DNA from: Buchnera aphidicola (Cavariella theobaldi)
GTDB lineage: Bacteria > Pseudomonadota > Gammaproteobacteria > Enterobacterales > Enterobacteriaceae
DNA: 64,000 bases
Direction: 5' to 3'
Assembly (NCBI RefSeq): GCF_964059165.1
Contig: NZ_OZ060413.1
Coordinates: 372,001-436,000, forward strand
In this document: positions 1 through 64,000 of the stretch, piece by piece
Layout: each line of letters opens with the position of its first letter
How positions within the stretch are numbered: position 1 is the stretch's first letter
Program-made: the position numbers and the translations under genes
The notes under the pieces: model-generated
What the model saw: the letters and a program-made list of their open reading frames with translations, nothing else
Databases searched by the model: none
Told to the model about the DNA's origin: nothing

Positions 1-344
1 CATATTTTTTTAATAAAATCATCTCTATTATAATCTTTTTTACTTTTTTTCTCTTCTAATTTTATTTTACGTTCAACTAAGATTTGAGTTGCTATTCCAG
101 CATGATCTGTACCTACTTGCCATAACGTGTTTTTCCCTTGCATTCTATTATAACGAATCAGTATATCCATAAGAGTTTGTTGAAAAGCATGACCCATATG
201 CAAGCTTCCCGTAATATTAGGAGGTGGCATCATAATACAAAAACTCTCTTTTTCTAAATTATTATTGGGTTTGAAATATCCATTTTTTTCCCAAAGATCA
301 TATAATGATCTTTCAATCAATTGAGGATTATAAATTTTTTCCAT
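1..344 (-). CDS. valS: valine--tRNA ligase, N-terminal part (runs off the left edge)
   Basis: Charges tRNA-Val with valine in the cytoplasm. Only the first 114 codons are in the window; the rest lies beyond base 1. The reading frame starts [20 protein letters not shown] and continues with the class I signature [16 protein letters not shown] (the HIGH motif reads HMGH), followed by [19 protein letters not shown], which matches E. coli ValS almost residue for residue. An in-frame ATG lies directly upstream of the chosen ATG (345-347), so the start could be one codon earlier. pepA lies upstream on the same strand, 67 bases away; the E. coli holC gene that normally sits between them is absent. 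Confidence 0.95.
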
Positions 345-411
345 CATTTCTTACTGCGTTCTGTATGAAAGGCAATATTGCCAAATACTTAAAATATTAT
401 TAATTAATATT

Positions 412-1920
412 TTAAAATTCATTGAATAATTTTGATTGATTTAACAAAAATTGACATAATAATTCCACTGGTCGACCTGTAGCTCCTGTTTTAATGCTAG
501 ATCTCCAAGCAGTACCTGCAATATCTAAATGTGCCCACTGATATTTACCAATAAACTGTGAAAGAAAAAAAGCCGCAGTACTAGCGCCTGCCTCACTTTT
601 ACCTATATTCGACAAATCCGCTATATTAGAAAATAACTCTTTTTTGTATTCTCTAAATAATGGTAATTGCCATATTTTGTCACTAGTTTGAACGGAAGCA
701 TGGATTAATTGAGAAGATAACTCTTTATCGTTTGAAAATAAACCACTAGCATAACTACCTAATGCCACAACACATGCTCCTGTTAATGTTGCGATATCAA
801 TAACAATATCTGGAGAAAATTTTGTAACATAAGTTAAAACATCACATAATACTAAACGACCTTCTGCATCAGTATTTAATATTTCTACTGTTTTGCCTGA
901 CATTGTAGTTAATACATCTCCCGGTCTAAAAGCATTACCACCAGGCATATTTTCACAACCTGCTAATATTCCTATAATAGTTAAAGGTAATTTTAAATCA
1001 GCTGCCATAATCATCGACCCATAAACGGATGCAGCGCCACACATATCATATTTCATTTCGTGCATACGATATGATGGTTTGATGGATATACCACCAGAAT
1101 CAAATGTTACTCCTTTACCAATTAACGCAATAACTTTATTATTTTTTATTTGATTATTAGAATATTTGATTATAGACATTATTGGTTTATTTTTAGATCC
1201 ACGACTCACTGCAAGATAAGCATTCATACCTAATTTTTGCATATCTTTATCATTAATTAATTCAACCTCAATGTTATCGGTGTATTTTTGAGATAATCTT
1301 TGAGATTTTTTAGATAAATATAAAGGATTGCATATATTAGGTGGAAGATTACTTATATCTTTAGCAGCTCTTACACCTTTATCAATAGATAAAGCATGAT
1401 TCAAACCAAGTTCTGCTTTAATAAAATCACATTTATCTAATATATGTAAACATATTAATTCAAAATTTTCATTTCTTTCAATAAGACTATTTACCTTTTT
1501 AATATTATATAAAGATTCTGTTATGTTTTTTATAAATATTCTTACCATCCAATATATATTAATATTTTTAATATATAATTCAGAAAAACAATATAATATA
1601 TTTTTTATAGAATTTTTTTTCAGTATCTTTATGCTCTTTATTAATATTTTTTTAAAATTTTTTCTATTTAAATTCGATTTTTCACCGCAACCTACTAAAA
1701 GAATTCTTTTAGCAGAAATATTTGGTGTATTATATAATAAAAGTGTTTGTCCTATTTTTCCTGAAATATCGCCCAATTTTATTAATGAAAGAATATATCC
1801 ATTAGTACACTGATCTAAATATTTCGCCGAAATGCTTAGTTGATTTTGTTCAAATATACCCACTATAATGCAATCTACACATTGCGTATTTAATTGATAA
1901 TTATCTATTAAAAATTTCAT
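412..1920 (-). CDS. pepA: leucyl aminopeptidase (cytosol aminopeptidase A)
   Basis: M17 family metallopeptidase that removes N-terminal residues, notably leucine, from peptides; in E. coli it also binds DNA as an accessory factor for Xer recombination. The 502-residue length equals the family norm (503 in E. coli). The catalytic core in the C-terminal half is intact: GKGVTFDSGGISIKP near residue 270 carries the lysine and first metal-binding aspartate, KYDMCGAA supplies the next ligand, and NTDAEGRL near residue 350 is the M17 signature. The N-terminal ~170 residues are lysine- and isoleucine-rich and diverged, so the DNA-binding role is uncertain. It lies between argI (divergent) and valS (same strand), probably co-transcribed with valS. 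Confidence 0.97.
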   Translation of the reverse strand: MKFLIDNYQLNTQCVDCIIVGIFEQNQLSISAKYLDQCTNGYILSLIKLGDISGKIGQTLLLYNTPNISAKRILLVGCGEKSNLNRKNFKKILIKSIKILKKNSIKNILYCFSELYIKNINIYWMVRIFIKNITESLYNIKKVNSLIERNENFELICLHILDKCDFIKAELGLNHALSIDKGVRAAKDISNLPPNICNPLYLSKKSQRLSQKYTDNIEVELINDKDMQKLGMNAYLAVSRGSKNKPIMSIIKYSNNQIKNNKVIALIGKGVTFDSGGISIKPSYRMHEMKYDMCGAASVYGSMIMAADLKLPLTIIGILAGCENMPGGNAFRPGDVLTTMSGKTVEILNTDAEGRLVLCDVLTYVTKFSPDIVIDIATLTGACVVALGSYASGLFSNDKELSSQLIHASVQTSDKIWQLPLFREYKKELFSNIADLSNIGKSEAGASTAAFFLSQFIGKYQWAHLDIAGTAWRSSIKTGATGRPVELLCQFLLNQSKLFNEF

Positions 1921-2260
1921 ATAATTTCTCTGTATAAATCTATCCTATCAATCTAAAAGTAAATAAAATAATTATGCATAATAAATATGATAATTTATCA
2001 TATAATAAAAAAATAATTATAATTTATATTTCTTATTTATTAATAAAAATTAATATTTCATTTTTAGTGAAAATAATATAATTGTTAAAATTTTATAGTT
2101 ATGTTACTTTTTAAAAATAATTATATATAAAAAGATTATTACATAATAAACTATTTATATATTAAATAAATAAAAAAATTATTGCGTATACTATAAAAAA
2201 TAATTTATCACATAAAATATTCTTTTATTATATATTTACTTGAATAATATAGGAAAACCT
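1921..2260. other. divergent pepA/argI intergenic region, 340 bases
   Basis: Extremely AT-rich spacer that must hold the promoters of both pepA (leftward) and argI (rightward). I looked for a palindromic ARG box upstream of argI, as in E. coli, and did not find one I could defend. An AGGA ribosome binding site lies at 2251-2254. No gene remnant was recognised. Confidence 0.5.
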
Positions 2261-3277
2261 ATGAACACTCTTTATCAACGTCATTGTTTAAGATTAATGA
2301 ATATTACTTCTCAAGAGCTAAAGAATGTTATTATGTTGGCAAAAAAGTTAAAAAAAAATAAAAAAAATAAAGAAGAAAAAAAACTACTAAAAGAAAAAAA
2401 TATTGCTTTAATTTTTGAAAAAGAATCTACACGTACACGATGTTCTTTTGAAGTAGCCGCTTTCGATCAAGGGGCTCATGTTACATATCTTGGACCTGGA
2501 AGCACGCATCTCGGAACAAAAGAATCTATAGAAGATACTGCAAAAGTATTAAGTCGTTTATACGATGGTATTGAGTATCGCGGTCATAGTCATAAAACAA
2601 TAGAAACGCTTTCAAAATATTCTACAGTGCCTGTCTGGAATGGATTAACTGATACATTTCATCCAACACAATTAATTGCAGATTTGTTAACTATAACAGA
2701 AATAATGCCTAATAAATTGTTTTGTGAAATAAAATGCGCATATGTCGGTGATGCCCGTAATAATATGGGAAATAGTTTTTTAGAAGCGGCTTCATTAGTA
2801 GGATTGGATTTAAGATTAGTTGCTCCAAAAGAATGTTGGCCAGACAAAAATCTTTTTATTGTATGTCAAAAAAAAGCTCTAAAAAATAATGGTAAAATTA
2901 TTTGTACTGAAAATATTTCAGAAGGAGTTAAAGATGTAGATTTCATTTATACTGATGTCTGGGTATCTATGGGGGAAATAGAAACAGTATGGCAAAAAAG
3001 AATAAAATTATTAAAAAAATATCAAGTAAATCAATCAATGCTTCATCTCAGTAATAATAAAAACATAAAAATATTACATTGCTTACCAGCTTTACATAAT
3101 CAAAAAACAAAAATAGGAAAATCAATGTTGAAAAAATATGGATTGGAAAAAGGTATGGAAATTACTGATGATGTTTTTCAAGAGAATGAAAACATTATTT
3201 TTGAACAAGCAGAAAATAGATTACATACTATAAAATCTTTAATGATATCGACTTTATTAAAAAATATTAATTTATAA
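2261..3277 (+). CDS. argI: ornithine carbamoyltransferase
   Basis: Joins carbamoyl phosphate to ornithine to give citrulline in arginine synthesis. The 338-residue protein carries the carbamoyl phosphate loop [11 protein letters not shown] (about residue 56), the HPTQ motif, DARNNMGNS, and the HCLPA loop with the catalytic cysteine near residue 273, all as in E. coli ArgI/ArgF. A TTG opens the frame seven codons upstream, but the ATG at 2261 is preferred: it has AGGA six bases upstream and the protein then begins collinear with the E. coli enzyme. It is followed by pyrB and pyrI, which use the same carbamoyl phosphate pool. argI versus argF cannot be told apart here; the gene position next to valS-pepA and pyrBI matches E. 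coli argI. Confidence 0.97.
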
Positions 3278-3431
3278 TCATTATTAATGATATGCAAACA
3301 TATTATTCTTTATATAAAAAATTAAGAATCTTTTTAAAAATAAAATATTATATACGCATACTTTCTCGGATTTTTATATGATATGAACATCTGCTATTAT
3401 CTTTTCTGACATTATCAAGGAAAAATAAAAA

Positions 3432-4364
3432 TTGAGAAATTCATTATATAAAAAAAATATTATTTCCATAAATGATTTGCAACGTAGTGAATTAGAATTA
3501 GTTTTAAAAAAATCTGCTATTCTTAAAAAAAACCCACAACCTAATTTATTAAAAAACAAAATCATTGCTAGTTGTTTTTTTGAAGCATCAACACGTACAA
3601 GATTATCTTTTGAAACTGCTATTTATCGTTTAGGAGCATCAATAATAGGATTTTCTGATAGTAATAATATTTCTTTAAAAAAAAAAGGAGAAACATTAGC
3701 AGATACTATTGCAGTAATTAGTTCTTATGCCGATGCAATTATTATTCGGCATCCGCAAGAAGGATCTGCACGTTTAGCTACAGAACACTCCAATGGAGTA
3801 CCAATCTTTAATGCTGGAGACGGATCAAATCAGCATCCTACACAAACACTACTAGATTTATTTACGATTCAGGAAACTCAAACGAGATTGGATCATTTAA
3901 ATATTGCTATGGTCGGTGATCTTAAATATGGACGCACGGTACACTCATTAACACAAGCATTAGCAAAGTTTCAAAATAATCAATTTTTTTTTATTTCACC
4001 AGATGCTTTAAGTATGCCTAGCTATATTAATGATATGCTGTGCAAAAAAGAAATACATTGGAAGAAATACCATAATCTTGAAGATATTATTTCTGAAATA
4101 GATATTCTGTACATGACAAGAATTCAAAAAGAAAGATTAGATTCTACTGAATATGCTAATGCTAAATCTAAATTTGTACTACATGCTGCTACTTTAAAAC
4201 ATGCACGCAATAATCTAAAAATATTACATCCATTACCTCGTATAGACGAAATTAATTATGATGTTGATCATACACCATATGCTTGGTATTTTAAACAAGC
4301 AGAAAATGGTATTTATGCGCGTCAGGCTATATTATCACTCGTATTAATAGAAAAACACATATAA
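3432..4364 (+). CDS. pyrB: aspartate carbamoyltransferase, catalytic chain
   Basis: First committed step of pyrimidine synthesis: carbamoyl phosphate plus aspartate to carbamoylaspartate. The 310 residues match E. coli PyrB (311) throughout, with the [12 protein letters not shown] phosphate-binding loop, [28 protein letters not shown] and HPLPR. The start codon is TTG: the E. coli protein start aligns exactly with this codon, there is no ATG in frame nearby, and AGGA lies about ten bases upstream. pyrI follows 14 bases later, so the two chains of the dodecameric enzyme are translated from one message. I found no pyrL-type leader with a uridine-rich pause and attenuator in the 150 bases upstream. 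Confidence 0.97.
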
Positions 4365-4378
4365 AAGATTGTATATCA

Positions 4379-4834
4379 ATGAACAAATTACAGGTAGAAG
4401 CTATTAGAACAGGAAGTGTTATTGACCATATTCCAGCACATATTGGCTTTAAACTTCTCTCATTATTTAGACTCACTGAAACCGAAAAACGCATCACAAT
4501 AGGTTTTAACTTACCATCTAAAAAATTAGGGAAAAAAGATATCATAAAAATTGAAAATACCTTTTTAAGTGATGATCAAATTAATCAATTAGCTATTTAT
4601 GCTCCATGTGCCTCTGTAAATTATATTAATCAATATAACGTAGTCGGAAAAATTTTTCCTCATTTACCAAAACAAATAAAACGCATTTTAATTTGTCCAA
4701 ATACTAATTGTATCAGTCATAATCAAGCAGCTATTTCTAATTTTACATTAATAAAAGATAAGCATAACAATATGAATTTAAAATGTAAATATTGTGAAAA
4801 AGAATTTGATAAAAATATCGTTTTATCGTATTAA
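4379..4834 (+). CDS. pyrI: aspartate carbamoyltransferase, regulatory chain
   Basis: Regulatory subunit that binds CTP, UTP and ATP and transmits allosteric control to PyrB. The 151-residue protein is nearly as long as E. coli PyrI (153). The N-terminal allosteric domain begins [20 protein letters not shown], and the zinc domain has the four cysteines in CPNTNC and CKYC near the C terminus, so the zinc site that contacts PyrB is intact. It lies 14 bases after pyrB. Retention of the regulatory chain in such a reduced genome suggests pyrimidine flux is still controlled allosterically. Confidence 0.97.
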
Positions 4835-4878
4835 TAATACTATTCTTGTATACAAATTTTAAATAAAAGTGATAATTT

Positions 4879-5271
4879 ATGAGCTATATAATAGATACTA
4901 AAAATGCCCCTCATGCTATTGGACCATATTCACAAGCAATAAAAATAGATAATTTTTTAATTATCTCTGGACAAATACCTATTGATATAAAATCTCAAAA
5001 AATACCAAAAAATATAAAAGAACAAACAAATATTGTATTAAAAAATATTCAATCTATTATTCATGCAGCAGGCTTAGAAGTTAAAGATATTATTAAAACA
5101 ACTATTTTTTTAACTGATCTTAAAAACATGCATATTGTGAATGATATATATAAAAAATTTTTTATAGAAAACAAAGCAAATTTTCCTGCACGATCTTGTG
5201 TGGAAATTAGTGCTCTTCCTAAAGATGCAGATATTGAAATTGAAGCTATGGCATATTTGATAAAAAATTAA
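4879..5271 (+). CDS. ridA: RidA/YjgF enamine/imine deaminase
   Basis: Hydrolyses reactive 2-aminoacrylate and related enamines made by pyridoxal phosphate enzymes. The 130 residues align with E. coli RidA (128), with NAPHAIGPYSQA at the N terminus, SGQIP, and the conserved arginine in ARSCVEISALPKDADIEIEA that binds the substrate carboxylate. It lies directly downstream of pyrBI, as in E. coli, and ends the plus-strand argI-pyrBI-ridA block. The GC-rich hairpin at 5364-5382 separates it from convergent deaD. Confidence 0.96.
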   Translation: MSYIIDTKNAPHAIGPYSQAIKIDNFLIISGQIPIDIKSQKIPKNIKEQTNIVLKNIQSIIHAAGLEVKDIIKTTIFLTDLKNMHIVNDIYKKFFIENKANFPARSCVEISALPKDADIEIEAMAYLIKN

Positions 5272-5363
5272 AATATGTATTTAACAAAAAAATTTATTTA
5301 TATTATGTGTATAACATAAAATGTTTTATATGTAGTATATAAGATTATTATTTATATAATAAA

Positions 5364-5382
5364 TATGCCGCAAAGCGGCATA
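5364..5382 (-). terminator. GC-rich hairpin between ridA and deaD
   Basis: A perfect 8-base-pair stem (TATGCCGC / GCGGCATA) closed by an AAA loop. It stands out in otherwise nearly pure A/T. The better uridine tract (TTTATTATA) lies on the deaD side, so it most likely ends the minus-strand deaD transcript; it may also stop ridA transcripts. Confidence 0.75.
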
Positions 5383-5415
5383 AAAAATCTTATATTTTTT
5401 TGTAAAATATTTGCA

Positions 5416-7179
5416 TTATTTTTTCAGAACATTTGATCTTTTTGTGTTATATTCTGACAAGCGACGCACATTTGTTTTATCTTTGTTCATAAAAACACGA
5501 CGAACTGTTTTTCCATTATATGACTGAGTATCATTAAATAAATGCATATTTATTGGTTTATTTAAAATACGAGTACGAATACAATTTTTTAATAAATCTC
5601 TAGACACTCGTTTAGGTATTTCAATTGTAGAATAAGTAGAAAACAATCTTATATTACCGATATAACGACTACTAATATCACCTTCGTTAGCAATAGCCCC
5701 AACAATATGACGCACTTCTACACCATCATTGCGTCCTACTTCAATACGATATATATCTGTATTTTTTATATCACGACGTTCACGACGCATTTTATTATTG
5801 CGAACATCATCGCGCTTATAATTGTCTTTATTTATATATTCACGAGAAGAGCGGTGTAATAAATCTTTTTTAATAATTAAAGGACGTTCACCTTGTGCCA
5901 TTTTTAGCAAAGCTGCAGCTAAAATTTTAATATCTAAGTCATCTGTAATATATAATTTATCTAATAAAGCACTATACTGTTCTAAATCTCGACTCTCAAG
6001 TTGTTGTTGTACTTTTTTCGAGAATTTTTCGAGGCGTTTTTGAGATAAAATATCAATATTAGGCAATTGTACTTCTGGAATAGAATGCTTAGTTATTCTC
6101 TCTATATTACGTAACAAACGTCGTTCACGATATTCTACAAACAACAACGCTCGACCTGCTCGACCTGCTCGACCTGTTCGACCTATTCTATGTACATATG
6201 ATTCAGCATCCATGGGAATATCATAATTAATCACAAAACTAATCCGATCTACATCCAAACCTCTAGCAGCAACATCTGTGGCAATCAATATATCTAAACG
6301 ACCGTTTTTTAATCTATCTAATGTTTGTTCTCGTAATGATTGATTCATATCTCCATTTAATGCGGCACTATTATAACCATTATGTTCTAATGCTTCAGAG
6401 ACTTCTAAGGTTGCATTCTTTGTTCTTACAAAAATAATAGTAGCCGAAAAATCTTCCACTTCTAAAAAACGAATTAAAGCATCAGTCTTTTTACCATGCA
6501 CCATCCAATGACTTTGTTTTATATCTGGTCGTGTTGTTATATTAGATTGTATTTTAATTTCTTTTGGATTTTTCATAAATCGTTTAGAAATACGACGTAT
6601 GGCTTCTGGCATCGTAGCTGAAAATAATGCTGTTTGATGTTCTTTGGGGATTTGTGCTAATATATTTTCTACATCTTCTATAAAACCCATACGTAACATT
6701 TCATCAGCTTCATCTAAAACTAATCCATGTAAATTTGAAAGATTCAGAGTACCTCTTTTTAAATGATCTAATAATCTTCCAGGAGTACCTACAACAATTT
6801 GCGGACCTTGACGCAGTGCTCTCAATTGTAATTCGTATCTTTGGCCACCATATAAAGGCAGCACTTTAATTCCCACAATATATTTTGAGAAAGATGCAAA
6901 AGCTTCTGCCACTTGTACTGCTAACTCTCTTGTAGGAGCTAATACTAATATTTGCGGTGCTTTTAAGCTAATATTTAAATTATGTAATAAAGGTAGAGAA
7001 AAAGCAGCTGTTTTTCCACTACCTGTTTGCGCCATACCCAGTACATCTTGTCCTTTTAATAGAAGAGGAATACAAGACGATTGGATAGGAGATGGTTTAA
7101 CATATCCCATTTCAGTTAAAGATTGAATTAAAAATGGATTTAAACCAAGTGAAGAAAATGTGCTTTCAATATGAGTCAT
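5416..7179 (-). CDS. deaD: DEAD-box ATP-dependent RNA helicase (CsdA)
   Basis: Unwinds RNA in ribosome assembly and, with the degradosome, mRNA decay; a cold-shock helicase in E. coli. In order: Q motif near residue 30, Walker [23 protein letters not shown] ([13 protein letters not shown]), SATMPE, then helicase C with ARGLDV and [15 protein letters not shown], and the DeaD-type RNA-binding domain ([32 protein letters not shown] is matched in parts). At 587 residues it is about 40 shorter than E. coli DeaD because the arginine/glycine-rich tail is gone. It follows pnp on the same strand, with a leader that holds a yrbN relic. Confidence 0.97.
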
Positions 7180-7252
7180 TCAGTAGATATGCCTTTTTAG
7201 TTACAGTGGCCAGTCTACATAGCTAATGATGAAAATATTTATTTATTCTCAT
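7180..7252 (-). pseudogene. yrbN: yrbN-like leader ORF upstream of deaD, interrupted by a stop codon
   Basis: E. coli has a 26-codon gene, yrbN, just upstream of deaD. Reading minus from the ATG at 7250-7252 gives MRINKYFHH, then TAG (7223-7225), then LCRLATVT. As I recall the E. coli peptide (MKIADQFHNELCRLAAIN...), the two align without gaps: M1, I3, F7, H8, L11, C12, R13, L14 and A15 agree, and the TAG replaces a glutamate codon. The frame runs into the deaD start as expected. Either this is a relic whose RNA sequence is still used as a leader, or a shortened 9-residue peptide is made. No good ribosome binding site is visible. Confidence 0.55.
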
Positions 7253-7316
7253 GGAAAGGTGTGAACCGGCTCAAATTATATGATGTAATAAATAAAAAAA
7301 TTAATGATTCGATCAA

Positions 7317-7403
7317 TATCAAAATTAATTTTGATATTTATTAATGATTGCTAATGAATTTTTAGATATATAATATATATTACTAAAAAATCACATTAGC
7401 AAT
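7317..7403. repeat. palindrome and long imperfect hairpin between pnp and deaD
   Basis: Two inverted repeats lie side by side. At 7317-7338 is a perfect 22-base palindrome, ATATCAAAATT/AATTTTGATAT. At 7347-7403, ATTGCTAATG pairs with CATTAGCAAT, and inside it TTTTTAG pairs with CTAAAAA. On the minus strand they lie 3' of pnp and 5' of deaD, so they could end or process the pnp message. The rest of the pnp-deaD spacer (to 7556) holds nothing recognisable; E. coli nlpI, expected here, is absent. Confidence 0.5.
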
Positions 7404-7556
7404 GAATTAAAATTTATTTTTTTAAAATATATATATGATAATACAGTAGAATTTTAAAAAATTAATTTTATATTGCTTGTATTATTCAAATGGTACTATT
7501 TGATGAGATATAAATCTATATTTTATTGAAAGAATTATATTATATATTAAATTATA

Positions 7557-9680
7557 TCAGATAATAGTATTTTTGATAGATTTATTATGCTTGATAGTAT
7601 GTTCTACTTCTTTCATACTTAATCTTAAACGATTTTGACGATCTATTTCCAATACTTTTACAAGCACTACTTGGTCAAGATGTAAATGATTAATAACTTT
7701 ATCAACTCTTTTATCAGAAATTTGTGAAATATGCACTAAACCTTCTTTTCCAAAACCAATAGAAATAAAAGCTCCAAAATCAACAATTCTTGTTACCTTA
7801 CCAGAATAAATTTGACCAATTTCAATATCTGCTGTAATTTCTTCAATTCTACGAATTGCATTTTTTACTTTCTCTCCAATCGTAGCAGATATTTTTACTG
7901 TGCCATCATCTTCTATTTCGATAACAGTTCCTGTTTCTTCCGTTAACATACGAATAACAGACCCTCCTTTACCTATAACATCTTTAATTTTTTCAGGGTT
8001 AATTTTAATTGTATGAATACGCGGTGCGAATGCAGAAATGTCTTTTTTTGGTGTGCTCAATGCTTTTTTCATGACATTCAAGATATGTAATCGAGCTGAT
8101 TTAGCTTGATTTAAGGCTAGCTTCATAATTTCGCTAGTAATTCCTTCTATTTTAATATCCATTTGTAATGCTGTAATTCCATCTTCTGTGCCAGACACTT
8201 TAAAATCCATATCTCCTAAATGATCTTCATCACCCAATATATCTGATAACAATACATATGTATCACCTTCTTTTACTAAACCCATAGATATTCCCGCTAC
8301 AGCTGCTTTTATAGGTACACCAGCATCCATTAGCGCTAAAGAAGCTCCACATACAGAAGCCATAGAAGAGGAACCATTTGATTCAGTGATTTCAGAAACA
8401 ATTCTAATAGTATAAGGGAAATCATCTAATGTAGGCATTACAGCTAACAAACTTCTCTTCGCTAATCGGCCATGTCCTACTTCTCGTCTTTTTGGTGAGC
8501 CTATAGTTCCTATCTCTCCGACAGAATAAGGGGGGAAATTATAATGAAATAAAAAATTATCTGTTCTATCTCCTAACAACTCATCTAAATTTTGTGCATC
8601 TCGAGATGTTCCTAAAGTAACAGATACTAAAGATTGAGTTTCACCTCTAGTAAACAACGCGGAACCATGCGTACGAGGCAAAATCCCTGTTCGTACATCT
8701 AAAGCACGAATCATATCTTTTTCACGCCCATCAATACGATTTTCATTATTTAATATACGTTTACGAACAATTTTTTTTTCAATTTCATGAAAAATATCTT
8801 CAATGTCTGTTATATTAATATTATCATGATCATTAATGAGTAATTCAATTAATTCCTCTCTAATAATATTTAATTTTTCACATCTTTCTTGCTTATTTAA
8901 AATAGAATAAGCGGCACTGATTTTCGATTGAGACAATATGACAATTTTTTGTTCCAGCCCTTTGTTTATTTCAGGATAAGAAACTACCCAAGGTAATTTT
9001 CTAGCTTCATTAGATAATGAACGAATATTATCAATGACAACTTTTTGTTGTTGATGACCAAACATAATCGCATTAAGAATTTGTTTTTCATTCATAATAT
9101 TGGATTCAGCTTCTACCATCAGAACAGCATTATGAGTCCCGGAAATTACCAAATCTAAAGAACTCAATTTCATATCATCACTAGTAGGATTCAATACATA
9201 TTGATGATTAATATAGCCTACTCTTGCAGCTCCTATAGGGCCGTAAAAGGGTATGCCCGATAAACTAAGAGCAGCTGACGCACCAATAATAGAAATTATA
9301 TCTGGATTAATTTGAGGGTTAACTGAAACCACGGTAGCTATAATTTGAATTTCGTTTAAAAAACCTTTTGGAAAAAGAGGTCTAATAGGTCTGTCAATCA
9401 ATCTTGCTATTAATATTTCATTCTCACTAGGACGACCTTCCCTTCTAAAAAAACCACCAGGTATACGACCTGCTGCATATGTACGTTCTTGATAATTTAC
9501 AGTTAAAGGAAAAAATTTTTGTCCAATATGTATTTTTTTTTGCCCAACAACAGTAATAAATACAGCAGTATCATCCATACTAGCCATAACAGCTGATGTA
9601 GCTTGCCTGGCCATTATACCAGTTTCTAAAGTAATAGTGTGTTGACCATATTGAAATTTACGTACAATAGGATTAAGCAA
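7557..9680 (-). CDS. pnp: polyribonucleotide nucleotidyltransferase (PNPase)
   Basis: 3'-to-5' phosphorolytic exoribonuclease of mRNA decay. The 707 residues (711 in E. coli) hold two RNase PH-like cores, the second with [16 protein letters not shown] and [11 protein letters not shown], then a KH domain with [15 protein letters not shown] near residue 565 and a C-terminal S1 domain ([23 protein letters not shown] is matched in parts, with HISQIS). The catalytic aspartates in [20 protein letters not shown] are present. rpsO lies immediately upstream on the same strand, the conserved rpsO-pnp arrangement. The RNase III processing hairpin of the E. coli pnp leader was not identified. Confidence 0.97.
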
Positions 9681-9832
9681 AATAATATCCTTAAAAAAAT
9701 TATTTTAATGAATTTACATTCATAAATTGGTTATTGTTACTAACAATCTTATATTCATAAAATATAAATATAATTATTTATCATGTATAAGATAAAATTA
9801 TATTTTTAATATTAATTTACTTAAATAAAACA

Positions 9833-9861
9833 TGCAAAAAAAAGGGCTAATAAAGCCCTTT
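9833..9861 (-). terminator. rho-independent terminator after rpsO
   Basis: Stem AAAGGGCT / AGCCCTTT (9841-9848 with 9854-9861), five-base loop, followed on the minus strand by a run of eight T. A textbook terminator placed between rpsO and pnp, matching the E. coli rpsO terminator that lets part of the transcription continue into pnp. Confidence 0.85.
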
Positions 9862-9936
9862 ATAAAAAATATAGAATTAGCTTGTATATCAATATATATA
9901 TTAAAATTCTGTCATAAATACTTCTAAGTAGATGAT

Positions 9937-10206
9937 TTATCGTCTTAAATTTAAATGTTCAATTAACATAGTGTAACGACATATTTTTTTACGCTTTAAA
10001 TAATCTAATAATTTACGACGATTTGAAACCATACGCAAAAGCCCCCTGCGACTACCATGATCTTTCGTATGTTGAGAAAAATGCTCTTGTAAATCATTAA
10101 TTTGATGTGTTAATAATGCAATTTGTACTTCTGTCATACCAGTATCTTTATTATTTTTACCATATTTTAAAATAATTTTTTTCCTATCTATCATACTAAG
10201 AGACAT
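9937..10206 (-). CDS. rpsO: 30S ribosomal protein S15
   Basis: Binds 16S rRNA early in assembly of the central domain of the small subunit. The 89 residues are exactly the E. coli length when started at [10 protein letters not shown]; an in-frame ATG four codons upstream is rejected on that basis. The rRNA-binding helices are intact, with [29 protein letters not shown] and [11 protein letters not shown]. It sits in the minus-strand nusA-to-deaD block after truB. E. coli S15 represses its own mRNA through a pseudoknot; I did not try to model one here. Confidence 0.97.
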
Positions 10207-10307
10207 ATAAAACCCCATATGTTTTACATTAAAATTAAATATTATTTCATATAGTAAAATTACTTGAAAATCATATCATGCCCATCTTTATTTTAAAAGC
10301 GAATACA

Positions 10308-11246
10308 TTACCCCTGCATAGTAGAAACTAAACGATGTGGTATTACAAAATTTTCACTATTAATTTTACCTAAACCCAAAAATTTTCGTGTTTCTGTATC
10401 TATTACTCTAACTAAACTATTTTTAATATCACATATAAAACAAACTTTCTGACCTAATTGAAAACACAATGTTTGCTGAATAGAAAAAAATATTTTAGGT
10501 AAAAAAGATACAGGACTATCAATTGGCATTAAAAATTGATCTAATTTTTTGAATATATCAATATTATAGATATCATTCCTATTAAAAGATTTGTATAAAT
10601 CTATCATATTGACTAATTGAGAATGAATATAGGAAGCTACTTGTAAACGGCGTAAAAACGTTATATGAGCGCCACAACCTAATTTTTCCCCTAAATCCTC
10701 TATGAGAGTGCGAATATAAGTACCTTTTGAACAATGTACATAAAGCTCAATTACATTATTTGCATAATTAATCAAATCAATTTTATATATAAATATTTTT
10801 CTCATCTTCCGATTGATTGTTAATCCCTGTCTTGCATATTTGTATAACGGTTTACCATGATATTTAATAGCAGAGTACATCGAAGGAATCTGATCAATTA
10901 ATCCAGTTAATTCATTTATAGATGCATGAAGTTGTATAAGTGAAAAAGATACAGAACGCTTTTCTAATAGCGCACCGCACGAATCAGATGTAGTAGTTTT
11001 TTCGCCTAGTTTTGCAACTACATGATATTTTTTTTGAGAATCAGTTAAATAGTGGGAAAATTTTGTAGTTTCTCCAAAACAAATAGGCAACATTCCAGTG
11101 GCTAATGGATCTAAAGTACCAGTATATCCAGCTTTTTTAGCATGAAAAATACGTTTTACTTTTTGTAAAATATAATTAGAAGACACTCCTTTAGGCTTAT
11201 CCAATAATAATAATCCATGAACGTTTCGCTTTTTAAAAAAAAACAT
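10308..11246 (-). CDS. truB: tRNA pseudouridine(55) synthase
   Basis: Makes pseudouridine 55 in the T loop of all elongator tRNAs. The 312-residue length matches E. coli (314). HGLLLLDKPKGVSSN at the N terminus and GYTGTLDPLATGMLPICFGE near residue 45, containing the catalytic aspartate, are diagnostic, as is CSKGTYIRTLIEDLG near residue 170. A C-terminal PUA-like region is retained but diverged. It lies between rbfA and rpsO on the same strand, exactly as in E. coli. Confidence 0.96.
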   Translation of the reverse strand: MFFFKKRNVHGLLLLDKPKGVSSNYILQKVKRIFHAKKAGYTGTLDPLATGMLPICFGETTKFSHYLTDSQKKYHVVAKLGEKTTTSDSCGALLEKRSVSFSLIQLHASINELTGLIDQIPSMYSAIKYHGKPLYKYARQGLTINRKMRKIFIYKIDLINYANNVIELYVHCSKGTYIRTLIEDLGEKLGCGAHITFLRRLQVASYIHSQLVNMIDLYKSFNRNDIYNIDIFKKLDQFLMPIDSPVSFLPKIFFSIQQTLCFQLGQKVCFICDIKNSLVRVIDTETRKFLGLGKINSENFVIPHRLVSTMQG

Positions 11247-11266
11247 CTATATATCCTTGATATAAT

Positions 11267-11644
11267 TTATAAACATACTGTATTTTTTTTTATTATATTA
11301 GCTAATATCATAGATATCTTATCAGCTTTTACAAACGAATCATCATGATGAAAAACAATATTCGGGATAATACGTAATCGTGTTTGTTTGCATAATAATT
11401 TACGAATATAACTGACTGCTTTATTTAATATGATCAAAATTTTTTTTATTTCATTTTTTTTATTATTTTGTAAAAAACTTACAAACACTTGAGCATAAGA
11501 TAAATCTTTTGATAGCTTAACTTCTGATACTGTTATAAATGTATTAATACGTGGATCATTTAATGAATATTGTATAATAACAGCAATTTTTTTCTGTAAT
11601 TCTTGAGAAATACGAGAAGCACGATTAAATAATTTTTCCACCAT
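11267..11644 (-). CDS. rbfA: ribosome-binding factor A
   Basis: Small KH-like protein needed for late 30S maturation and 16S 5'-end processing, with a cold-shock role in E. coli. The 125 residues (133 in E. coli) start with the family pattern NRASRISQELQKKIAVIIQ and carry DPRINTFITVSEVKLSKDLS around residues 30-50. The C-terminal tail is a few residues shorter. It is followed 20 bases later by truB and preceded by infB, the conserved order. Confidence 0.94.
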   Translation of the reverse strand: MVEKLFNRASRISQELQKKIAVIIQYSLNDPRINTFITVSEVKLSKDLSYAQVFVSFLQNNKKNEIKKILIILNKAVSYIRKLLCKQTRLRIIPNIVFHHDDSFVKADKISMILANIIKKNTVCL

Positions 11645-11737
11645 GATATTACCAATATTTAAAATAATGTGCTTAAAAAAAATATATAAAAATATGTTTA
11701 TATATTTTAGTGGATGTATAATGAATTAATATATTAT

Positions 11738-14329
11738 TTACATGGTTCTTTTAATTTCTTTAACTTCAAAAGCTTCTATATTATCTCCAATACGTATATC
11801 GTTATAATTTTTTACAGCAATACCACATTCTATTCCATTACGCACTTCATTTACATCTTCTTTAAATCGACGTAATGATTCTAATTCCCCTTCATATATG
11901 ACAATATTATCTCTTAATACACGAATGGGGCTATTTCTCTTCATTACACCTTCCACAACCATACAACCAGCAATAAAACCAAATTTAGGAGATTTAAATA
12001 TATTTCTAACTTGAGCTAAACCGACAATATTTTGCTTATATTCTGGTGACAACAGACCGGTCATAGCTAATTTTACTTCATCAATTAAATTATAAATAAC
12101 CGAATAATAACGCAGATCTAAATCTTCTGAATCAATAATTTTTTTTGCCGTAGCATCTGCTCGCACGTTAAAACCTAATATAATAGCATTAGAAGCAAGA
12201 GCTAAAGAAGCATCAGTTTCTGTAATGCTACCAATTCCCAAACCTATAATATTCACCATAACTTCATTAGTAGATAATTTCATTAAAGCACTAGAAATCG
12301 CTTCTAGAGAACCTTGTACATCAGATTTAAGAATAATTTTTAATTCAGAAATATGATTTTTATTTATATTTTCAAACATATTTTCTAAACTAGAACGAGT
12401 TTGATTAGCTAATTTATTTTCACGATATTTATTTTTACGATAACATGCGACTTCTCTAGCTTTTTTTTCATTACGAACTACTGTGACGATATCACCTGAA
12501 AATGGTACTTTAGATAAACCTAATACTTCTACAGGCAAAGATGGCCCGGCTTTTTTAATTTCGCACCCCATTTCATTTCTTAACGTTTTAATTCGTCCAT
12601 ATTCTAATCCACACAATATAACATCACCTTTATTTAAAGTTCCTTTTTGCACTAAAATAGTAGCTACCGGCCCTCTACCTTTATCTAAGAAAGACTCTAT
12701 CACAACCCCTTCTGCCATCCCGTTAGTAATCGCTTTTAATTCTAAAATTTCGGCTTGCAATAAGATTGCATTTAATAATTGATCAATACCTTCTCCTGTT
12801 TTTGCGGAAATAGGTATGAATATGTTATCACCACCCCAATCTTCAGGAACAATATTATATTTCATTAAATCGTTTTTAACTTTATTAACATCCGATTCTA
12901 TCTGATCGATTTTATTAATTGCTACTATAACAGGAACATGAGCCTCTTTAGCATGTTGAATGGCTTCTATAGTTTGTGGCATAACTCCATCATCGGCTGC
13001 CACTACTAAAACTACAAGATCTGTAATTTTTACACCTCGAGATCGCATAGCAGTAAATGCTGAATGCCCCGGTGTATCCAAAAAGGTAATAGATCCTAAT
13101 TCTGTTTTAACATGATAAGCGCCAATATGCTGAGTAATGCCTCCAGCTTCATTATCAGTAATTTTTGTAGACCGAATATAATCCAATAAGGACGTTTTCC
13201 CATGATCTACATGTCCCATTATAGTTACAACAGGTGAGCGAGTTAACAAAATATTGTTACCTATATCTCTATCCTTCATAATTTTTTCTTCTAATTCATT
13301 ATCCTTATGTAATATAACTTTGTGACCCATTTCCTCCGCAATTAATTGAGCTGTATCTTGATCAATAACCTGATTAATTTCTCCAGAAAAACCCATATTA
13401 ATCATGGTTTTAATAACCTCTGTACTTTTTATAGCCATTTTATTCGCTAAATCAGATAATGTTATAGTATCATTAATAACTACATCTCTATTAATAATGC
13501 ATTTTGGTTTTTGAAAAACTTGTTGTAATAAAGAAGAATGATTATTTGAAATTTTACTTTTTTTATTTTTTTCATTCAGATAAAGATCTTCTTTTAAATT
13601 TTTACCACTATAATTCTGTTTTTTATTTTTCTTTTGACGATAATTTTTTGCATTACGAATGCGATTCTTGTTATCATTTTCTATTTCACGATCATTGTCA
13701 TCTTCTATATGTCGCGCATGCAAGAAAGTTGTCAAATGATAATCTTTTTTTACATTTTGATTAATAGTCCAATTTTTTATGTTTTCTTTTACTTTCTTTT
13801 TTACATTGGTTACTTTTTCATACAGTTCTATATTTTTTTTTAACTGTGTTTTTCTTGTATCTCTTACAAGATGATTAGATTTTTTTATATCAGAAAAAGC
13901 ATTTACTTTAGAAGATAATTTTGAATATGTAGTATCATGTGTGGATATATTATCTTTGTTATTTTTCGATATTAAGAATTTGTTTTTTATAGATTGTTTA
14001 TTTCTTTTATTATCGTTTAACGTATTTTCCGTATTAATTTTAATATCCTTTAAATAAGTTCTTTTTTTTCTAACTTCTACTTGAATAGATTTATTTTTTC
14101 CACCTACTGTTGCGACATTCAAAGTAGTACGAGTTTTTCTTTGTAAAATGAATGTATTTAAATTTGTTTTTTTTTCTTTATCTAAATATTTTAATAAAGC
14201 ATTTTTTTCTTCTATACTAATAGAGTCGTTTGCATTTTTAGATATACCAATAGAAAATAATTTTTCTATCAAATTAGGAATTGATATTTTCATTTCACTA
14301 GATAAAACTTTTAAACTAACATCTATCAT
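11738..14329 (-). CDS. infB: translation initiation factor IF-2
   Basis: GTPase that brings formyl-methionyl-tRNA to the 30S subunit and joins the 50S. The 863 residues (890 in E. coli) comprise an N-terminal IF2-N domain, a long lysine/asparagine-rich, low-complexity linker (about residues 60-280), a second IF2-N fold, and the G domain near residue 370 with [27 protein letters not shown] and NKID, then the C-terminal tRNA-binding domains with [10 protein letters not shown] and [15 protein letters not shown]. The linker has drifted towards lysine and asparagine, as expected from AT pressure. It follows nusA 17 bases after the nusA stop. Confidence 0.97.
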
Positions 14330-14346
14330 ACTATTTATTCCTATTA

Positions 14347-15834
14347 TCAGACTTTACCACCAAACCAACAAATATTACGTGCGGCCATAATTATCATACC
14401 CGCTTTTTTAGAATCTAAACCCTCAATATCTATTAAATCATCTATCCCTTGATCAGCTAATTCTTCTAAGGTAAATATATTTTTTTCAGATAATTGTAAA
14501 GCCAAGGATGTATTCATCCCATTAATATTTAATAAGTTCTCTGCAGGTTTTTTTTTACATACTTTATTTTTATTCTCTCTTTCTATCACAGTTAATCCAC
14601 ATCTTGCTCTTTCTCGTACTAATTTCAATTCTTTTTTAGTTAAATCTTTGATAGTTAATAATTCATTAAATGGTATATATACTAATTCTTCAAGAGAAGA
14701 AAAACCTTCTTTTACTAAAATATTAATAATTTTCTCATCAACATTTAGATATTTTTTAAAAAGATGAAAAGCCACATGCGCTTCTTGTTCATGCTTAGTA
14801 TGAAGATCTTCTGTAGTCATAACATTTAATTCCCAACCGCTGATTTGAGAAGCTAAACGAACATTTTGACCATTACGTCCAATAGCCTGAGCTAAATGAT
14901 TTGCATCTACTGCAATATCCATAATATGATGATCTTCATCCACTATAATAGCCGCGACTTCTGCAGGCGCCATAGCATTAATAACAAATTGTGCTGGATT
15001 ATCATCCCATAAAATAACATCAATACGTTCACCACATAATTCACTGGATACTGCCTGTACTCTAGCTCCTCTCATACCTACGCATGCACCAATAGGATCA
15101 ATGCGTTTATCATTTGTTTTGACTGCTATTTTAGCTCTAGAACCAGGGTCGCGTGCCGCTGCTTTTATTTCAATTAACTCTTCTCCGATTTCAGGAACTT
15201 CTATTCTAAACAATTCGATTAGCATTTCAGGTTTAGATCGACTGATAAATAACTGAGCACCACGAGCGTCTGGATACACTCCATATAAAACACCACGCAC
15301 TCTATCCCCTGGTCGAAAATTTTCTCTTGGTAACATGCCTTCACGTAAAATTAATGCCTCAGCATTATTACCTAAATCTAATGTTAAATTATCTCGATAA
15401 ATTTTTTTTACTATACCAGTAACAATTTCACCGGTATATTTACGAAACTGATCGACTAACATAGCGCGTTCCGCTTCTCTTACCTTTTGAACAATCACTT
15501 GTTTTGCAGTTTGAGTAGTAATCCTGTCAAACATAACAGATTCTATCTTATCCTCTATTTGATCATTTAATTCTACTTGTTCACTTTCAAAACAAGCAGC
15601 TTCTAAAGTAATCTCTCTAGTAGGCTGTGTCACTATCTCAACTACTGTCCATCGGCGAAAAGTACTAAAATCTCCTGTTTTACGATTAATACTCACTCTT
15701 ACATCAATTTCTTGTTCATGTTTTTTCTTGGTTGCTGTTGCTAATGCAATTTCTAAAGCTTCAAAAATTTTTTCACGGGGCAAAGATTTTTCATTAGAAA
15801 CAGCTTCTACCACTGCTAAGATTTCTTTATTCAT
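14347..15834 (-). CDS. nusA: transcription elongation/termination factor NusA
   Basis: RNA polymerase-associated factor for pausing, termination and antitermination. Started at [20 protein letters not shown] it has 495 residues, the same as E. coli; the in-frame ATG five codons upstream is therefore rejected. The N-terminal polymerase-binding domain, the S1 domain with [19 protein letters not shown], two KH domains with [14 protein letters not shown] and [14 protein letters not shown], and two acidic repeats at the C terminus are all present. It heads the minus-strand block. E. coli metY and rimP, normally upstream, are missing. Confidence 0.97.
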
Positions 15835-16167
15835 CTTAGTAAGCCTCAAAATAACACTTTTGCAAAAAAACTTATTTTGCAGGTGTAAATTATAAAATAT
15901 GCATTATTGAAAAAAAATAATACATTCATTTTGTAATTATCAAAAGTTATAAATTCTAATATTGATATCAAGGCAACGTAAATAAAATAAAGTTTTATTT
16001 TATGTAATTTTTAATTAAAATTTTAAATATTCTAAATAAAAAACCCCGAAAATTCGAGGTATGATTTGTTATACTATATGTGTGAAGTATTAATAAAAAA
16101 AAATTTATATTAATTTTTGATAGACATTATATACAATTTATATCATAGATGTATTATTATCTATTAT
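15835..16167. other. nusA upstream region, 333 bases
   Basis: This is where E. coli carries metY (initiator tRNA) and rimP. Neither is present nor recognisable as a remnant. It contains the tRNA-Leu terminator at 16037-16059 and presumably the nusA promoter. Confidence 0.5.
16037..16059 (-). terminator. rho-independent terminator after tRNA-Leu(GAG)
   Basis: On the minus strand, CCTCGA pairs with TCGGGG (one G-T pair) across a short A/T loop, followed by a T-run. It lies about 110 bases 3' of the tRNA-Leu gene and probably ends the secG-tRNA-Leu transcript. Confidence 0.7.
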
Positions 16168-16250
16168 TGCCGAGGATGGGATTTGAACCCATATACTTAT
16201 TCAGTACTACCCCCTCAAGATAGCGTGTTTACCAATTTCACCACCTCGGC
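16168..16250 (-). tRNA. leuU: tRNA-Leu(GAG)
   Basis: Full cloverleaf with a long variable arm: acceptor GCCGAGG pairs with CCTCGGC, D arm with AATTGGTAAAC, anticodon loop TTGAGGG giving anticodon GAG, and T arm GGGTTCAAATCCC. It closely matches E. coli leuU, which is also next to secG. The 3' CCA is not encoded and must be added by the nucleotidyltransferase. It decodes CUC/CUU leucine codons. Confidence 0.95.
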
Positions 16251-16312
16251 TTAAATAAAATAGATAAAAACTCTTTTTTTAAAAAAATTAAGTGATATTT
16301 ATCGAACATTTT

Positions 16313-16621
16313 TTATTTTTTTATATCATCTAATTTTTGATGATAATTAATAATTTTTGTGTTTTGTTCCTGAAAAAAATTACTTTTTATTGTGTTATTA
16401 TTAATATTGCATAAAATAATACTGAATATTAAAAATAAAAAAGAAAAAATACTAATAATATTAATTACGAGATTATTGCGATACATATTACCAAAAAGAG
16501 TTAAATTATTTTTAGAACTAAAATTATTTATTTTATTAAATCCTTGTCTTGGCTGTAATAAAATAAAAGCAATTAAAACAAAAGAAATGAGTATAAACAA
16601 TACTAAAAAAAATAAATACAT
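16313..16621 (-). CDS. secG: protein translocase subunit SecG
   Basis: Small inner membrane subunit of the SecYEG channel. The 102 residues (110 in E. coli) have two hydrophobic segments (about residues 1-20 and 52-74) separated by a loop with LLQPRQGFNK, which corresponds to the E. coli LMLQQGKG region, and NLTLFGN, which corresponds to ATLFGSSG. The C terminus is hydrophilic and asparagine/lysine-rich. Identification rests on topology, these loop matches and position between tRNA-Leu and ftsH, as in E. coli. Sequence conservation is otherwise low. Confidence 0.88.
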   Translation of the reverse strand: MYLFFLVLFILISFVLIAFILLQPRQGFNKINNFSSKNNLTLFGNMYRNNLVINIISIFSFLFLIFSIILCNINNNTIKSNFFQEQNTKIINYHQKLDDIKK

Positions 16622-17529
16622 ATAATATTTTCCTTTTTATATTAATGTGTAAAATATATTTTATTTTAATGTATTGTTATTATATTATTAAAATAATTAT
16701 TGTTTATATTTAAAATATATATATTTTAAATATTTATGTATATTCATTAATTATTGAATAATTAAATATGTTATACCTTATCATTTTCTGTCTATAAATT
16801 TTATATAAAATTTTTATAATGTTATTTTTTAAAAAACAAATTTTATTTATTGTACAATAAAACCTTTAATGTTTTATTAATATTATGAATATTTAAATAT
16901 AATAACATTAATCATGAGACAGCGATAATTTTATATAATTAAATTGACTATTTTCAATACTGTTACATATTTTATATGTCCTATAAAAATATATTATATT
17001 AAATAATTTATTGTTTATAACTATTTATTCATGTTTATTTTCAAGAAAAATTTTTTACTATACTAAATATTTTTAAAATATTTATATAAATATAAAATTA
17101 GAAAATGTTGCAATGAATAAAAATTTTTTTTAAAACAGTATCATAATATTTTTAGATAATATAAAATATATTTTTGTAGAAACATAAAAATAGATTATTA
17201 TGCATTTAATATAGTAAATATAATACTTGATGATAAAATACCCGATTCTATAAAAGATTGCAATATACATTATGGTAATGTGTATCGCTCTAATAATAAA
17301 AATATTTTTCTTTATCTTCTTGAAAAAATTTTTTATGCAATTTTGTTATAAAAATTATTTTTATAAAAAACTTTGAAGATATAAAAATAAGATGAAGTTA
17401 TATAATTTTATTACTTCATCTTATTTTACTAATCATAACAATAATTATCTAATAACAAGAAATTCATACTTACAATAATAAAAAAATATTATATTCTTAT
17501 ATAATCTACAAACTATTGAATTATGTTCT
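16622..17529. other. 908-base gene-free region at the expected glmM/folP locus
   Basis: In E. coli folP and glmM lie between ftsH and secG. Here no open frame survives on either strand, and I found none of the GlmM landmarks (ISASHNP, DGDGDR, SGTEP) even in broken frames. Synteny suggests the eroded site of glmM, the phosphoglucosamine mutase, but the sequence itself does not prove it. The only clear structure is the hairpin at 17384-17427. Confidence 0.45.
17384..17427 (-). terminator. 15-base-pair hairpin downstream of ftsH
   Basis: AAAATAAGATGAAGT (17384-17398) pairs perfectly with ACTTCATCTTATTTT (17413-17427) across a 14-base A/T loop. On the minus strand the stem begins about 100 bases past the ftsH stop and ends in a T-rich stretch, so it is a likely ftsH terminator. 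Confidence 0.65.
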
Positions 17530-19356
17530 TTATTTCCACCCTTTTGGTTCTCGTACTTGTCTCCGCGCCATCAAATCATCAATTTGTAAGGCATCAATAG
17601 TCTCATACTTTATTAATGCATCTTTCATAGCATGTAAAATATCTATATTCTTATTCAATATATTTTTTGCGCGATTATAATTTACTTCAATTAACAATTT
17701 CACTTCTTCATCAATAATTCTAGCAGTTTCATCAGACATATGTTTTGCTTGAGATACTTGGCGTCCTAAAAACACTTCTCCTTCTTCTTCCGCATAGAGT
17801 AACGGTCCAAGTTTATCAGAAAACCCCCACTGGGTAACCATATTTCGAGCTAAACTAGTCGCTACTTTAATATCATTAAAAGCTCCAGTAGAAACATTTT
17901 TCGCTCCATAAATAATTTCTTCTGCTAAACGACCTCCATAAAGAGTTGATATTTGACTTTCTAATTTTTCACGGCTGATACTAAATGTATCGGATTCTGG
18001 TAAAAAAAATGTTACTCCTAAAGCTCTTCCTCTTGGAATAATAGTAACTTTATGTGCTGGATCGTGTTGAGGTACTAATCTGCCAATAATAACATGACCA
18101 GATTCATGATATGCAGTTGATTCTTTTTGAAAATCACTCATCACCATAGATCTTCTTTCTGAGCCCATCATAATCTTGTCTTTAGCTTTTTCCAATTCCA
18201 TCATAGAAACAACACTATTATTAAGCCGAGCCGCAAAAAGAGCTGCTTCGTTGACAAGATTAGCCAAATCAGCACCAGAAAAACCCGGCGTACCACGTGC
18301 AATAATCATAGAATCCACATCTTTTGACAATGGCACTTTTCTCATATGAACTTGTAATATTTGTTCTCTTCCACGAATATCTGGTAATGCTACAATAACT
18401 TGTCTATCAAAACGACCAGGACGTAACAAAGCAGGATCCAATACATCTGGTCGATTAGTTGCTGCAATTAAAATAATACCTTCATTACCATCAAAACCAT
18501 CCATTTCAACTAACATTTGATTCAGTGTTTGTTCTCTTTCATCATGTCCACCACCCAATCCAGCCCCTCTTTGACGACCTACTGCATCAATCTCATCAAT
18601 AAAAATAATACATGGAGCTGATTTTCTGGCATGTTCAAACATATCTCTTACTCGAGAAGCACCTACACCAACAAACATTTCGACAAAATCAGAACCAGAA
18701 ATAGTAAAAAAAGGAACTTTTGCCTCTCCAGCTATAGCTTTTGCAAGTAAAGTTTTTCCAGTACCAGGTGGACCAACCATTAATATACCTTTTGGTATTT
18801 TACCACCTAATTTCTGAAATCGAGCAGGTTCTTTTAGATATTCAATTAATTCACTAACCTCTTCTTTCGCTTCATCGCATCCTGCAACATCAGAAAAAGT
18901 TGTTTGTATTTGATCTTCTGGCAACATGCGCGCTTTACTTTTTCCAAATGACATAGCACCTTTTCCGCCACCCATCTGCATTTGACGCATAAAAAAAATC
19001 CATACGCCAATTAACAATAACATTGGAAACCAAGAAATAAAAATAGAAGCAATAAGACTGGGTTCTTCAGGTAATTCACCAACTACTTTGACATTTTTAG
19101 TCAAAAGATTATCTAATAACTTCGAATCATGAATGGGAATATAAGTAATATATTTGCTACTATCCTTTTTAGTTACATTAATTACACGACCATTAATACT
19201 TGCTTCATGAATTTGATCTTGATTTACTTCTGATAAAAAAGTAGAATAACTAATTCTATGATGCCTAATATCATTAGAGTTAACACTCTGAAAGATAGAC
19301 ATTAATAAAACCGTGATGACTAACCAAAAAATAAGGTTTTTAACCATGTCACTCAA
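17530..19356 (-). CDS. ftsH: ATP-dependent zinc metalloprotease FtsH
   Basis: Membrane-anchored AAA+ protease that degrades unassembled membrane proteins and regulators. The 608 residues show a first membrane segment (about 8-25), a periplasmic domain, a second segment (about 102-122), Walker A GPPGTGKT, Walker B FIDEIDA, the second region of homology, and the zinc site HESGH near residue 418 (HEAGH in E. coli). The C terminus stops shortly after [16 protein letters not shown] and lacks the ~35-residue disordered E. coli tail. The start is TTG (SDMVKNL), with GAGG suitably placed upstream; E. coli ftsH also uses this TTG in some annotations. The ATG three codons later is the alternative. Confidence 0.96.
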
Positions 19357-19407
19357 GGGAACAACCTCTCATTACATCTATTTTAAAAAAACACAGATTA
19401 CTATATT

Positions 19408-20028
19408 TCATCTGGTTGCTAAAATGAAAATTTCTCGCGATCTTGACCGAGAAGTATTTGGTTTGCAAATTTTAACTTTTGAAAATAAAATTTTAATTTC
19501 CTGATAAAGTTCATTAAAACCTTTTCCTTGAAATGCTTTTACTAAAAACACACCTTTTTTAGATAGTGTAAGATTTGATATCTTTAATGCTAAATGACAT
19601 AAATTCATCGCATTGGGTATATCAATAGAAGCATGTCCTGTTATATTCGGTGCCATATCTGACAGCACTAAATGAAATTGAGTGCTTTTTAGACATTGCA
19701 ATAGCTGATTAAAAATTTCTTGATTTCGAAAATCACCTTGAATAAACTCAACTCCCTTTATAGGCTTCATAGGTAATATATCACATGCTATAATACGACC
19801 TGTCGATCGAACTTTAGAAAGAGCATATTGCGACCAACTACCTGGTGAAGATCCTAAATCAATAATATTCATTCCTAATTTAAATAATTTATTCTTACAA
19901 TCAATTTCTTGTATTTTAAACCAAGCTCTTGAACGTATATTATTTTTTTTTGCTACTTGTATATATTTATCATTAGCACGTTCTAATAACCAACGCATGG
20001 AACTGGGCGATTTTTTTGAAGAAGTCAT
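19408..20028 (-). CDS. rlmE: 23S rRNA 2'-O-methyltransferase RlmE
   Basis: Methylates the 2'-OH of U2552 in the A loop of 23S rRNA in 50S particles. The 206 residues (209 in E. coli) contain the SAM-binding DLGSSPGSWSQY and the catalytic Lys-Asp-Lys-Glu set in SRAWFKI, SDMAPNITG, VKAFQGKG and RSREIFIL. The lone change from E. coli DLGAAPGGW to DLGSSPGSW is conservative. It lies just upstream of ftsH, as in E. coli, where the pair is heat-shock controlled; a TTGACA on the minus strand at 20084-20089 could be a -35 element, but no sigma-32 promoter was clear. Confidence 0.96.
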   Translation of the reverse strand: MTSSKKSPSSMRWLLERANDKYIQVAKKNNIRSRAWFKIQEIDCKNKLFKLGMNIIDLGSSPGSWSQYALSKVRSTGRIIACDILPMKPIKGVEFIQGDFRNQEIFNQLLQCLKSTQFHLVLSDMAPNITGHASIDIPNAMNLCHLALKISNLTLSKKGVFLVKAFQGKGFNELYQEIKILFSKVKICKPNTSRSRSREIFILATR

Positions 20029-20197
20029 ATTATCACTATATTATTACTTATTTTAAAAAATCTATTTTAAAAAATATTTTATTTGTCAATTAATAAAAAT
20101 ATTGAAGTATCTAATTAAGAATTATATAATAAAAAATTAAAACATATTCTAAAAATGTATTAACTTTTAATTAAATAATTATTATATATATAATCAA

Positions 20198-20677
20198 CTA
20201 CAAATATTCTACTTGTAAAATTCTGTAATCTATATTACCACTTGGAGCCCGTATAGTAGTGATCATATTAACATTTTTTCCGATTAAACCTCTAGCCATA
20301 GGAGAATTTACAGAAATTAAATTTTTTTTAAAATTTGCTTCATCATCACCTACGATTTGATAAGTAAACTGCTCATTATTCTTAATATTAAGAATTGTTA
20401 CTGTAGAGCCAAATATTACTCGTCCATTATTTGTCAATGCAGTAATATCTATAATTTGAGATTTAGACAATTTTTTTTCAATATCTTTTATACGACCTTC
20501 GCAAAAAGCTTGCTCTTCACGTGCAGCATGATATTCAGCATTTTCTTTTAAATCACCATGAGCTCTAGCAGTAGCTATGGAAAGAATAATACGAGGACGT
20601 CGTACACTTTTTAATTCTTTTAGTTCCTGACGAAGTTTTTCTGCACCTCTTATAGTCATAGGGATTAAATTAGTCAT
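20198..20677 (-). CDS. greA: transcription elongation factor GreA
   Basis: Rescues backtracked RNA polymerase by stimulating transcript cleavage. Started at [19 protein letters not shown] it has 159 residues (158 in E. coli); an ATG four codons upstream is less likely. The N-terminal coiled coil carries the catalytic acidic tip [22 protein letters not shown], and the C-terminal FKBP-like domain has [11 protein letters not shown] and [12 protein letters not shown]. It stands alone upstream of rlmE on the same strand. Confidence 0.96.
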
Positions 20678-21074
20678 ATATAACCTCATAATTTTATTAT
20701 TTTAAATTTTTAAATAACATCACGATTACTAAATATTATATTTTTTATAATTTAGTAGAGTAAATAGTTATTTTTTAAAATATTTTATCTTATTCTAATA
20801 TTAAAAGTAATATTATATTTTGTTCCGAATGATTGAGATAAAAAATTATAACAATAATATATAAAAAAAACAGTAATTTAAAATAATTTTAATCAGGAGA
20901 AAAAAAAAATTTTCTAATAGTCTTATTATTAATACAATGTTTAATATTTTATAGAAATAAAAAATTTTTATATTATATATAAATATTTTTACAGGAAAAA
21001 TAAAATATAAAGTATATATTTTATATATAATATTGTTTAATCAAAATATTTTTTTACTTTTAAAGAGCATAAAA
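20678..21074. other. divergent greA/ibaG intergenic region, about 400 bases
   Basis: A/T-only spacer that must hold the greA and ibaG promoters. The mla genes that precede ibaG in E. coli are absent and no remnant was recognised. Confidence 0.45.
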
Positions 21075-21350
21075 ATGAATATACAAAAAATACAATTTTT
21101 ATTAATAAAAAAACTAAATTTAAAAACCGCTTACGTGACCGGCGATCAAAATCATATAAATATTATTGCTATAGGAGATATTTTTAAGGGAGTGAGTCCT
21201 GTTAAAAAACAAAAAATGATTTATACCCTTTTAATAGAAATGATTACTCAAAAAAAAATTCATGCCATATCAATCGAATCATATTCTATAGAAGAATGGA
21301 ATAAAAAAAATAATATTCAAAACGATAAAAACACCTTATTGTTTTCTTAA
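21075..21350 (+). CDS. ibaG: BolA-family protein IbaG
   Basis: BolA/IbaG proteins work with monothiol glutaredoxins in iron-sulfur cluster handling; the E. coli gene was linked to acid stress. The 91 residues align with E. coli IbaG/YrbA: AYVTGDQNHINIIAIGDIFK corresponds to VHVSGDGSHFQVIAVGELF, then SPVKKQKMIYTLLIEMI and HAISIESYS. A longer frame opens 14 codons upstream but the ATG at 21075 gives the normal length. In E. coli it directly precedes murA, and the murA pseudogene follows here. Confidence 0.88.
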   Translation: MNIQKIQFLLIKKLNLKTAYVTGDQNHINIIAIGDIFKGVSPVKKQKMIYTLLIEMITQKKIHAISIESYSIEEWNKKNNIQNDKNTLLFS

Positions 21351-21380
21351 TATATGTAATATATTAAAATACATTTTTTA

Positions 21381-22386
21381 ATGAAAAAGAAACTGATTAA
21401 TATACAGATAAAATATTTATGCACAAAAATATAAAATTTTAACAAGCTATTTTTTTACATCTAGATGGAAGATACTAGACGACTCATTGTACTCATAAAA
21501 ATATTAACAAAACGCATTTGAAACAATATTTTTGATAATAAAAAATATTTTAATCACTATTAAAGTGTCTATTTTTTTTTGAATAGTAAAAATACAGAAT
21601 AAAAAATTATCTATTGATACTAAGCGGGTAATTACTTATTTTCTATAATCATTGAATAAAAAAACATTAAAATATCTGCTGAGATTTTTAGAATTTTTTA
21701 CTTCCTGCCATCAGGCTAAAATTTTTTTGAAAAAATTTAAAATAGAAAAGACCAAGAAATTTAAATATCACAATATTAATATTACACTGTATTAATATCA
21801 TTATTTAAACTTTATACAGTTGTATAGGTAGAACTTACATAAAAAAATTATTTCTAGTCAAATTGAAACCAATATTTTTCTAGTATCTAAACAAGCGGAT
21901 CCAAACTATATCATATATAATAGTCAACTCAATCATATGAGAAATATTTTAATAAAATCGCTGAAATCTAAAAAATAAAAATTAAATGCATTAATTAAAA
22001 TATATCAGGACAAGACTCATCGATATTAATATTAAAATAAATGTTTAGTCCAAAATTCCAATTCATATAAAATTTTTTTATTGAATATTATTTTATATAG
22101 AAAGAATTCGATTACAGAAAATATTTTAAAAATTATCTAAACATATTTAAAATTCATTAATATAATTTCTAAAAATCAGTGAAAAAATAATTTTACTATT
22201 TGTTATGATAAATCTACATTATAAATAATATTTCCAAGAAACATAAATTTATTAATCATAGTCTTACTAGAAAAAATAATGATAAATGTAAAAAATCACG
22301 TACATAATATTTTTATATTATATGAGTATGATTGTATATTATATAAAAAATTTAATAGTGAAGGTACTGATATTAATATAAAATAA
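21381..22386 (+). pseudogene. murA: degraded murA (UDP-GlcNAc 1-carboxyvinyltransferase)
   Basis: No long open frame remains, yet MurA is readable in pieces in the correct order. An ATG at 21381 sits where murA should begin. CTTCCTGCCATCAGG near 21705 resembles the LPGGCxIGAR block. At 21859-21888 the frame reads QIETNIFLVS, matching RIETGTFLVA, and continues to LNHMRNILIKSLKS, matching PDTLDAVLAKLRDA. At 22111-22137 SITENILKII matches FITETVFENR, the ITE being identical. The end (to TAA 22384-22386) reads EYDCILYKKFNSEGTDINIK, matching the C-terminal RGYERIEDKLRALGANI. Length is ~1.0 kb against ~1.26 kb for an intact gene. MurA commits UDP-GlcNAc to peptidoglycan, so this step is lost. Confidence 0.85.
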
Positions 22387-22468
22387 ATTGTTTTCTAATA
22401 GTTTTAAAAAAATTAAAGTATTTTAAAATATAAGATATTAGACATATATTCTATGATGGAGTGAAAGT

Positions 22469-22777
22469 ATGTATGCAGTTTTTGTAAATGGTGGAAAACA
22501 ATACCGAGTAATGAAAAATCAAACCATTAGATTAGAAAAAATAAATACACCGATCGGCACAAAAATACAATTTAAGAAAGTATTGTTAATTAAAGACAAA
22601 GATACTCTTAAAATAGGTAATCCCTTTGTCAAAGAAGGTATTATACAAGCACACATTAAAAAACATGGCAGATTAAAAAAAATTAAAATAATAAAATTTA
22701 ATCGTCGTAAGCATTATAAAAAACAACAAGGACATCGTCAATATTTTACTGATGTAAAAATTATAAATATTTGTTAA
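22469..22777 (+). CDS. rplU: 50S ribosomal protein L21
   Basis: Large-subunit protein binding 23S rRNA. The 102 residues (103 in E. coli) begin MYAVFVNGGKQYRVMKNQTI, with the C-terminal KHYKKQQGHRQYFTDVKI motif that defines L21. GGAG lies seven bases before the ATG. rpmA follows 21 bases later, the universal rplU-rpmA pair. The ispB gene that lies divergent upstream in E. coli is absent. Confidence 0.97.
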   Translation: MYAVFVNGGKQYRVMKNQTIRLEKINTPIGTKIQFKKVLLIKDKDTLKIGNPFVKEGIIQAHIKKHGRLKKIKIIKFNRRKHYKKQQGHRQYFTDVKIINIC

Positions 22778-22798
22778 AATTTAAGGATATTATACAGT

Positions 22799-23053
22799 AT
22801 GGCACATAAAAAAGCAGGAGGATCAACTCGAAATGGGCGAGACTCTAATGCTCAAAGATTAGGTGTAAAATGTTTTGGTGGTGAATTTGTTTCAGCCGGG
22901 AGTATTATTGTAAAACAACGCGGTACTAAATTTCATCCCGGTCACAACACAGGTTGCGGGAAAGATCATACTATCTTTGCCATTATAAGTGGAAAAGTAC
23001 AATTTCAAAAAAAGGGCTTAAAAAAAAGAAAATACATAAATATTTTAAACTAA
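22799..23053 (+). CDS. rpmA: 50S ribosomal protein L27
   Basis: L27 reaches the peptidyl transferase centre through its N-terminal tail. The 84 residues (85 in E. coli) start [15 protein letters not shown] and carry [19 protein letters not shown] and [17 protein letters not shown], all family hallmarks. The C-terminal lysine-rich end is slightly diverged. It is followed by a structured region (23075-23120) and obgE. E. coli yhbE, normally next, is absent. Confidence 0.97.
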
Positions 23054-23074
23054 AAAAAATAATCATTTTATATA

Positions 23075-23120
23075 TAGAAAACCCCTTATCAGGGGTATTC
23101 TATTTTTATTTTTAGAATAC
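23075..23120 (+). terminator. terminator with overlapping alternative hairpin between rpmA and obgE
   Basis: Arm A (23075-23085, TAGAAAACCCC) pairs with arm B (23092-23102, GGGGTATTCTA) with one mismatch, followed by a T-rich run, a good terminator for rplU-rpmA. Part of arm B (GTATTCTA, 23095-23102) is also perfectly complementary to arm C (TAGAATAC, 23113-23120). The A:B and B:C stems cannot form together. Confidence 0.7.
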
Positions 23121-23246
23121 TGGCATAGTAAAATAATTTTAAAGTGATTTTTGATTAAATGATTAATTTATTATTGCAAAATATTTTAAGTTCAAGAAAT
23201 ATACGTAAAGAAAATATATCCACTTTTATCACTATGTCATCTTTAA

Positions 23247-24314
<1,068 letters not shown>

Positions 24315-24369
24315 TAAAAAACAACATTATTACTAACATACAATATAGTCTATTAATACAATATTAATA

Positions 24370-24403
24370 AAAGAACTCGGTTAATTAGACAACCAAGTTC
24401 TTT
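24370..24403. terminator. bidirectional hairpin between convergent obgE and rpsI
   Basis: AAAGAACTCGGTT (24370-24382) pairs with AACCAAGTTCTTT (24391-24403) with a single mismatch and an 8-base loop. It lies between two genes that converge, with A/T tracts on both sides, so it can stop transcripts from either direction. Confidence 0.7.
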
Positions 24404-24427
24404 AATAAAATATTCAACAATACATTA

Positions 24428-24820
24428 TTAACGTTTAGAAAATTGTGGACGTTTTCTTGCTTTACGCAAACCCACTTTTTTACGTTCCACTTGTCTAGCA
24501 TCACGTGTAACAAATCCAGCCTTTCTTAATTCTATACGTAAAGATGGATTATATCGAATTAAGGCGCGAGTGATTCCTTGTCGAATAGCACCTGCTTGAC
24601 CCGAAATTCCCCCACCTTTGACTGTGATATAAATATTAAACTTGTTTATCATATCAAGCAATTCTAATGGTTGTAATACAATCATATAAGAAGTTTCACG
24701 ACTAAAATACTTCTCTAAAGATAATTTATTAACAATAATACTACCATTACCAGATTTTAAAAACACTCTAGCAGAAGAACTTTTACGACGTCCTGTTCCA
24801 TAATATTGAGTATAAATCAT
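24428..24820 (-). CDS. rpsI: 30S ribosomal protein S9
   Basis: Small-subunit protein whose C-terminal tail touches P-site tRNA. The 130 residues equal the E. coli length. [17 protein letters not shown] at the N terminus, [18 protein letters not shown] in the middle and the terminal [17 protein letters not shown] with the conserved final arginine are all intact. It follows rplM by 15 bases, the standard rplM-rpsI operon. Confidence 0.97.
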
Positions 24821-24835
24821 TAACTAAAAACTCCA

Positions 24836-25264
24836 TTAAATACGTAATAATTGAGGGCATTGTGCTTCATGATGATGATTTTCATTTGCAAAAACTTTTA
24901 ATTTTAAGAACATGGATCGACCTAATGATCCTTTAGGTAACATTCCTTTTACGGCAATCTGAATGATTCTTTCCGGATAACGAAATAACATTTCTTCAAA
25001 TCTTAATTTTTTTATACCACCTACATAACCAGTGTGATGATAATAAATTTTATTTGTATATTTTTGTCCTGTTACTAATATTTTTGATGCATTTAATACA
25101 ATGATATAATCTCCAGCATCGAGATGAGGGGTATACTCTACTTTATGTTTACCTCTTAATCTATGAGATAAAAAACTAGCCAATCTTCCTAAAACTTGAT
25201 TAGAAGCATCAATATAATACCATTTTTTTTTTATATTATGCATTTTAGCCGAAAAAGTTTTCAT
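24836..25264 (-). CDS. rplM: 50S ribosomal protein L13
   Basis: Early-assembling large-subunit protein. Started at [19 protein letters not shown] it has 142 residues, identical in length to E. coli L13; the ATG five codons upstream is discounted. The family blocks [44 protein letters not shown] and [16 protein letters not shown] are all present. First gene of the rplM-rpsI pair. Confidence 0.97.
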
Positions 25265-25567
25265 ATAATATTCACTCAAAAAAATTATTATTCATATAAT
25301 AAAATAATACTATGATTATAGTTAATAAGATATAGTAAATATATTTTTGCTAATAAGATATTATAATTATTCTTATTTATGTATTTTAATTTAAAATATA
25401 AAAATTCATCACATAAATAAAAATATTTTCTTATAATAAAATCTTTTATTAATTCAATATAGTAATTTTGATCAAGAAAACAATACAAAAAATTCTTATA
25501 ATATTTCAAATACAAATTTATACTATTTTAGTATATATCATTCATCTCATATAAATAGGTTGTTTTT
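25265..25567. other. divergent rplM/pheA intergenic region, 303 bases
   Basis: A/T-rich spacer with the promoters for both genes. I searched upstream of pheA for a phenylalanine-rich leader peptide and attenuator like E. coli pheL and found none. A 75-codon open frame on the minus strand here is judged accidental. Confidence 0.5.
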
Positions 25568-26725
25568 ATGAATTCTAAACCTTCTTTACCACCTATACGT
25601 AACCAAATTAATAATATAGACAAAAAAATAGTTTATCTATTAGCCGAAAGAAAAAAATTGATTTTTACTATTGCTGCATCTAAAATTCAAAATAATCAAG
25701 AAATACGTGATATAGAGCGTGAAAAAAAATTATTGCATGATTTAATTAATTATGGAAAAAAATATCATCTTACCTCTGAATATATTACTTGTATTTTTCA
25801 AATCATTATTGAAGAGTCAGTTCTAACTCAACAAATGTTATTACAACAATTTTATAACAACAATAAAATTTATCCATCCAGCTTCTCTTTTTTAGGTCCA
25901 AACGGATCTTATTCTCATATTGCACTTAATGAATATGCACAAAGAAATTGTAAAAAATATATTGAAAAAGAATGTTCAACATTTGAAGAAGTTCTTCTTT
26001 CAGTAGAAAATAATTATACTGATTGCGCTATTGTACCTATAGAAAACAATTCTTCTGGCGTTATTTCTGAAGTTTTATCTATATTGAAAAACATTAATTT
26101 ATTTATTATTGGAGAAATAAATATTTGTGTAAATCATTGCCTGTTAGGATTAAAAAATGCTAAATTAAAAAATATAAAAACAATATATAGTCATCCACAA
26201 CCATTTAAACAATGTAGTAATTTTATTAGACAGTTTTCTCATTGGAAAATTAAATACTCTAAAAGTACAACAGATGCCATCAGAACAGTAGCTCAATATA
26301 AAGATATAACTAATGCTGCATTGGGTAGTGCAATAGGGGGAAACATATATAAATTAAATATTTTAGCTACCAATGTCACCAATCAAGAAAAAAATATTAC
26401 AAGATTTATATTATTATCTAAAAACAAGATAAATATTTCTCCACAAATACCTGCTAAAACAACTATTATCTTCAATAAAAAAAATACATCTAACGATCTT
26501 GTAAAAATATTAATATTACTACAAAAAAACAATATTACTGTAAAAACGATATCATCTAAAATAAAACAAAATAATCTAATAGAAGAAGTGGTTTATGTTG
26601 ATATTCCATTAAATATATCATCGTCATTAATGCAAGATATTATTAAAAAGGTTATACACCTTAATACAAATATAAAAATATTAGGTTGTTATCCCAGCGC
26701 AAAAATTATACCAGCAGTATTGTAA
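25568..26725 (+). CDS. pheA: bifunctional chorismate mutase/prephenate dehydratase (P-protein)
   Basis: Converts chorismate to prephenate and prephenate to phenylpyruvate, the precursor of phenylalanine. The 385 residues (386 in E. coli) hold the mutase domain (1-95) with RDIERE near 47-52 and SVLTQQ near 84-89, the dehydratase domain with IPIEN-type VPIENNSSG and the catalytic TRF at 278-280, and a C-terminal ACT domain. The ACT phenylalanine-binding motifs GALV (309-312) and ESRP (329-332) of E. coli are NDLV and SSKI here, which should weaken feedback inhibition. A leader attenuator is also absent. Phenylalanine is a nutrient Buchnera supplies to its host. Confidence 0.97.
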   Translation: MNSKPSLPPIRNQINNIDKKIVYLLAERKKLIFTIAASKIQNNQEIRDIEREKKLLHDLINYGKKYHLTSEYITCIFQIIIEESVLTQQMLLQQFYNNNKIYPSSFSFLGPNGSYSHIALNEYAQRNCKKYIEKECSTFEEVLLSVENNYTDCAIVPIENNSSGVISEVLSILKNINLFIIGEINICVNHCLLGLKNAKLKNIKTIYSHPQPFKQCSNFIRQFSHWKIKYSKSTTDAIRTVAQYKDITNAALGSAIGGNIYKLNILATNVTNQEKNITRFILLSKNKINISPQIPAKTTIIFNKKNTSNDLVKILILLQKNNITVKTISSKIKQNNLIEEVVYVDIPLNISSSLMQDIIKKVIHLNTNIKILGCYPSAKIIPAVL

Positions 26726-26843
26726 AAGCCCATTAAAAGTATTAATTTATTTTTTATTAGCACCTCTCATCAAACACTGAGTTATATAATATAATTCTTG
26801 CAAATCGATTTATTATCACTATTAACTTAAAATGAGTAAAAAT

Positions 26844-28196
26844 ATGTTTGATAACTTAACTGAACGTCTTTCACATACTTTACGTAAAATTACCCATTCA
26901 GGAAGACTTACAGAAGAAAATATCAAAAACACCACTAGAGAAGTTCGAAAAGCGCTACTAGAGGCAGACGTAGTATTATCAGTTGTAAAAAAATTTATTA
27001 ATAATGTTAAAAATAAATCTATTGGTCTTAAAATTAATAAAAGCTTAACTCCTGGGCAAGAATTTATAAAAATAGTAAAAAATGAACTTATATTAGCCAT
27101 GGGAGAAAAAAATAATAAATTAAATTTTTCTGTTCAACCTCCAGCAATCATATTATTTATTGGTTTACAAGGGGTTGGAAAAACTACAAGCATGGTAAAA
27201 TTAGGAAAATTTATTCAAGAAAAACATAAAAAAAAAATATTAACTGTGTCAACTGATATTTATCGTGCAGCTGCAATTAAACAGTTAGAAATATTATCAA
27301 AACAAGCAAAAATAGATTTTTTTCCATCTTATGAAAATCAAATTCCTGTTGATATAGTACAAAAATCTATAACATATGCTCAAAATAAGATATATGATGT
27401 TTTATTAATTGATACAGCAGGAAGATTACACGTTAATATAAAATTAATGAATGAGATAAAAAAAATTCAAATTTTATCTAAACCAATTGAAACTTTATTG
27501 GTAGTTGACTCAATGATGGGGCAAGATTCTATAAATATGGCGAATATTTTTCAAAATTATGTTGATATTTCAGGAATATTTTTAACAAAAACAGATAGTG
27601 ATTCACGCAGCGGTATTGCGCTTTCTATACAAAACATAACTGGAAAATCTATTAAATTTATCGGAACGGGAGAAAAAATACATCAATTAGAAAAATTTTA
27701 TCCTGAAAGAATGGCAAATAGAATTTTAGGAATGGAAGATGTTGTATCTCTAATTGAAGATATAGAAGACAAAATAGACAAATCACAAATTAAAAAATTA
27801 ACTAAAAAAATTAAAATCGGTCATAATTTCGATTTAAATGATTTTTTGATACAAATAAAACAAATGAAAAAAATAGGAGGTTTAAATCATTTAATAGAAA
27901 AATTTTTTCATAAAAATATATTACCTGAAAATCAATTAATAAATTGTAATGAAAATACATTAAATACTATAGAAGCTATAATTTGCTCTATGACTCCGAA
28001 AGAAAAAATGACACCAAAAATTATAAAAGGATCTCGTAAAAAAAGAATTGCATTGGGATCCGGAACAAATATTCAAGATATTAACAAATTATTAAAAAAT
28101 TTTGATGATGCTAAAAAAATGATGAAAAAAATTAAAAAAAGCGGCTTAGGAAACATGATGAGAGGTGTGAAAAATTTTTTACCTAAAAAATTTTAA
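26844..28196 (+). CDS. ffh: signal recognition particle protein (SRP54)
   Basis: With 4.5S RNA targets nascent membrane proteins to FtsY and SecYEG. The 450 residues begin MFDNLTERLSHTLRKI, matching E. coli; an ATG four codons upstream is an alternative. N domain with ALLEADV, G domain with GLQGVGKTTS, DTAGRLH and TKTD, and the M domain with KGSRKKRIALGSG for 4.5S RNA binding. Two oddities: the usual DGDARGG reads DSDSRSG, and the methionine-rich finger loop of the M domain is diverged and less hydrophobic. The 4.5S RNA gene is not in this window. Confidence 0.95.
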   Translation: MFDNLTERLSHTLRKITHSGRLTEENIKNTTREVRKALLEADVVLSVVKKFINNVKNKSIGLKINKSLTPGQEFIKIVKNELILAMGEKNNKLNFSVQPPAIILFIGLQGVGKTTSMVKLGKFIQEKHKKKILTVSTDIYRAAAIKQLEILSKQAKIDFFPSYENQIPVDIVQKSITYAQNKIYDVLLIDTAGRLHVNIKLMNEIKKIQILSKPIETLLVVDSMMGQDSINMANIFQNYVDISGIFLTKTDSDSRSGIALSIQNITGKSIKFIGTGEKIHQLEKFYPERMANRILGMEDVVSLIEDIEDKIDKSQIKKLTKKIKIGHNFDLNDFLIQIKQMKKIGGLNHLIEKFFHKNILPENQLINCNENTLNTIEAIICSMTPKEKMTPKIIKGSRKKRIALGSGTNIQDINKLLKNFDDAKKMMKKIKKSGLGNMMRGVKNFLPKKF

Positions 28197-28320
28197 AAAA
28201 TTATATAATATAATATATCTAAAAAAAGATTTTTGTTTTACTTTCATGTAAAATAACATTTCTTTTCATGATTTTGTATATAAAACGCATTGTCTTTACA
28301 ACAAATAAAAGAGGTAAAAA

Positions 28321-28557
28321 ATGGTAAAAATTCGATTAGCTCGACATGGGGCAAAAAAACGTCCTTTTTATAAAATAGTTGTTGCCGACAGCCGATTTTC
28401 AAGAGATGGCCGATTTATCGAACGAATAGGTTATTTTAATCCTATAGCAAAAGCTCAGTCTAAAAATATTGTATTTAATTTAGAGCGAATAAAACATTGG
28501 ATACAAAAAGGGGCAAAAATGTCAGATAGAGTAAAAAAATTAATCAATATTGTATAA
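28321..28557 (+). CDS. rpsP: 30S ribosomal protein S16
   Basis: Small-subunit assembly protein. The 78 residues (82 in E. coli) begin [20 protein letters not shown] and include [20 protein letters not shown], diagnostic for S16. GAGG lies upstream of the ATG. It opens the conserved rpsP-rimM-trmD-rplS operon, all four members of which follow on this strand. Confidence 0.97.
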
Positions 28558-28569
28558 AAAAGAGATAAT

Positions 28570-29103
28570 ATTATAAAAAACAGCATAGAAAAAACAACAA
28601 AAAAGATCATAATAGGAAAAATTGGAAAAGCCTATGGTATTTTAGGTTGGTTAAATATTTTTTCTTTTACAGAAAAACAAGAAAATATTTTTAATTATTT
28701 TCCATGGTTTTTTATTAAAGAAAAAAAATGGGAAATAATACAACCAAAAAATTGGCAAAAACATAAAAATCATTTTGTTGTTCACATAAAGAATATTGAT
28801 AATCGTTCAGTTGCTATGCAATTTACTAATGCCAATATATTCATCAATGAATGTCAATTACCACAGTTAAAAAAAAATGAATACTACTGGCAAGATATTA
28901 TGAATTATCAAGTATTTAATACAAAAAATACATATCTAGGTCACGTAATAAATATTATCAGAACAACACATAACGATATCTTTGTAATAAAAAAAAAATC
29001 AGAATTGTTCAATGAAAAACAAGTACTCATTCCTGTCATTTATGAAAAAATAATTAAAAAAATTGATACTATTAAAAAAATTATCAACGTTCAATGGGAC
29101 TAA
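28570..29103 (+). CDS. rimM: ribosome maturation factor RimM, apparent AUU start
   Basis: Binds S19 and aids maturation of the 30S head. The frame stays open back to just after rpsP and encodes a complete RimM: IIIGKIGKAYGILGWLNIFS matches the E. coli N-terminal [20 protein letters not shown], FPWFF matches YQPWF, and the C-terminal PRC domain has LPQLKKNEYYWQDIMNYQV. No ATG, GTG or TTG exists upstream of the core in this frame. An ATT at 28570, five bases after AAAGAG, gives 177 residues (182 in E. coli) with the right N-terminal length, so it is the best start; ATA codons at 28573 and 28585 are alternatives. The first ATG, at 28816, would remove the whole N-terminal domain. Confidence 0.8.
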   Translation: MIKNSIEKTTKKIIIGKIGKAYGILGWLNIFSFTEKQENIFNYFPWFFIKEKKWEIIQPKNWQKHKNHFVVHIKNIDNRSVAMQFTNANIFINECQLPQLKKNEYYWQDIMNYQVFNTKNTYLGHVINIIRTTHNDIFVIKKKSELFNEKQVLIPVIYEKIIKKIDTIKKIINVQWD

Positions 29104-29129
29104 TAATGCATTCTAAAATAAAAAAAAAT

Positions 29130-29890
29130 ATGAAAAAACTATAATATGCTTTAATGTTGTAACTTTGTTTCCTGAAATGTTTCGAGCTATTACTGAATAT
29201 GGTATTATCGGACAAGCATGTAAAAAAAAAATTATTAAAATTAATTTTTTTAATCCAAGAGATTTCACAAATAATAAAAACAAGTCTGTAGATGATCGTC
29301 CTTACGGAGGAGGGCCGGGAATGATAATGAGTGCTATACCATTATATATGGCAATACAAAAAGCGAAATCTATATTAAAAAACACTACAGTTATTTATTT
29401 ATCGCCTCAAGGTATCAAATTAGAACAAAAAAAAATACAGTTATTACTAAACAAAAAAAAAATTATTTTTGTATGTGGTCGATATAAGGGTATTGATCAG
29501 AGAATTATTGATGATCAAATCGATGAGGAATGGTCAATAGGTGATTATATACTGACTGGGGGGGAATTAGCTGCTATGAATGTTATTGACGCCATGTCTA
29601 GACTAGTACCGGGAGTAATTAAAAAAAAAGAATCAATAGAAGAGGATTCATTTACTAATCGCTTCCTAGACTATCCTAATTATACCAAACCAAATAATAT
29701 AAACGGTATGACAGTTCCATCAGTATTATTATCTGGACATCATAAAAATATTCGTCTTTGGCGACTAAAAGCATCAATTGGAAAGACATGGATAAAAAGA
29801 CCAGATATATTAGAAAAACTGTCTTTAACAGAAGAAGAAAATAAACTTTTAAATGAATTTAAAAGTGAATTTGAAAAAAATATTGATTAA
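29130..29890 (+). CDS. trmD: tRNA (guanine-37-N1)-methyltransferase, frame broken at a poly-A run after the start
   Basis: Methylates G37 next to the anticodon to prevent frameshifting; an SPOUT knot enzyme. The main frame, readable from about 29141, gives IICFNVVTLFPEMF, matching the E. coli start IGIISLFPEMF, then DDRPYGGGPGM, VCGRYKGIDQR and IGDYILTGGELAA with the SAM-binding knot, and a normal C terminus. The only plausible ATG (29130-29132) is one base out of frame: it is followed by six A (29133-29138), and seven would give an intact MKKTIICFNVVT. Transcriptional slippage on the A run, or a downstream TTG at 29165 that drops the first beta strand, could rescue it. The knot and catalytic residues are untouched, so function is probably kept. 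Confidence 0.85.
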
Positions 29891-29929
29891 TTTCTCTCGG
29901 TAAATACACGTAATAATAAGGAAATGCAT

Positions 29930-30277
29930 GTGCTAAATATTATTCAAACAATAGAGCAAGAGCAGCTAAAAAATGATATACCAACATTTCGTCCTGGTGA
30001 TACTATTGAAGTAAAAGTATGGGTAATTGAAGGATCTAAAAAAAGATTGCAATCTTTTGAAGGTGTAGTTATAGCTATTAAAAATAGACAATTAAATTCA
30101 TCTTTTACTGTACGTAAAATATCTAATAACGAAGGCATAGAAAGAGTTTTTCAAACGCATTCACATAGTATCAATAATATTCTTGTCAAAAGAAAAGGAT
30201 TTGTTAGACAAGCAAAATTATATTATTTAAGAAAACGTACTGGAAAATCTGCTCGTATTAAAGAAAGAATAAATTAA
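29930..30277 (+). CDS. rplS: 50S ribosomal protein L19
   Basis: Large-subunit protein at the interface with 30S. The GTG at 29930 gives 115 residues, exactly the E. coli length, and has AGGA seven bases upstream; the ATG two codons earlier would leave only one base after AGGA, so GTG is preferred. Landmarks are [50 protein letters not shown] and the basic C-terminal [18 protein letters not shown]. Last gene of the rpsP operon. Confidence 0.95.
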
Positions 30278-30300
30278 CATAAAATAAAACCTTTGTAAGA

Positions 30301-30328
30301 TGCAGTCACGACATTATTCTTGACTGCA
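30301..30328. terminator. hairpin between convergent rplS and tldD
   Basis: TGCAGTCA (30301-30308) pairs perfectly with TGACTGCA (30321-30328) across a 12-base loop. It sits between the stop codons of two convergent genes. The T-tract is weak on both sides, so termination efficiency is uncertain. Confidence 0.6.
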
Positions 30329-30361
30329 CATATATGAGATATTATTTAATAGAAAAATTAA

Positions 30362-31813
30362 TTAAATAGTTCCACCTATAGTCAAAGAATCGATTTTAAT
30401 AGATGGTTGACCTATTCCAACTGGAATATTTTGACCATCTTTTCCACATATACCAGTTCCTTGATCCATCTTCAAATCATTACCTACCATAGATATATTT
30501 TGCATCACTTCTAATCCAGAACCAATAAGCATTGTATTATGAATAGGAGTAGTGATTTTGCCTTTTTCTATTAAATATGCTTCAGCAGTAGAAAATACAA
30601 ATTTTCCAGAAGTGATATCTACTTGACCTCCAGAAAAATTGATTGCATATATTCCATATTTTACACTATGAATAATATCATCCAAATGAGATTCTCCAGA
30701 TAACATATAAGTATTGGTCATGCGAGGTATTGGTATGTATGCGTAAGATTGACGACGTCCATTTCCAGTTGATTGAGAACCCATTAATCGTGCATTTAAT
30801 TTATCCTGCATATATTTTTTTAAAATTCCATTTTCAATTAATATATTATGTTGGCCCTTTACACCTTCATCATCTATATTTAATGAACCACGTTGATTGA
30901 CCATGGCTCCATCATCAATGATTGTACATAACTCTGATGCAACTTTCTCTCCAATAATATTTGTAAATATTGAAGTTCCTTTTCTGTTAAAATCACCTTC
31001 TAAACCATGCCCTACTGCTTCATGTAGTAAAACACCCGGCCATCCTGATCCTAATACGACAGGAAAACTACCGGAAGGAGCAGATTTGGAGGATAAATTT
31101 AATAAGGCTATCCGAACCGCTTCTTTAGTCCAATGATTAATTCTAGTATCTTCATAAATATCATCTTTATCATAAAAAAAATGATAACCAGTACGACTAC
31201 TACCACCACTTTTACCACATTCTCTTTTTCCATCTTTTTCTACTATAACATTAATGGAAATCTGAACTAATGGTCTAATATCGGTAGCTAAATCACCATC
31301 TGTGGCGGCAATTAATATTTGTTCATAAGAACCTGTTAAATGGGCATTCACTTCAATGACGCGCTGGTCTAATTGACGAGCTATCTTATCTACTCTATAT
31401 AATAAATCTATTTTTTCTCGCGATGAAAAAGCATCTAACGGATTATTAAGACAATATAATGGTGTTATATTTTTTTTTGTTAATGTGATACCATTACGAA
31501 CACCCTTTAAATTTAGAAAACTTTTAGCCATATAAGCAGTTTTTCTTAAAGAATCTAATGATATTTGATCAGAATATGCAAAACCTGTAGTTTCTCCTTG
31601 AATAACTCTAATGCCAATTCCTTGATCTGAATGATAATACCCTTCTTTAACAATTCTATTTTCTAAACACCATGATTCATTAATATTAGATTGAAAATAA
31701 AAATCTCCAAAATCTAAATCTCTTACATATAATTCATCTAAAAATGATAATATATCTGAATGGTGTATTTTATTCGTAGTTAATAAAGATTCAGTAACTA
31801 ATTCAAATGTCAT
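30362..31813 (-). CDS. tldD: metalloprotease TldD
   Basis: Partner of TldE (PmbA) in a zinc protease that in E. coli matures microcin B17 and degrades the antitoxin CcdA. The 483 residues match E. coli TldD (481), and the zinc-binding [11 protein letters not shown] (an HExxxH site) lies near residue 265. C-terminal [20 protein letters not shown] and [18 protein letters not shown] are typical. No toxin or microcin genes are near, so the role in a reduced symbiont is open. It stands alone on minus, divergent from aroQ. Confidence 0.95.
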
Positions 31814-32096
31814 TTTTACTCACTTATTTAAGATAATGTTCATTGTACCACTAAATATTTTTTAAAAATATTACTACCACTTCTTAAAAAAAATTTACTT
31901 TTGTATATTTTACATATTATTAATATTATAATATAATAATCAATTTTATATATGATTATTTAAAATAAAATAAGGTTTAATTCTAGAATTAAGTATTAAC
32001 AATATAATATTATTGTTATCAAAAAAATATTATACAATATATAACATATTTTTATAATTTATATTTAACATATGCTCAATAAGAAGAAATAAAAAA

Positions 32097-32567
32097 ATGA
32101 AAAAAAATAAAATGAAAATTTTATTAATCAATGGGCCTAATCTAAATCTTTTAGGAACAAGAGAAACTAGTATTTACGGAAAAACTACATTAAAAAATTT
32201 ATTAAATGATCTAAGAAAAGAGGCAGATAATCTCAATATAGAATTAATTGATACACAATCTAATGCAGAGCACGTATTAATTGAAAAAATTCATACAGCA
32301 AAAGATATCATTAATTATATCATCATAAATCCCGCTGCTTTTTCCCACACAAGTATTGCTATTAGAGATGCATTAATGGCGATCGATATTCCTTTTATTG
32401 AAGTTCATATTTCTAATATTTATGCACGAGAACATTTTCGCTCGCACTCATGGTTATCAGATATTTCTCAAGGTGTTATTTGTGGGTTAGGTATGGACGG
32501 TTATTTTTGGGCTTTAAAAACAGCAGCAAAAAGATTATTAGATATGCAAATTTATAAAAAAAAATAA
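32097..32567 (+). CDS. aroQ: 3-dehydroquinate dehydratase, type II
   Basis: Third step of the shikimate pathway, 3-dehydroquinate to 3-dehydroshikimate. The 156 residues show [17 protein letters not shown] with the catalytic tyrosine, [16 protein letters not shown] with the active-site histidine region, [18 protein letters not shown], and [11 protein letters not shown]. This is the dodecameric type II enzyme, unlike E. coli, which uses type I AroD. Start could also be the ATG five codons in. It feeds chorismate to PheA in this window and so serves aromatic amino acid supply. accBC and fis, neighbours in other enterics, are absent. Confidence 0.96.
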
Positions 32568-32628
32568 TATAAGTAATATAATAATGGAAACCATTTTATT
32601 CGATACAATACAAAAATGTTTTTAAATA

Positions 32629-33570
32629 TTATAAACATTTTAATAAATTCCTCATATCTTTCGGTAATGGAATAACCCATTTCATCATCACCTTAGTAAT
32701 TGGATGAGAAAAGGAAAGAGAATAAGAATGAAGTGCCTGACGAGGAAACATATATACTGAATCAATATCTTTGTTTATCATATTAATTATCGGACGACGA
32801 CATACGCGATTAAAATATACATGATCCCCTACTAATGGATAACCAATATATAACATGTGAACACGGATCTGATGAGTGCGTCCTGTATCTAATTGAACAG
32901 ATATATGTGTATACCTAGAAAATCGCTGAATAACTTTATAATATGTTACGGATTTTTTTCCCGCATGATTAACTGTCATACGAGTTCTTTGAGTATGATG
33001 ACGCATTATCGGTTCATTTATTACACCCCCCGAAATCATAACACCATGTACAATAGCTTGATATTTTCGTATAATTTTTCTTTTCTTTAACAATATTAAT
33101 AAATGTTTATAAGCAATCATAGTTTTTGCAATAACCATTAAACCACTAGTATTTTTATCTAATCTATGCACAATACCAGCACGTGGTATATATTTAATAT
33201 TTATATAATGATAAAGTAAAGCATTTAATAGTGTCCCATTCTGGTGCCCAGCACCTGGATGTACAATTAATCCTACTGGTTTATTAATCACTAATATGTC
33301 TTCATCTTCATAAATAATATCTAAATTAATATTTTCAGGAGAATCAATACTATCATGAACAGGAGGGGGGTAGAAAAAAATTTTTTCTCCCCCGAATATT
33401 TTTTTATCGGGATGATTTTCTACTTGATCATTAATAAAAACTTTATTTTGAAGAATACATTTTTTTAAAAAAGAACGAGAATATCCTTTTAAGAAGTATG
33501 CTAAAATTTGATCTAATCTTTTTCCTAAAAAACATCTATTAGGTATATTGATATTTATTTTTTTTTTCAA
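32629..33570 (-). CDS. rluD: 23S rRNA pseudouridine synthase RluD
   Basis: Makes pseudouridines 1911, 1915 and 1917 in helix 69 of 23S rRNA. The preferred start is TTG at 33570 (LKKKININIPNRCFLGKRLD), which gives 313 residues collinear with E. coli RluD and has AGGA eight bases upstream; the frame opens 28 codons earlier but that stretch is unrelated. An S4-like domain (RLDQILAYFL, FINDQVENHPDKKI) is followed by the catalytic domain with IVHRLDKNTSGLMVIAKT, the active-site aspartate in HRLDK, and TGRTHQIRVHM. Divergent from bamD, as in E. coli. Confidence 0.93.
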   Translation of the reverse strand: MKKKININIPNRCFLGKRLDQILAYFLKGYSRSFLKKCILQNKVFINDQVENHPDKKIFGGEKIFFYPPPVHDSIDSPENINLDIIYEDEDILVINKPVGLIVHPGAGHQNGTLLNALLYHYINIKYIPRAGIVHRLDKNTSGLMVIAKTMIAYKHLLILLKKRKIIRKYQAIVHGVMISGGVINEPIMRHHTQRTRMTVNHAGKKSVTYYKVIQRFSRYTHISVQLDTGRTHQIRVHMLYIGYPLVGDHVYFNRVCRRPIINMINKDIDSVYMFPRQALHSYSLSFSHPITKVMMKWVIPLPKDMRNLLKCL

Positions 33571-33691
33571 TATGAGAATCCTATATTTGTAGAAATCTTT
33601 ATTAAAATCTACCAATTTAATTTTTATATAATATAATATTCTGTATATTATCAACTACAAAAATTTATTAATTTATACTGATTATATACTA

Positions 33692-34429
33692 ATGAAAAAA
33701 AGAAAAAATATTTTATTTATTTTAATTATCATGTTTTTTAGTGATCCATTATATTGTCAACCCTTATATAACCATCCAGTTATTCACACCACTAATCTAT
33801 ATCATATAATACAAAAAAAACTAAAAAACAACGATTTTAAAGAAGTCATAACAATAATAAATAATATAAAAAATAAAGATATTATGTACTATTATAATGA
33901 TAAAATTCAAATAAACTTAATTTATGCTTATTATAAAAATTCTGATTTCGATATAGCACAAGAAAAAATAGAAATATTTAAAATATTACATCCACAACAT
34001 AAAAATATTGATTATATTTTATATTTACAAAGTCTAATTTATATTGCACTTGATAATGATGTATATTTTAAATATATACCTATCACACATAACAAACGCG
34101 ATCCTATTTATGCGATAAAAGCATTTTTTCAGCTCAAAAATATTATTTTAAATTATCCTCATAGTCGTTATCTTATTGATGCAAAAAAACATTTGATATG
34201 CTTAAAAAATCGTCTAGCCATGCATGAATTTAACATTTTAAAATATTATTTCTCAGAAAAAGAATACATTTCTGTTATTAATCGTGGAGAAGCAATAATA
34301 AAAAATTATCAAGATACATTAATTGCAAGAAAAACATTATTATTATTAGAACAGTCTTATCGTGCATTGCATTATTTTAATCATGCACAAAAAATTTCTC
34401 AAATTATTAATTTAAATAAAATTTTTTAA
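33692..34429 (+). CDS. bamD: outer membrane assembly factor BamD, atypical lipobox
   Basis: Essential partner of BamA in inserting beta-barrel proteins into the outer membrane. The 245 residues equal E. coli BamD in length, with tetratricopeptide-like helices including IQINLIYAYYKNSDFDIAQ, HKNIDYILYLQSL, YPHSRYLIDAKKHL and CLKNRLAMHEFNI. An N-terminal hydrophobic segment (7-17) is followed by PLYC with cysteine 22, but the residue before the cysteine is tyrosine and position -3 is proline, so it is not a proper lipobox. Either lipidation is lost or tolerated. It is divergent from rluD, as in E. coli. Confidence 0.88.
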   Translation: MKKRKNILFILIIMFFSDPLYCQPLYNHPVIHTTNLYHIIQKKLKNNDFKEVITIINNIKNKDIMYYYNDKIQINLIYAYYKNSDFDIAQEKIEIFKILHPQHKNIDYILYLQSLIYIALDNDVYFKYIPITHNKRDPIYAIKAFFQLKNIILNYPHSRYLIDAKKHLICLKNRLAMHEFNILKYYFSEKEYISVINRGEAIIKNYQDTLIARKTLLLLEQSYRALHYFNHAQKISQIINLNKIF

Positions 34430-34538
34430 AAATTGACGATAAAAATAAATTTATTGTATATGAATGCATCTATAAAAATATTAAAAAATTATTAAATTAT
34501 ATTATGATAAATTTATTTAATAAATTTTAAGAGTATAT

Positions 34539-37187
34539 ATGAATAAAACAACCGATGAAATACGTGATGCATTTTTGAGTTTTTTTAAGCAAAAAGGACA
34601 TGTAATTATACCCAGTAGCTCATTAGTGCCTAATAATGATCCTACATTATTATTTACTAATGCAGGAATGAACCAATTTAAAGATATTTTTTTAGGTAAA
34701 AAACAAAGCTGTCATTCTAGAGTTGTTACTTCGCAGCACTGTTTAAGAACAGGAGGAAAGCATAATGACATAGAAAATGTGGGATATACTACACGACATC
34801 ATACATTTTTCGAAATGCTAGGTAATTTTAGTTTTAATGATTATTTTAAAAAAGAAGCAATTATTTATGCTTGGGAGCTATTAACTTCTCCACAATGGTT
34901 TAATATACCCAAAAATAAATTGTGGATTTCCGTATATACTGACGATAAAGAAAGTTATGATATATGGAGTAAAGTTATAAAAATATCACCAAATCATATT
35001 TTTAAAATTGGTGATATTAATCATGTCAAATATAATTCCGATAATTTTTGGCAGATGGGCGATACTGGCCCTTGTGGTTTTTGTACTGAAATTTTTTATG
35101 ATTGTCAAGAAAATGATATTCATGATAATGACAATATATTAGAAAACAAGAAAAAATATTTAATTGAAATTTGGAATATTGTATTTATAGAATTTAATCG
35201 TATTTCAGAAAAAAATCTTATTCCACTTCCTACTAAATCAATTGATACAGGAATGGGTTTAGAAAGAATAACTTCTATTCTACAAAATGTATTTTCGAAT
35301 TATAAAACTGACATATTTAAAAAATTGATTAAGTCGATATCAAAATTTAGCCCTGTTAAAGATTTAAATCATACTTCATTTAAAATAATTGCAGATCATA
35401 TTAGAGCATGTGTATTTATTATTGCAGATAATATTATTCCGTCCAATGAACATCGTGGTTATATTTTAAGACGAATTATTAGAAGAGCATTAAGGCATGG
35501 ACATAAACTAGGCATTAAAGAAAATTTTTTCTATAAATTAGTTCCGGATGTTATTAAAATTATGTCTGCAAAAAATAAAATATTGAACAGTAAAGAAAAA
35601 ATAATAAAAAAAACATTACAAATAGAAGAAATACAATTTACTCAAACTCTGGACAAAGGTTTAAAATTATTAAAAAAAGAAATTAAAAATACAAAAAATA
35701 ACGTTTTTAATGGTGAAATAGCATTTTACTTATATGATACATTCGGTTTTCCTATTGATTTAACAGCTGATATTTGTAATGAAAAAAAAATAAAAATTGA
35801 TTACGAAAAATATAAAAAAGCAAAAGAAAATCAAAAAAAAAAATCTAGTTCTATCAACAAATTTTATAAAAATTATAACGAATCCATCATTGTAAATTAT
35901 CATGATACATGTTTCTTCCAAGGATATGATCAAAACAATATTCAAACAATAGTAAAAAAGATTTTTATCCACAACACAGAAGTTTTTGAAATAAATCCTA
36001 ATCAAAAAGGAATTATTTTTCTTGATAAAACGTCTTTTTACGGAGAATCAGGTGGACAGGTAGGAGATATCGGACAATTATACAATGAAAAATCTATGTT
36101 TCAGGTTGAAAACACAAAAAAATACGGTAATACCATTGGACATATTGGATATTTAATTTCAGGAAAAATTATTGTCAACGACCATATATGTAGCAAAATT
36201 AATCAAACATATAGAAATTCCATTCAATTAAATCATACTGCAATACATTTATTACATGCAGCATTACGATATTATTTAGGTAATGATGTCTTTCAAAAAG
36301 GTTCGTTTGTAAATGATCAATATTTAAGATTTGATTTTTCATATTCTAATCACATTCATCTGTCTCAACTACAAAATATTGAGAAAATAGTTAATATGAA
36401 AATAAGAGATAATATTCTTATTAAAATTAAACATTTATCTCTCGAAGAAGCGAAGAAAAAAAAAGCTCTTGCTTTATTTGATTATTATAATAAATCTTCA
36501 GTCCGTGTAGTATTTATAAATGATTTTTCTATAGAATTATGCGGAGGAACTCATACTACAAGAACGGGTGATATTGGGTATTTTAAAATTATTTCATATT
36601 CTAGTATTGCATCAGGTATTAAACGTATTGAGGCAGTTACTGCAGAACAAGCAATTAATTATTTGCATGAAAAAGAGAATGATATACAAGATATTTCTAT
36701 TATTTTAAAATCTAATAGTACAACAGTTAAGGATAGTATAAAAAAATTAATAAATAAAGTAAATATATTAGAAAAAAAAAATGATCATTTACAAAAAAAA
36801 GAAAATAAATATCTTATTAAACAAATAATACAACAAATTGAATATATACAAGAAGTTAAGATTATAATACAAACACTAAATAAATATGATCGTCAAATAT
36901 TACGGAAAATTATTGAGCAACTACACAAAGAGATTAAAATAGGAATTATAATATTAATTAATATAAAAAATAATAATTTTGTAGTAATGTCTACTGTATC
37001 AAAAAATTTAACACATCGTATACAAGCAAATAATATCATTAAAGAAATTTTAAAAAAAACTAACGGAAAAGGAGGAGGTAATCATGAAATTGCTGAAGGT
37101 GGTGGTGTGAATATTAAAATAATACCTTTAGCATTAAAATATATTAAATTATGGATTAAAACAAAATTGTTAAATACAAAAAATTAA
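34539..37187 (+). CDS. alaS: alanine--tRNA ligase
   Basis: Class II synthetase that charges tRNA-Ala by recognising the G3-U70 pair, with its own editing domain. The 882 residues (876 in E. coli) run: aminoacylation domain with NAGMNQFKDIFLG and RHHTFFEMLGNFSF, tRNA recognition region, editing domain with HTAIHLLHAALRYYLG and CGGTHTTRTGDIGYF (the zinc-binding histidine and cysteine residues retained), and a C-terminal oligomerisation domain ending in GKGGGNHEIAEGGG. Linker regions are lysine-rich. csrA follows, as in E. coli; recX and recA, which precede alaS there, are absent. Confidence 0.97.
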   Translation: MNKTTDEIRDAFLSFFKQKGHVIIPSSSLVPNNDPTLLFTNAGMNQFKDIFLGKKQSCHSRVVTSQHCLRTGGKHNDIENVGYTTRHHTFFEMLGNFSFNDYFKKEAIIYAWELLTSPQWFNIPKNKLWISVYTDDKESYDIWSKVIKISPNHIFKIGDINHVKYNSDNFWQMGDTGPCGFCTEIFYDCQENDIHDNDNILENKKKYLIEIWNIVFIEFNRISEKNLIPLPTKSIDTGMGLERITSILQNVFSNYKTDIFKKLIKSISKFSPVKDLNHTSFKIIADHIRACVFIIADNIIPSNEHRGYILRRIIRRALRHGHKLGIKENFFYKLVPDVIKIMSAKNKILNSKEKIIKKTLQIEEIQFTQTLDKGLKLLKKEIKNTKNNVFNGEIAFYLYDTFGFPIDLTADICNEKKIKIDYEKYKKAKENQKKKSSSINKFYKNYNESIIVNYHDTCFFQGYDQNNIQTIVKKIFIHNTEVFEINPNQKGIIFLDKTSFYGESGGQVGDIGQLYNEKSMFQVENTKKYGNTIGHIGYLISGKIIVNDHICSKINQTYRNSIQLNHTAIHLLHAALRYYLGNDVFQKGSFVNDQYLRFDFSYSNHIHLSQLQNIEKIVNMKIRDNILIKIKHLSLEEAKKKKALALFDYYNKSSVRVVFINDFSIELCGGTHTTRTGDIGYFKIISYSSIASGIKRIEAVTAEQAINYLHEKENDIQDISIILKSNSTTVKDSIKKLINKVNILEKKNDHLQKKENKYLIKQIIQQIEYIQEVKIIIQTLNKYDRQILRKIIEQLHKEIKIGIIILINIKNNNFVVMSTVSKNLTHRIQANNIIKEILKKTNGKGGGNHEIAEGGGVNIKIIPLALKYIKLWIKTKLLNTKN

Positions 37188-37301
37188 TAATAAAAATATT
37201 ATATTATTAATACGCTTTTATGGTCTACGTTTAACCCTATATTTTTTGCAATGCTAGGAACTGAATAGGCCAAACTATTTTAATTTTTTAAGGACCAAAG
37301 A

Positions 37302-37487
37302 ATGCTTATTCTCACTCGCCGGGTTGGCGAAACATTAATCATTGGTGATGAAATTACTGTAACAGTACTAGGAGTAAAAGGCAATCAAGTTCGTATTGGT
37401 GTGAATGCTCCTAAAGAAGTTTCAGTACATCGCGAAGAAATATATCAACGTATTCAAGCTGAAAAAAAACAATCTCAGAACTCTTGA
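37302..37487 (+). CDS. csrA: carbon storage regulator CsrA
   Basis: RNA-binding global regulator that binds GGA motifs in mRNA leaders. The 61 residues are the same length as E. coli CsrA and nearly identical: [20 protein letters not shown], then [20 protein letters not shown] with the RNA-binding arginine and [19 protein letters not shown] lies before the ATG. It is followed by a strong terminator and tRNA-Ser, as in E. coli. I saw no csrB/csrC RNA in this window. Confidence 0.97.
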
Positions 37488-37491
37488 TAAA

Positions 37492-37535
37492 AACTGCGTC
37501 TTACTATCATTAAGTAAGATGCAGTTGATTTTTTT
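37492..37535 (+). terminator. rho-independent terminator after csrA
   Basis: AACTGCGTCTTACT (37492-37505) pairs with AGTAAGATGCAGTT (37513-37526), 14 positions with one G-T pair, a 7-base loop and a following T-run. The clearest terminator in the window. Confidence 0.9.
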
Positions 37536-37559
37536 ATTATATAAAAATATAAAAAATAT

Positions 37560-37590
37560 TTGACTTATTCAACAAAAAAAGTAATATTAT
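37560..37590 (+). promoter_or_regulatory. probable promoter for tRNA-Ser and tRNA-Arg
   Basis: TTGACT (37560-37565) and TATTAT (37585-37590) resemble sigma-70 -35 and -10 elements, 19 bases apart; shifting the -10 to TAATAT gives 16. It lies between the csrA terminator and the tRNA-Ser gene, where a fresh promoter is needed. Confidence 0.5.
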
Positions 37591-37629
37591 AGACAATAAA
37601 AATGTTTTTATTAAAAATAAAATACAGTG

Positions 37630-37720
37630 GGTGAGATGGCCGAGAGGATTAAGGCGCTCCCCTGCTAAGGGAGTATACAGAAAAACTGCATCGAGGGTTC
37701 GAATCCCTCTCTCACCGCCA
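37630..37720 (+). tRNA. serV: tRNA-Ser(GCT)
   Basis: Cloverleaf with a long variable arm: acceptor GGTGAGA with TCTCACC, anticodon loop containing GCT, and T arm GAGGGTTCGAATCCCTC. Nearly identical to E. coli serV. The 3' end GCCA includes an encoded CCA, unlike the other tRNAs in the window. It decodes AGC/AGU. Confidence 0.97.
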
Positions 37721-37733
37721 ATATTTTGATATT

Positions 37734-37807
37734 GCATCCGTAGCTCAGTTGGATAGAGCACTCGGCTACGAACCGAGAGGTCGGAGGTTCAAATCCTTCC
37801 GGATGCA
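37734..37807 (+). tRNA. argV: tRNA-Arg(ACG)
   Basis: Acceptor GCATCCG pairs with CGGATGC, anticodon stem CTCGG/CCGAG with loop carrying ACG, and T arm GGAGGTTCAAATCCTTCC. The A34 must be deaminated to inosine (TadA) to read CGU/CGC/CGA. CCA is not encoded. Follows tRNA-Ser as in the E. coli serV-argV cluster, of which a single Arg copy remains. Confidence 0.96.
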
Positions 37808-37985
37808 AAATTAAAATAGTCAATCTTATCTCTAAATATCTTTTTTCAATTATTTTAAATGTTATTATAAAATTAAATATTTAAAAAAATAAATATTGAT
37901 ATTAAATGTTAATATTAAATGGAATATTAAAAACATGGTAAAAAATATAAAATAAAATACAAAAAAATTAACATAGGAGATAAAA

Positions 37986-39536
37986 TTGATACATGATATC
38001 TCGAAAAAAATTTCTTGGATTAAAAAAAATCCTATAATTTTACAAGGTATTTTTCGGGGACTTGAACGTGAAACTCTAAGAATTAAAAAAAATGGCATAT
38101 TTTCTTCCAAGAAACATCCATATTCTCTTGGATCGTCATTAACACATCCATGGATTACTACTGATTTTTCAGAAAATTTGTTAGAATTTATTACTCCACC
38201 AAGTCAAAACATAGATTATGTGCTAAATTTTTTACAAGATTTACATATTTTTGTTACACATAATATGAAAAATGAATATATGTGGCCTTTAAGTATTCCA
38301 CATTTTATTAGAAATAAAAAAGATATTAAAATTGCACAATATGGAAATTCTAATATTGGAAAAATAAAATATATATATCGAGTAGGTTTAAAACATAGAT
38401 ATGGTAGTCTAGTCAACACTATTTCAGGAGTACATTACAATTTTTCATTGCCAAAAATATTTTGGAAGCAATTTAATAAAAATGCAAAAAAAACAAATAA
38501 AAAAGAATATATTTCATCTGGATATTTGAATTTAATTAGAAATTATTATCGATTTGGTTGGATAATTCCATATCTTTTTGGAGCATCACCTGCAATATCA
38601 TCCTGTTTTTTAAAAAATTCTACAAAACACATATTTACAAGAAACGAAGATGATACATTACATTTACCCTGGTCTACCTCGTTAAGACTCAGTGATTTAG
38701 GATATACTAGTACATCTATTATTGATTTAAATATTATGTTTAATGATTTACCATCGTATATACAATCCTTAAAAAGAGCAATGCAAACTACATCTAATAA
38801 ATTTCTGAAAATAGGATTAAAAAATAAAAAAGGCCACTTTAAACAACTCAATACTAATATATTACAGATGGAAAGTGAGTTATATACACAAATACGTCCC
38901 AAAAGAACAATAAAAAATGGTGAATTATTATCTGATGCTTTATATAATAAAGGAATTGAATATATTGAAATACGATCTTTAGATATAAATCCATTTTCTC
39001 CAATTGGCATTAGCAAAAACCAAATACTTTTTCTAGATTTATTACTAATATGGTGTGCATTAATAGACGCACCTAAAATGGATAAACTAGATTGGTTACT
39101 AATCGACAAAAATTGGAAAAGAATTATTTTTGAAGGACGAAAACCTAATCAAACTGTATACATTAATAAAACAAAAGAAAAAATAAAATTAGTAGATATA
39201 AGTAAAATAATATTTAAAGATTTAGAAAAAATTGCTAAAATACTTGATTCCTGCACTTCAAAAAAATTATATCAAGATGTCTGTCATAAAAAGATATTAT
39301 ATTTTCAATATCCAGAACTTACTTATTCATCTCAATTCTTAAATATTTGTATTGAAAATGGTATTAAAAAAACCGGATTAATATTAGCTGAAAAATATTC
39401 TCACTATTTTTATAAAAAACCTTTTTCCATTCTAGACAAAAATACTTTAGAAAAAGAAACTATACGATCACACAAAAAACAAAAAAAAATGGAAGAAGAA
39501 GACATTTTATCTTTTGAAGAGTATTTAAAAAGATAA
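37986..39536 (+). CDS. gshA: glutamate--cysteine ligase
   Basis: First step of glutathione synthesis, joining cysteine to the gamma-carboxyl of glutamate. The 516 residues (518 in E. coli) start with TTG giving [17 protein letters not shown]. coli gshA also starts with TTG, and GGAG sits six bases upstream. Blocks [60 protein letters not shown] and [14 protein letters not shown] are all conserved. gshB is not in the window. It uses cysteine that the cys cluster downstream would provide. E. coli luxS, normally next, is missing. Confidence 0.97.
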
Positions 39537-39643
39537 AAAGTTATCCCATTCTAATCAACATGGGAAAATTAAAAAATAGATTATATTATTACATAATATC
39601 TTCATTTCTATATATTTTATAAAATAATTGCTAATATAAAAAT

Positions 39644-40783
39644 CTATAAAGATAAATCATTTATTTTATCAACTTTTTCCCATGGAAATTCTTCACGACC
39701 AAAATGCCCATAAACAGCGGTTTTAAGATAAATAGGCTGAAGAAGATTTAACATCTTAATCAATCCATAAGGTCTTAAATCAAAACAATGACGAATTAAA
39801 GAAATTAAATATTGATTATTTTTTCTACCAGTACCAAATGTTTCAACCATCATAGAAGTAGGTTCTGCAATGCCTATCGCATAAGAAAGTTGAATCTCAC
39901 AACGATCTGCTAAGCCTGCAGCCACAATATTTTTTGCAATATACCGAGCAGCATATGCAGCTGAACGATCTACCTTCGAGGGATCTTTTCCAGAAAAAGA
40001 TCCTCCACCGTGGCGTGAAGCACCACCATAGGTATCTACAATAATTTTTCGACCTGTAAGTCCACAATCTCCCATAGGACCACCTACAACAAATCTTCCT
40101 GTAGGATTAATAAAAATTTTTGTATTTTTATTTAACCACTTTTTAGGTAAAACAGGTTTGATAATTTCATCAATCACGGCTTCTCTTAAATCTCTTTGTA
40201 AAATATTTTCTATATGCTGAGTAGAAAATACAACAGTATCTATACTTAGAATAGCATTATTTTTGTATTTAAATGTAATTTGACTTTTAGCATCAGGTCT
40301 TAACCAAGATAAAGTTTTATTTTTTCTTAATTCTGATTGTTTTTTTACTAAAAGATGTGCATAAGTAATCGGAGCTGGCATTAACGTTTCTGTTTCATTA
40401 GTAGCATAACCAAATACAATACCCTGATCTCCCGCTCCTTGTTCGAAAGGATTAGAACGATATATACCTCGGTAAATATCTGGAGATTGTTTTCCAATAA
40501 CATTTAATACTGTACAAGAAGAAGTATCAAATCCTGATTCTGAATCAATGTATCCTATATCTTTAATAGTATTACGAGTAATTTCTTCAACATCTACCCG
40601 AGCAGTTGTTGTAACCTCCCCTCCAATTAATACCATACCAGTCTTGATATACGTTTCACAAGCGACACGGGCTTTTGAATCTTGTTTAAGTATTTCATCC
40701 AATAATGCGTCAGAAATTTGATCAGCAATTTTGTCTGGATGCCCTTCTGAAACAGACTCAGATGTAAAAAGATATTCACTCAT
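39644..40783 (-). CDS. metK: S-adenosylmethionine synthase
   Basis: Makes S-adenosylmethionine from methionine and ATP. The 379 residues (384 in E. coli) include [33 protein letters not shown], and [19 protein letters not shown], the phosphate-binding loop. It supplies the methyl donor for the methyltransferases in this window (RlmE, TrmD, RsmE). It lies divergent from endA and converges on gshA; a weak 6-base-pair inverted repeat (TCCCAT/ATGGGA) lies between the stops near 39543-39565. Confidence 0.97.
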
Positions 40784-40976
40784 TTGATCTTAATCCTGTT
40801 TATTTTTAAGATTAATTAAAATGTATTTATATATTAATATTATACTATTTAGTATAACTTTTAAAAATAACATAACAAGAAACATTTAATAAAATATACA
40901 ATTATCTTCAATAAAAAATTTTTATTTAAAATATTAATATATCATGATAATATTTGTTTTTTTGGAGTAATGTAAA

Positions 40977-41698
40977 ATGTTGAAAATAATATTTATTATC
41001 ATTTTTAGTTTTATATTTTTTTTTTATTTTCTTATAAAACAGAAACAATTAAAAAAAATAATATCAATACTTTTTATAAAGCAAAAATTGCAGCAAGTAA
41101 AATACACCATACAGCACCAGGATCTTTTTATTGTGGATGCAAAATAATATGGAAAGATAAAAAAGGAATACCTGATTTATCTTCTTGTGGATATAAAATT
41201 AGAAAAAATAAAAATCGAGCAATGAGAATAGAATGGGAACATGTAGTACCAGCATGGCAATTTGGGCATAAAAAAAAATGTTGGAAAGATGGTGGTCGTA
41301 AACAATGTGATCATGATCAGACATATAAATCTATTGAATCTGATCTGCATAATTTACAACCTGCTATCGGCGAAATAAATGGAGATCGATCTAATTTTAT
41401 GTACAGTCAATGGAGTGGTAACGAGCGACAATATGGAAAATGTACAATAAAAATAGATTTTAAAAATAAAAGAGTAGAACCTCCTGAACGCGCAAAAGGA
41501 ATGATAGCCAGGACCTATTTTTATATGCATAAAAAATATAAAATTGATTTATCAAAAAATTTAGAAATATTATTAAAAAAATGGGACGATAAATTTCCAG
41601 TAACTAAATGGGAATGTATACGAGAAAAGGAAATATTTAAAATACAAGGTAATCACAATGATTATGTCTATAAAAAATGTTATCATATAAAACCATGA
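40977..41698 (+). CDS. endA: endonuclease I, signal peptide frame broken at a T10 run
   Basis: Periplasmic DNA-specific endonuclease with a beta-beta-alpha metal fold. The mature protein is complete: [33 protein letters not shown], the catalytic [35 protein letters not shown] and WECIREKEI, all matching E. coli EndA. It is in a different frame from the ATG at 40977, which encodes a hydrophobic signal peptide starting [13 protein letters not shown]. The switch falls at a run of ten T (41016-41025); eleven would join the two parts in frame. Slippage at the run, or a recent pseudogenisation, are the alternatives. Upstream GGAG fits the ATG. The stop overlaps the rsmE start as ATGA. Confidence 0.8.
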
Positions 41699-42435
41699 AC
41701 AAAAAAATACCGCGTATTTATATAATGAATTCTTTAAAAATAAATACATATCTCGTTTTACCTGAAAATGAATATCACTACATAAAAAATGTACTACGCA
41801 TGCAAGAAAATGATCTTTTAGAAATATTTAATAATACTAATTATGTTTTTTTGGCAACAATAAAAAATATTAAAAAAAAAAATATAACAGTTTTTATATT
41901 AAAAAGTGTGTTCAAAAGTGTAGAATCAAATATTGATATTCACTTAGGGCAAATAATTTCTAAAGATGAAAAAATGAATTTTACTATTCAAAAATCTATT
42001 GAATTAGGCGTAAAAAGTATTACGCCATTATTTTTAAATAAGATTCATGCTGTAAATAATTATATATATACTGAAAAAAAAATAATACGCTGGAAAAAAA
42101 TAGCGATTTCAGCATGTCAACAATGTCATCGCAATATCATTCCAAAAATAAAAGAACCAATTGATCTTCAATCATGGTGCGCCAATTTTCAAAAAAAAGA
42201 AACAAAAATTGTTTTTCACCCTGAATCGTTATTTAACATAAACCAATTACAAAAATCTATACAAGAAATATACATACTAGTAGGATCAGAACAAGGCTTT
42301 TCTAAAAATGAAATAAAAAAAATAAATAATTATGGATTTATTTCAATATCACTAGGACCTAGAATTTTAAGAACAGAGACTGCATCTATTGCTGCACTGT
42401 CTATTTTACAATTTCAATTTGGAGACGTAAATTAA
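41695..42435 (+). CDS. rsmE: 16S rRNA m3U1498 methyltransferase RsmE
   Basis: Methylates N3 of U1498 in 16S rRNA; SPOUT fold. The 246 residues (243 in E. coli) start with KKIPRIYI after the ATG that overlaps the endA stop, and carry HIHLGQ-type [32 protein letters not shown], and [18 protein letters not shown] at the C terminus. The usual GPEGG loop that binds SAM reads GSEQG, a notable departure. The overlap implies translational coupling to endA, so a frameshift there might reduce this protein too. Confidence 0.92.
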
Positions 42436-42566
42436 AACAATAAAAAATATATACTAATAATTTTTTATTCATCATACTATTTTTTTAAAAAACATCACAA
42501 TATATTATATATAAAAAATTATATAAATATCTTTGATAAATTATATAAACAATGTTCTTATGCGTC

Positions 42567-43238
42567 TTAGTAAATATTACTTTTTTTTAATGTTTGAATA
42601 CCATTATTGGTACCAATAATCATAATATCAGCACTTCTTAAAGAAAATAATCCGACAGTGACTACACCAGGTAAAGAATTAATTTTTTTTTCCATAGAAA
42701 TCGGATCTGAAATGCGTAGATTATAAACATCTATAATAATATTACCATTATCCGTAATAACATTTTTTCGATATTTTGGAACCCCTCCTATTTTAATCAT
42801 TTCTTGTGAAATATAAGAAAAAGCCATAGGAATAATTTCAATTGGCAGTGGAAAGTGACCTAAAGTTTCAACTTTTTTAGATGGATCAATGATACAAATA
42901 AATTTTTTTGACATTGCAGAAACAATTTTTTCACCGGTTAAAGCACCACCTCCACCTTTAATCATCTGTAATTTGTAATTAATTTCGTCTGCACTATCAA
43001 CATATATTTTTAAAGATGGAAAATGATTTATATTAAATACTTTTATACCGTGCTTTTTCAACAATATAGTAGAAGAATTTGAAGTAGATACTGCTCCACT
43101 GATTAAATTTTTTACTTTACTTAATGCTTCAATAAAATAAAAAACAGTACTACCCGTTCCTACACCTACCACAGTACCTGGACGTAAATATTTTAATGCT
43201 GCCCATGCTGCTTTTTTTTTTAATGTATTTGCATTCAT
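42567..43238 (-). CDS. rpiA: ribose-5-phosphate isomerase A
   Basis: Interconverts ribose 5-phosphate and ribulose 5-phosphate. Started at MNANTLKKKAAWAALKYL it has 223 residues (219 in E. coli); an ATG seven codons upstream is less likely. GVGTGSTVFYFI near the N terminus, YVDSADEI with the catalytic aspartates, MIKGGGGALTGEKI with the catalytic glutamate and lysine region, and PGVVTVGLF are all conserved. It provides ribose for nucleotide synthesis alongside PyrB/PyrI and PyrG. No obvious operon partner. Confidence 0.96.
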   Translation of the reverse strand: MNANTLKKKAAWAALKYLRPGTVVGVGTGSTVFYFIEALSKVKNLISGAVSTSNSSTILLKKHGIKVFNINHFPSLKIYVDSADEINYKLQMIKGGGGALTGEKIVSAMSKKFICIIDPSKKVETLGHFPLPIEIIPMAFSYISQEMIKIGGVPKYRKNVITDNGNIIIDVYNLRISDPISMEKKINSLPGVVTVGLFSLRSADIMIIGTNNGIQTLKKSNIY

Positions 43239-43407
43239 ATACAAAAAACCTATTTTCATTGAAATATATATAAAATTAAAAAAAAGAACATATTTTAATT
43301 TACTATATATAAGACTTATTATTTGATTTTAATATATAAAATATTTATTATGCAATAAAATGATTTTTTATTATGAAGGAAAAAAAGAAAGGACAATATT
43401 GAGAATT

Positions 43408-43478
43408 TCTGGGGTACCTGGATTCGAACCAGGGATGCCGGTATCAAAAACCGGTGCCTTGCCGCTTGGCTATACCCC
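43408..43478 (-). tRNA. glnU: tRNA-Gln(TTG)
   Basis: Acceptor TGGGGTA pairs with TACCCCA with a G discriminator, anticodon loop TTTTGAT with TTG, and T arm CCTGGTTCGAATCCAGG. The weak U1-A72 pair is typical of glutamine tRNA and recognised by GlnRS, encoded 400 bases away. CCA not encoded. Confidence 0.96.
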
Positions 43479-43504
43479 ATTTAAAATTATTGTTTATACT
43501 AAAA

Positions 43505-43586
43505 TACGGAAGGCGAGACTTGAACTCGCAAACCTTGCGGTGCCAGATCCTAAATCTGGTGCGTCTACCTATTTCGCCACTTCCGT
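43505..43586 (-). tRNA. leuW: tRNA-Leu(TAG)
   Basis: Acceptor ACGGAAG pairs with CTTCCGT, long variable arm, anticodon loop containing TAG, T arm GCGAGTTCAAGTCTCGC. Matches E. coli leuW, which lies in the same met-leu-gln cluster. It would read CUN leucine codons. CCA not encoded. Confidence 0.95.
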
Positions 43587-43594
43587 AAAAATAT

Positions 43595-43668
43595 TGGCTA
43601 CGATGGGAATTGAACCCATGACCTCAGCGTTATGAGTGCTGTGCTCTAACCAACTGAGCTACGTAGCC
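43595..43668 (-). tRNA. metT: tRNA-Met(CAT), elongator type
   Basis: Acceptor GGCTACG pairs with CGTAGCC, anticodon loop CTCATAA with CAT, and T arm ATGGGTTCAATTCCCAT. It has a standard 1-72 pair and matches E. coli metT, the elongator methionine tRNA, not the initiator. First gene of the met-leu-gln cluster. An isoleucine (lysidine) identity is unlikely given the metT match. CCA not encoded. Confidence 0.94.
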
Positions 43669-43834
43669 TAAATTAATTATAAATTGTTATTTATAAAATT
43701 TAAAATAACAATTCTATTGTATATGAGATTATAGATAAAATCAATAATTTTTACTGGTGAAAATATGAAAATAGTTTAAATATTTTAATTAATATACTTA
43801 AAGGGTATATCAAAAAATAATTTATAGGAAAAAA

Positions 43835-45547
43835 ATGAATAACAAAATAAAAAAATATAGTAACAATTTTATTTATCATATTATTGATAAGGATTTAAAA
43901 AAAAATAAAAAATTATCTTTACATACTCGGTTTCCGCCAGAACCTAATGGTTATCTTCATATAGGGCATGCAAAATCAATTTGTTTAAATTTTGAATTAG
44001 CAAAAATATATCAAGGAAAATGTAATTTGCGTTTTGATGATACGAATCCTATAAAGGAGAATATAAAATATATTCATGCTATTCAAGATGATATTCATTG
44101 GTTAGGTTATAATGGATACAATAATATCTACTATGCTTCAGAATATTTTGAAATATTTTATAAATATGCAAAAGAACTAATCAAAAAAGGATTAGCTTAT
44201 ATAGATGAGTTAACAAAAGAAGAAATACGTGAATATCGAGGAACACTAAATAAGCCAGGAAAAAACAGTCCATATCGAAATAGAAGCATAGAAGAAAATA
44301 TAATACTTTTTAAAAAAATGAAAAATGGAAAATTTTCTGAAGGACAAGCTTGTTTAAGAGCTAAAATTGATATGAGTTCTGCATTAATGATTATGCGTGA
44401 TCCTGTTTTATACCGTATTTTATACACGCCGCATCATCAAACAAAAAGCAAATGGTGTATATATCCAATGTATGATTTTGCTCATTGTATTTCTGATTCT
44501 ATTGAAAATATTAGTCATTCCCTTTGCACTTTAGAATTCCAAGATAACAAAAATTTATATAATTGGATTTTAAAAAATATAGATATTTTACATTATCCAA
44601 AACAATATGAATTTTCTCGATTAAATTTAGAATATTCTATACTATCAAAAAGAAAATTAAATATATTAGTTAAAAAAAAAATAGTTTTAGGATGGGATGA
44701 TCCTCGAATGCCCACCATTTCTGGATTAAGAAAAAGGGGATACACGCCATCTTCTATTCAAACATTTTGTGAAAAAATTGGTATAACAAAACAAAATCAT
44801 TTAATACAATTATCTCTATTAGAACATTGTATTAGAAAAGAACTTAATGAAAATGCAATTCGTACCATGGCGATATTGGAACCAATTAAAATATTTTTAT
44901 ATAATTTACATGAAAATTATGAAGAAACATTAACCATTCCTAATCATCCGTTTCATGCTGAACTAGGTACTCATGAAATTCTTTTTACTAATATGATCTA
45001 TATTGAAAGAAAAGATTTTCAAGAAAAATATGATAATCAATATAAAAGATTAAAAATCGGACATGAAATTCGATTAAGACATGCATATATAATAAAAGCA
45101 GAAAAAATAAAAAAAGATAAGAATAAAAATATTATTTATATAATATGTTCTTGCAATCTAAAAACTTTAGGTAAAAAATCGAGTAATAATAAAAATCCTG
45201 CAGTGATACACTGGATATCAGTAAAAAATTCTTTTCCAGCACACTTTAGATTATATAATTCTTTATTTAATATCAAAAATCCCGAACAAGAAGAAAATTT
45301 TTTATTACATATCAATAAAAATTCTTTCATTATTAAAAAAGGTTTTATTGAAAAAAATTTAGCAAATGATATAAAAAAAAATAGCATTGATAAAAAAATA
45401 AAATTATTTTTTCAATTTGAAAGAATTGGTTATTTCTGCACAGATACTGATACTATACAAAAAAAATATTTAATATTTAACCGAACTGTGAGTTTAAGAG
45501 ATACATGGAATATAAAAATGAAAATAAAAACTACGACTAATAATTGA
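43835..45547 (+). CDS. glnS: glutamine--tRNA ligase
   Basis: Class I synthetase charging tRNA-Gln. The 570 residues (554 in E. coli) begin with NFIYHIIDKDL, then HTRFPPEPNGYLHIGHAKSI with the HIGH motif, the KMSKS-like LSKRK near residue 270, WDDPRMPTISGLRKRGYT, and two C-terminal beta-barrel anticodon-binding domains that are lysine-rich but full length. tRNA-Gln(TTG) is encoded just upstream on the opposite strand. Confidence 0.97.
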   Translation: MNNKIKKYSNNFIYHIIDKDLKKNKKLSLHTRFPPEPNGYLHIGHAKSICLNFELAKIYQGKCNLRFDDTNPIKENIKYIHAIQDDIHWLGYNGYNNIYYASEYFEIFYKYAKELIKKGLAYIDELTKEEIREYRGTLNKPGKNSPYRNRSIEENIILFKKMKNGKFSEGQACLRAKIDMSSALMIMRDPVLYRILYTPHHQTKSKWCIYPMYDFAHCISDSIENISHSLCTLEFQDNKNLYNWILKNIDILHYPKQYEFSRLNLEYSILSKRKLNILVKKKIVLGWDDPRMPTISGLRKRGYTPSSIQTFCEKIGITKQNHLIQLSLLEHCIRKELNENAIRTMAILEPIKIFLYNLHENYEETLTIPNHPFHAELGTHEILFTNMIYIERKDFQEKYDNQYKRLKIGHEIRLRHAYIIKAEKIKKDKNKNIIYIICSCNLKTLGKKSSNNKNPAVIHWISVKNSFPAHFRLYNSLFNIKNPEQEENFLLHINKNSFIIKKGFIEKNLANDIKKNSIDKKIKLFFQFERIGYFCTDTDTIQKKYLIFNRTVSLRDTWNIKMKIKTTTNN

Positions 45548-45764
45548 GATCAGTATATAATCTTTAAAAAAACAATATTTGTTTTTTAAAATACATAGTT
45601 TATTAATAATAATTCAATTATAAGTTGTCAACTATAATTTAATTCCTTATGATTAATCACTTTAAAAACAAATTTTATATTATTTATAATCCTAAAAATT
45701 AAATAAATATATTCTAAACACTTTTTAAAAGTATATTTAAGAATAACTATATTATTTAATATAA

Positions 45765-47420
<1,656 letters not shown>

Positions 47421-47423
47421 AAA

Positions 47424-48716
47424 ATGTCAAAAATTACAAAAATTATTGCTCGTGAAATAATAGATTCTCGAGGAAATCCTACTGTAGAATCTGAAGTACA
47501 TCTTCTAGATGGTTGCATCGGAATTGCTTCCATTCCTTCAGGAGCTTCTACAGGATCTAAAGAAGCAGTTGAACTAAGAGATGAAGATAAAAATCGATTT
47601 ATGGGAAGAGGAGTTAAAAAAGCAGTATCATCTGTTAACACCATAATATCTCACGCTTTAAAAAATAAAAATTCGTGTAATCAAAAAGAAATTGATAATA
47701 TTATGATCCAGTTAGATGGGACAGAAAATAAATCAAAATTAGGAGCAAATGCTATTTTATCTGTATCATTAGCAACTGCCAAAGCGGCTGCACTATCTAA
47801 AAAAATACCATTATATGCTCACATTTCAGAATTAAATAATACAGATAATATCTTTTCTATGCCCCTTCCTATGATGAATATTATTAACGGTGGAAAACAT
47901 GCCAGTAATAATATTGATTTACAAGAATTCATGATTCAACCGATTAGCGCTGTTAATATAAAAAATGCTATTCGTATAGGTTGTGAAATATTTCAATCCT
48001 TAGGAGAAGTTTTAAAAGATTATAGAATGAATACAACAGTAGGAGATGAAGGGGGATACGCTCCCAATTTAACATCTAATGCTGAAGCTTTCAATCTTAT
48101 TTATAAAGCTATAAAAAAAACTAAATATAAATTAGAAAAAGACATAACATTAGCTATAGATTGCGCTGCATCAGAAATATACGATAAAAAGAAAAAAAAA
48201 TATGAACTTAAAGGTGAAAATCTCAGTTTAAATTCTATAGAGTTTACTGATTATTTAGAAAAATTATCAAATCAATATCCCATTCTCTCTATTGAAGATG
48301 GACAAGATGAATCAGATTGGTCTGGTTTTTTATATCAAACAAAAAAACTAGGTGATAAATTGCAATTAGTAGGAGATGATTTATTTGTTACTAACACCAA
48401 AATTCTAAAAAAAGGTATTAAAAAAGGTATTGCGAATGCTATTTTAATTAAACCAAATCAAATTGGTACTTTAACTGAAACTTTATCAGCAATTCAAATG
48501 GCAAAAAATGCAAAATATAATGTAATTATTTCACATCGATCTGGTGAAACAGAAGATTCTTTCATATCTGATTTATCTGTAGGGACATCTTCAGGCCAAA
48601 TAAAAACTGGTTCTATGAGTCGATCAGATAGAACATCGAAATATAATCAACTCATAAGAATTGAAGAAAGAATAGGAAAACAGAATGTACCATTCTTTCA
48701 TTTTAAAAAAATTTAA
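47424..48716 (+). CDS. eno: enolase
   Basis: Converts 2-phosphoglycerate to phosphoenolpyruvate in glycolysis; in E. coli it is also part of the RNA degradosome. The 430 residues (432 in E. coli) include [49 protein letters not shown] with a catalytic glutamate, [24 protein letters not shown] with the catalytic lysine and [12 protein letters not shown]. Phosphoenolpyruvate is also a shikimate pathway precursor. AAAGG at the end of pyrG serves as ribosome binding site. Confidence 0.98.
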
Positions 48717-49211
48717 AAATTATTTTTTGATATTTTTTATATCTTTATTTTAAAAATCTATTATTCCCAGAGAATCAGGTATATCTTACACCTGCTTCTC
48801 GCAAGAGAATATAATTTATATATCAAATAATCTTTTGTTATAATAAAGATACTTATATTTTTAAAAATGATTCAATCATACTCTTGCAAAGATACTGATG
48901 AATATTTATTAAAAATATAATAAAAAAAGAAGTTTAAATCTACATTTAAAAAAATTTTTTAATATTACATAATTTTATATATTACATTTTTATTTAACAA
49001 TAAACCTTTATCATTATATAATAATTTAAAATTAAAAAAAAATATTTTCTATATGTTTTTTATATTTTTATAATAACTTTAAATATTATTTTTTTATATT
49101 TTATAAAAAAATTTGACAAGAGTAACATAAAAAAATTTAGTAAATTTTATATCGTTTTAAATAATTTATAGTCAAATTATATTGATAAATTTTTATATAA
49201 AAAATATTATT
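48717..49211. other. eno/cysC intergenic region, 495 bases
   Basis: Convergent spacer. A hairpin lies at 48770-48800: GAGAA and CAGGT pair with ACCTG and TTCTC, with one mismatch and a 9-base loop. It may terminate eno but lacks a clear T-run. The remaining ~400 bases are pure A/T with no remnant I could identify. Confidence 0.5.
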
Positions 49212-49829
49212 TTAATTTAAATTTAATGAAATAAAATTACGATTATGTAACATTTGAATAATCTTTTTTACATTGCTTTCTAATATTAATGTGCCATTTA
49301 AATGTAAATCAGGTTGTTGAGGAATTTCATATGCTAACTGCAGACCAGTAAAATTAGAAATTTTTCCAGAGCGCGCTTTTTTATATAATCCTTTCGTATC
49401 ACGCTTTTCACAAATACTTAATGGTGTATCTACATAAACTTCTACAACATTCTTTCTTCCTAACAATTGATAGACCATATTTCTATCGTATTCATAAGGG
49501 GAAATAATAGAAACTAATACTATAATACCCGTATCTAAAATAATTTTTGTCACCTCTCCTATACGTCTAATGTTTTCTTTGCGATCAGACGTACTAAAGC
49601 TCAAATCCGAACATAAACCAGATCGAACATTATCTCCGTCTAATAAATAAGTACTAATACCATGCCGAAATAAAAATGTTTCTACAGCATTAGCAATAGT
49701 TGATTTTCCTGAACCAGACAATCCGGTAAACCAAATTACAATGGATTTATGATTATGATTTTTTTCGCGATGTATACGCGTTATGTCATATTGTTTCCAA
49801 AAAATATCATTTTTTTTATTATTATTCAT
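49212..49829 (-). CDS. cysC: adenylylsulfate kinase
   Basis: Phosphorylates APS to PAPS. The 205 residues (201 in E. coli) carry WFTGLSGSGKSTIANAVE with the P-loop, YLLDGDNVRSGLCSDLSFS, ADRKENIRR-type DRKENIRRIGEV, the ISP motif in VSIISPYEYDR, and KGLYKKARSGKISNFTG. It follows cysN with one base between stop and start, so it is last in cysG-D-N-C. It acts after CysDN and before CysH. Confidence 0.97.
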   Translation of the reverse strand: MNNNKKNDIFWKQYDITRIHREKNHNHKSIVIWFTGLSGSGKSTIANAVETFLFRHGISTYLLDGDNVRSGLCSDLSFSTSDRKENIRRIGEVTKIILDTGIIVLVSIISPYEYDRNMVYQLLGRKNVVEVYVDTPLSICEKRDTKGLYKKARSGKISNFTGLQLAYEIPQQPDLHLNGTLILESNVKKIIQMLHNRNFISLNLN

Positions 49830-49830
49830 A

Positions 49831-51273
49831 TCATTTACAGCCTTTATTTATATTATCTATATTGATACTCCAATGAGGAAAATATTGACATATTAAAGAA
49901 CGCAAATCTAGTTCAAATTGTTTCATATCAGGTTCTTTTTTTATTATTTTTTCATTTATACTTTCAACAATCATACCGGCACCCACTGTATTATTTGTCA
50001 ATAAATCAATCAATATTATATTACCGGTAAATCTATTATCTTGATATGAATCAAAAATCATAGGAATATTGAAAATTATTTGAATACGACCAATATTATT
50101 TAAAGAAAGTTTATTACTTTTTATTTTTTTTAAAGTATTAATATCAATTGTATATAAAATTTTTTCTATATAAACACGTGTTTTTTTCCCAGATAATTTA
50201 ATCATATACTCTTGCCCTACTAACAATGTTGTATCAGTCATCCATACAACATCTATAACAGCTTTTTTATGAGCGATTAAATCTGAATTCACATTAACCA
50301 AGAAATCACCACGACTAATATCTATATCATCTTCCAATACTACTGTAATAGCTTGTCCACTATAAGCTATTTTTAAATCCTTTTCAAAAGTTACAATACG
50401 AGCAATACGAGAAGAAATATTTGCAGGTAATATTTTTATTTTCTGCCCCACAAGCATTTTACCAGAAACTAAAGTGCCAGAATAACCGCGAAAATTAGCA
50501 TTAGGCCGATTAATGTATTGAACTGGAAATCTGATTTCTTCTATATTAGTATGATGGTGGATATCAATTGTTTCTAAAATACGTAATAATGTAATACCAT
50601 CATACCAAGCCATAAAAGAACTAGGAAATACAATATTATCACCTAATAACGAAGATATCGGTACAAAAAAAATTTTTAAATTATGAGAAATTTTTTCAGA
50701 AAAAATAAGAAATTGCTTTTTTATATTTAAATATATATCTTTTTTATATTCTACTAAATCCATTTTATTAATAGCAACGATAAAATATTTAATACCTAAC
50801 AATGAAGAAATAAAAGTATGTCGATATGTTTGTTTAGATAAACCTTTTCTAGCATCTACTAATAAGATTGATAAATCACATGTTGACGCTCCCGTAACCA
50901 TATTACGTGTATATTGTTCATGACCCGGTGTATCAGCGATAATAAATTTTCTTTGATTAGTAGAAAAATAACGATATGCCACATCAATAGTAATTCCTTG
51001 TTCACGCTCATCTTGTAAACCATCTACTAAAAGCGCAAGATCTATAGTATCCTTATCTTGTGTTCCGTACCGTTTACTATCATTCTTTAATACATTTAAT
51101 TGATCCACATAAATTTGTTGTGTATCATGTAATAAACGACCAATTAATGTACTTTTTCCATCATCTACACTACCACATGTTAAGCACCGTAATAAAGGGC
51201 GATTTTTATCAGAATAACACCAAGATTTAAAATTGTCTGATGTTTTTATTTTTGTGTTTATATTACTATTCAT
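49831..51273 (-). CDS. cysN: sulfate adenylyltransferase subunit 1 (GTPase)
   Basis: Regulatory GTPase that drives ATP sulfurylase with CysD, activating sulfate to APS. The 480 residues (475 in E. coli) show an EF-Tu-like G domain with GSVDDGKSTLIGRLLHDT, DTPGHEQYTRNMVTGA and NKMD, then two beta-barrel domains including VQYINRPNANFRGYSGT. It lies 21 bases after cysD and directly before cysC on the same strand. No fusion to CysC. Confidence 0.97.
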   Translation of the reverse strand: MNSNINTKIKTSDNFKSWCYSDKNRPLLRCLTCGSVDDGKSTLIGRLLHDTQQIYVDQLNVLKNDSKRYGTQDKDTIDLALLVDGLQDEREQGITIDVAYRYFSTNQRKFIIADTPGHEQYTRNMVTGASTCDLSILLVDARKGLSKQTYRHTFISSLLGIKYFIVAINKMDLVEYKKDIYLNIKKQFLIFSEKISHNLKIFFVPISSLLGDNIVFPSSFMAWYDGITLLRILETIDIHHHTNIEEIRFPVQYINRPNANFRGYSGTLVSGKMLVGQKIKILPANISSRIARIVTFEKDLKIAYSGQAITVVLEDDIDISRGDFLVNVNSDLIAHKKAVIDVVWMTDTTLLVGQEYMIKLSGKKTRVYIEKILYTIDINTLKKIKSNKLSLNNIGRIQIIFNIPMIFDSYQDNRFTGNIILIDLLTNNTVGAGMIVESINEKIIKKEPDMKQFELDLRSLICQYFPHWSINIDNINKGCK

Positions 51274-51294
51274 TTTATACTATTAACCTATTAA

Positions 51295-52203
51295 TTAAAA
51301 ATAACCTTGTTTTTTTTTAAACTCCATAGAACTCTTTTTATCATAATCAATTAATCGTCCTGTTCGTTCACTAGTAGTCACTTGTAATGTTTCTTTTATA
51401 ATATCTAATAAGTTTTTTGCTTGTGATTCAATGGCACTAGTTAAAGGCCAGCAACCTAAAGTTCTGAAACGAATCATTTTATTTTCTATTATTTCGTGTG
51501 GTTGTATATTAATACGATCGTCGTCAATCATTAATAATATTCCATTTCTTTTTAATACCGGTCGCATTGCAGAAAAATAAAGAGAAACAATTTCAATTTT
51601 TTCTAAAAAAATATAATGCCAAATATCTAATTCCGTCCAATTTGATAAAGGAAAAACCCTCATATTTTCTCCTTTGTTAATTTGTCCATTATAATTAGAC
51701 CATAATTCTGGACGTTGCTTCTTTGGATCCCATTGATGCAACCCATCTCGAAAAGAATAAATACGCTCTTTAGCTCGTGATTTTTCTTCATCCCGTCTTG
51801 CCCCGCCAAAAGCTACATCAAAATTATATTTGTTTAAAGCCTCTTTTAACGCTTCAGTTTTTAAAATATCAGTATATTTAGAACTGTCGTCAGTAAAAGG
51901 ATTTAATTTTAATTCTATTCCTTTTGAATTAGTGTGTACAATTAATTCTATTTTTGAATCTTTAGCAACATAATCACGGAAAGAATACATTTCTTTAAAT
52001 TTCCACCCAGTGTCAATATGTAATAAAGGAAAAGGTATTTTCCCTGGATAAAATGCTTTTTTAGCGAGATGTAACATGACTGAAGAATCTTTTCCGATCG
52101 AGTATAACATTACTGGAGAATCAAAATCAGCCATTACTTCTCGCATAATATAAATGCTTTCTGATTCTAATTGACGAAGATGAGTAGAATTTTCTTTAAA
52201 CAT
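51295..52203 (-). CDS. cysD: sulfate adenylyltransferase subunit 2
   Basis: Catalytic subunit of ATP sulfurylase. The 302 residues equal E. coli CysD. It has the ATP pyrophosphatase loop [50 protein letters not shown] and [13 protein letters not shown]. It lies nine bases after cysG on the same strand. Confidence 0.98.
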
Positions 52204-52212
52204 ATTTTATCC

Positions 52213-53640
52213 TTATAATAAATTTATTATAGAAGATCTATAATTAATCGTCTTAAATACATTCGAATCATAAAACCATTCTAATTTTTTATGTAAATTA
52301 ACAACATTACCAACAATTAATAGAGAAGGATGCAGAGTTAGTTTAATCATTTTTTTCATTTCATCTAAGCGTCCAATAATAACTTTTTGATTAATAGTAG
52401 TACCTTGTCCTACAATAGCCACAGGAGTAGACTGTAAGCAGCCATGTAAAATAAGTTTTCTAGAAATATCCACCGCTTGTAAGCTACCCATATATATAAC
52501 TAAAGTATAAAAAGAATCACACAACATTGATAAATTTTTTTTAGTAAAATAAGCAATATTATGTCCAGTGATAAATATGACACCTTTAGCATATTTACGA
52601 TGTGTAAGAGGAATACCAGTATATGCTGAAATACCAATACCAGCAGTAATACCCGGTACAACTTGTATATTAATACCAGCTTGTTTTGCTGCTTCTAATT
52701 CTTCACCTCCGCGACCAAAAATAAAAGGATCACCACCTTTTAAACGCACTACTGTGTTACCTTTATGAGCTAAAGATATTAATAAATCGTTAATTTGACT
52801 TTGAGAAATAGTTTTTATACCAGCACTTTTCCCTACGCAAATACGCTTTGCATCACGACGAATTAAATCTAAAACATCTGTAGTAATTAAATAATCATAT
52901 AAAACAATATCAGCTTCTTGTAAAACTTGTAAACCACGTAATGTAAGCAGGCTGCTATCACCCGGACCAGCTCCTACTAAAATAATTTTCCCTGTTGATA
53001 GAGTAGAACCACTAATATACTTTCTAAAAGTATTAATAGCATTTTTAATTTTTCCACTAATAATTTGCTCAATAAAAACACTTTTAAATAGTTTTTCCCA
53101 AAAATGTCGTCTCTCTAAAGTACTAACAAAACGATTTTTAACTAATATTCTTAATTTACCCGCTATTTTTGCTACTGTACCTAATTTAATAGGAATTATA
53201 GATTCAATTTTTTCACGCAAAAATCGCAATAAAACCGGTGCAGTACCACCTGAAGAGATAGCTATCATAATGGGAGATCGATCAATGATAGATGGAAAAA
53301 TAAAAGAACATTTAGACTGATTATCCACGATATTTACAAATAAAAAAAGATCATTACATATTTGAAATATTCTTTTATTTAAATCCATATTATTTGTAGC
53401 GGCTATCACTAAAAAAACTTTTTTTAAATATACTGGATCAAATTCTTTGGCAATCCAAAAAATTTTTTTTTTCTGTAAAAGCATTTCTATTTCTGTATTA
53501 ACTTCTTGTGCAATAATTTGTACTTTTGCCCCAGCGCGTAACAATAATACAATTTTATTAAATGCTACAGATCCAGCGCCAACAACAAGCACATTCTTAT
53601 ATTTTAAATCTATAAAAATAGGAAGATAGTTCACATTCAC
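52213..53640 (-). CDS. cysG: siroheme synthase (multifunctional)
   Basis: Makes siroheme from uroporphyrinogen III: SAM methyltransferase, dehydrogenase and ferrochelatase in one chain. The 475 residues (457 in E. coli) have an N-terminal dehydrogenase/chelatase domain with VLVVGAGSVAFNK and PSIIDRSPIMIAISSGGTAP, and a C-terminal methyltransferase domain with VGAGPGDSSLLTLRG, VRLKGGDPFIFGRGGEEL and VPGITAGIG. The E. coli gene lies elsewhere on the chromosome; here it sits inside the sulfate cluster, upstream of cysD, supplying the cofactor of CysI. It is separated from cysH by 233 non-coding bases. Confidence 0.97.
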   Translation of the reverse strand: MNVNYLPIFIDLKYKNVLVVGAGSVAFNKIVLLLRAGAKVQIIAQEVNTEIEMLLQKKKIFWIAKEFDPVYLKKVFLVIAATNNMDLNKRIFQICNDLFLFVNIVDNQSKCSFIFPSIIDRSPIMIAISSGGTAPVLLRFLREKIESIIPIKLGTVAKIAGKLRILVKNRFVSTLERRHFWEKLFKSVFIEQIISGKIKNAINTFRKYISGSTLSTGKIILVGAGPGDSSLLTLRGLQVLQEADIVLYDYLITTDVLDLIRRDAKRICVGKSAGIKTISQSQINDLLISLAHKGNTVVRLKGGDPFIFGRGGEELEAAKQAGINIQVVPGITAGIGISAYTGIPLTHRKYAKGVIFITGHNIAYFTKKNLSMLCDSFYTLVIYMGSLQAVDISRKLILHGCLQSTPVAIVGQGTTINQKVIIGRLDEMKKMIKLTLHPSLLIVGNVVNLHKKLEWFYDSNVFKTINYRSSIINLL

Positions 53641-53873
53641 CTTAATTTAAGAAAAGAAAATATTTTTATATATATTATAAATTCCAAAAATTATAATATA
53701 AAAATACTTTATGTTTTTATATAAAAAAATTAATTTTAATCTTTATAAGATACCAAAGTACTACAAATTTTTTAGTATTAATGTGTTACAATTAATACTG
53801 TAAAAAATATTTTATATTATATATATTTTACTACTAAAAATTTTGTTTTCGCTAAATAAAATATTTTAATAAT

Positions 53874-54608
53874 TTAACTCTCGTGTAATCCACATTCACG
53901 TTTTAACCCAAAAAAACGAGTATCTTCTTCTAACATGCCTTTTTTATATTTTTTTGTTGTATGAATATCACCTATTGATCGATAACCCTCTTTCCATAAG
54001 GGATGATATTCTAAATTATTTTTTTTTAAATATTCGTCTACCTTCTTATTAGACCAATCTAAAATAGGTAAAATTTTAACAATATTTTTTTGAATAGAAA
54101 TATACTGTAATTTAGATCGGCTACTTGATTGGATACGACGTAATCCTGAAAACCATGTTCCTACTGATAGCTGATTAAAAGCTTCATTCATAGGTCTAAC
54201 CTTATTAATCATATTATATAAATTTATCCCGCGAACATCTTGTTTCCATAATTTTCCATATCTTGCCTCTTGCCATGCTGGAGATATATATGATCTGAAA
54301 ACTTTTAAATTTAACGTAAACTTCTTAGTTAACATATCAATAAAATGATATGTTTGAGGAAATAAATAACCAGTATCAATCAAGATAACAGGAATATCAG
54401 GTTTATACTGAACCATAAGATGTAACAAAACAGAAGATTGAATACCAAAACTAGATGACATAATCTGTACGTTAGGTAAATTTTTTAATGCCCAAATAAT
54501 ACGTTTTTCTGTAGAAAAATTTTTTAACATTAAATTAGTATTGTGTAAAATTATATTTTTTTCTTCATCTTGTAATAAATGAACATTCTGAAAATCACAT
54601 GTAGACAT
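53874..54608 (-). CDS. cysH: phosphoadenosine phosphosulfate reductase
   Basis: Reduces PAPS to sulfite with thioredoxin. Started at [13 protein letters not shown] it has 244 residues, the E. coli length; the ATG eight codons upstream would overlap cysI. Motifs [14 protein letters not shown] (substrate loop), [24 protein letters not shown] and the catalytic ECGLHES at the C terminus are all intact. Lacking the CC...CxxC pairs, it uses PAPS rather than APS, consistent with cysC. It follows cysI by seven bases. Confidence 0.97.
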
Positions 54609-54615
54609 TTTTCTA

Positions 54616-56334
54616 TCAACTCCAAAAATCATTTATTGGATTAATAATTTCTTTAACAATACCCTTGCGAATAACAAAATCTCCAAAATCTTCTTCTAGA
54701 ATTTCACTTTCGGACCACATTTTTACAATATTCTCTAAATCAATTAATATCTCTTTTTCATTAAGATTTTCTTTATAAATCTTTGCAATACGATTACCAA
54801 TTCTATTTCCACCTAGATATAAATTATATTTTCCAAGCGATTTTCCAATTAATCCTATCTCTGCTAATAACGATCGTCCACAACCATTAGGGCATCCTGA
54901 TACCCGAACAATAATAGATTTTTTTTCTAATCGGTGTTTTAGTAGTAAATCTTCTATTTTTTTTATAAAACATGATATCATTCGCTCAGCTTCCGCCATA
55001 GCCAATGGACAAGTTGGAAAAGAAACACACGCCATAGAATTTTTTCGGACATTACTAACATGTTTTATTAATCCATATTCTATAGCAATTTTTTCTATTT
55101 TATTTTTATCTCCAAGTGGAATTTCAGAAATTATTATGTTTTGATTAGCTGTCAGTCTAAAATTGCCTTTATGAACAGTAGCAATTTTTAATAATCCCGT
55201 TTTTAATAATTGATTTTTACTATCGCATATTCGTCCATTTTGAATAAAAATCGTTAAATTCCAATAATTATCAATTCCTTTTATCCAACCAAACCTATCC
55301 CCTCTATCAATAAAATGGTATGAATGAACTGATTGAAATAGTACATTCGCTCTTTTTTCTACTTCTTTCTTAAAAACATTTAAACCAAAATTATGTATCG
55401 TATATCGTGTTTTTGCATTTTTTCTGTTAACGCGATTCCCCCAATCACGCTGTGTTGTAACAATAGCTTTTGCAACAGATAAAGTATTTTTTGTTGAAAT
55501 ATAACCTAACTCTACAGCAGGAAAAGGCCAAGTCATATGATTTCCATGATCAATAGATAACCCTCCACCTACTAGAACATTAAAACCTATTAAGTGATTG
55601 TCTTTCACAATAGATATAAAATTCATGTCGTTAGCATATAAATCTACATCATTATATGGAGGAATAACAACAGTAGTTTTAAATTTTCTCGGTAAATAAC
55701 TCTTACCTAAAATAGGTTCTTTTTCTGTTTTTATTTCTGTGATTTTTTTATGATCTAACCAAATTTCTGCGTATGCCTTAGTTTTTGGTAATAAATATTC
55801 CGAAATTTTTTTTGCCCATTCATAAGATTCTTTATGAATTAAAGATTCCATAGGATTGGAAGTACAAAGTACATTTCTATTGACATCATTAGCAGTAGCT
55901 AAAGAATCTAAACCTATATCATGCAACATTTTATGTGCATTTTTTAAATCTTTTTTTAAAATCCCATGTAATTGAAAAGTCTGACGATTAGTGAGTCTAA
56001 TTGTTTTATATAGCGTATGATGAGTAGCAAAATCATCAATTTTTAACCATTTTTTTGCTTCAATGATCCCTCCAGGCATTCTGCAACGTAACATCATTGC
56101 ATGACGAGGCTCTAATTTTTGTTGATTTCTTTCCAAGCGCAAATCACGATCATCTTGTTGATACATACCATGAAATCGAATTAATGAAAAATTATCCCCA
56201 ATAAAGCCATTAGTCATCTCATTTTTTAAATCTTTACTAATAGTACCTCTTAGATAATTACTTTGAATCTTAATACGTTCTGCATCTGTAATTATTGCAT
56301 CTAAAGATATGTTGTCATTATCCTTTTTTTTCAT
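54616..56334 (-). CDS. cysI: sulfite reductase hemoprotein beta-component
   Basis: Six-electron reduction of sulfite to sulfide at a coupled siroheme and iron-sulfur centre. Started at MKKKDNDN it has 572 residues (570 in E. coli). The four cluster cysteines lie in CVSFPTC and CPNGC, and [11 protein letters not shown]-type [14 protein letters not shown] and [12 protein letters not shown] are conserved. Its ATG overlaps the cysJ stop (TAATG), indicating translational coupling. An ATG 11 codons earlier lies inside cysJ and is not preferred. Confidence 0.97.
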
Positions 56335-58136
56335 TAATATACATCTCTTTGATAACGTCGATTGCAACGTAAATTATTTAAAAAATCACAAGCATGTTCC
56401 ATGTTCATACCACCATTTTCAATAATAATATTAATTAATGTTCTTTCAACATCTTTAGCCATCTTGGCAGCATTTCCACAAACATATATAAATGCTCCGT
56501 TTTGTATCCAATCCCATATATCTTTAGCATTGTCTCGTATTTTATCTTGAACATATATTTTATTTTTTTGATCTTGTGACCATGCAGCATTAAATTTTGT
56601 TAAAAGACCTTTCTTGATATATCTTTGCCATTCTACTTGATACAAAAAATCTTCAGTAAAACTAGGATTACCAAAAAAAATCCAATTTTTTCCTTTTGCA
56701 TTGTCAATATCCCTTTGCTGCATAAAAGCTCGAAATGGAGCAATGCCTGTACCAGGACCAATCATAATAATGGGAGCATTTTTATCTAAAGGTAAACGAA
56801 AGTTATTATTAGTTTCTATAAAGATTTTGATCTTATCATCTTCTTTTAAAAACTGTGATAAATAACCAGACGCACCTCCAAAATGTAATTGTCCATCAAA
56901 TAAATTTTTCACTACACCAACTGTAATATGAACTTCATTTTCTACATCATCTTGGGATGAAGAAATAGAATATAATCGTGGAGTTAAAGGACGTAAAAAA
57001 CTAATTAAATCTTCTGATGATATTTTGGCTGGATAATCACGAATCATATTTATCAAAGGAGTATTAATAACATATTCTTTTAATTTTTTATTATCACATA
57101 TAATGTTTTTTAAAAAATTATTACCAATGCAATCAGCATATGCTTTAACAATAGATTGAGTATTAATTGTTAACTCAAAATGATACTCTAATGCATTCAT
57201 AATAGTCATAGAATTATTATTAATAATAATTTTTTTTAAAGAATTTATAGATAACAATTGTAATATTTCTTTTACTAAATTTATATCATTTCTATACCAT
57301 ACACCTAAAGCATCACCTGGTTGATATGTAACATTTAGATGACTAAGATCAATCTCAATATGATGTACATCTTTATTGGAATAACGGCCAGTAATTTTTT
57401 GATTGGTTAATATAGGTGCTAATAGAGGATTATTTTTAGTGCAAATAGAAATTGATTCTTTACTATGTAGTTTATTATCTGACACTGTTTCGGTGTTAAC
57501 AGGCGATAATTTCATACTATTAACAATATGAAATAATTCTTTTGACCATTTGTTATAATAACTTTGATAATCTATATCAGCATCTATACGTTTGCATAAA
57601 CGAATTGCTCCTAATTCATTAAATCTTTTATCAAAATCTTTTCCTGCTTGACAAAACAAGTTATAAGATGTATCGCCTAATGCAAATATACTATAACGCA
57701 AACTAGGTAGTTTTGGAGCTTTTTTTGACATAATAAATTGATATAAAGACCACGCTTCTTCTGGAGGTTCACCCTCACCTTGCGTCGAAATAATTAAAAT
57801 TAATATTTTTGCATGAATAATTTTTTTAAAATTATAATCATAAGCACTTGATAAATTACTTTTAATTTTTTTTTTAGTAAAAAATTCATGAAGATTTTTT
57901 GCTAATAGCTTCGCATTACCAGTTTGTGAAGCAGAAACGATAGTAATAGCATTTCCTGTGTCTATCTTTTTAGAACCATTAGATATAATATTAGACGCTT
58001 GATTAGCTTTTTGCCATAAATATCCTGAAAGCCATGCTAGCTGAATATTAGAGCAGGTGCTAATAGTTTTTTTAAAATCATTTAGTTGACTTGCACTTAT
58101 TGGCAACGCATTATCAAATAGATTATTATTTTTCAT
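56334..58136 (-). CDS. cysJ: sulfite reductase flavoprotein alpha-component
   Basis: Delivers electrons from NADPH through FAD and FMN to CysI. The 600 residues (599 in E. coli) have an N-terminal flavodoxin domain (about 60-200) with [15 protein letters not shown] and [16 protein letters not shown], a linker, an FAD domain with RLYSISSS and [11 protein letters not shown], and an NADPH domain with [20 protein letters not shown] and the C-terminal [11 protein letters not shown]. First gene of cysJIH; the CysB/sulfate promoter of E. coli was not recognised upstream. Confidence 0.98.
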
Positions 58137-58701
58137 AATACTAATAACTCATATTTTTCAATAGATTATCATTTATAAAATATTAGTTTTATCTATTTTA
58201 ATAAGCAAATAAATATTTATATTTTATGATATGATAAAATTTTTACGTAGAATCCTATAAAAAATTATTTTAATAAACATTAAATTTTGGTTTAAAAAAA
58301 TACTTGAAATAAAATAATATGTTCTTTTATGGTTAATTATTTAAAGAATTTTTATACAAAAGTTTCAAAAAATTTTTAAATAAAAATATATTTGTATTTT
58401 ATACATAATAATATGTAATTCCTAAAGATTATATTATAGAATTAGCATTTTTAAAATATATAGTAATTTTCATAAAAACAAAAAAATTTCTAATAGAATG
58501 TTATAGTGGTATTTTTGAAAAAAATGTTTTTTATTTTAAATAAAACAAGAATTAAATTCGCATGTTATTAAGTATGAAATTTTAATACATATATATAAAT
58601 ATATTTCATTTTTCATGTTTAATAGTGATAAAAATACATAAAATATATAAAAAATAAAAAATAATATTTATATTATGACACAATTAAAAATCAGGTGAAA
58701 G
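58137..58701. other. divergent cysJ/dsbA intergenic region, 565 bases
   Basis: Holds the cysJIH and dsbA promoters. A ribosome binding site AGGTG precedes dsbA. The length exceeds what two promoters need, and E. coli queD or other genes may have decayed here, but I could not recognise any protein fragment. Confidence 0.45.
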
Positions 58702-59328
58702 ATGAAAAAAATATTAATGATATTATTCAGCATTATTTTATCGTGGAATACTTATGCTAATAATTTTACTAATGGTAAAGAATATTATATATTAAGCCAA
58801 CCAGTATTACACGTTCCTAAAATAATAGATTGCTTTTCATTTTTTTGTCCATACTGTTATGAATTTGAACAAAAGCATCATATAAGACATTTTATCAACC
58901 AGGTCAAGGATAAAAATATAATATTTCACTCTTATCATGTGAATTTTTTCGGTGGAAAACTAAGCACTTTATTAACAAAAGCTTGGATAATGGCTAAATA
59001 TCTTAGATTAGAAGAAAAAATAATGATTCCGTTTTTTAAAGCTGTTCAAGAAACACATACAATTAAAAATGAAGATAGTATTCGAGCGTTATTTATAAAA
59101 GAAACTAATATTAGTGTTAATCAATATAATAAATTATGGAATAGCTCCATTATTAATACATTAGTGCAAAAACAAGAAAAATACATCAATAAAATTCCAC
59201 TGGATCATGTTCCAGCAGTTATCATACAAGGAAAATATATACTAGATTATTATTTGTTAGAAAAATCTTTTAAAGATGATTTTGTCACAAAATATATAAG
59301 TTTATTGAAATTTTTAAGTACAAAATAA
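58702..59328 (+). CDS. dsbA: periplasmic thiol:disulfide oxidase DsbA
   Basis: Introduces disulfide bonds into secreted proteins. The 208 residues match E. coli DsbA (208 with signal). An N-terminal signal peptide (KKILMILFSIILSW) is followed by the thioredoxin fold with CPYC at 49-52, where E. coli has CPHC, and the cis-proline loop DHVPAVII. An extra cysteine lies at residue 44. The change in the CxxC dipeptide would alter the redox potential. EndA, with its disulfides, is a possible substrate in this window. dsbB is not present here. Confidence 0.95.
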   Translation: MKKILMILFSIILSWNTYANNFTNGKEYYILSQPVLHVPKIIDCFSFFCPYCYEFEQKHHIRHFINQVKDKNIIFHSYHVNFFGGKLSTLLTKAWIMAKYLRLEEKIMIPFFKAVQETHTIKNEDSIRALFIKETNISVNQYNKLWNSSIINTLVQKQEKYINKIPLDHVPAVIIQGKYILDYYLLEKSFKDDFVTKYISLLKFLSTK

Positions 59329-59437
59329 ACATTTTTAATATTCAAAAAATATAAAATAAAATCTTGTTTATATTCTTTTAAATTATATCTTTTAAACTAA
59401 ATAATATTTCTATATCCAACATGTGTTTCATTAAAAT

Positions 59438-60316
59438 ATGCAGTATATTAAAAAAAATCCTATTATTATTATAGACGGAAGCTTGTATCTGTATCGTTCT
59501 TATTATGCATTTCCAGATTACATAAATACTTTAGGCGAACCATACGGTGCAATATATGGTATGTTACAAATGATCTATAATATTTTAAAAAAATACCATA
59601 ATATAAATAAAATGATTGTTGTTTTTGATGAATCAAAAAAAACATTTAGAAATGATCTCTTTAAAGACTATAAAAAAAATCGATCACGTATGCCAAATAC
59701 GTTAGCAATACAAATTCCACCGCTTTTAGAAATAATGAAAAAAATTGGCGTCAAAACCTTTTCTATTCCGGGGGTGGAGGCAGATGATATTATTGGAAGT
59801 TTAGCACACACATTAGAAAGTACAGGAGAAAATGTGCTAATTATTAGTAATGATAAAGACATGTTACAACTTGTTACAAAAAATATTTATATTTTTCAAA
59901 AAAATAAAAATCTTCTAATTAAACCAAATATTATCAAAGATATATATGGTATCAATCCAAAAGAATTTATTGATTTTCTAGCATTAATGGGAGATCCTTC
60001 GGATAATATTCCCGGTGTACCAAAAATAGGAAAAAAAACTGCATTATTCTTATTACATAATTTTTATAATTTAAAAAATATTTATAATAATATAGAAAAA
60101 ATATCTACGTTATCACTACGTAATTCCAAAAATATTTCAATAGAATTAAAAAAAAATAAAGATATGGCTTTTCTTTCATATCAACTAGCAAAAATAAAAC
60201 TTAATATAAATATAAATATTACTCTTCAGGATATGACAATAAAAAATTCTTATAAAAAAAATTTATTTTATTTTTTAAGGCTATGTAATTTTAATAAAAA
60301 TAAATTTTATTTATAA
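59438..60316 (+). CDS. polA: DNA polymerase I, 5'-3' exonuclease domain only
   Basis: Removes RNA primers and flaps. The 292 residues equal the N-terminal flap nuclease domain of E. coli Pol I: IIDGSLYLYRSYYAFP, VFDESKKTFRNDLFKDYK, PGVEADDIIGSLAHTLE, SNDKDMLQLV and DFLALMGDPSDNIPGVPKIGKKTA with the metal-binding acidic residues and helix-hairpin-helix. It ends at a clean stop, with no proofreading or polymerase domain following. Truncated polA is characteristic of Buchnera. The stop is 15 bases from convergent engB; the E. coli spf RNA that lies there is gone. Confidence 0.96.
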   Translation: MQYIKKNPIIIIDGSLYLYRSYYAFPDYINTLGEPYGAIYGMLQMIYNILKKYHNINKMIVVFDESKKTFRNDLFKDYKKNRSRMPNTLAIQIPPLLEIMKKIGVKTFSIPGVEADDIIGSLAHTLESTGENVLIISNDKDMLQLVTKNIYIFQKNKNLLIKPNIIKDIYGINPKEFIDFLALMGDPSDNIPGVPKIGKKTALFLLHNFYNLKNIYNNIEKISTLSLRNSKNISIELKKNKDMAFLSYQLAKIKLNININITLQDMTIKNSYKKNLFYFLRLCNFNKNKFYL

Positions 60317-60331
60317 AATATTTTAAAATTT

Positions 60332-60937
60332 CTATAAAAAAGAATTATGCCATAAATTCAATGTATTTTTTAATATATTGATACCTGTTTTACGAATGGA
60401 TGAAAACAGTACTACAGGGATATCATGTATAAAATTATTTAATTCATTTTGTACTATTTTAAATTGATGATTTTGCTGACTTAATGTCATTTTATCAGAT
60501 TTAGTTAAAAGAACTAAAAAAAAAATTTTTCTCTTTTTAACCAAATCTAATATTTTATAATCTAACTTTTTTAAAGGATATCTAATATCCATTAAAAGAA
60601 TAATACCTTTTAAAAAATCTCTTTTTTCTAAATAATGATATAATATTTTTTGCCATTTTAATTTTACTATTTCAGGAGCAGTAGCATAACCATATCCAGG
60701 TAAATCTACAATCCTAAATTCTGAATTGACTTGAAAAAAATTAATTAACTGAGTTCTTCCTGGCATTTTACTAAAACGTGCTAAATTTTTTTTATTTGTC
60801 AAAGCATTAATTGCACTAGATTTTCCAGAATTAGAATATCCGACAAATGCAATTTCAATTCCATCTTGAATATTTATATCGTTTATTTTTGAAAAACTAT
60901 TTAAAAAATATGTTTTATTATAATTTAGAACAAACAT
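60332..60937 (-). CDS. engB: ribosome biogenesis GTP-binding protein EngB (YihA/YsxC)
   Basis: Essential GTPase involved in 50S assembly and division. The 201 residues contain FVGYSNSGKSSAINALT (Walker A), PGRTQLINFFQV, VDLPGYGYA and LLTKSDKMT, and match E. coli EngB (210) along the G domain. It converges on polA, the E. coli arrangement. Confidence 0.95.
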   Translation of the reverse strand: MFVLNYNKTYFLNSFSKINDINIQDGIEIAFVGYSNSGKSSAINALTNKKNLARFSKMPGRTQLINFFQVNSEFRIVDLPGYGYATAPEIVKLKWQKILYHYLEKRDFLKGIILLMDIRYPLKKLDYKILDLVKKRKIFFLVLLTKSDKMTLSQQNHQFKIVQNELNNFIHDIPVVLFSSIRKTGINILKNTLNLWHNSFL

Positions 60938-61205
60938 AAAAAAGTCCTTATTATCAAAATTTCAGTAATAATATATACAAGAATATTTAATATTTATTAT
61001 TGGAACAAATAATTATAACATGTTTATCATATGTAAGATTTCTTTTAATAAGAGTCTATTTAAAAGAAATATTGAAAATGTTTATATAAATTAATATTTT
61101 ATTCTTATAGATACGATATCTCAAAAATTTTTTTAACTCACATCGTAAATGTAATAATACTTTTAAAAAATTTGCTCAATTTTCTCTATAAAGCAAGGAA
61201 ATACT

Positions 61206-63032
61206 ATGCATAAAAATATAAGAAATATTGCCATAATAGCACATGTTGATCACGGAAAAACAACTTTATTAGATCAATTGTTACAACAATCTGGCACTTT
61301 TCAAGCTCATGAAGAAAGAACTGAGCGTATTATGGATTCAAATGATCTAGAAAAAGAAAGAGGAATTACTATTTTATCAAAAAATACTTCCATCCAATGG
61401 GGAAAATATAAAATCAATATTGTTGATACTCCAGGACATGCAGATTTTGGTGGAGAAGTAGAGCGCGTAATGTCGATGGTAGATTCAGTATTATTAGTAG
61501 TAGATGCATTAGATGGTCCTATGCCTCAAACAAGATTTGTAACTAAAATAGCTTTTAAATATAATTTAAATCCTATTGTTGTTATCAATAAAATTGATAG
61601 AAAAAACTCTCGTCCTGATTGGGTAGTAGATCAAATATTTGATTTATTCGTCAATCTTAATGCTACAGATAAACAACTAGATTTCCCTATTATTTATACT
61701 TCTGCTATCCTTGGTGCATCAGGAACTGATTATCTAAAAACACAAGACAATATGGAGCCATTATATCATGCTATTATAAAATATGCCCCGCATCCTCCAG
61801 TAGATGTTAACGAAAAATTTCAAATGCAAATTTCACAACTAGATTATAATAATTATTTAGGTGTGATAGGTATAGGCCGTATTAAACAAGGTTATGTTAA
61901 ACCTAATGATACAGTTACTGTAATTGATCGTTTAGGACAACATAACAATGGAAAAATTAATAATGTATTAAGTTATGTTGGATTAAAAAGAATAGAAACA
62001 AAAATAGGATATGCCGGGGATATTATTGCTATCACTGGATTAAATAAACTGAATATTTCAGATACTATATGCCATCCTGAAAATTTAAAACCTCTTCCCG
62101 CGCTTATTGTTGATGAACCAACAGTAAACATGTTTTTTTCTGTAAATACTTCTCCTTTTTCTGGAAAAGAAGGAAAATATATTACATCTCGTCAAATTTT
62201 GGAAAGATTAAAAAAAGAAACTATACATAATATTGCTTTACAAATTAAGGAAACAAAAAATGCAAATATTTTTTCCGTTTCTGGGCGTGGAGAATTGCAT
62301 TTAGCAATATTAATTGAAAATATGCGCCGTGAAGGTTTTGAATTAGAAGTATCTCGTCCAAAAATAATTTTTAGAGAATCTAATAATATCATAGAAGAAC
62401 CTTTTGAAAATGTTATTTTAGATATTGAAGATCGACACCAAGGCAATGTAATGCAATTTATTGGCGAAAGACGAGGTGATTTAAAAAATATGACAATCGA
62501 TATCCAAAATAGAGTGCGTCTTGAATACATACTGTCAAGTCGCGCTTTAATTGGATTTCGCGCAGAATTTATGAGTATAACATCGGGCACGGGGCTATGC
62601 TACTCCTCTTTTAGTCATTATAACACATTACAAAAGAATGATATCGGACAAAGAAAGAATGGAGTATTAATTTCTAATGGAACAGGTATGACAGTTGGTT
62701 TTGCATTATTTAATTTACAAGAACGAGGTAAATTATTTATAGGGCATGGCACTCAAGTCTATGAGGGTCAAATCATTGGCATACATAATCGTGCTAACGA
62801 TTTAACAGTAAACTGTTTAACTGGAAAAAAACTAACTAATATGAGAGCTTCTGGAACAGATGAAGCTATCACATTAACTACTGCCATCAATTTAACATTA
62901 GAAGAATCTTTAAGTTTTATTAATGATGATGAATTAGTAGAAATTACTCCTCATTCAATACGTTTACGTAAAAGATATTTAACTGAAAGCATAAGAAAAA
63001 ATTCTTATAGAAAAAAAAATAATACAATATAA
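61206..63032 (+). CDS. typA: translational GTPase TypA/BipA
   Basis: Ribosome-binding GTPase that supports 50S assembly at low temperature. The 608 residues (607 in E. coli) include NIAIIAHVDHGKTTLLDQLL, DTPGHADFGGEVERVM and NKID, then barrel domains with GRGELHLAILIENMRREG and RHQGNVM-type DRHQGNVMQF and the C-terminal domain with LRKRYL. AAGGA precedes the ATG by six bases. Confidence 0.97.
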   Translation: MHKNIRNIAIIAHVDHGKTTLLDQLLQQSGTFQAHEERTERIMDSNDLEKERGITILSKNTSIQWGKYKINIVDTPGHADFGGEVERVMSMVDSVLLVVDALDGPMPQTRFVTKIAFKYNLNPIVVINKIDRKNSRPDWVVDQIFDLFVNLNATDKQLDFPIIYTSAILGASGTDYLKTQDNMEPLYHAIIKYAPHPPVDVNEKFQMQISQLDYNNYLGVIGIGRIKQGYVKPNDTVTVIDRLGQHNNGKINNVLSYVGLKRIETKIGYAGDIIAITGLNKLNISDTICHPENLKPLPALIVDEPTVNMFFSVNTSPFSGKEGKYITSRQILERLKKETIHNIALQIKETKNANIFSVSGRGELHLAILIENMRREGFELEVSRPKIIFRESNNIIEEPFENVILDIEDRHQGNVMQFIGERRGDLKNMTIDIQNRVRLEYILSSRALIGFRAEFMSITSGTGLCYSSFSHYNTLQKNDIGQRKNGVLISNGTGMTVGFALFNLQERGKLFIGHGTQVYEGQIIGIHNRANDLTVNCLTGKKLTNMRASGTDEAITLTTAINLTLEESLSFINDDELVEITPHSIRLRKRYLTESIRKNSYRKKNNTI

Positions 63033-63162
63033 AATTGTTTAGAGAACATTATATATTATATAATTCTATCTAAAAATAGAATTATATAAAAATATTCATG
63101 AACTTCTTATTCCTATAATATAGTTTCGTTTACACTTTAAAAAATTTTGTCCATTTATCATG

Positions 63163-63786
63163 TTATATTTTTAATAAATTTGAAATTAAAGCATGATATT
63201 TATTTTTTTGATAAGATAGTCTAAAATGTTCCGCAGAAATAATTTTTTTTAAATCATCAATCGCTTTTTTAAAATCGTCATTAATAATTAAATAATCATA
63301 TTCGATATAATGACGCATTTCTTCAATAGATTTTTCCATTCTTCTATGAATAACTACATCACTATCTTGCCCTCTTGATCTTAATCTTTTATACAATTCA
63401 TCTCTAGATGGAGGTAAAACAAAAATACTCTTTGATTCTGGTATTTTGTAACGAATTTGCTCGGCACCCTGCCAATCAATATCCAAAAATACATCAATTC
63501 CTGACATCATCATTTTTTCTATTAAATATCGAGATGTACCATAATAATGATTAAACACTTTTGCATACTCTAAAAAATGTTCATTTTTAATCATTTTTTG
63601 AAATTTTCTATGTGATATAAAATAATAATGTTTTCCATTATATTCTCCTGGGCGTATACTACGAGTAGTATGAGATATTGAAACTTGTATATTATGTAAA
63701 GATTTAGATTTTAATAATTCTTGAATTAAACTAGACTTTCCTGTACCACTAGGGGCGGAAATAATAAAAAGAATACCGTGGGCCAT
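63163..63786 (-). CDS. gmk: guanylate kinase
   Basis: Phosphorylates GMP to GDP. The 207 residues equal E. coli Gmk. The P-loop [16 protein letters not shown], the GMP-binding [19 protein letters not shown], and [13 protein letters not shown] are conserved, as is [20 protein letters not shown]. It converges on typA; E. coli rpoZ, normally downstream, is absent. Confidence 0.97.
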
Positions 63787-63904
63787 GATATTTTCAACAT
63801 ATGCTATAAATGGTTACAGGATAAAAAATATAAAAACTATAATACAATGCGAAAAAACTTTATATCAAAATATATTACATAAAATATAAAATGTATTAAA
63901 ATGT

Positions 63905-64000
63905 TTAATATTTTTTAAAAAAAATTTTTTCAAATTGATTAATTCTAAATATATTATTATTATGTACTGGTTTATCTAAAACTACCTGTATCCATATTGT
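63905..64000 (-). CDS. C-terminal end of a gene entering from the right edge, possibly FolB-like
   Basis: The minus-strand frame is open from the edge for 31 codons (TIWIQVVLDKPVHNNNIF...) and ends at TAA 63905-63907, 118 bases upstream of gmk. The WIQVVLDKP stretch resembles the end of dihydroneopterin aldolase FolB (WVRIKLSKP in E. coli), where a similar block precedes the C terminus. That is a short match and E. coli synteny does not help, so identity is a guess; it may also be an accidental open frame. Confidence 0.35.
   Translation of the reverse strand, partial: TIWIQVVLDKPVHNNNIFRINQFEKIFFKKY

Follow-up and report, generated by a model that had tools for sequence, protein, structure and literature searches.

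Does the pheA gene of this Buchnera lineage encode an enzyme that phenylalanine can no longer restrain, and if so, was the control removed by selection for overproduction or did it lapse under relaxed constraint? The question arises from a 64,000-nucleotide stretch (the window) of the 598,844-base genome of Buchnera aphidicola from Cavariella theobaldi, in which both phenylalanine-binding motifs of the PheA regulatory (ACT) domain depart from those of Escherichia coli. The locus comprises the following features, in window coordinates:

24428..24820, − strand: rpsI
24836..25279, − strand: rplM, the upstream neighbor of pheA, on the opposite strand to it
25280..25567, + strand: upstream region with no recognizable pheL leader, attenuator, or terminator-like site
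25568..26725, + strand: pheA (chorismate mutase/prephenate dehydratase/ACT, P-protein), 385 amino acids plus stop
25595..25834, + strand: chorismate mutase domain, residues 10-89, catalytic residues intact (PF01817, 62.9 bits, over the cutoff)
25886..26428, + strand: prephenate dehydratase domain, residues 107-287 (PF00800, 187.1 bits, over the cutoff)
26399..26407, + strand: TRF motif, residues 278-280, intact
26453..26695, + strand: ACT domain, residues 296-376, predicted β-α-β-β-α-β, with more than half of the conserved positions in 297-364 lost
26492..26503, + strand: residues 309-312, NDLV (GALV in E. coli)
26552..26563, + strand: residues 329-332, SSKI (ESRP in E. coli)
26579..26581, + strand: residue 338, Ile (Trp in E. 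coli)
26675..26695, + strand: KILGCYP, the final ACT strand, residues 370-376, conserved when the remaining domain decays
26832..28196, + strand: ffh, the downstream neighbor of pheA

The gene order rpsI-rplM (opposite strand), pheA, ffh marks Buchnera-type pheA loci; the neighbors are named rplM, rpsI, and ffh from their proteins. A small contig of the same genome matches Buchnera pLeu plasmids (75 to 77% identity among the matches listed), and plasmids of its relatives match Buchnera plasmids named for their hosts. The protein has P-protein architecture, a CM_2 domain followed by a PDT domain in a single chain. Its best match is NCBIfam NF007910 (residues 3-382, 419.9 bits), below the curated cutoff of 577 that 158 of the 246 genomes of the family pass; we named it PheA from its domains and full-length collinearity rather than from this cutoff. 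A sequence-only reading of the window had described the catalytic domains as intact, and this is confirmed: both domain matches exceed their cutoffs, and the catalytic positions are all kept, namely R11, R28, K39, D48, R51, E52, S84, and Q88 of the chorismate mutase (8 of 8) and T278-R279-F280 of the prephenate dehydratase.

The same reading had GALV replaced by NDLV and ESRP by SSKI. Global alignment with PheA of E. coli MG1655 (L038) had no internal gaps, and alignment of the window protein with 80 named free-living PheA proteins placed the motifs in the same register under four MAFFT settings; thus, a shifted but preserved motif, which we considered, is excluded, and NDLV (309-312) and SSKI (329-332) stand as described. 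The pocket substitutions are E329S, R331K, P332I, G309N, A310D, and W338I, with L311, V312, and S330 retained. The change of Trp338 to Ile, absent from the earlier reading, falls at a position where mutations make E. coli PheA resistant to feedback. ESRP and G[AS]LV, the ligand motifs that serve as the criterion for phenylalanine-inhibited prephenate dehydratases, are present in every one of the 80 named free-living proteins, which are the best of 509 relatives, and the window protein has neither, so the comparative alignment proposed as a check on the reading confirms the motif changes. By title, these 80 are free-living Enterobacterales or metagenome bins, one being titled Chryseobacterium and none Buchnera; the 509 relatives came from a contig search with an alignment as the query. 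In a 51-row free-living set that may overlap the 80 (E. coli plus 30 best-scoring and 20 lower-scoring proteins chosen from the 158 genomes above the NF007910 cutoff), there is no variation at G309, L311, V312, E329, S330, R331, or P332, and A310 is 96% conserved. That the departures come from a sequence error, a frameshift, or a wrong alignment register is so improbable that we set it aside: in addition to the gap-free full-length alignment and the single register given by four methods, the KILGCYP end is conserved in frame, and pheA was found, with related changes, in all 36 genomes of the window's genus.

Attenuation through a phenylalanine leader appears to be missing as well. No Rfam Phe_leader match was found in positions 24820-27200 even at E values up to 10, with E. 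coli as a positive control scoring 132.3 bits, and no terminator-like site was found in 25260-26850, bearing out the statement that no pheL-type attenuator is visible upstream. None of the 36 genomes of the genus has a Phe_leader match over the cutoff. Two candidates were discarded: a subthreshold match in genome G005 (30.8 bits against a cutoff of 55), which is some 10 kb away from pheA and on the opposite strand, and an upstream FFF-containing frame in the window (25196-25315, TTG start), which is mostly antisense to rplM.

We think it likely, judging from the residues lost and kept, that the window PheA is insensitive to phenylalanine and has a sound catalytic core. According to PMC11980547, a prephenate dehydratase with NSRP in place of ESRP is not inhibited by 0.5 mM phenylalanine. 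Continued regulation by phenylalanine, through a pocket that has diverged, seems to us quite unlikely, albeit with some points to recommend it. L311, V312, and S330 are kept, and the ACT fold is predicted to be intact in an AlphaFold2 model of the window protein (pLDDT by tens about 65 to 90), whose input alignment, otherwise made up of free-living proteins, favors an ACT fold. The best Foldseek matches of this model include the phenylalanine-bound prephenate dehydratases 6vh5, 2qmx, and 3mwb; 6vh5 has A-A-L-Y and E-S-Y-Q at the aligned motif places and binds phenylalanine nonetheless, and therefore departure from the motifs is by itself no proof of lost binding. However, 6vh5 retains the Glu that is missing from the window protein, in which E329, G309, A310, R331, P332, and W338 have changed all together, and a working pocket also fits poorly with the fast evolution of the ACT domain in the window lineage and with three relatives that have no intact ACT domain (both described below).

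Loss in the window extends beyond the two motifs. Of the sites invariant among the 51 free-living proteins, the window protein keeps 75 of 94 in the catalytic part and 11 of 27 in ACT residues 297-364 (Fisher p = 0.0002); within the latter, motif sites (3 of 7 kept) fared like other sites (8 of 20 kept; p = 1). This bears on the cause. Desensitization may have been selected, the removal of feedback having raised the phenylalanine supply to the aphid; such an explanation shares the insensitivity proposed above and differs in its cause, and we rate it as a real possibility though not the one we favor. Against it, the motifs of the window have been hit no harder than other sites in the front of the ACT domain. 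The cause to which we lean is relaxed constraint.

Across the genus as a whole, motif positions are the worst-kept class: their mean retention is 0.29, while other sites in ACT 297-364 reach 0.57, catalytic sites 0.78, and sites at the end of the ACT domain 0.81. Among the 35 of 36 PheA proteins used for ACT counts (L037 was left out), none keeps E329 or P332, while R331 is kept in 2, S330 in 21, G309 in 17, L311 in 30, and W338 in 16; V312 is kept in the window alone, whose protein has lost both the GALV side and the ESRP side. Loss of E329 and P332 throughout the genus (neither is kept in any of the 35) is what selected desensitization would produce, but a conserved absence is also compatible with relaxation. 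At the other end of the domain, K370, L372, G373, and Y375 of KILGCYP are kept in 35 of 35; since this last strand persists where the domain has otherwise decayed, its role is probably structural. In the catalytic part, Lys replaces R279 of the TRF motif in 7 of the 36 PheA proteins of the genus.

Rates of codon change appear to separate the lineages that keep G[AS]L from those that do not. The ratio of ACT to catalytic dN was 2.15 [1.49-3.10] between the window and L004 and 2.08 [1.41-2.98] between the window and L003; six G[AS]L-keeping pairs, pooled, gave 1.11 [0.75-1.60]. In these six pairs, pooled dN/dS of ACT 297-364 was 0.18 [0.11-0.31], close to the 0.15 to 0.16 of the catalytic domains, so half of the pocket has changed while the domain has otherwise been held, a pattern that favors selected desensitization. 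In contrast, four GAL-lost pairs are near neutrality (0.76 [0.49-1.25]), which speaks against it, although this value is soft because the pairs form one clade with low ACT dS (0.20). The pairs were grouped after the motifs were known, with L028-L035 (mixed state) dropped and L026-L025 added; for the ten first-chosen Buchnera pairs the ratio of ACT to catalytic dN was 1.48 [1.15-1.87], overlapping that of free-living pairs (1.20 [0.69-1.94]).

Purifying selection on the ACT domain in the G[AS]L-keeping pairs, which are relatives within L003-L019, raises another explanation: the ACT domain of GAL-keeping Buchnera may have been retuned, to another ligand or to a locked active state, with this function later lost in the window lineage too. 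A motif pair like SGAL...TSQ[TN] with NPWEEMFYID recurs, with variants, among L003-L019, and selection acts on the ACT domain of the six pairs as it does on the catalytic part. However, shared ancestry is enough to conserve the motif, purifying selection may serve folding or dimerization alone, and in the reference pair L004-L007, which keeps GAL, ACT dN/dS was 0.70 on low dS. We regard retuning as unlikely. As for the window lineage itself, the wider comparison suggests a regulatory domain that is decaying rather than one finely retuned.

In some relatives no intact ACT domain is left. L037 comes from genome G019, which has a plasmid identical to that of Pentalonia nigronervosa Buchnera (CP061276). 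The pheA frame of L037 ends at E. coli position 294, just past the catalytic domain; T278 and F280 are kept and R279 is Lys. About 305 bases lie between the frame stop (locus position 1168) and the first matched ffh residue (about 1476), and the genome-search match in G019 extends to query residue 316 across two stops. A paper on Pentalonia Buchnera (PMC7245037) names frameshifts in lipA, fabB, bioA, and trpG, and its main text does not mention pheA. In one further genus with the Buchnera gene order, represented by L096 (G161) and L275 (G262), chorismate mutase and prephenate dehydratase are in separate frames, the latter ending at about residue 286-288 with TLF at the TRF place, and the search for an ACT domain gave no match. 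In L096, ffh begins about 110 bases after the prephenate dehydratase frame. From these sequences, prephenate dehydratase activity in G161 and G262 seems doubtful. Downstream of the stops in L037, L096, and L275, a direct search revealed no significant ACT remnant (best E value 0.16). Together, the eroded ACT front of the window (dN ratio 2.15) and the loss of the domain in relatives are as relaxed constraint predicts.

Other Buchnera-type genera show that the loss is not universal. The gene order rpsI-rplM/pheA/ffh is present at 22 of 22 further full-length PheA loci outside the window's genus (14 + 8), of which L076, L280, L281, and L077 retain ESRP and L089 has EARP. L076, L280 (GSLL/ESRP), and L281 belong to the same genus as Buchnera of Formosaphis micheliae, and a plasmid in the genome of L077 matches one of Neophyllaphis podocarpi Buchnera at 94% identity and 98% coverage. 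Because these four Buchnera-type proteins keep ESRP, desensitization should not be claimed for all Buchnera. In L094 (G125, Buchnera of F. micheliae), pheA is spread over three reading frames, while those of its congeners L076, L280, and L281 are whole and have ESRP.

In a tree of residues 1-290 (the catalytic part), Buchnera-type rows form one branch (100/99), as do the 36 PheA rows of the window's genus (98/99); the window has an end branch of 0.49 and is one of 22 rows that group together (100/100), 14 of which keep G309. The tree took 14 of the 51 free-living rows and 5 of 11 aligned rows from other small genomes, and broken or partial loci were excluded from both alignment and tree (L094, L095, L096, L097, L098, L275, and L276). 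The fewest changes on this tree were 4 for ESRP and 9 for G.L, with L037, which has no residues at the motifs, scored as lost and EARP and ENRP scored as kept; these counts suggest that the pocket motifs were lost repeatedly in Buchnera, with deep support that is partly weak. In particular, placement of the ESRP changes on deep branches is unsure, since the branch parting L078/L083 from the others has support of 85/57 and eight end branches are long.

Why might feedback on this enzyme have become dispensable? In the window lineage, prephenate would have no second use, the attenuator is gone, and an aminotransferase for phenylpyruvate is seemingly absent. TyrA was found in none of the 36 genomes of the genus, and the only PF00155 aminotransferase match in the window's genome is HisC. 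With such an aminotransferase seemingly absent, the host cell would be the place where phenylalanine arises, making it a poor signal inside the symbiont, so that feedback by an externally formed product on an enzyme with no competing branch may be of little use. How fast the window PheA makes phenylpyruvate would then depend on the supply of chorismate, the amount of enzyme, and the demand of the host. Phenylpyruvate is listed as a Buchnera export feeding aphid phenylalanine in PMC3246468, and pea aphid transaminases make phenylalanine from phenylpyruvate according to PMC3660198. Among the other 35 genomes, 33 have one or two further PF00155 matches; the matches were identified in detail for the window's genome alone. 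The commonest of these extra matches, a weak one, is probably glyA, judging from its length.

The sequence-only reading had concluded that the pathway is desensitized in a way that suits overproduction for the host. Its first half stands as probable, given the lost pocket residues and a published inference to the same effect; evolution for overproduction is a weaker possibility, the ACT front being eroded as a whole and relatives having lost the domain. The comparison suggests that selection for overproduction accounts for the window no better than relaxed constraint does. The loss may have been stepwise: the ESRP side would have gone by the ancestor of the window's genus, and the GAL side and the remaining domain would later have eroded separately in several lineages, including that of the window. 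More speculatively, Buchnera may have dismantled a single allosteric site repeatedly and in stages: an early ESRP change would have been held while selection still acted on an ACT domain that was retuned or locked active, near-neutral decay would then have set in independently, as in the window, and the domain would have been lost outright in Pentalonia Buchnera and one other genus; the genus of the Formosaphis symbiont and Neophyllaphis-like Buchnera may still sense phenylalanine. If so, symbionts of different aphids differ in who controls the phenylalanine supply.

The window protein resembles E. coli PheA (P-protein, NF007910) in its domain order, gap-free alignment, and catalytic residues, and differs from it in the motifs (NDLV for GALV, SSKI for ESRP), in W338I, in having no pheL attenuator, and in belonging to a genome without tyrA. 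Feedback-resistant E. coli PheA mutants have changes at Gly309 or Trp338 or are truncated near residue 300. The window protein is changed at the same places, and PheA of Pentalonia Buchnera ends near the endpoint of the truncations; in contrast to the mutants, the changes in the window are natural and are accompanied by erosion across the ACT front.

Desensitization of Buchnera PheA was already proposed in 2000: the title of Jimenez, Gonzalez-Candelas and Silva (J Bacteriol 182:2967-2969), which is cited in PMC2649895, PMC5054487, and PMC11980547, states desensitization of the Buchnera prephenate dehydratase. Judged from the title and the citing papers, that work concerns the same gene, domain, and inference; compared to it, the window lineage is also without the GA of GALV and Trp338. 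In the accessible open-license literature, we found no enzyme test of this desensitization and no report that some Buchnera keep ESRP, that others have lost the ACT domain, or that IlvH presents a contrast (see below); the accessible parts of PMC10464499, PMC9116674, PMC11188193, and PMC5702781 hold nothing on control of Buchnera PheA. Type-II plant arogenate dehydratases, which are loosely regulated, offer a parallel: here too control by phenylalanine has been eased in nature, which is held to increase the supply of phenylalanine. However, GALV and ESRP are reported to be common to those families, truncated copies apart (PMC10845154), and these enzymes are not from symbionts.

The ability of a symbiont to shut off its own amino acid output is central to host control of nutritional partnerships, and the wider comparison makes the inference of 2000 testable. 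The window PheA and the ACT-less PheA of Pentalonia Buchnera are predicted to be insensitive to phenylalanine, and the ESRP-keeping group, above all L280, to be sensitive, with intact feedback sites elsewhere in the window's genus as controls.

Two such sites were compared. In IlvH, whose ACT domain senses valine, the valine-site residues N11, G14, S17, N29, T34, and A36 are kept in 30 of 30 loci of the genus (the comparison covers 30 loci out of 36); because the IlvH ACT domain also activates its partner protein, its conservation may reflect more than feedback. In TrpE, the tryptophan-site residues P21 and L37-L38-E39 are kept in 18 of 18 loci of the genus. Since the IlvH and TrpE sites are kept, general decay of regulatory sites is not the explanation for PheA, and their retention also counts in favor of selected desensitization. 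TrpE was matched in 21 of the 36 genomes; 20 loci were aligned, among them a broken copy (L256) but not L257 or any smaller pieces, and 18 of the 20 have letters at the sites quoted. PMC5054487 describes the tryptophan site of TrpE as conserved in Buchnera and S40 as a tryptophan-feedback residue; S40 is Thr in all 18 Buchnera TrpE proteins with letters there (L206 and L238-L256), and R402 is Lys in 9 of 19. Residue S13 of IlvH, beside the valine-site residues, is Pro solely in L210, the locus of the window's genome, among the 30 loci.
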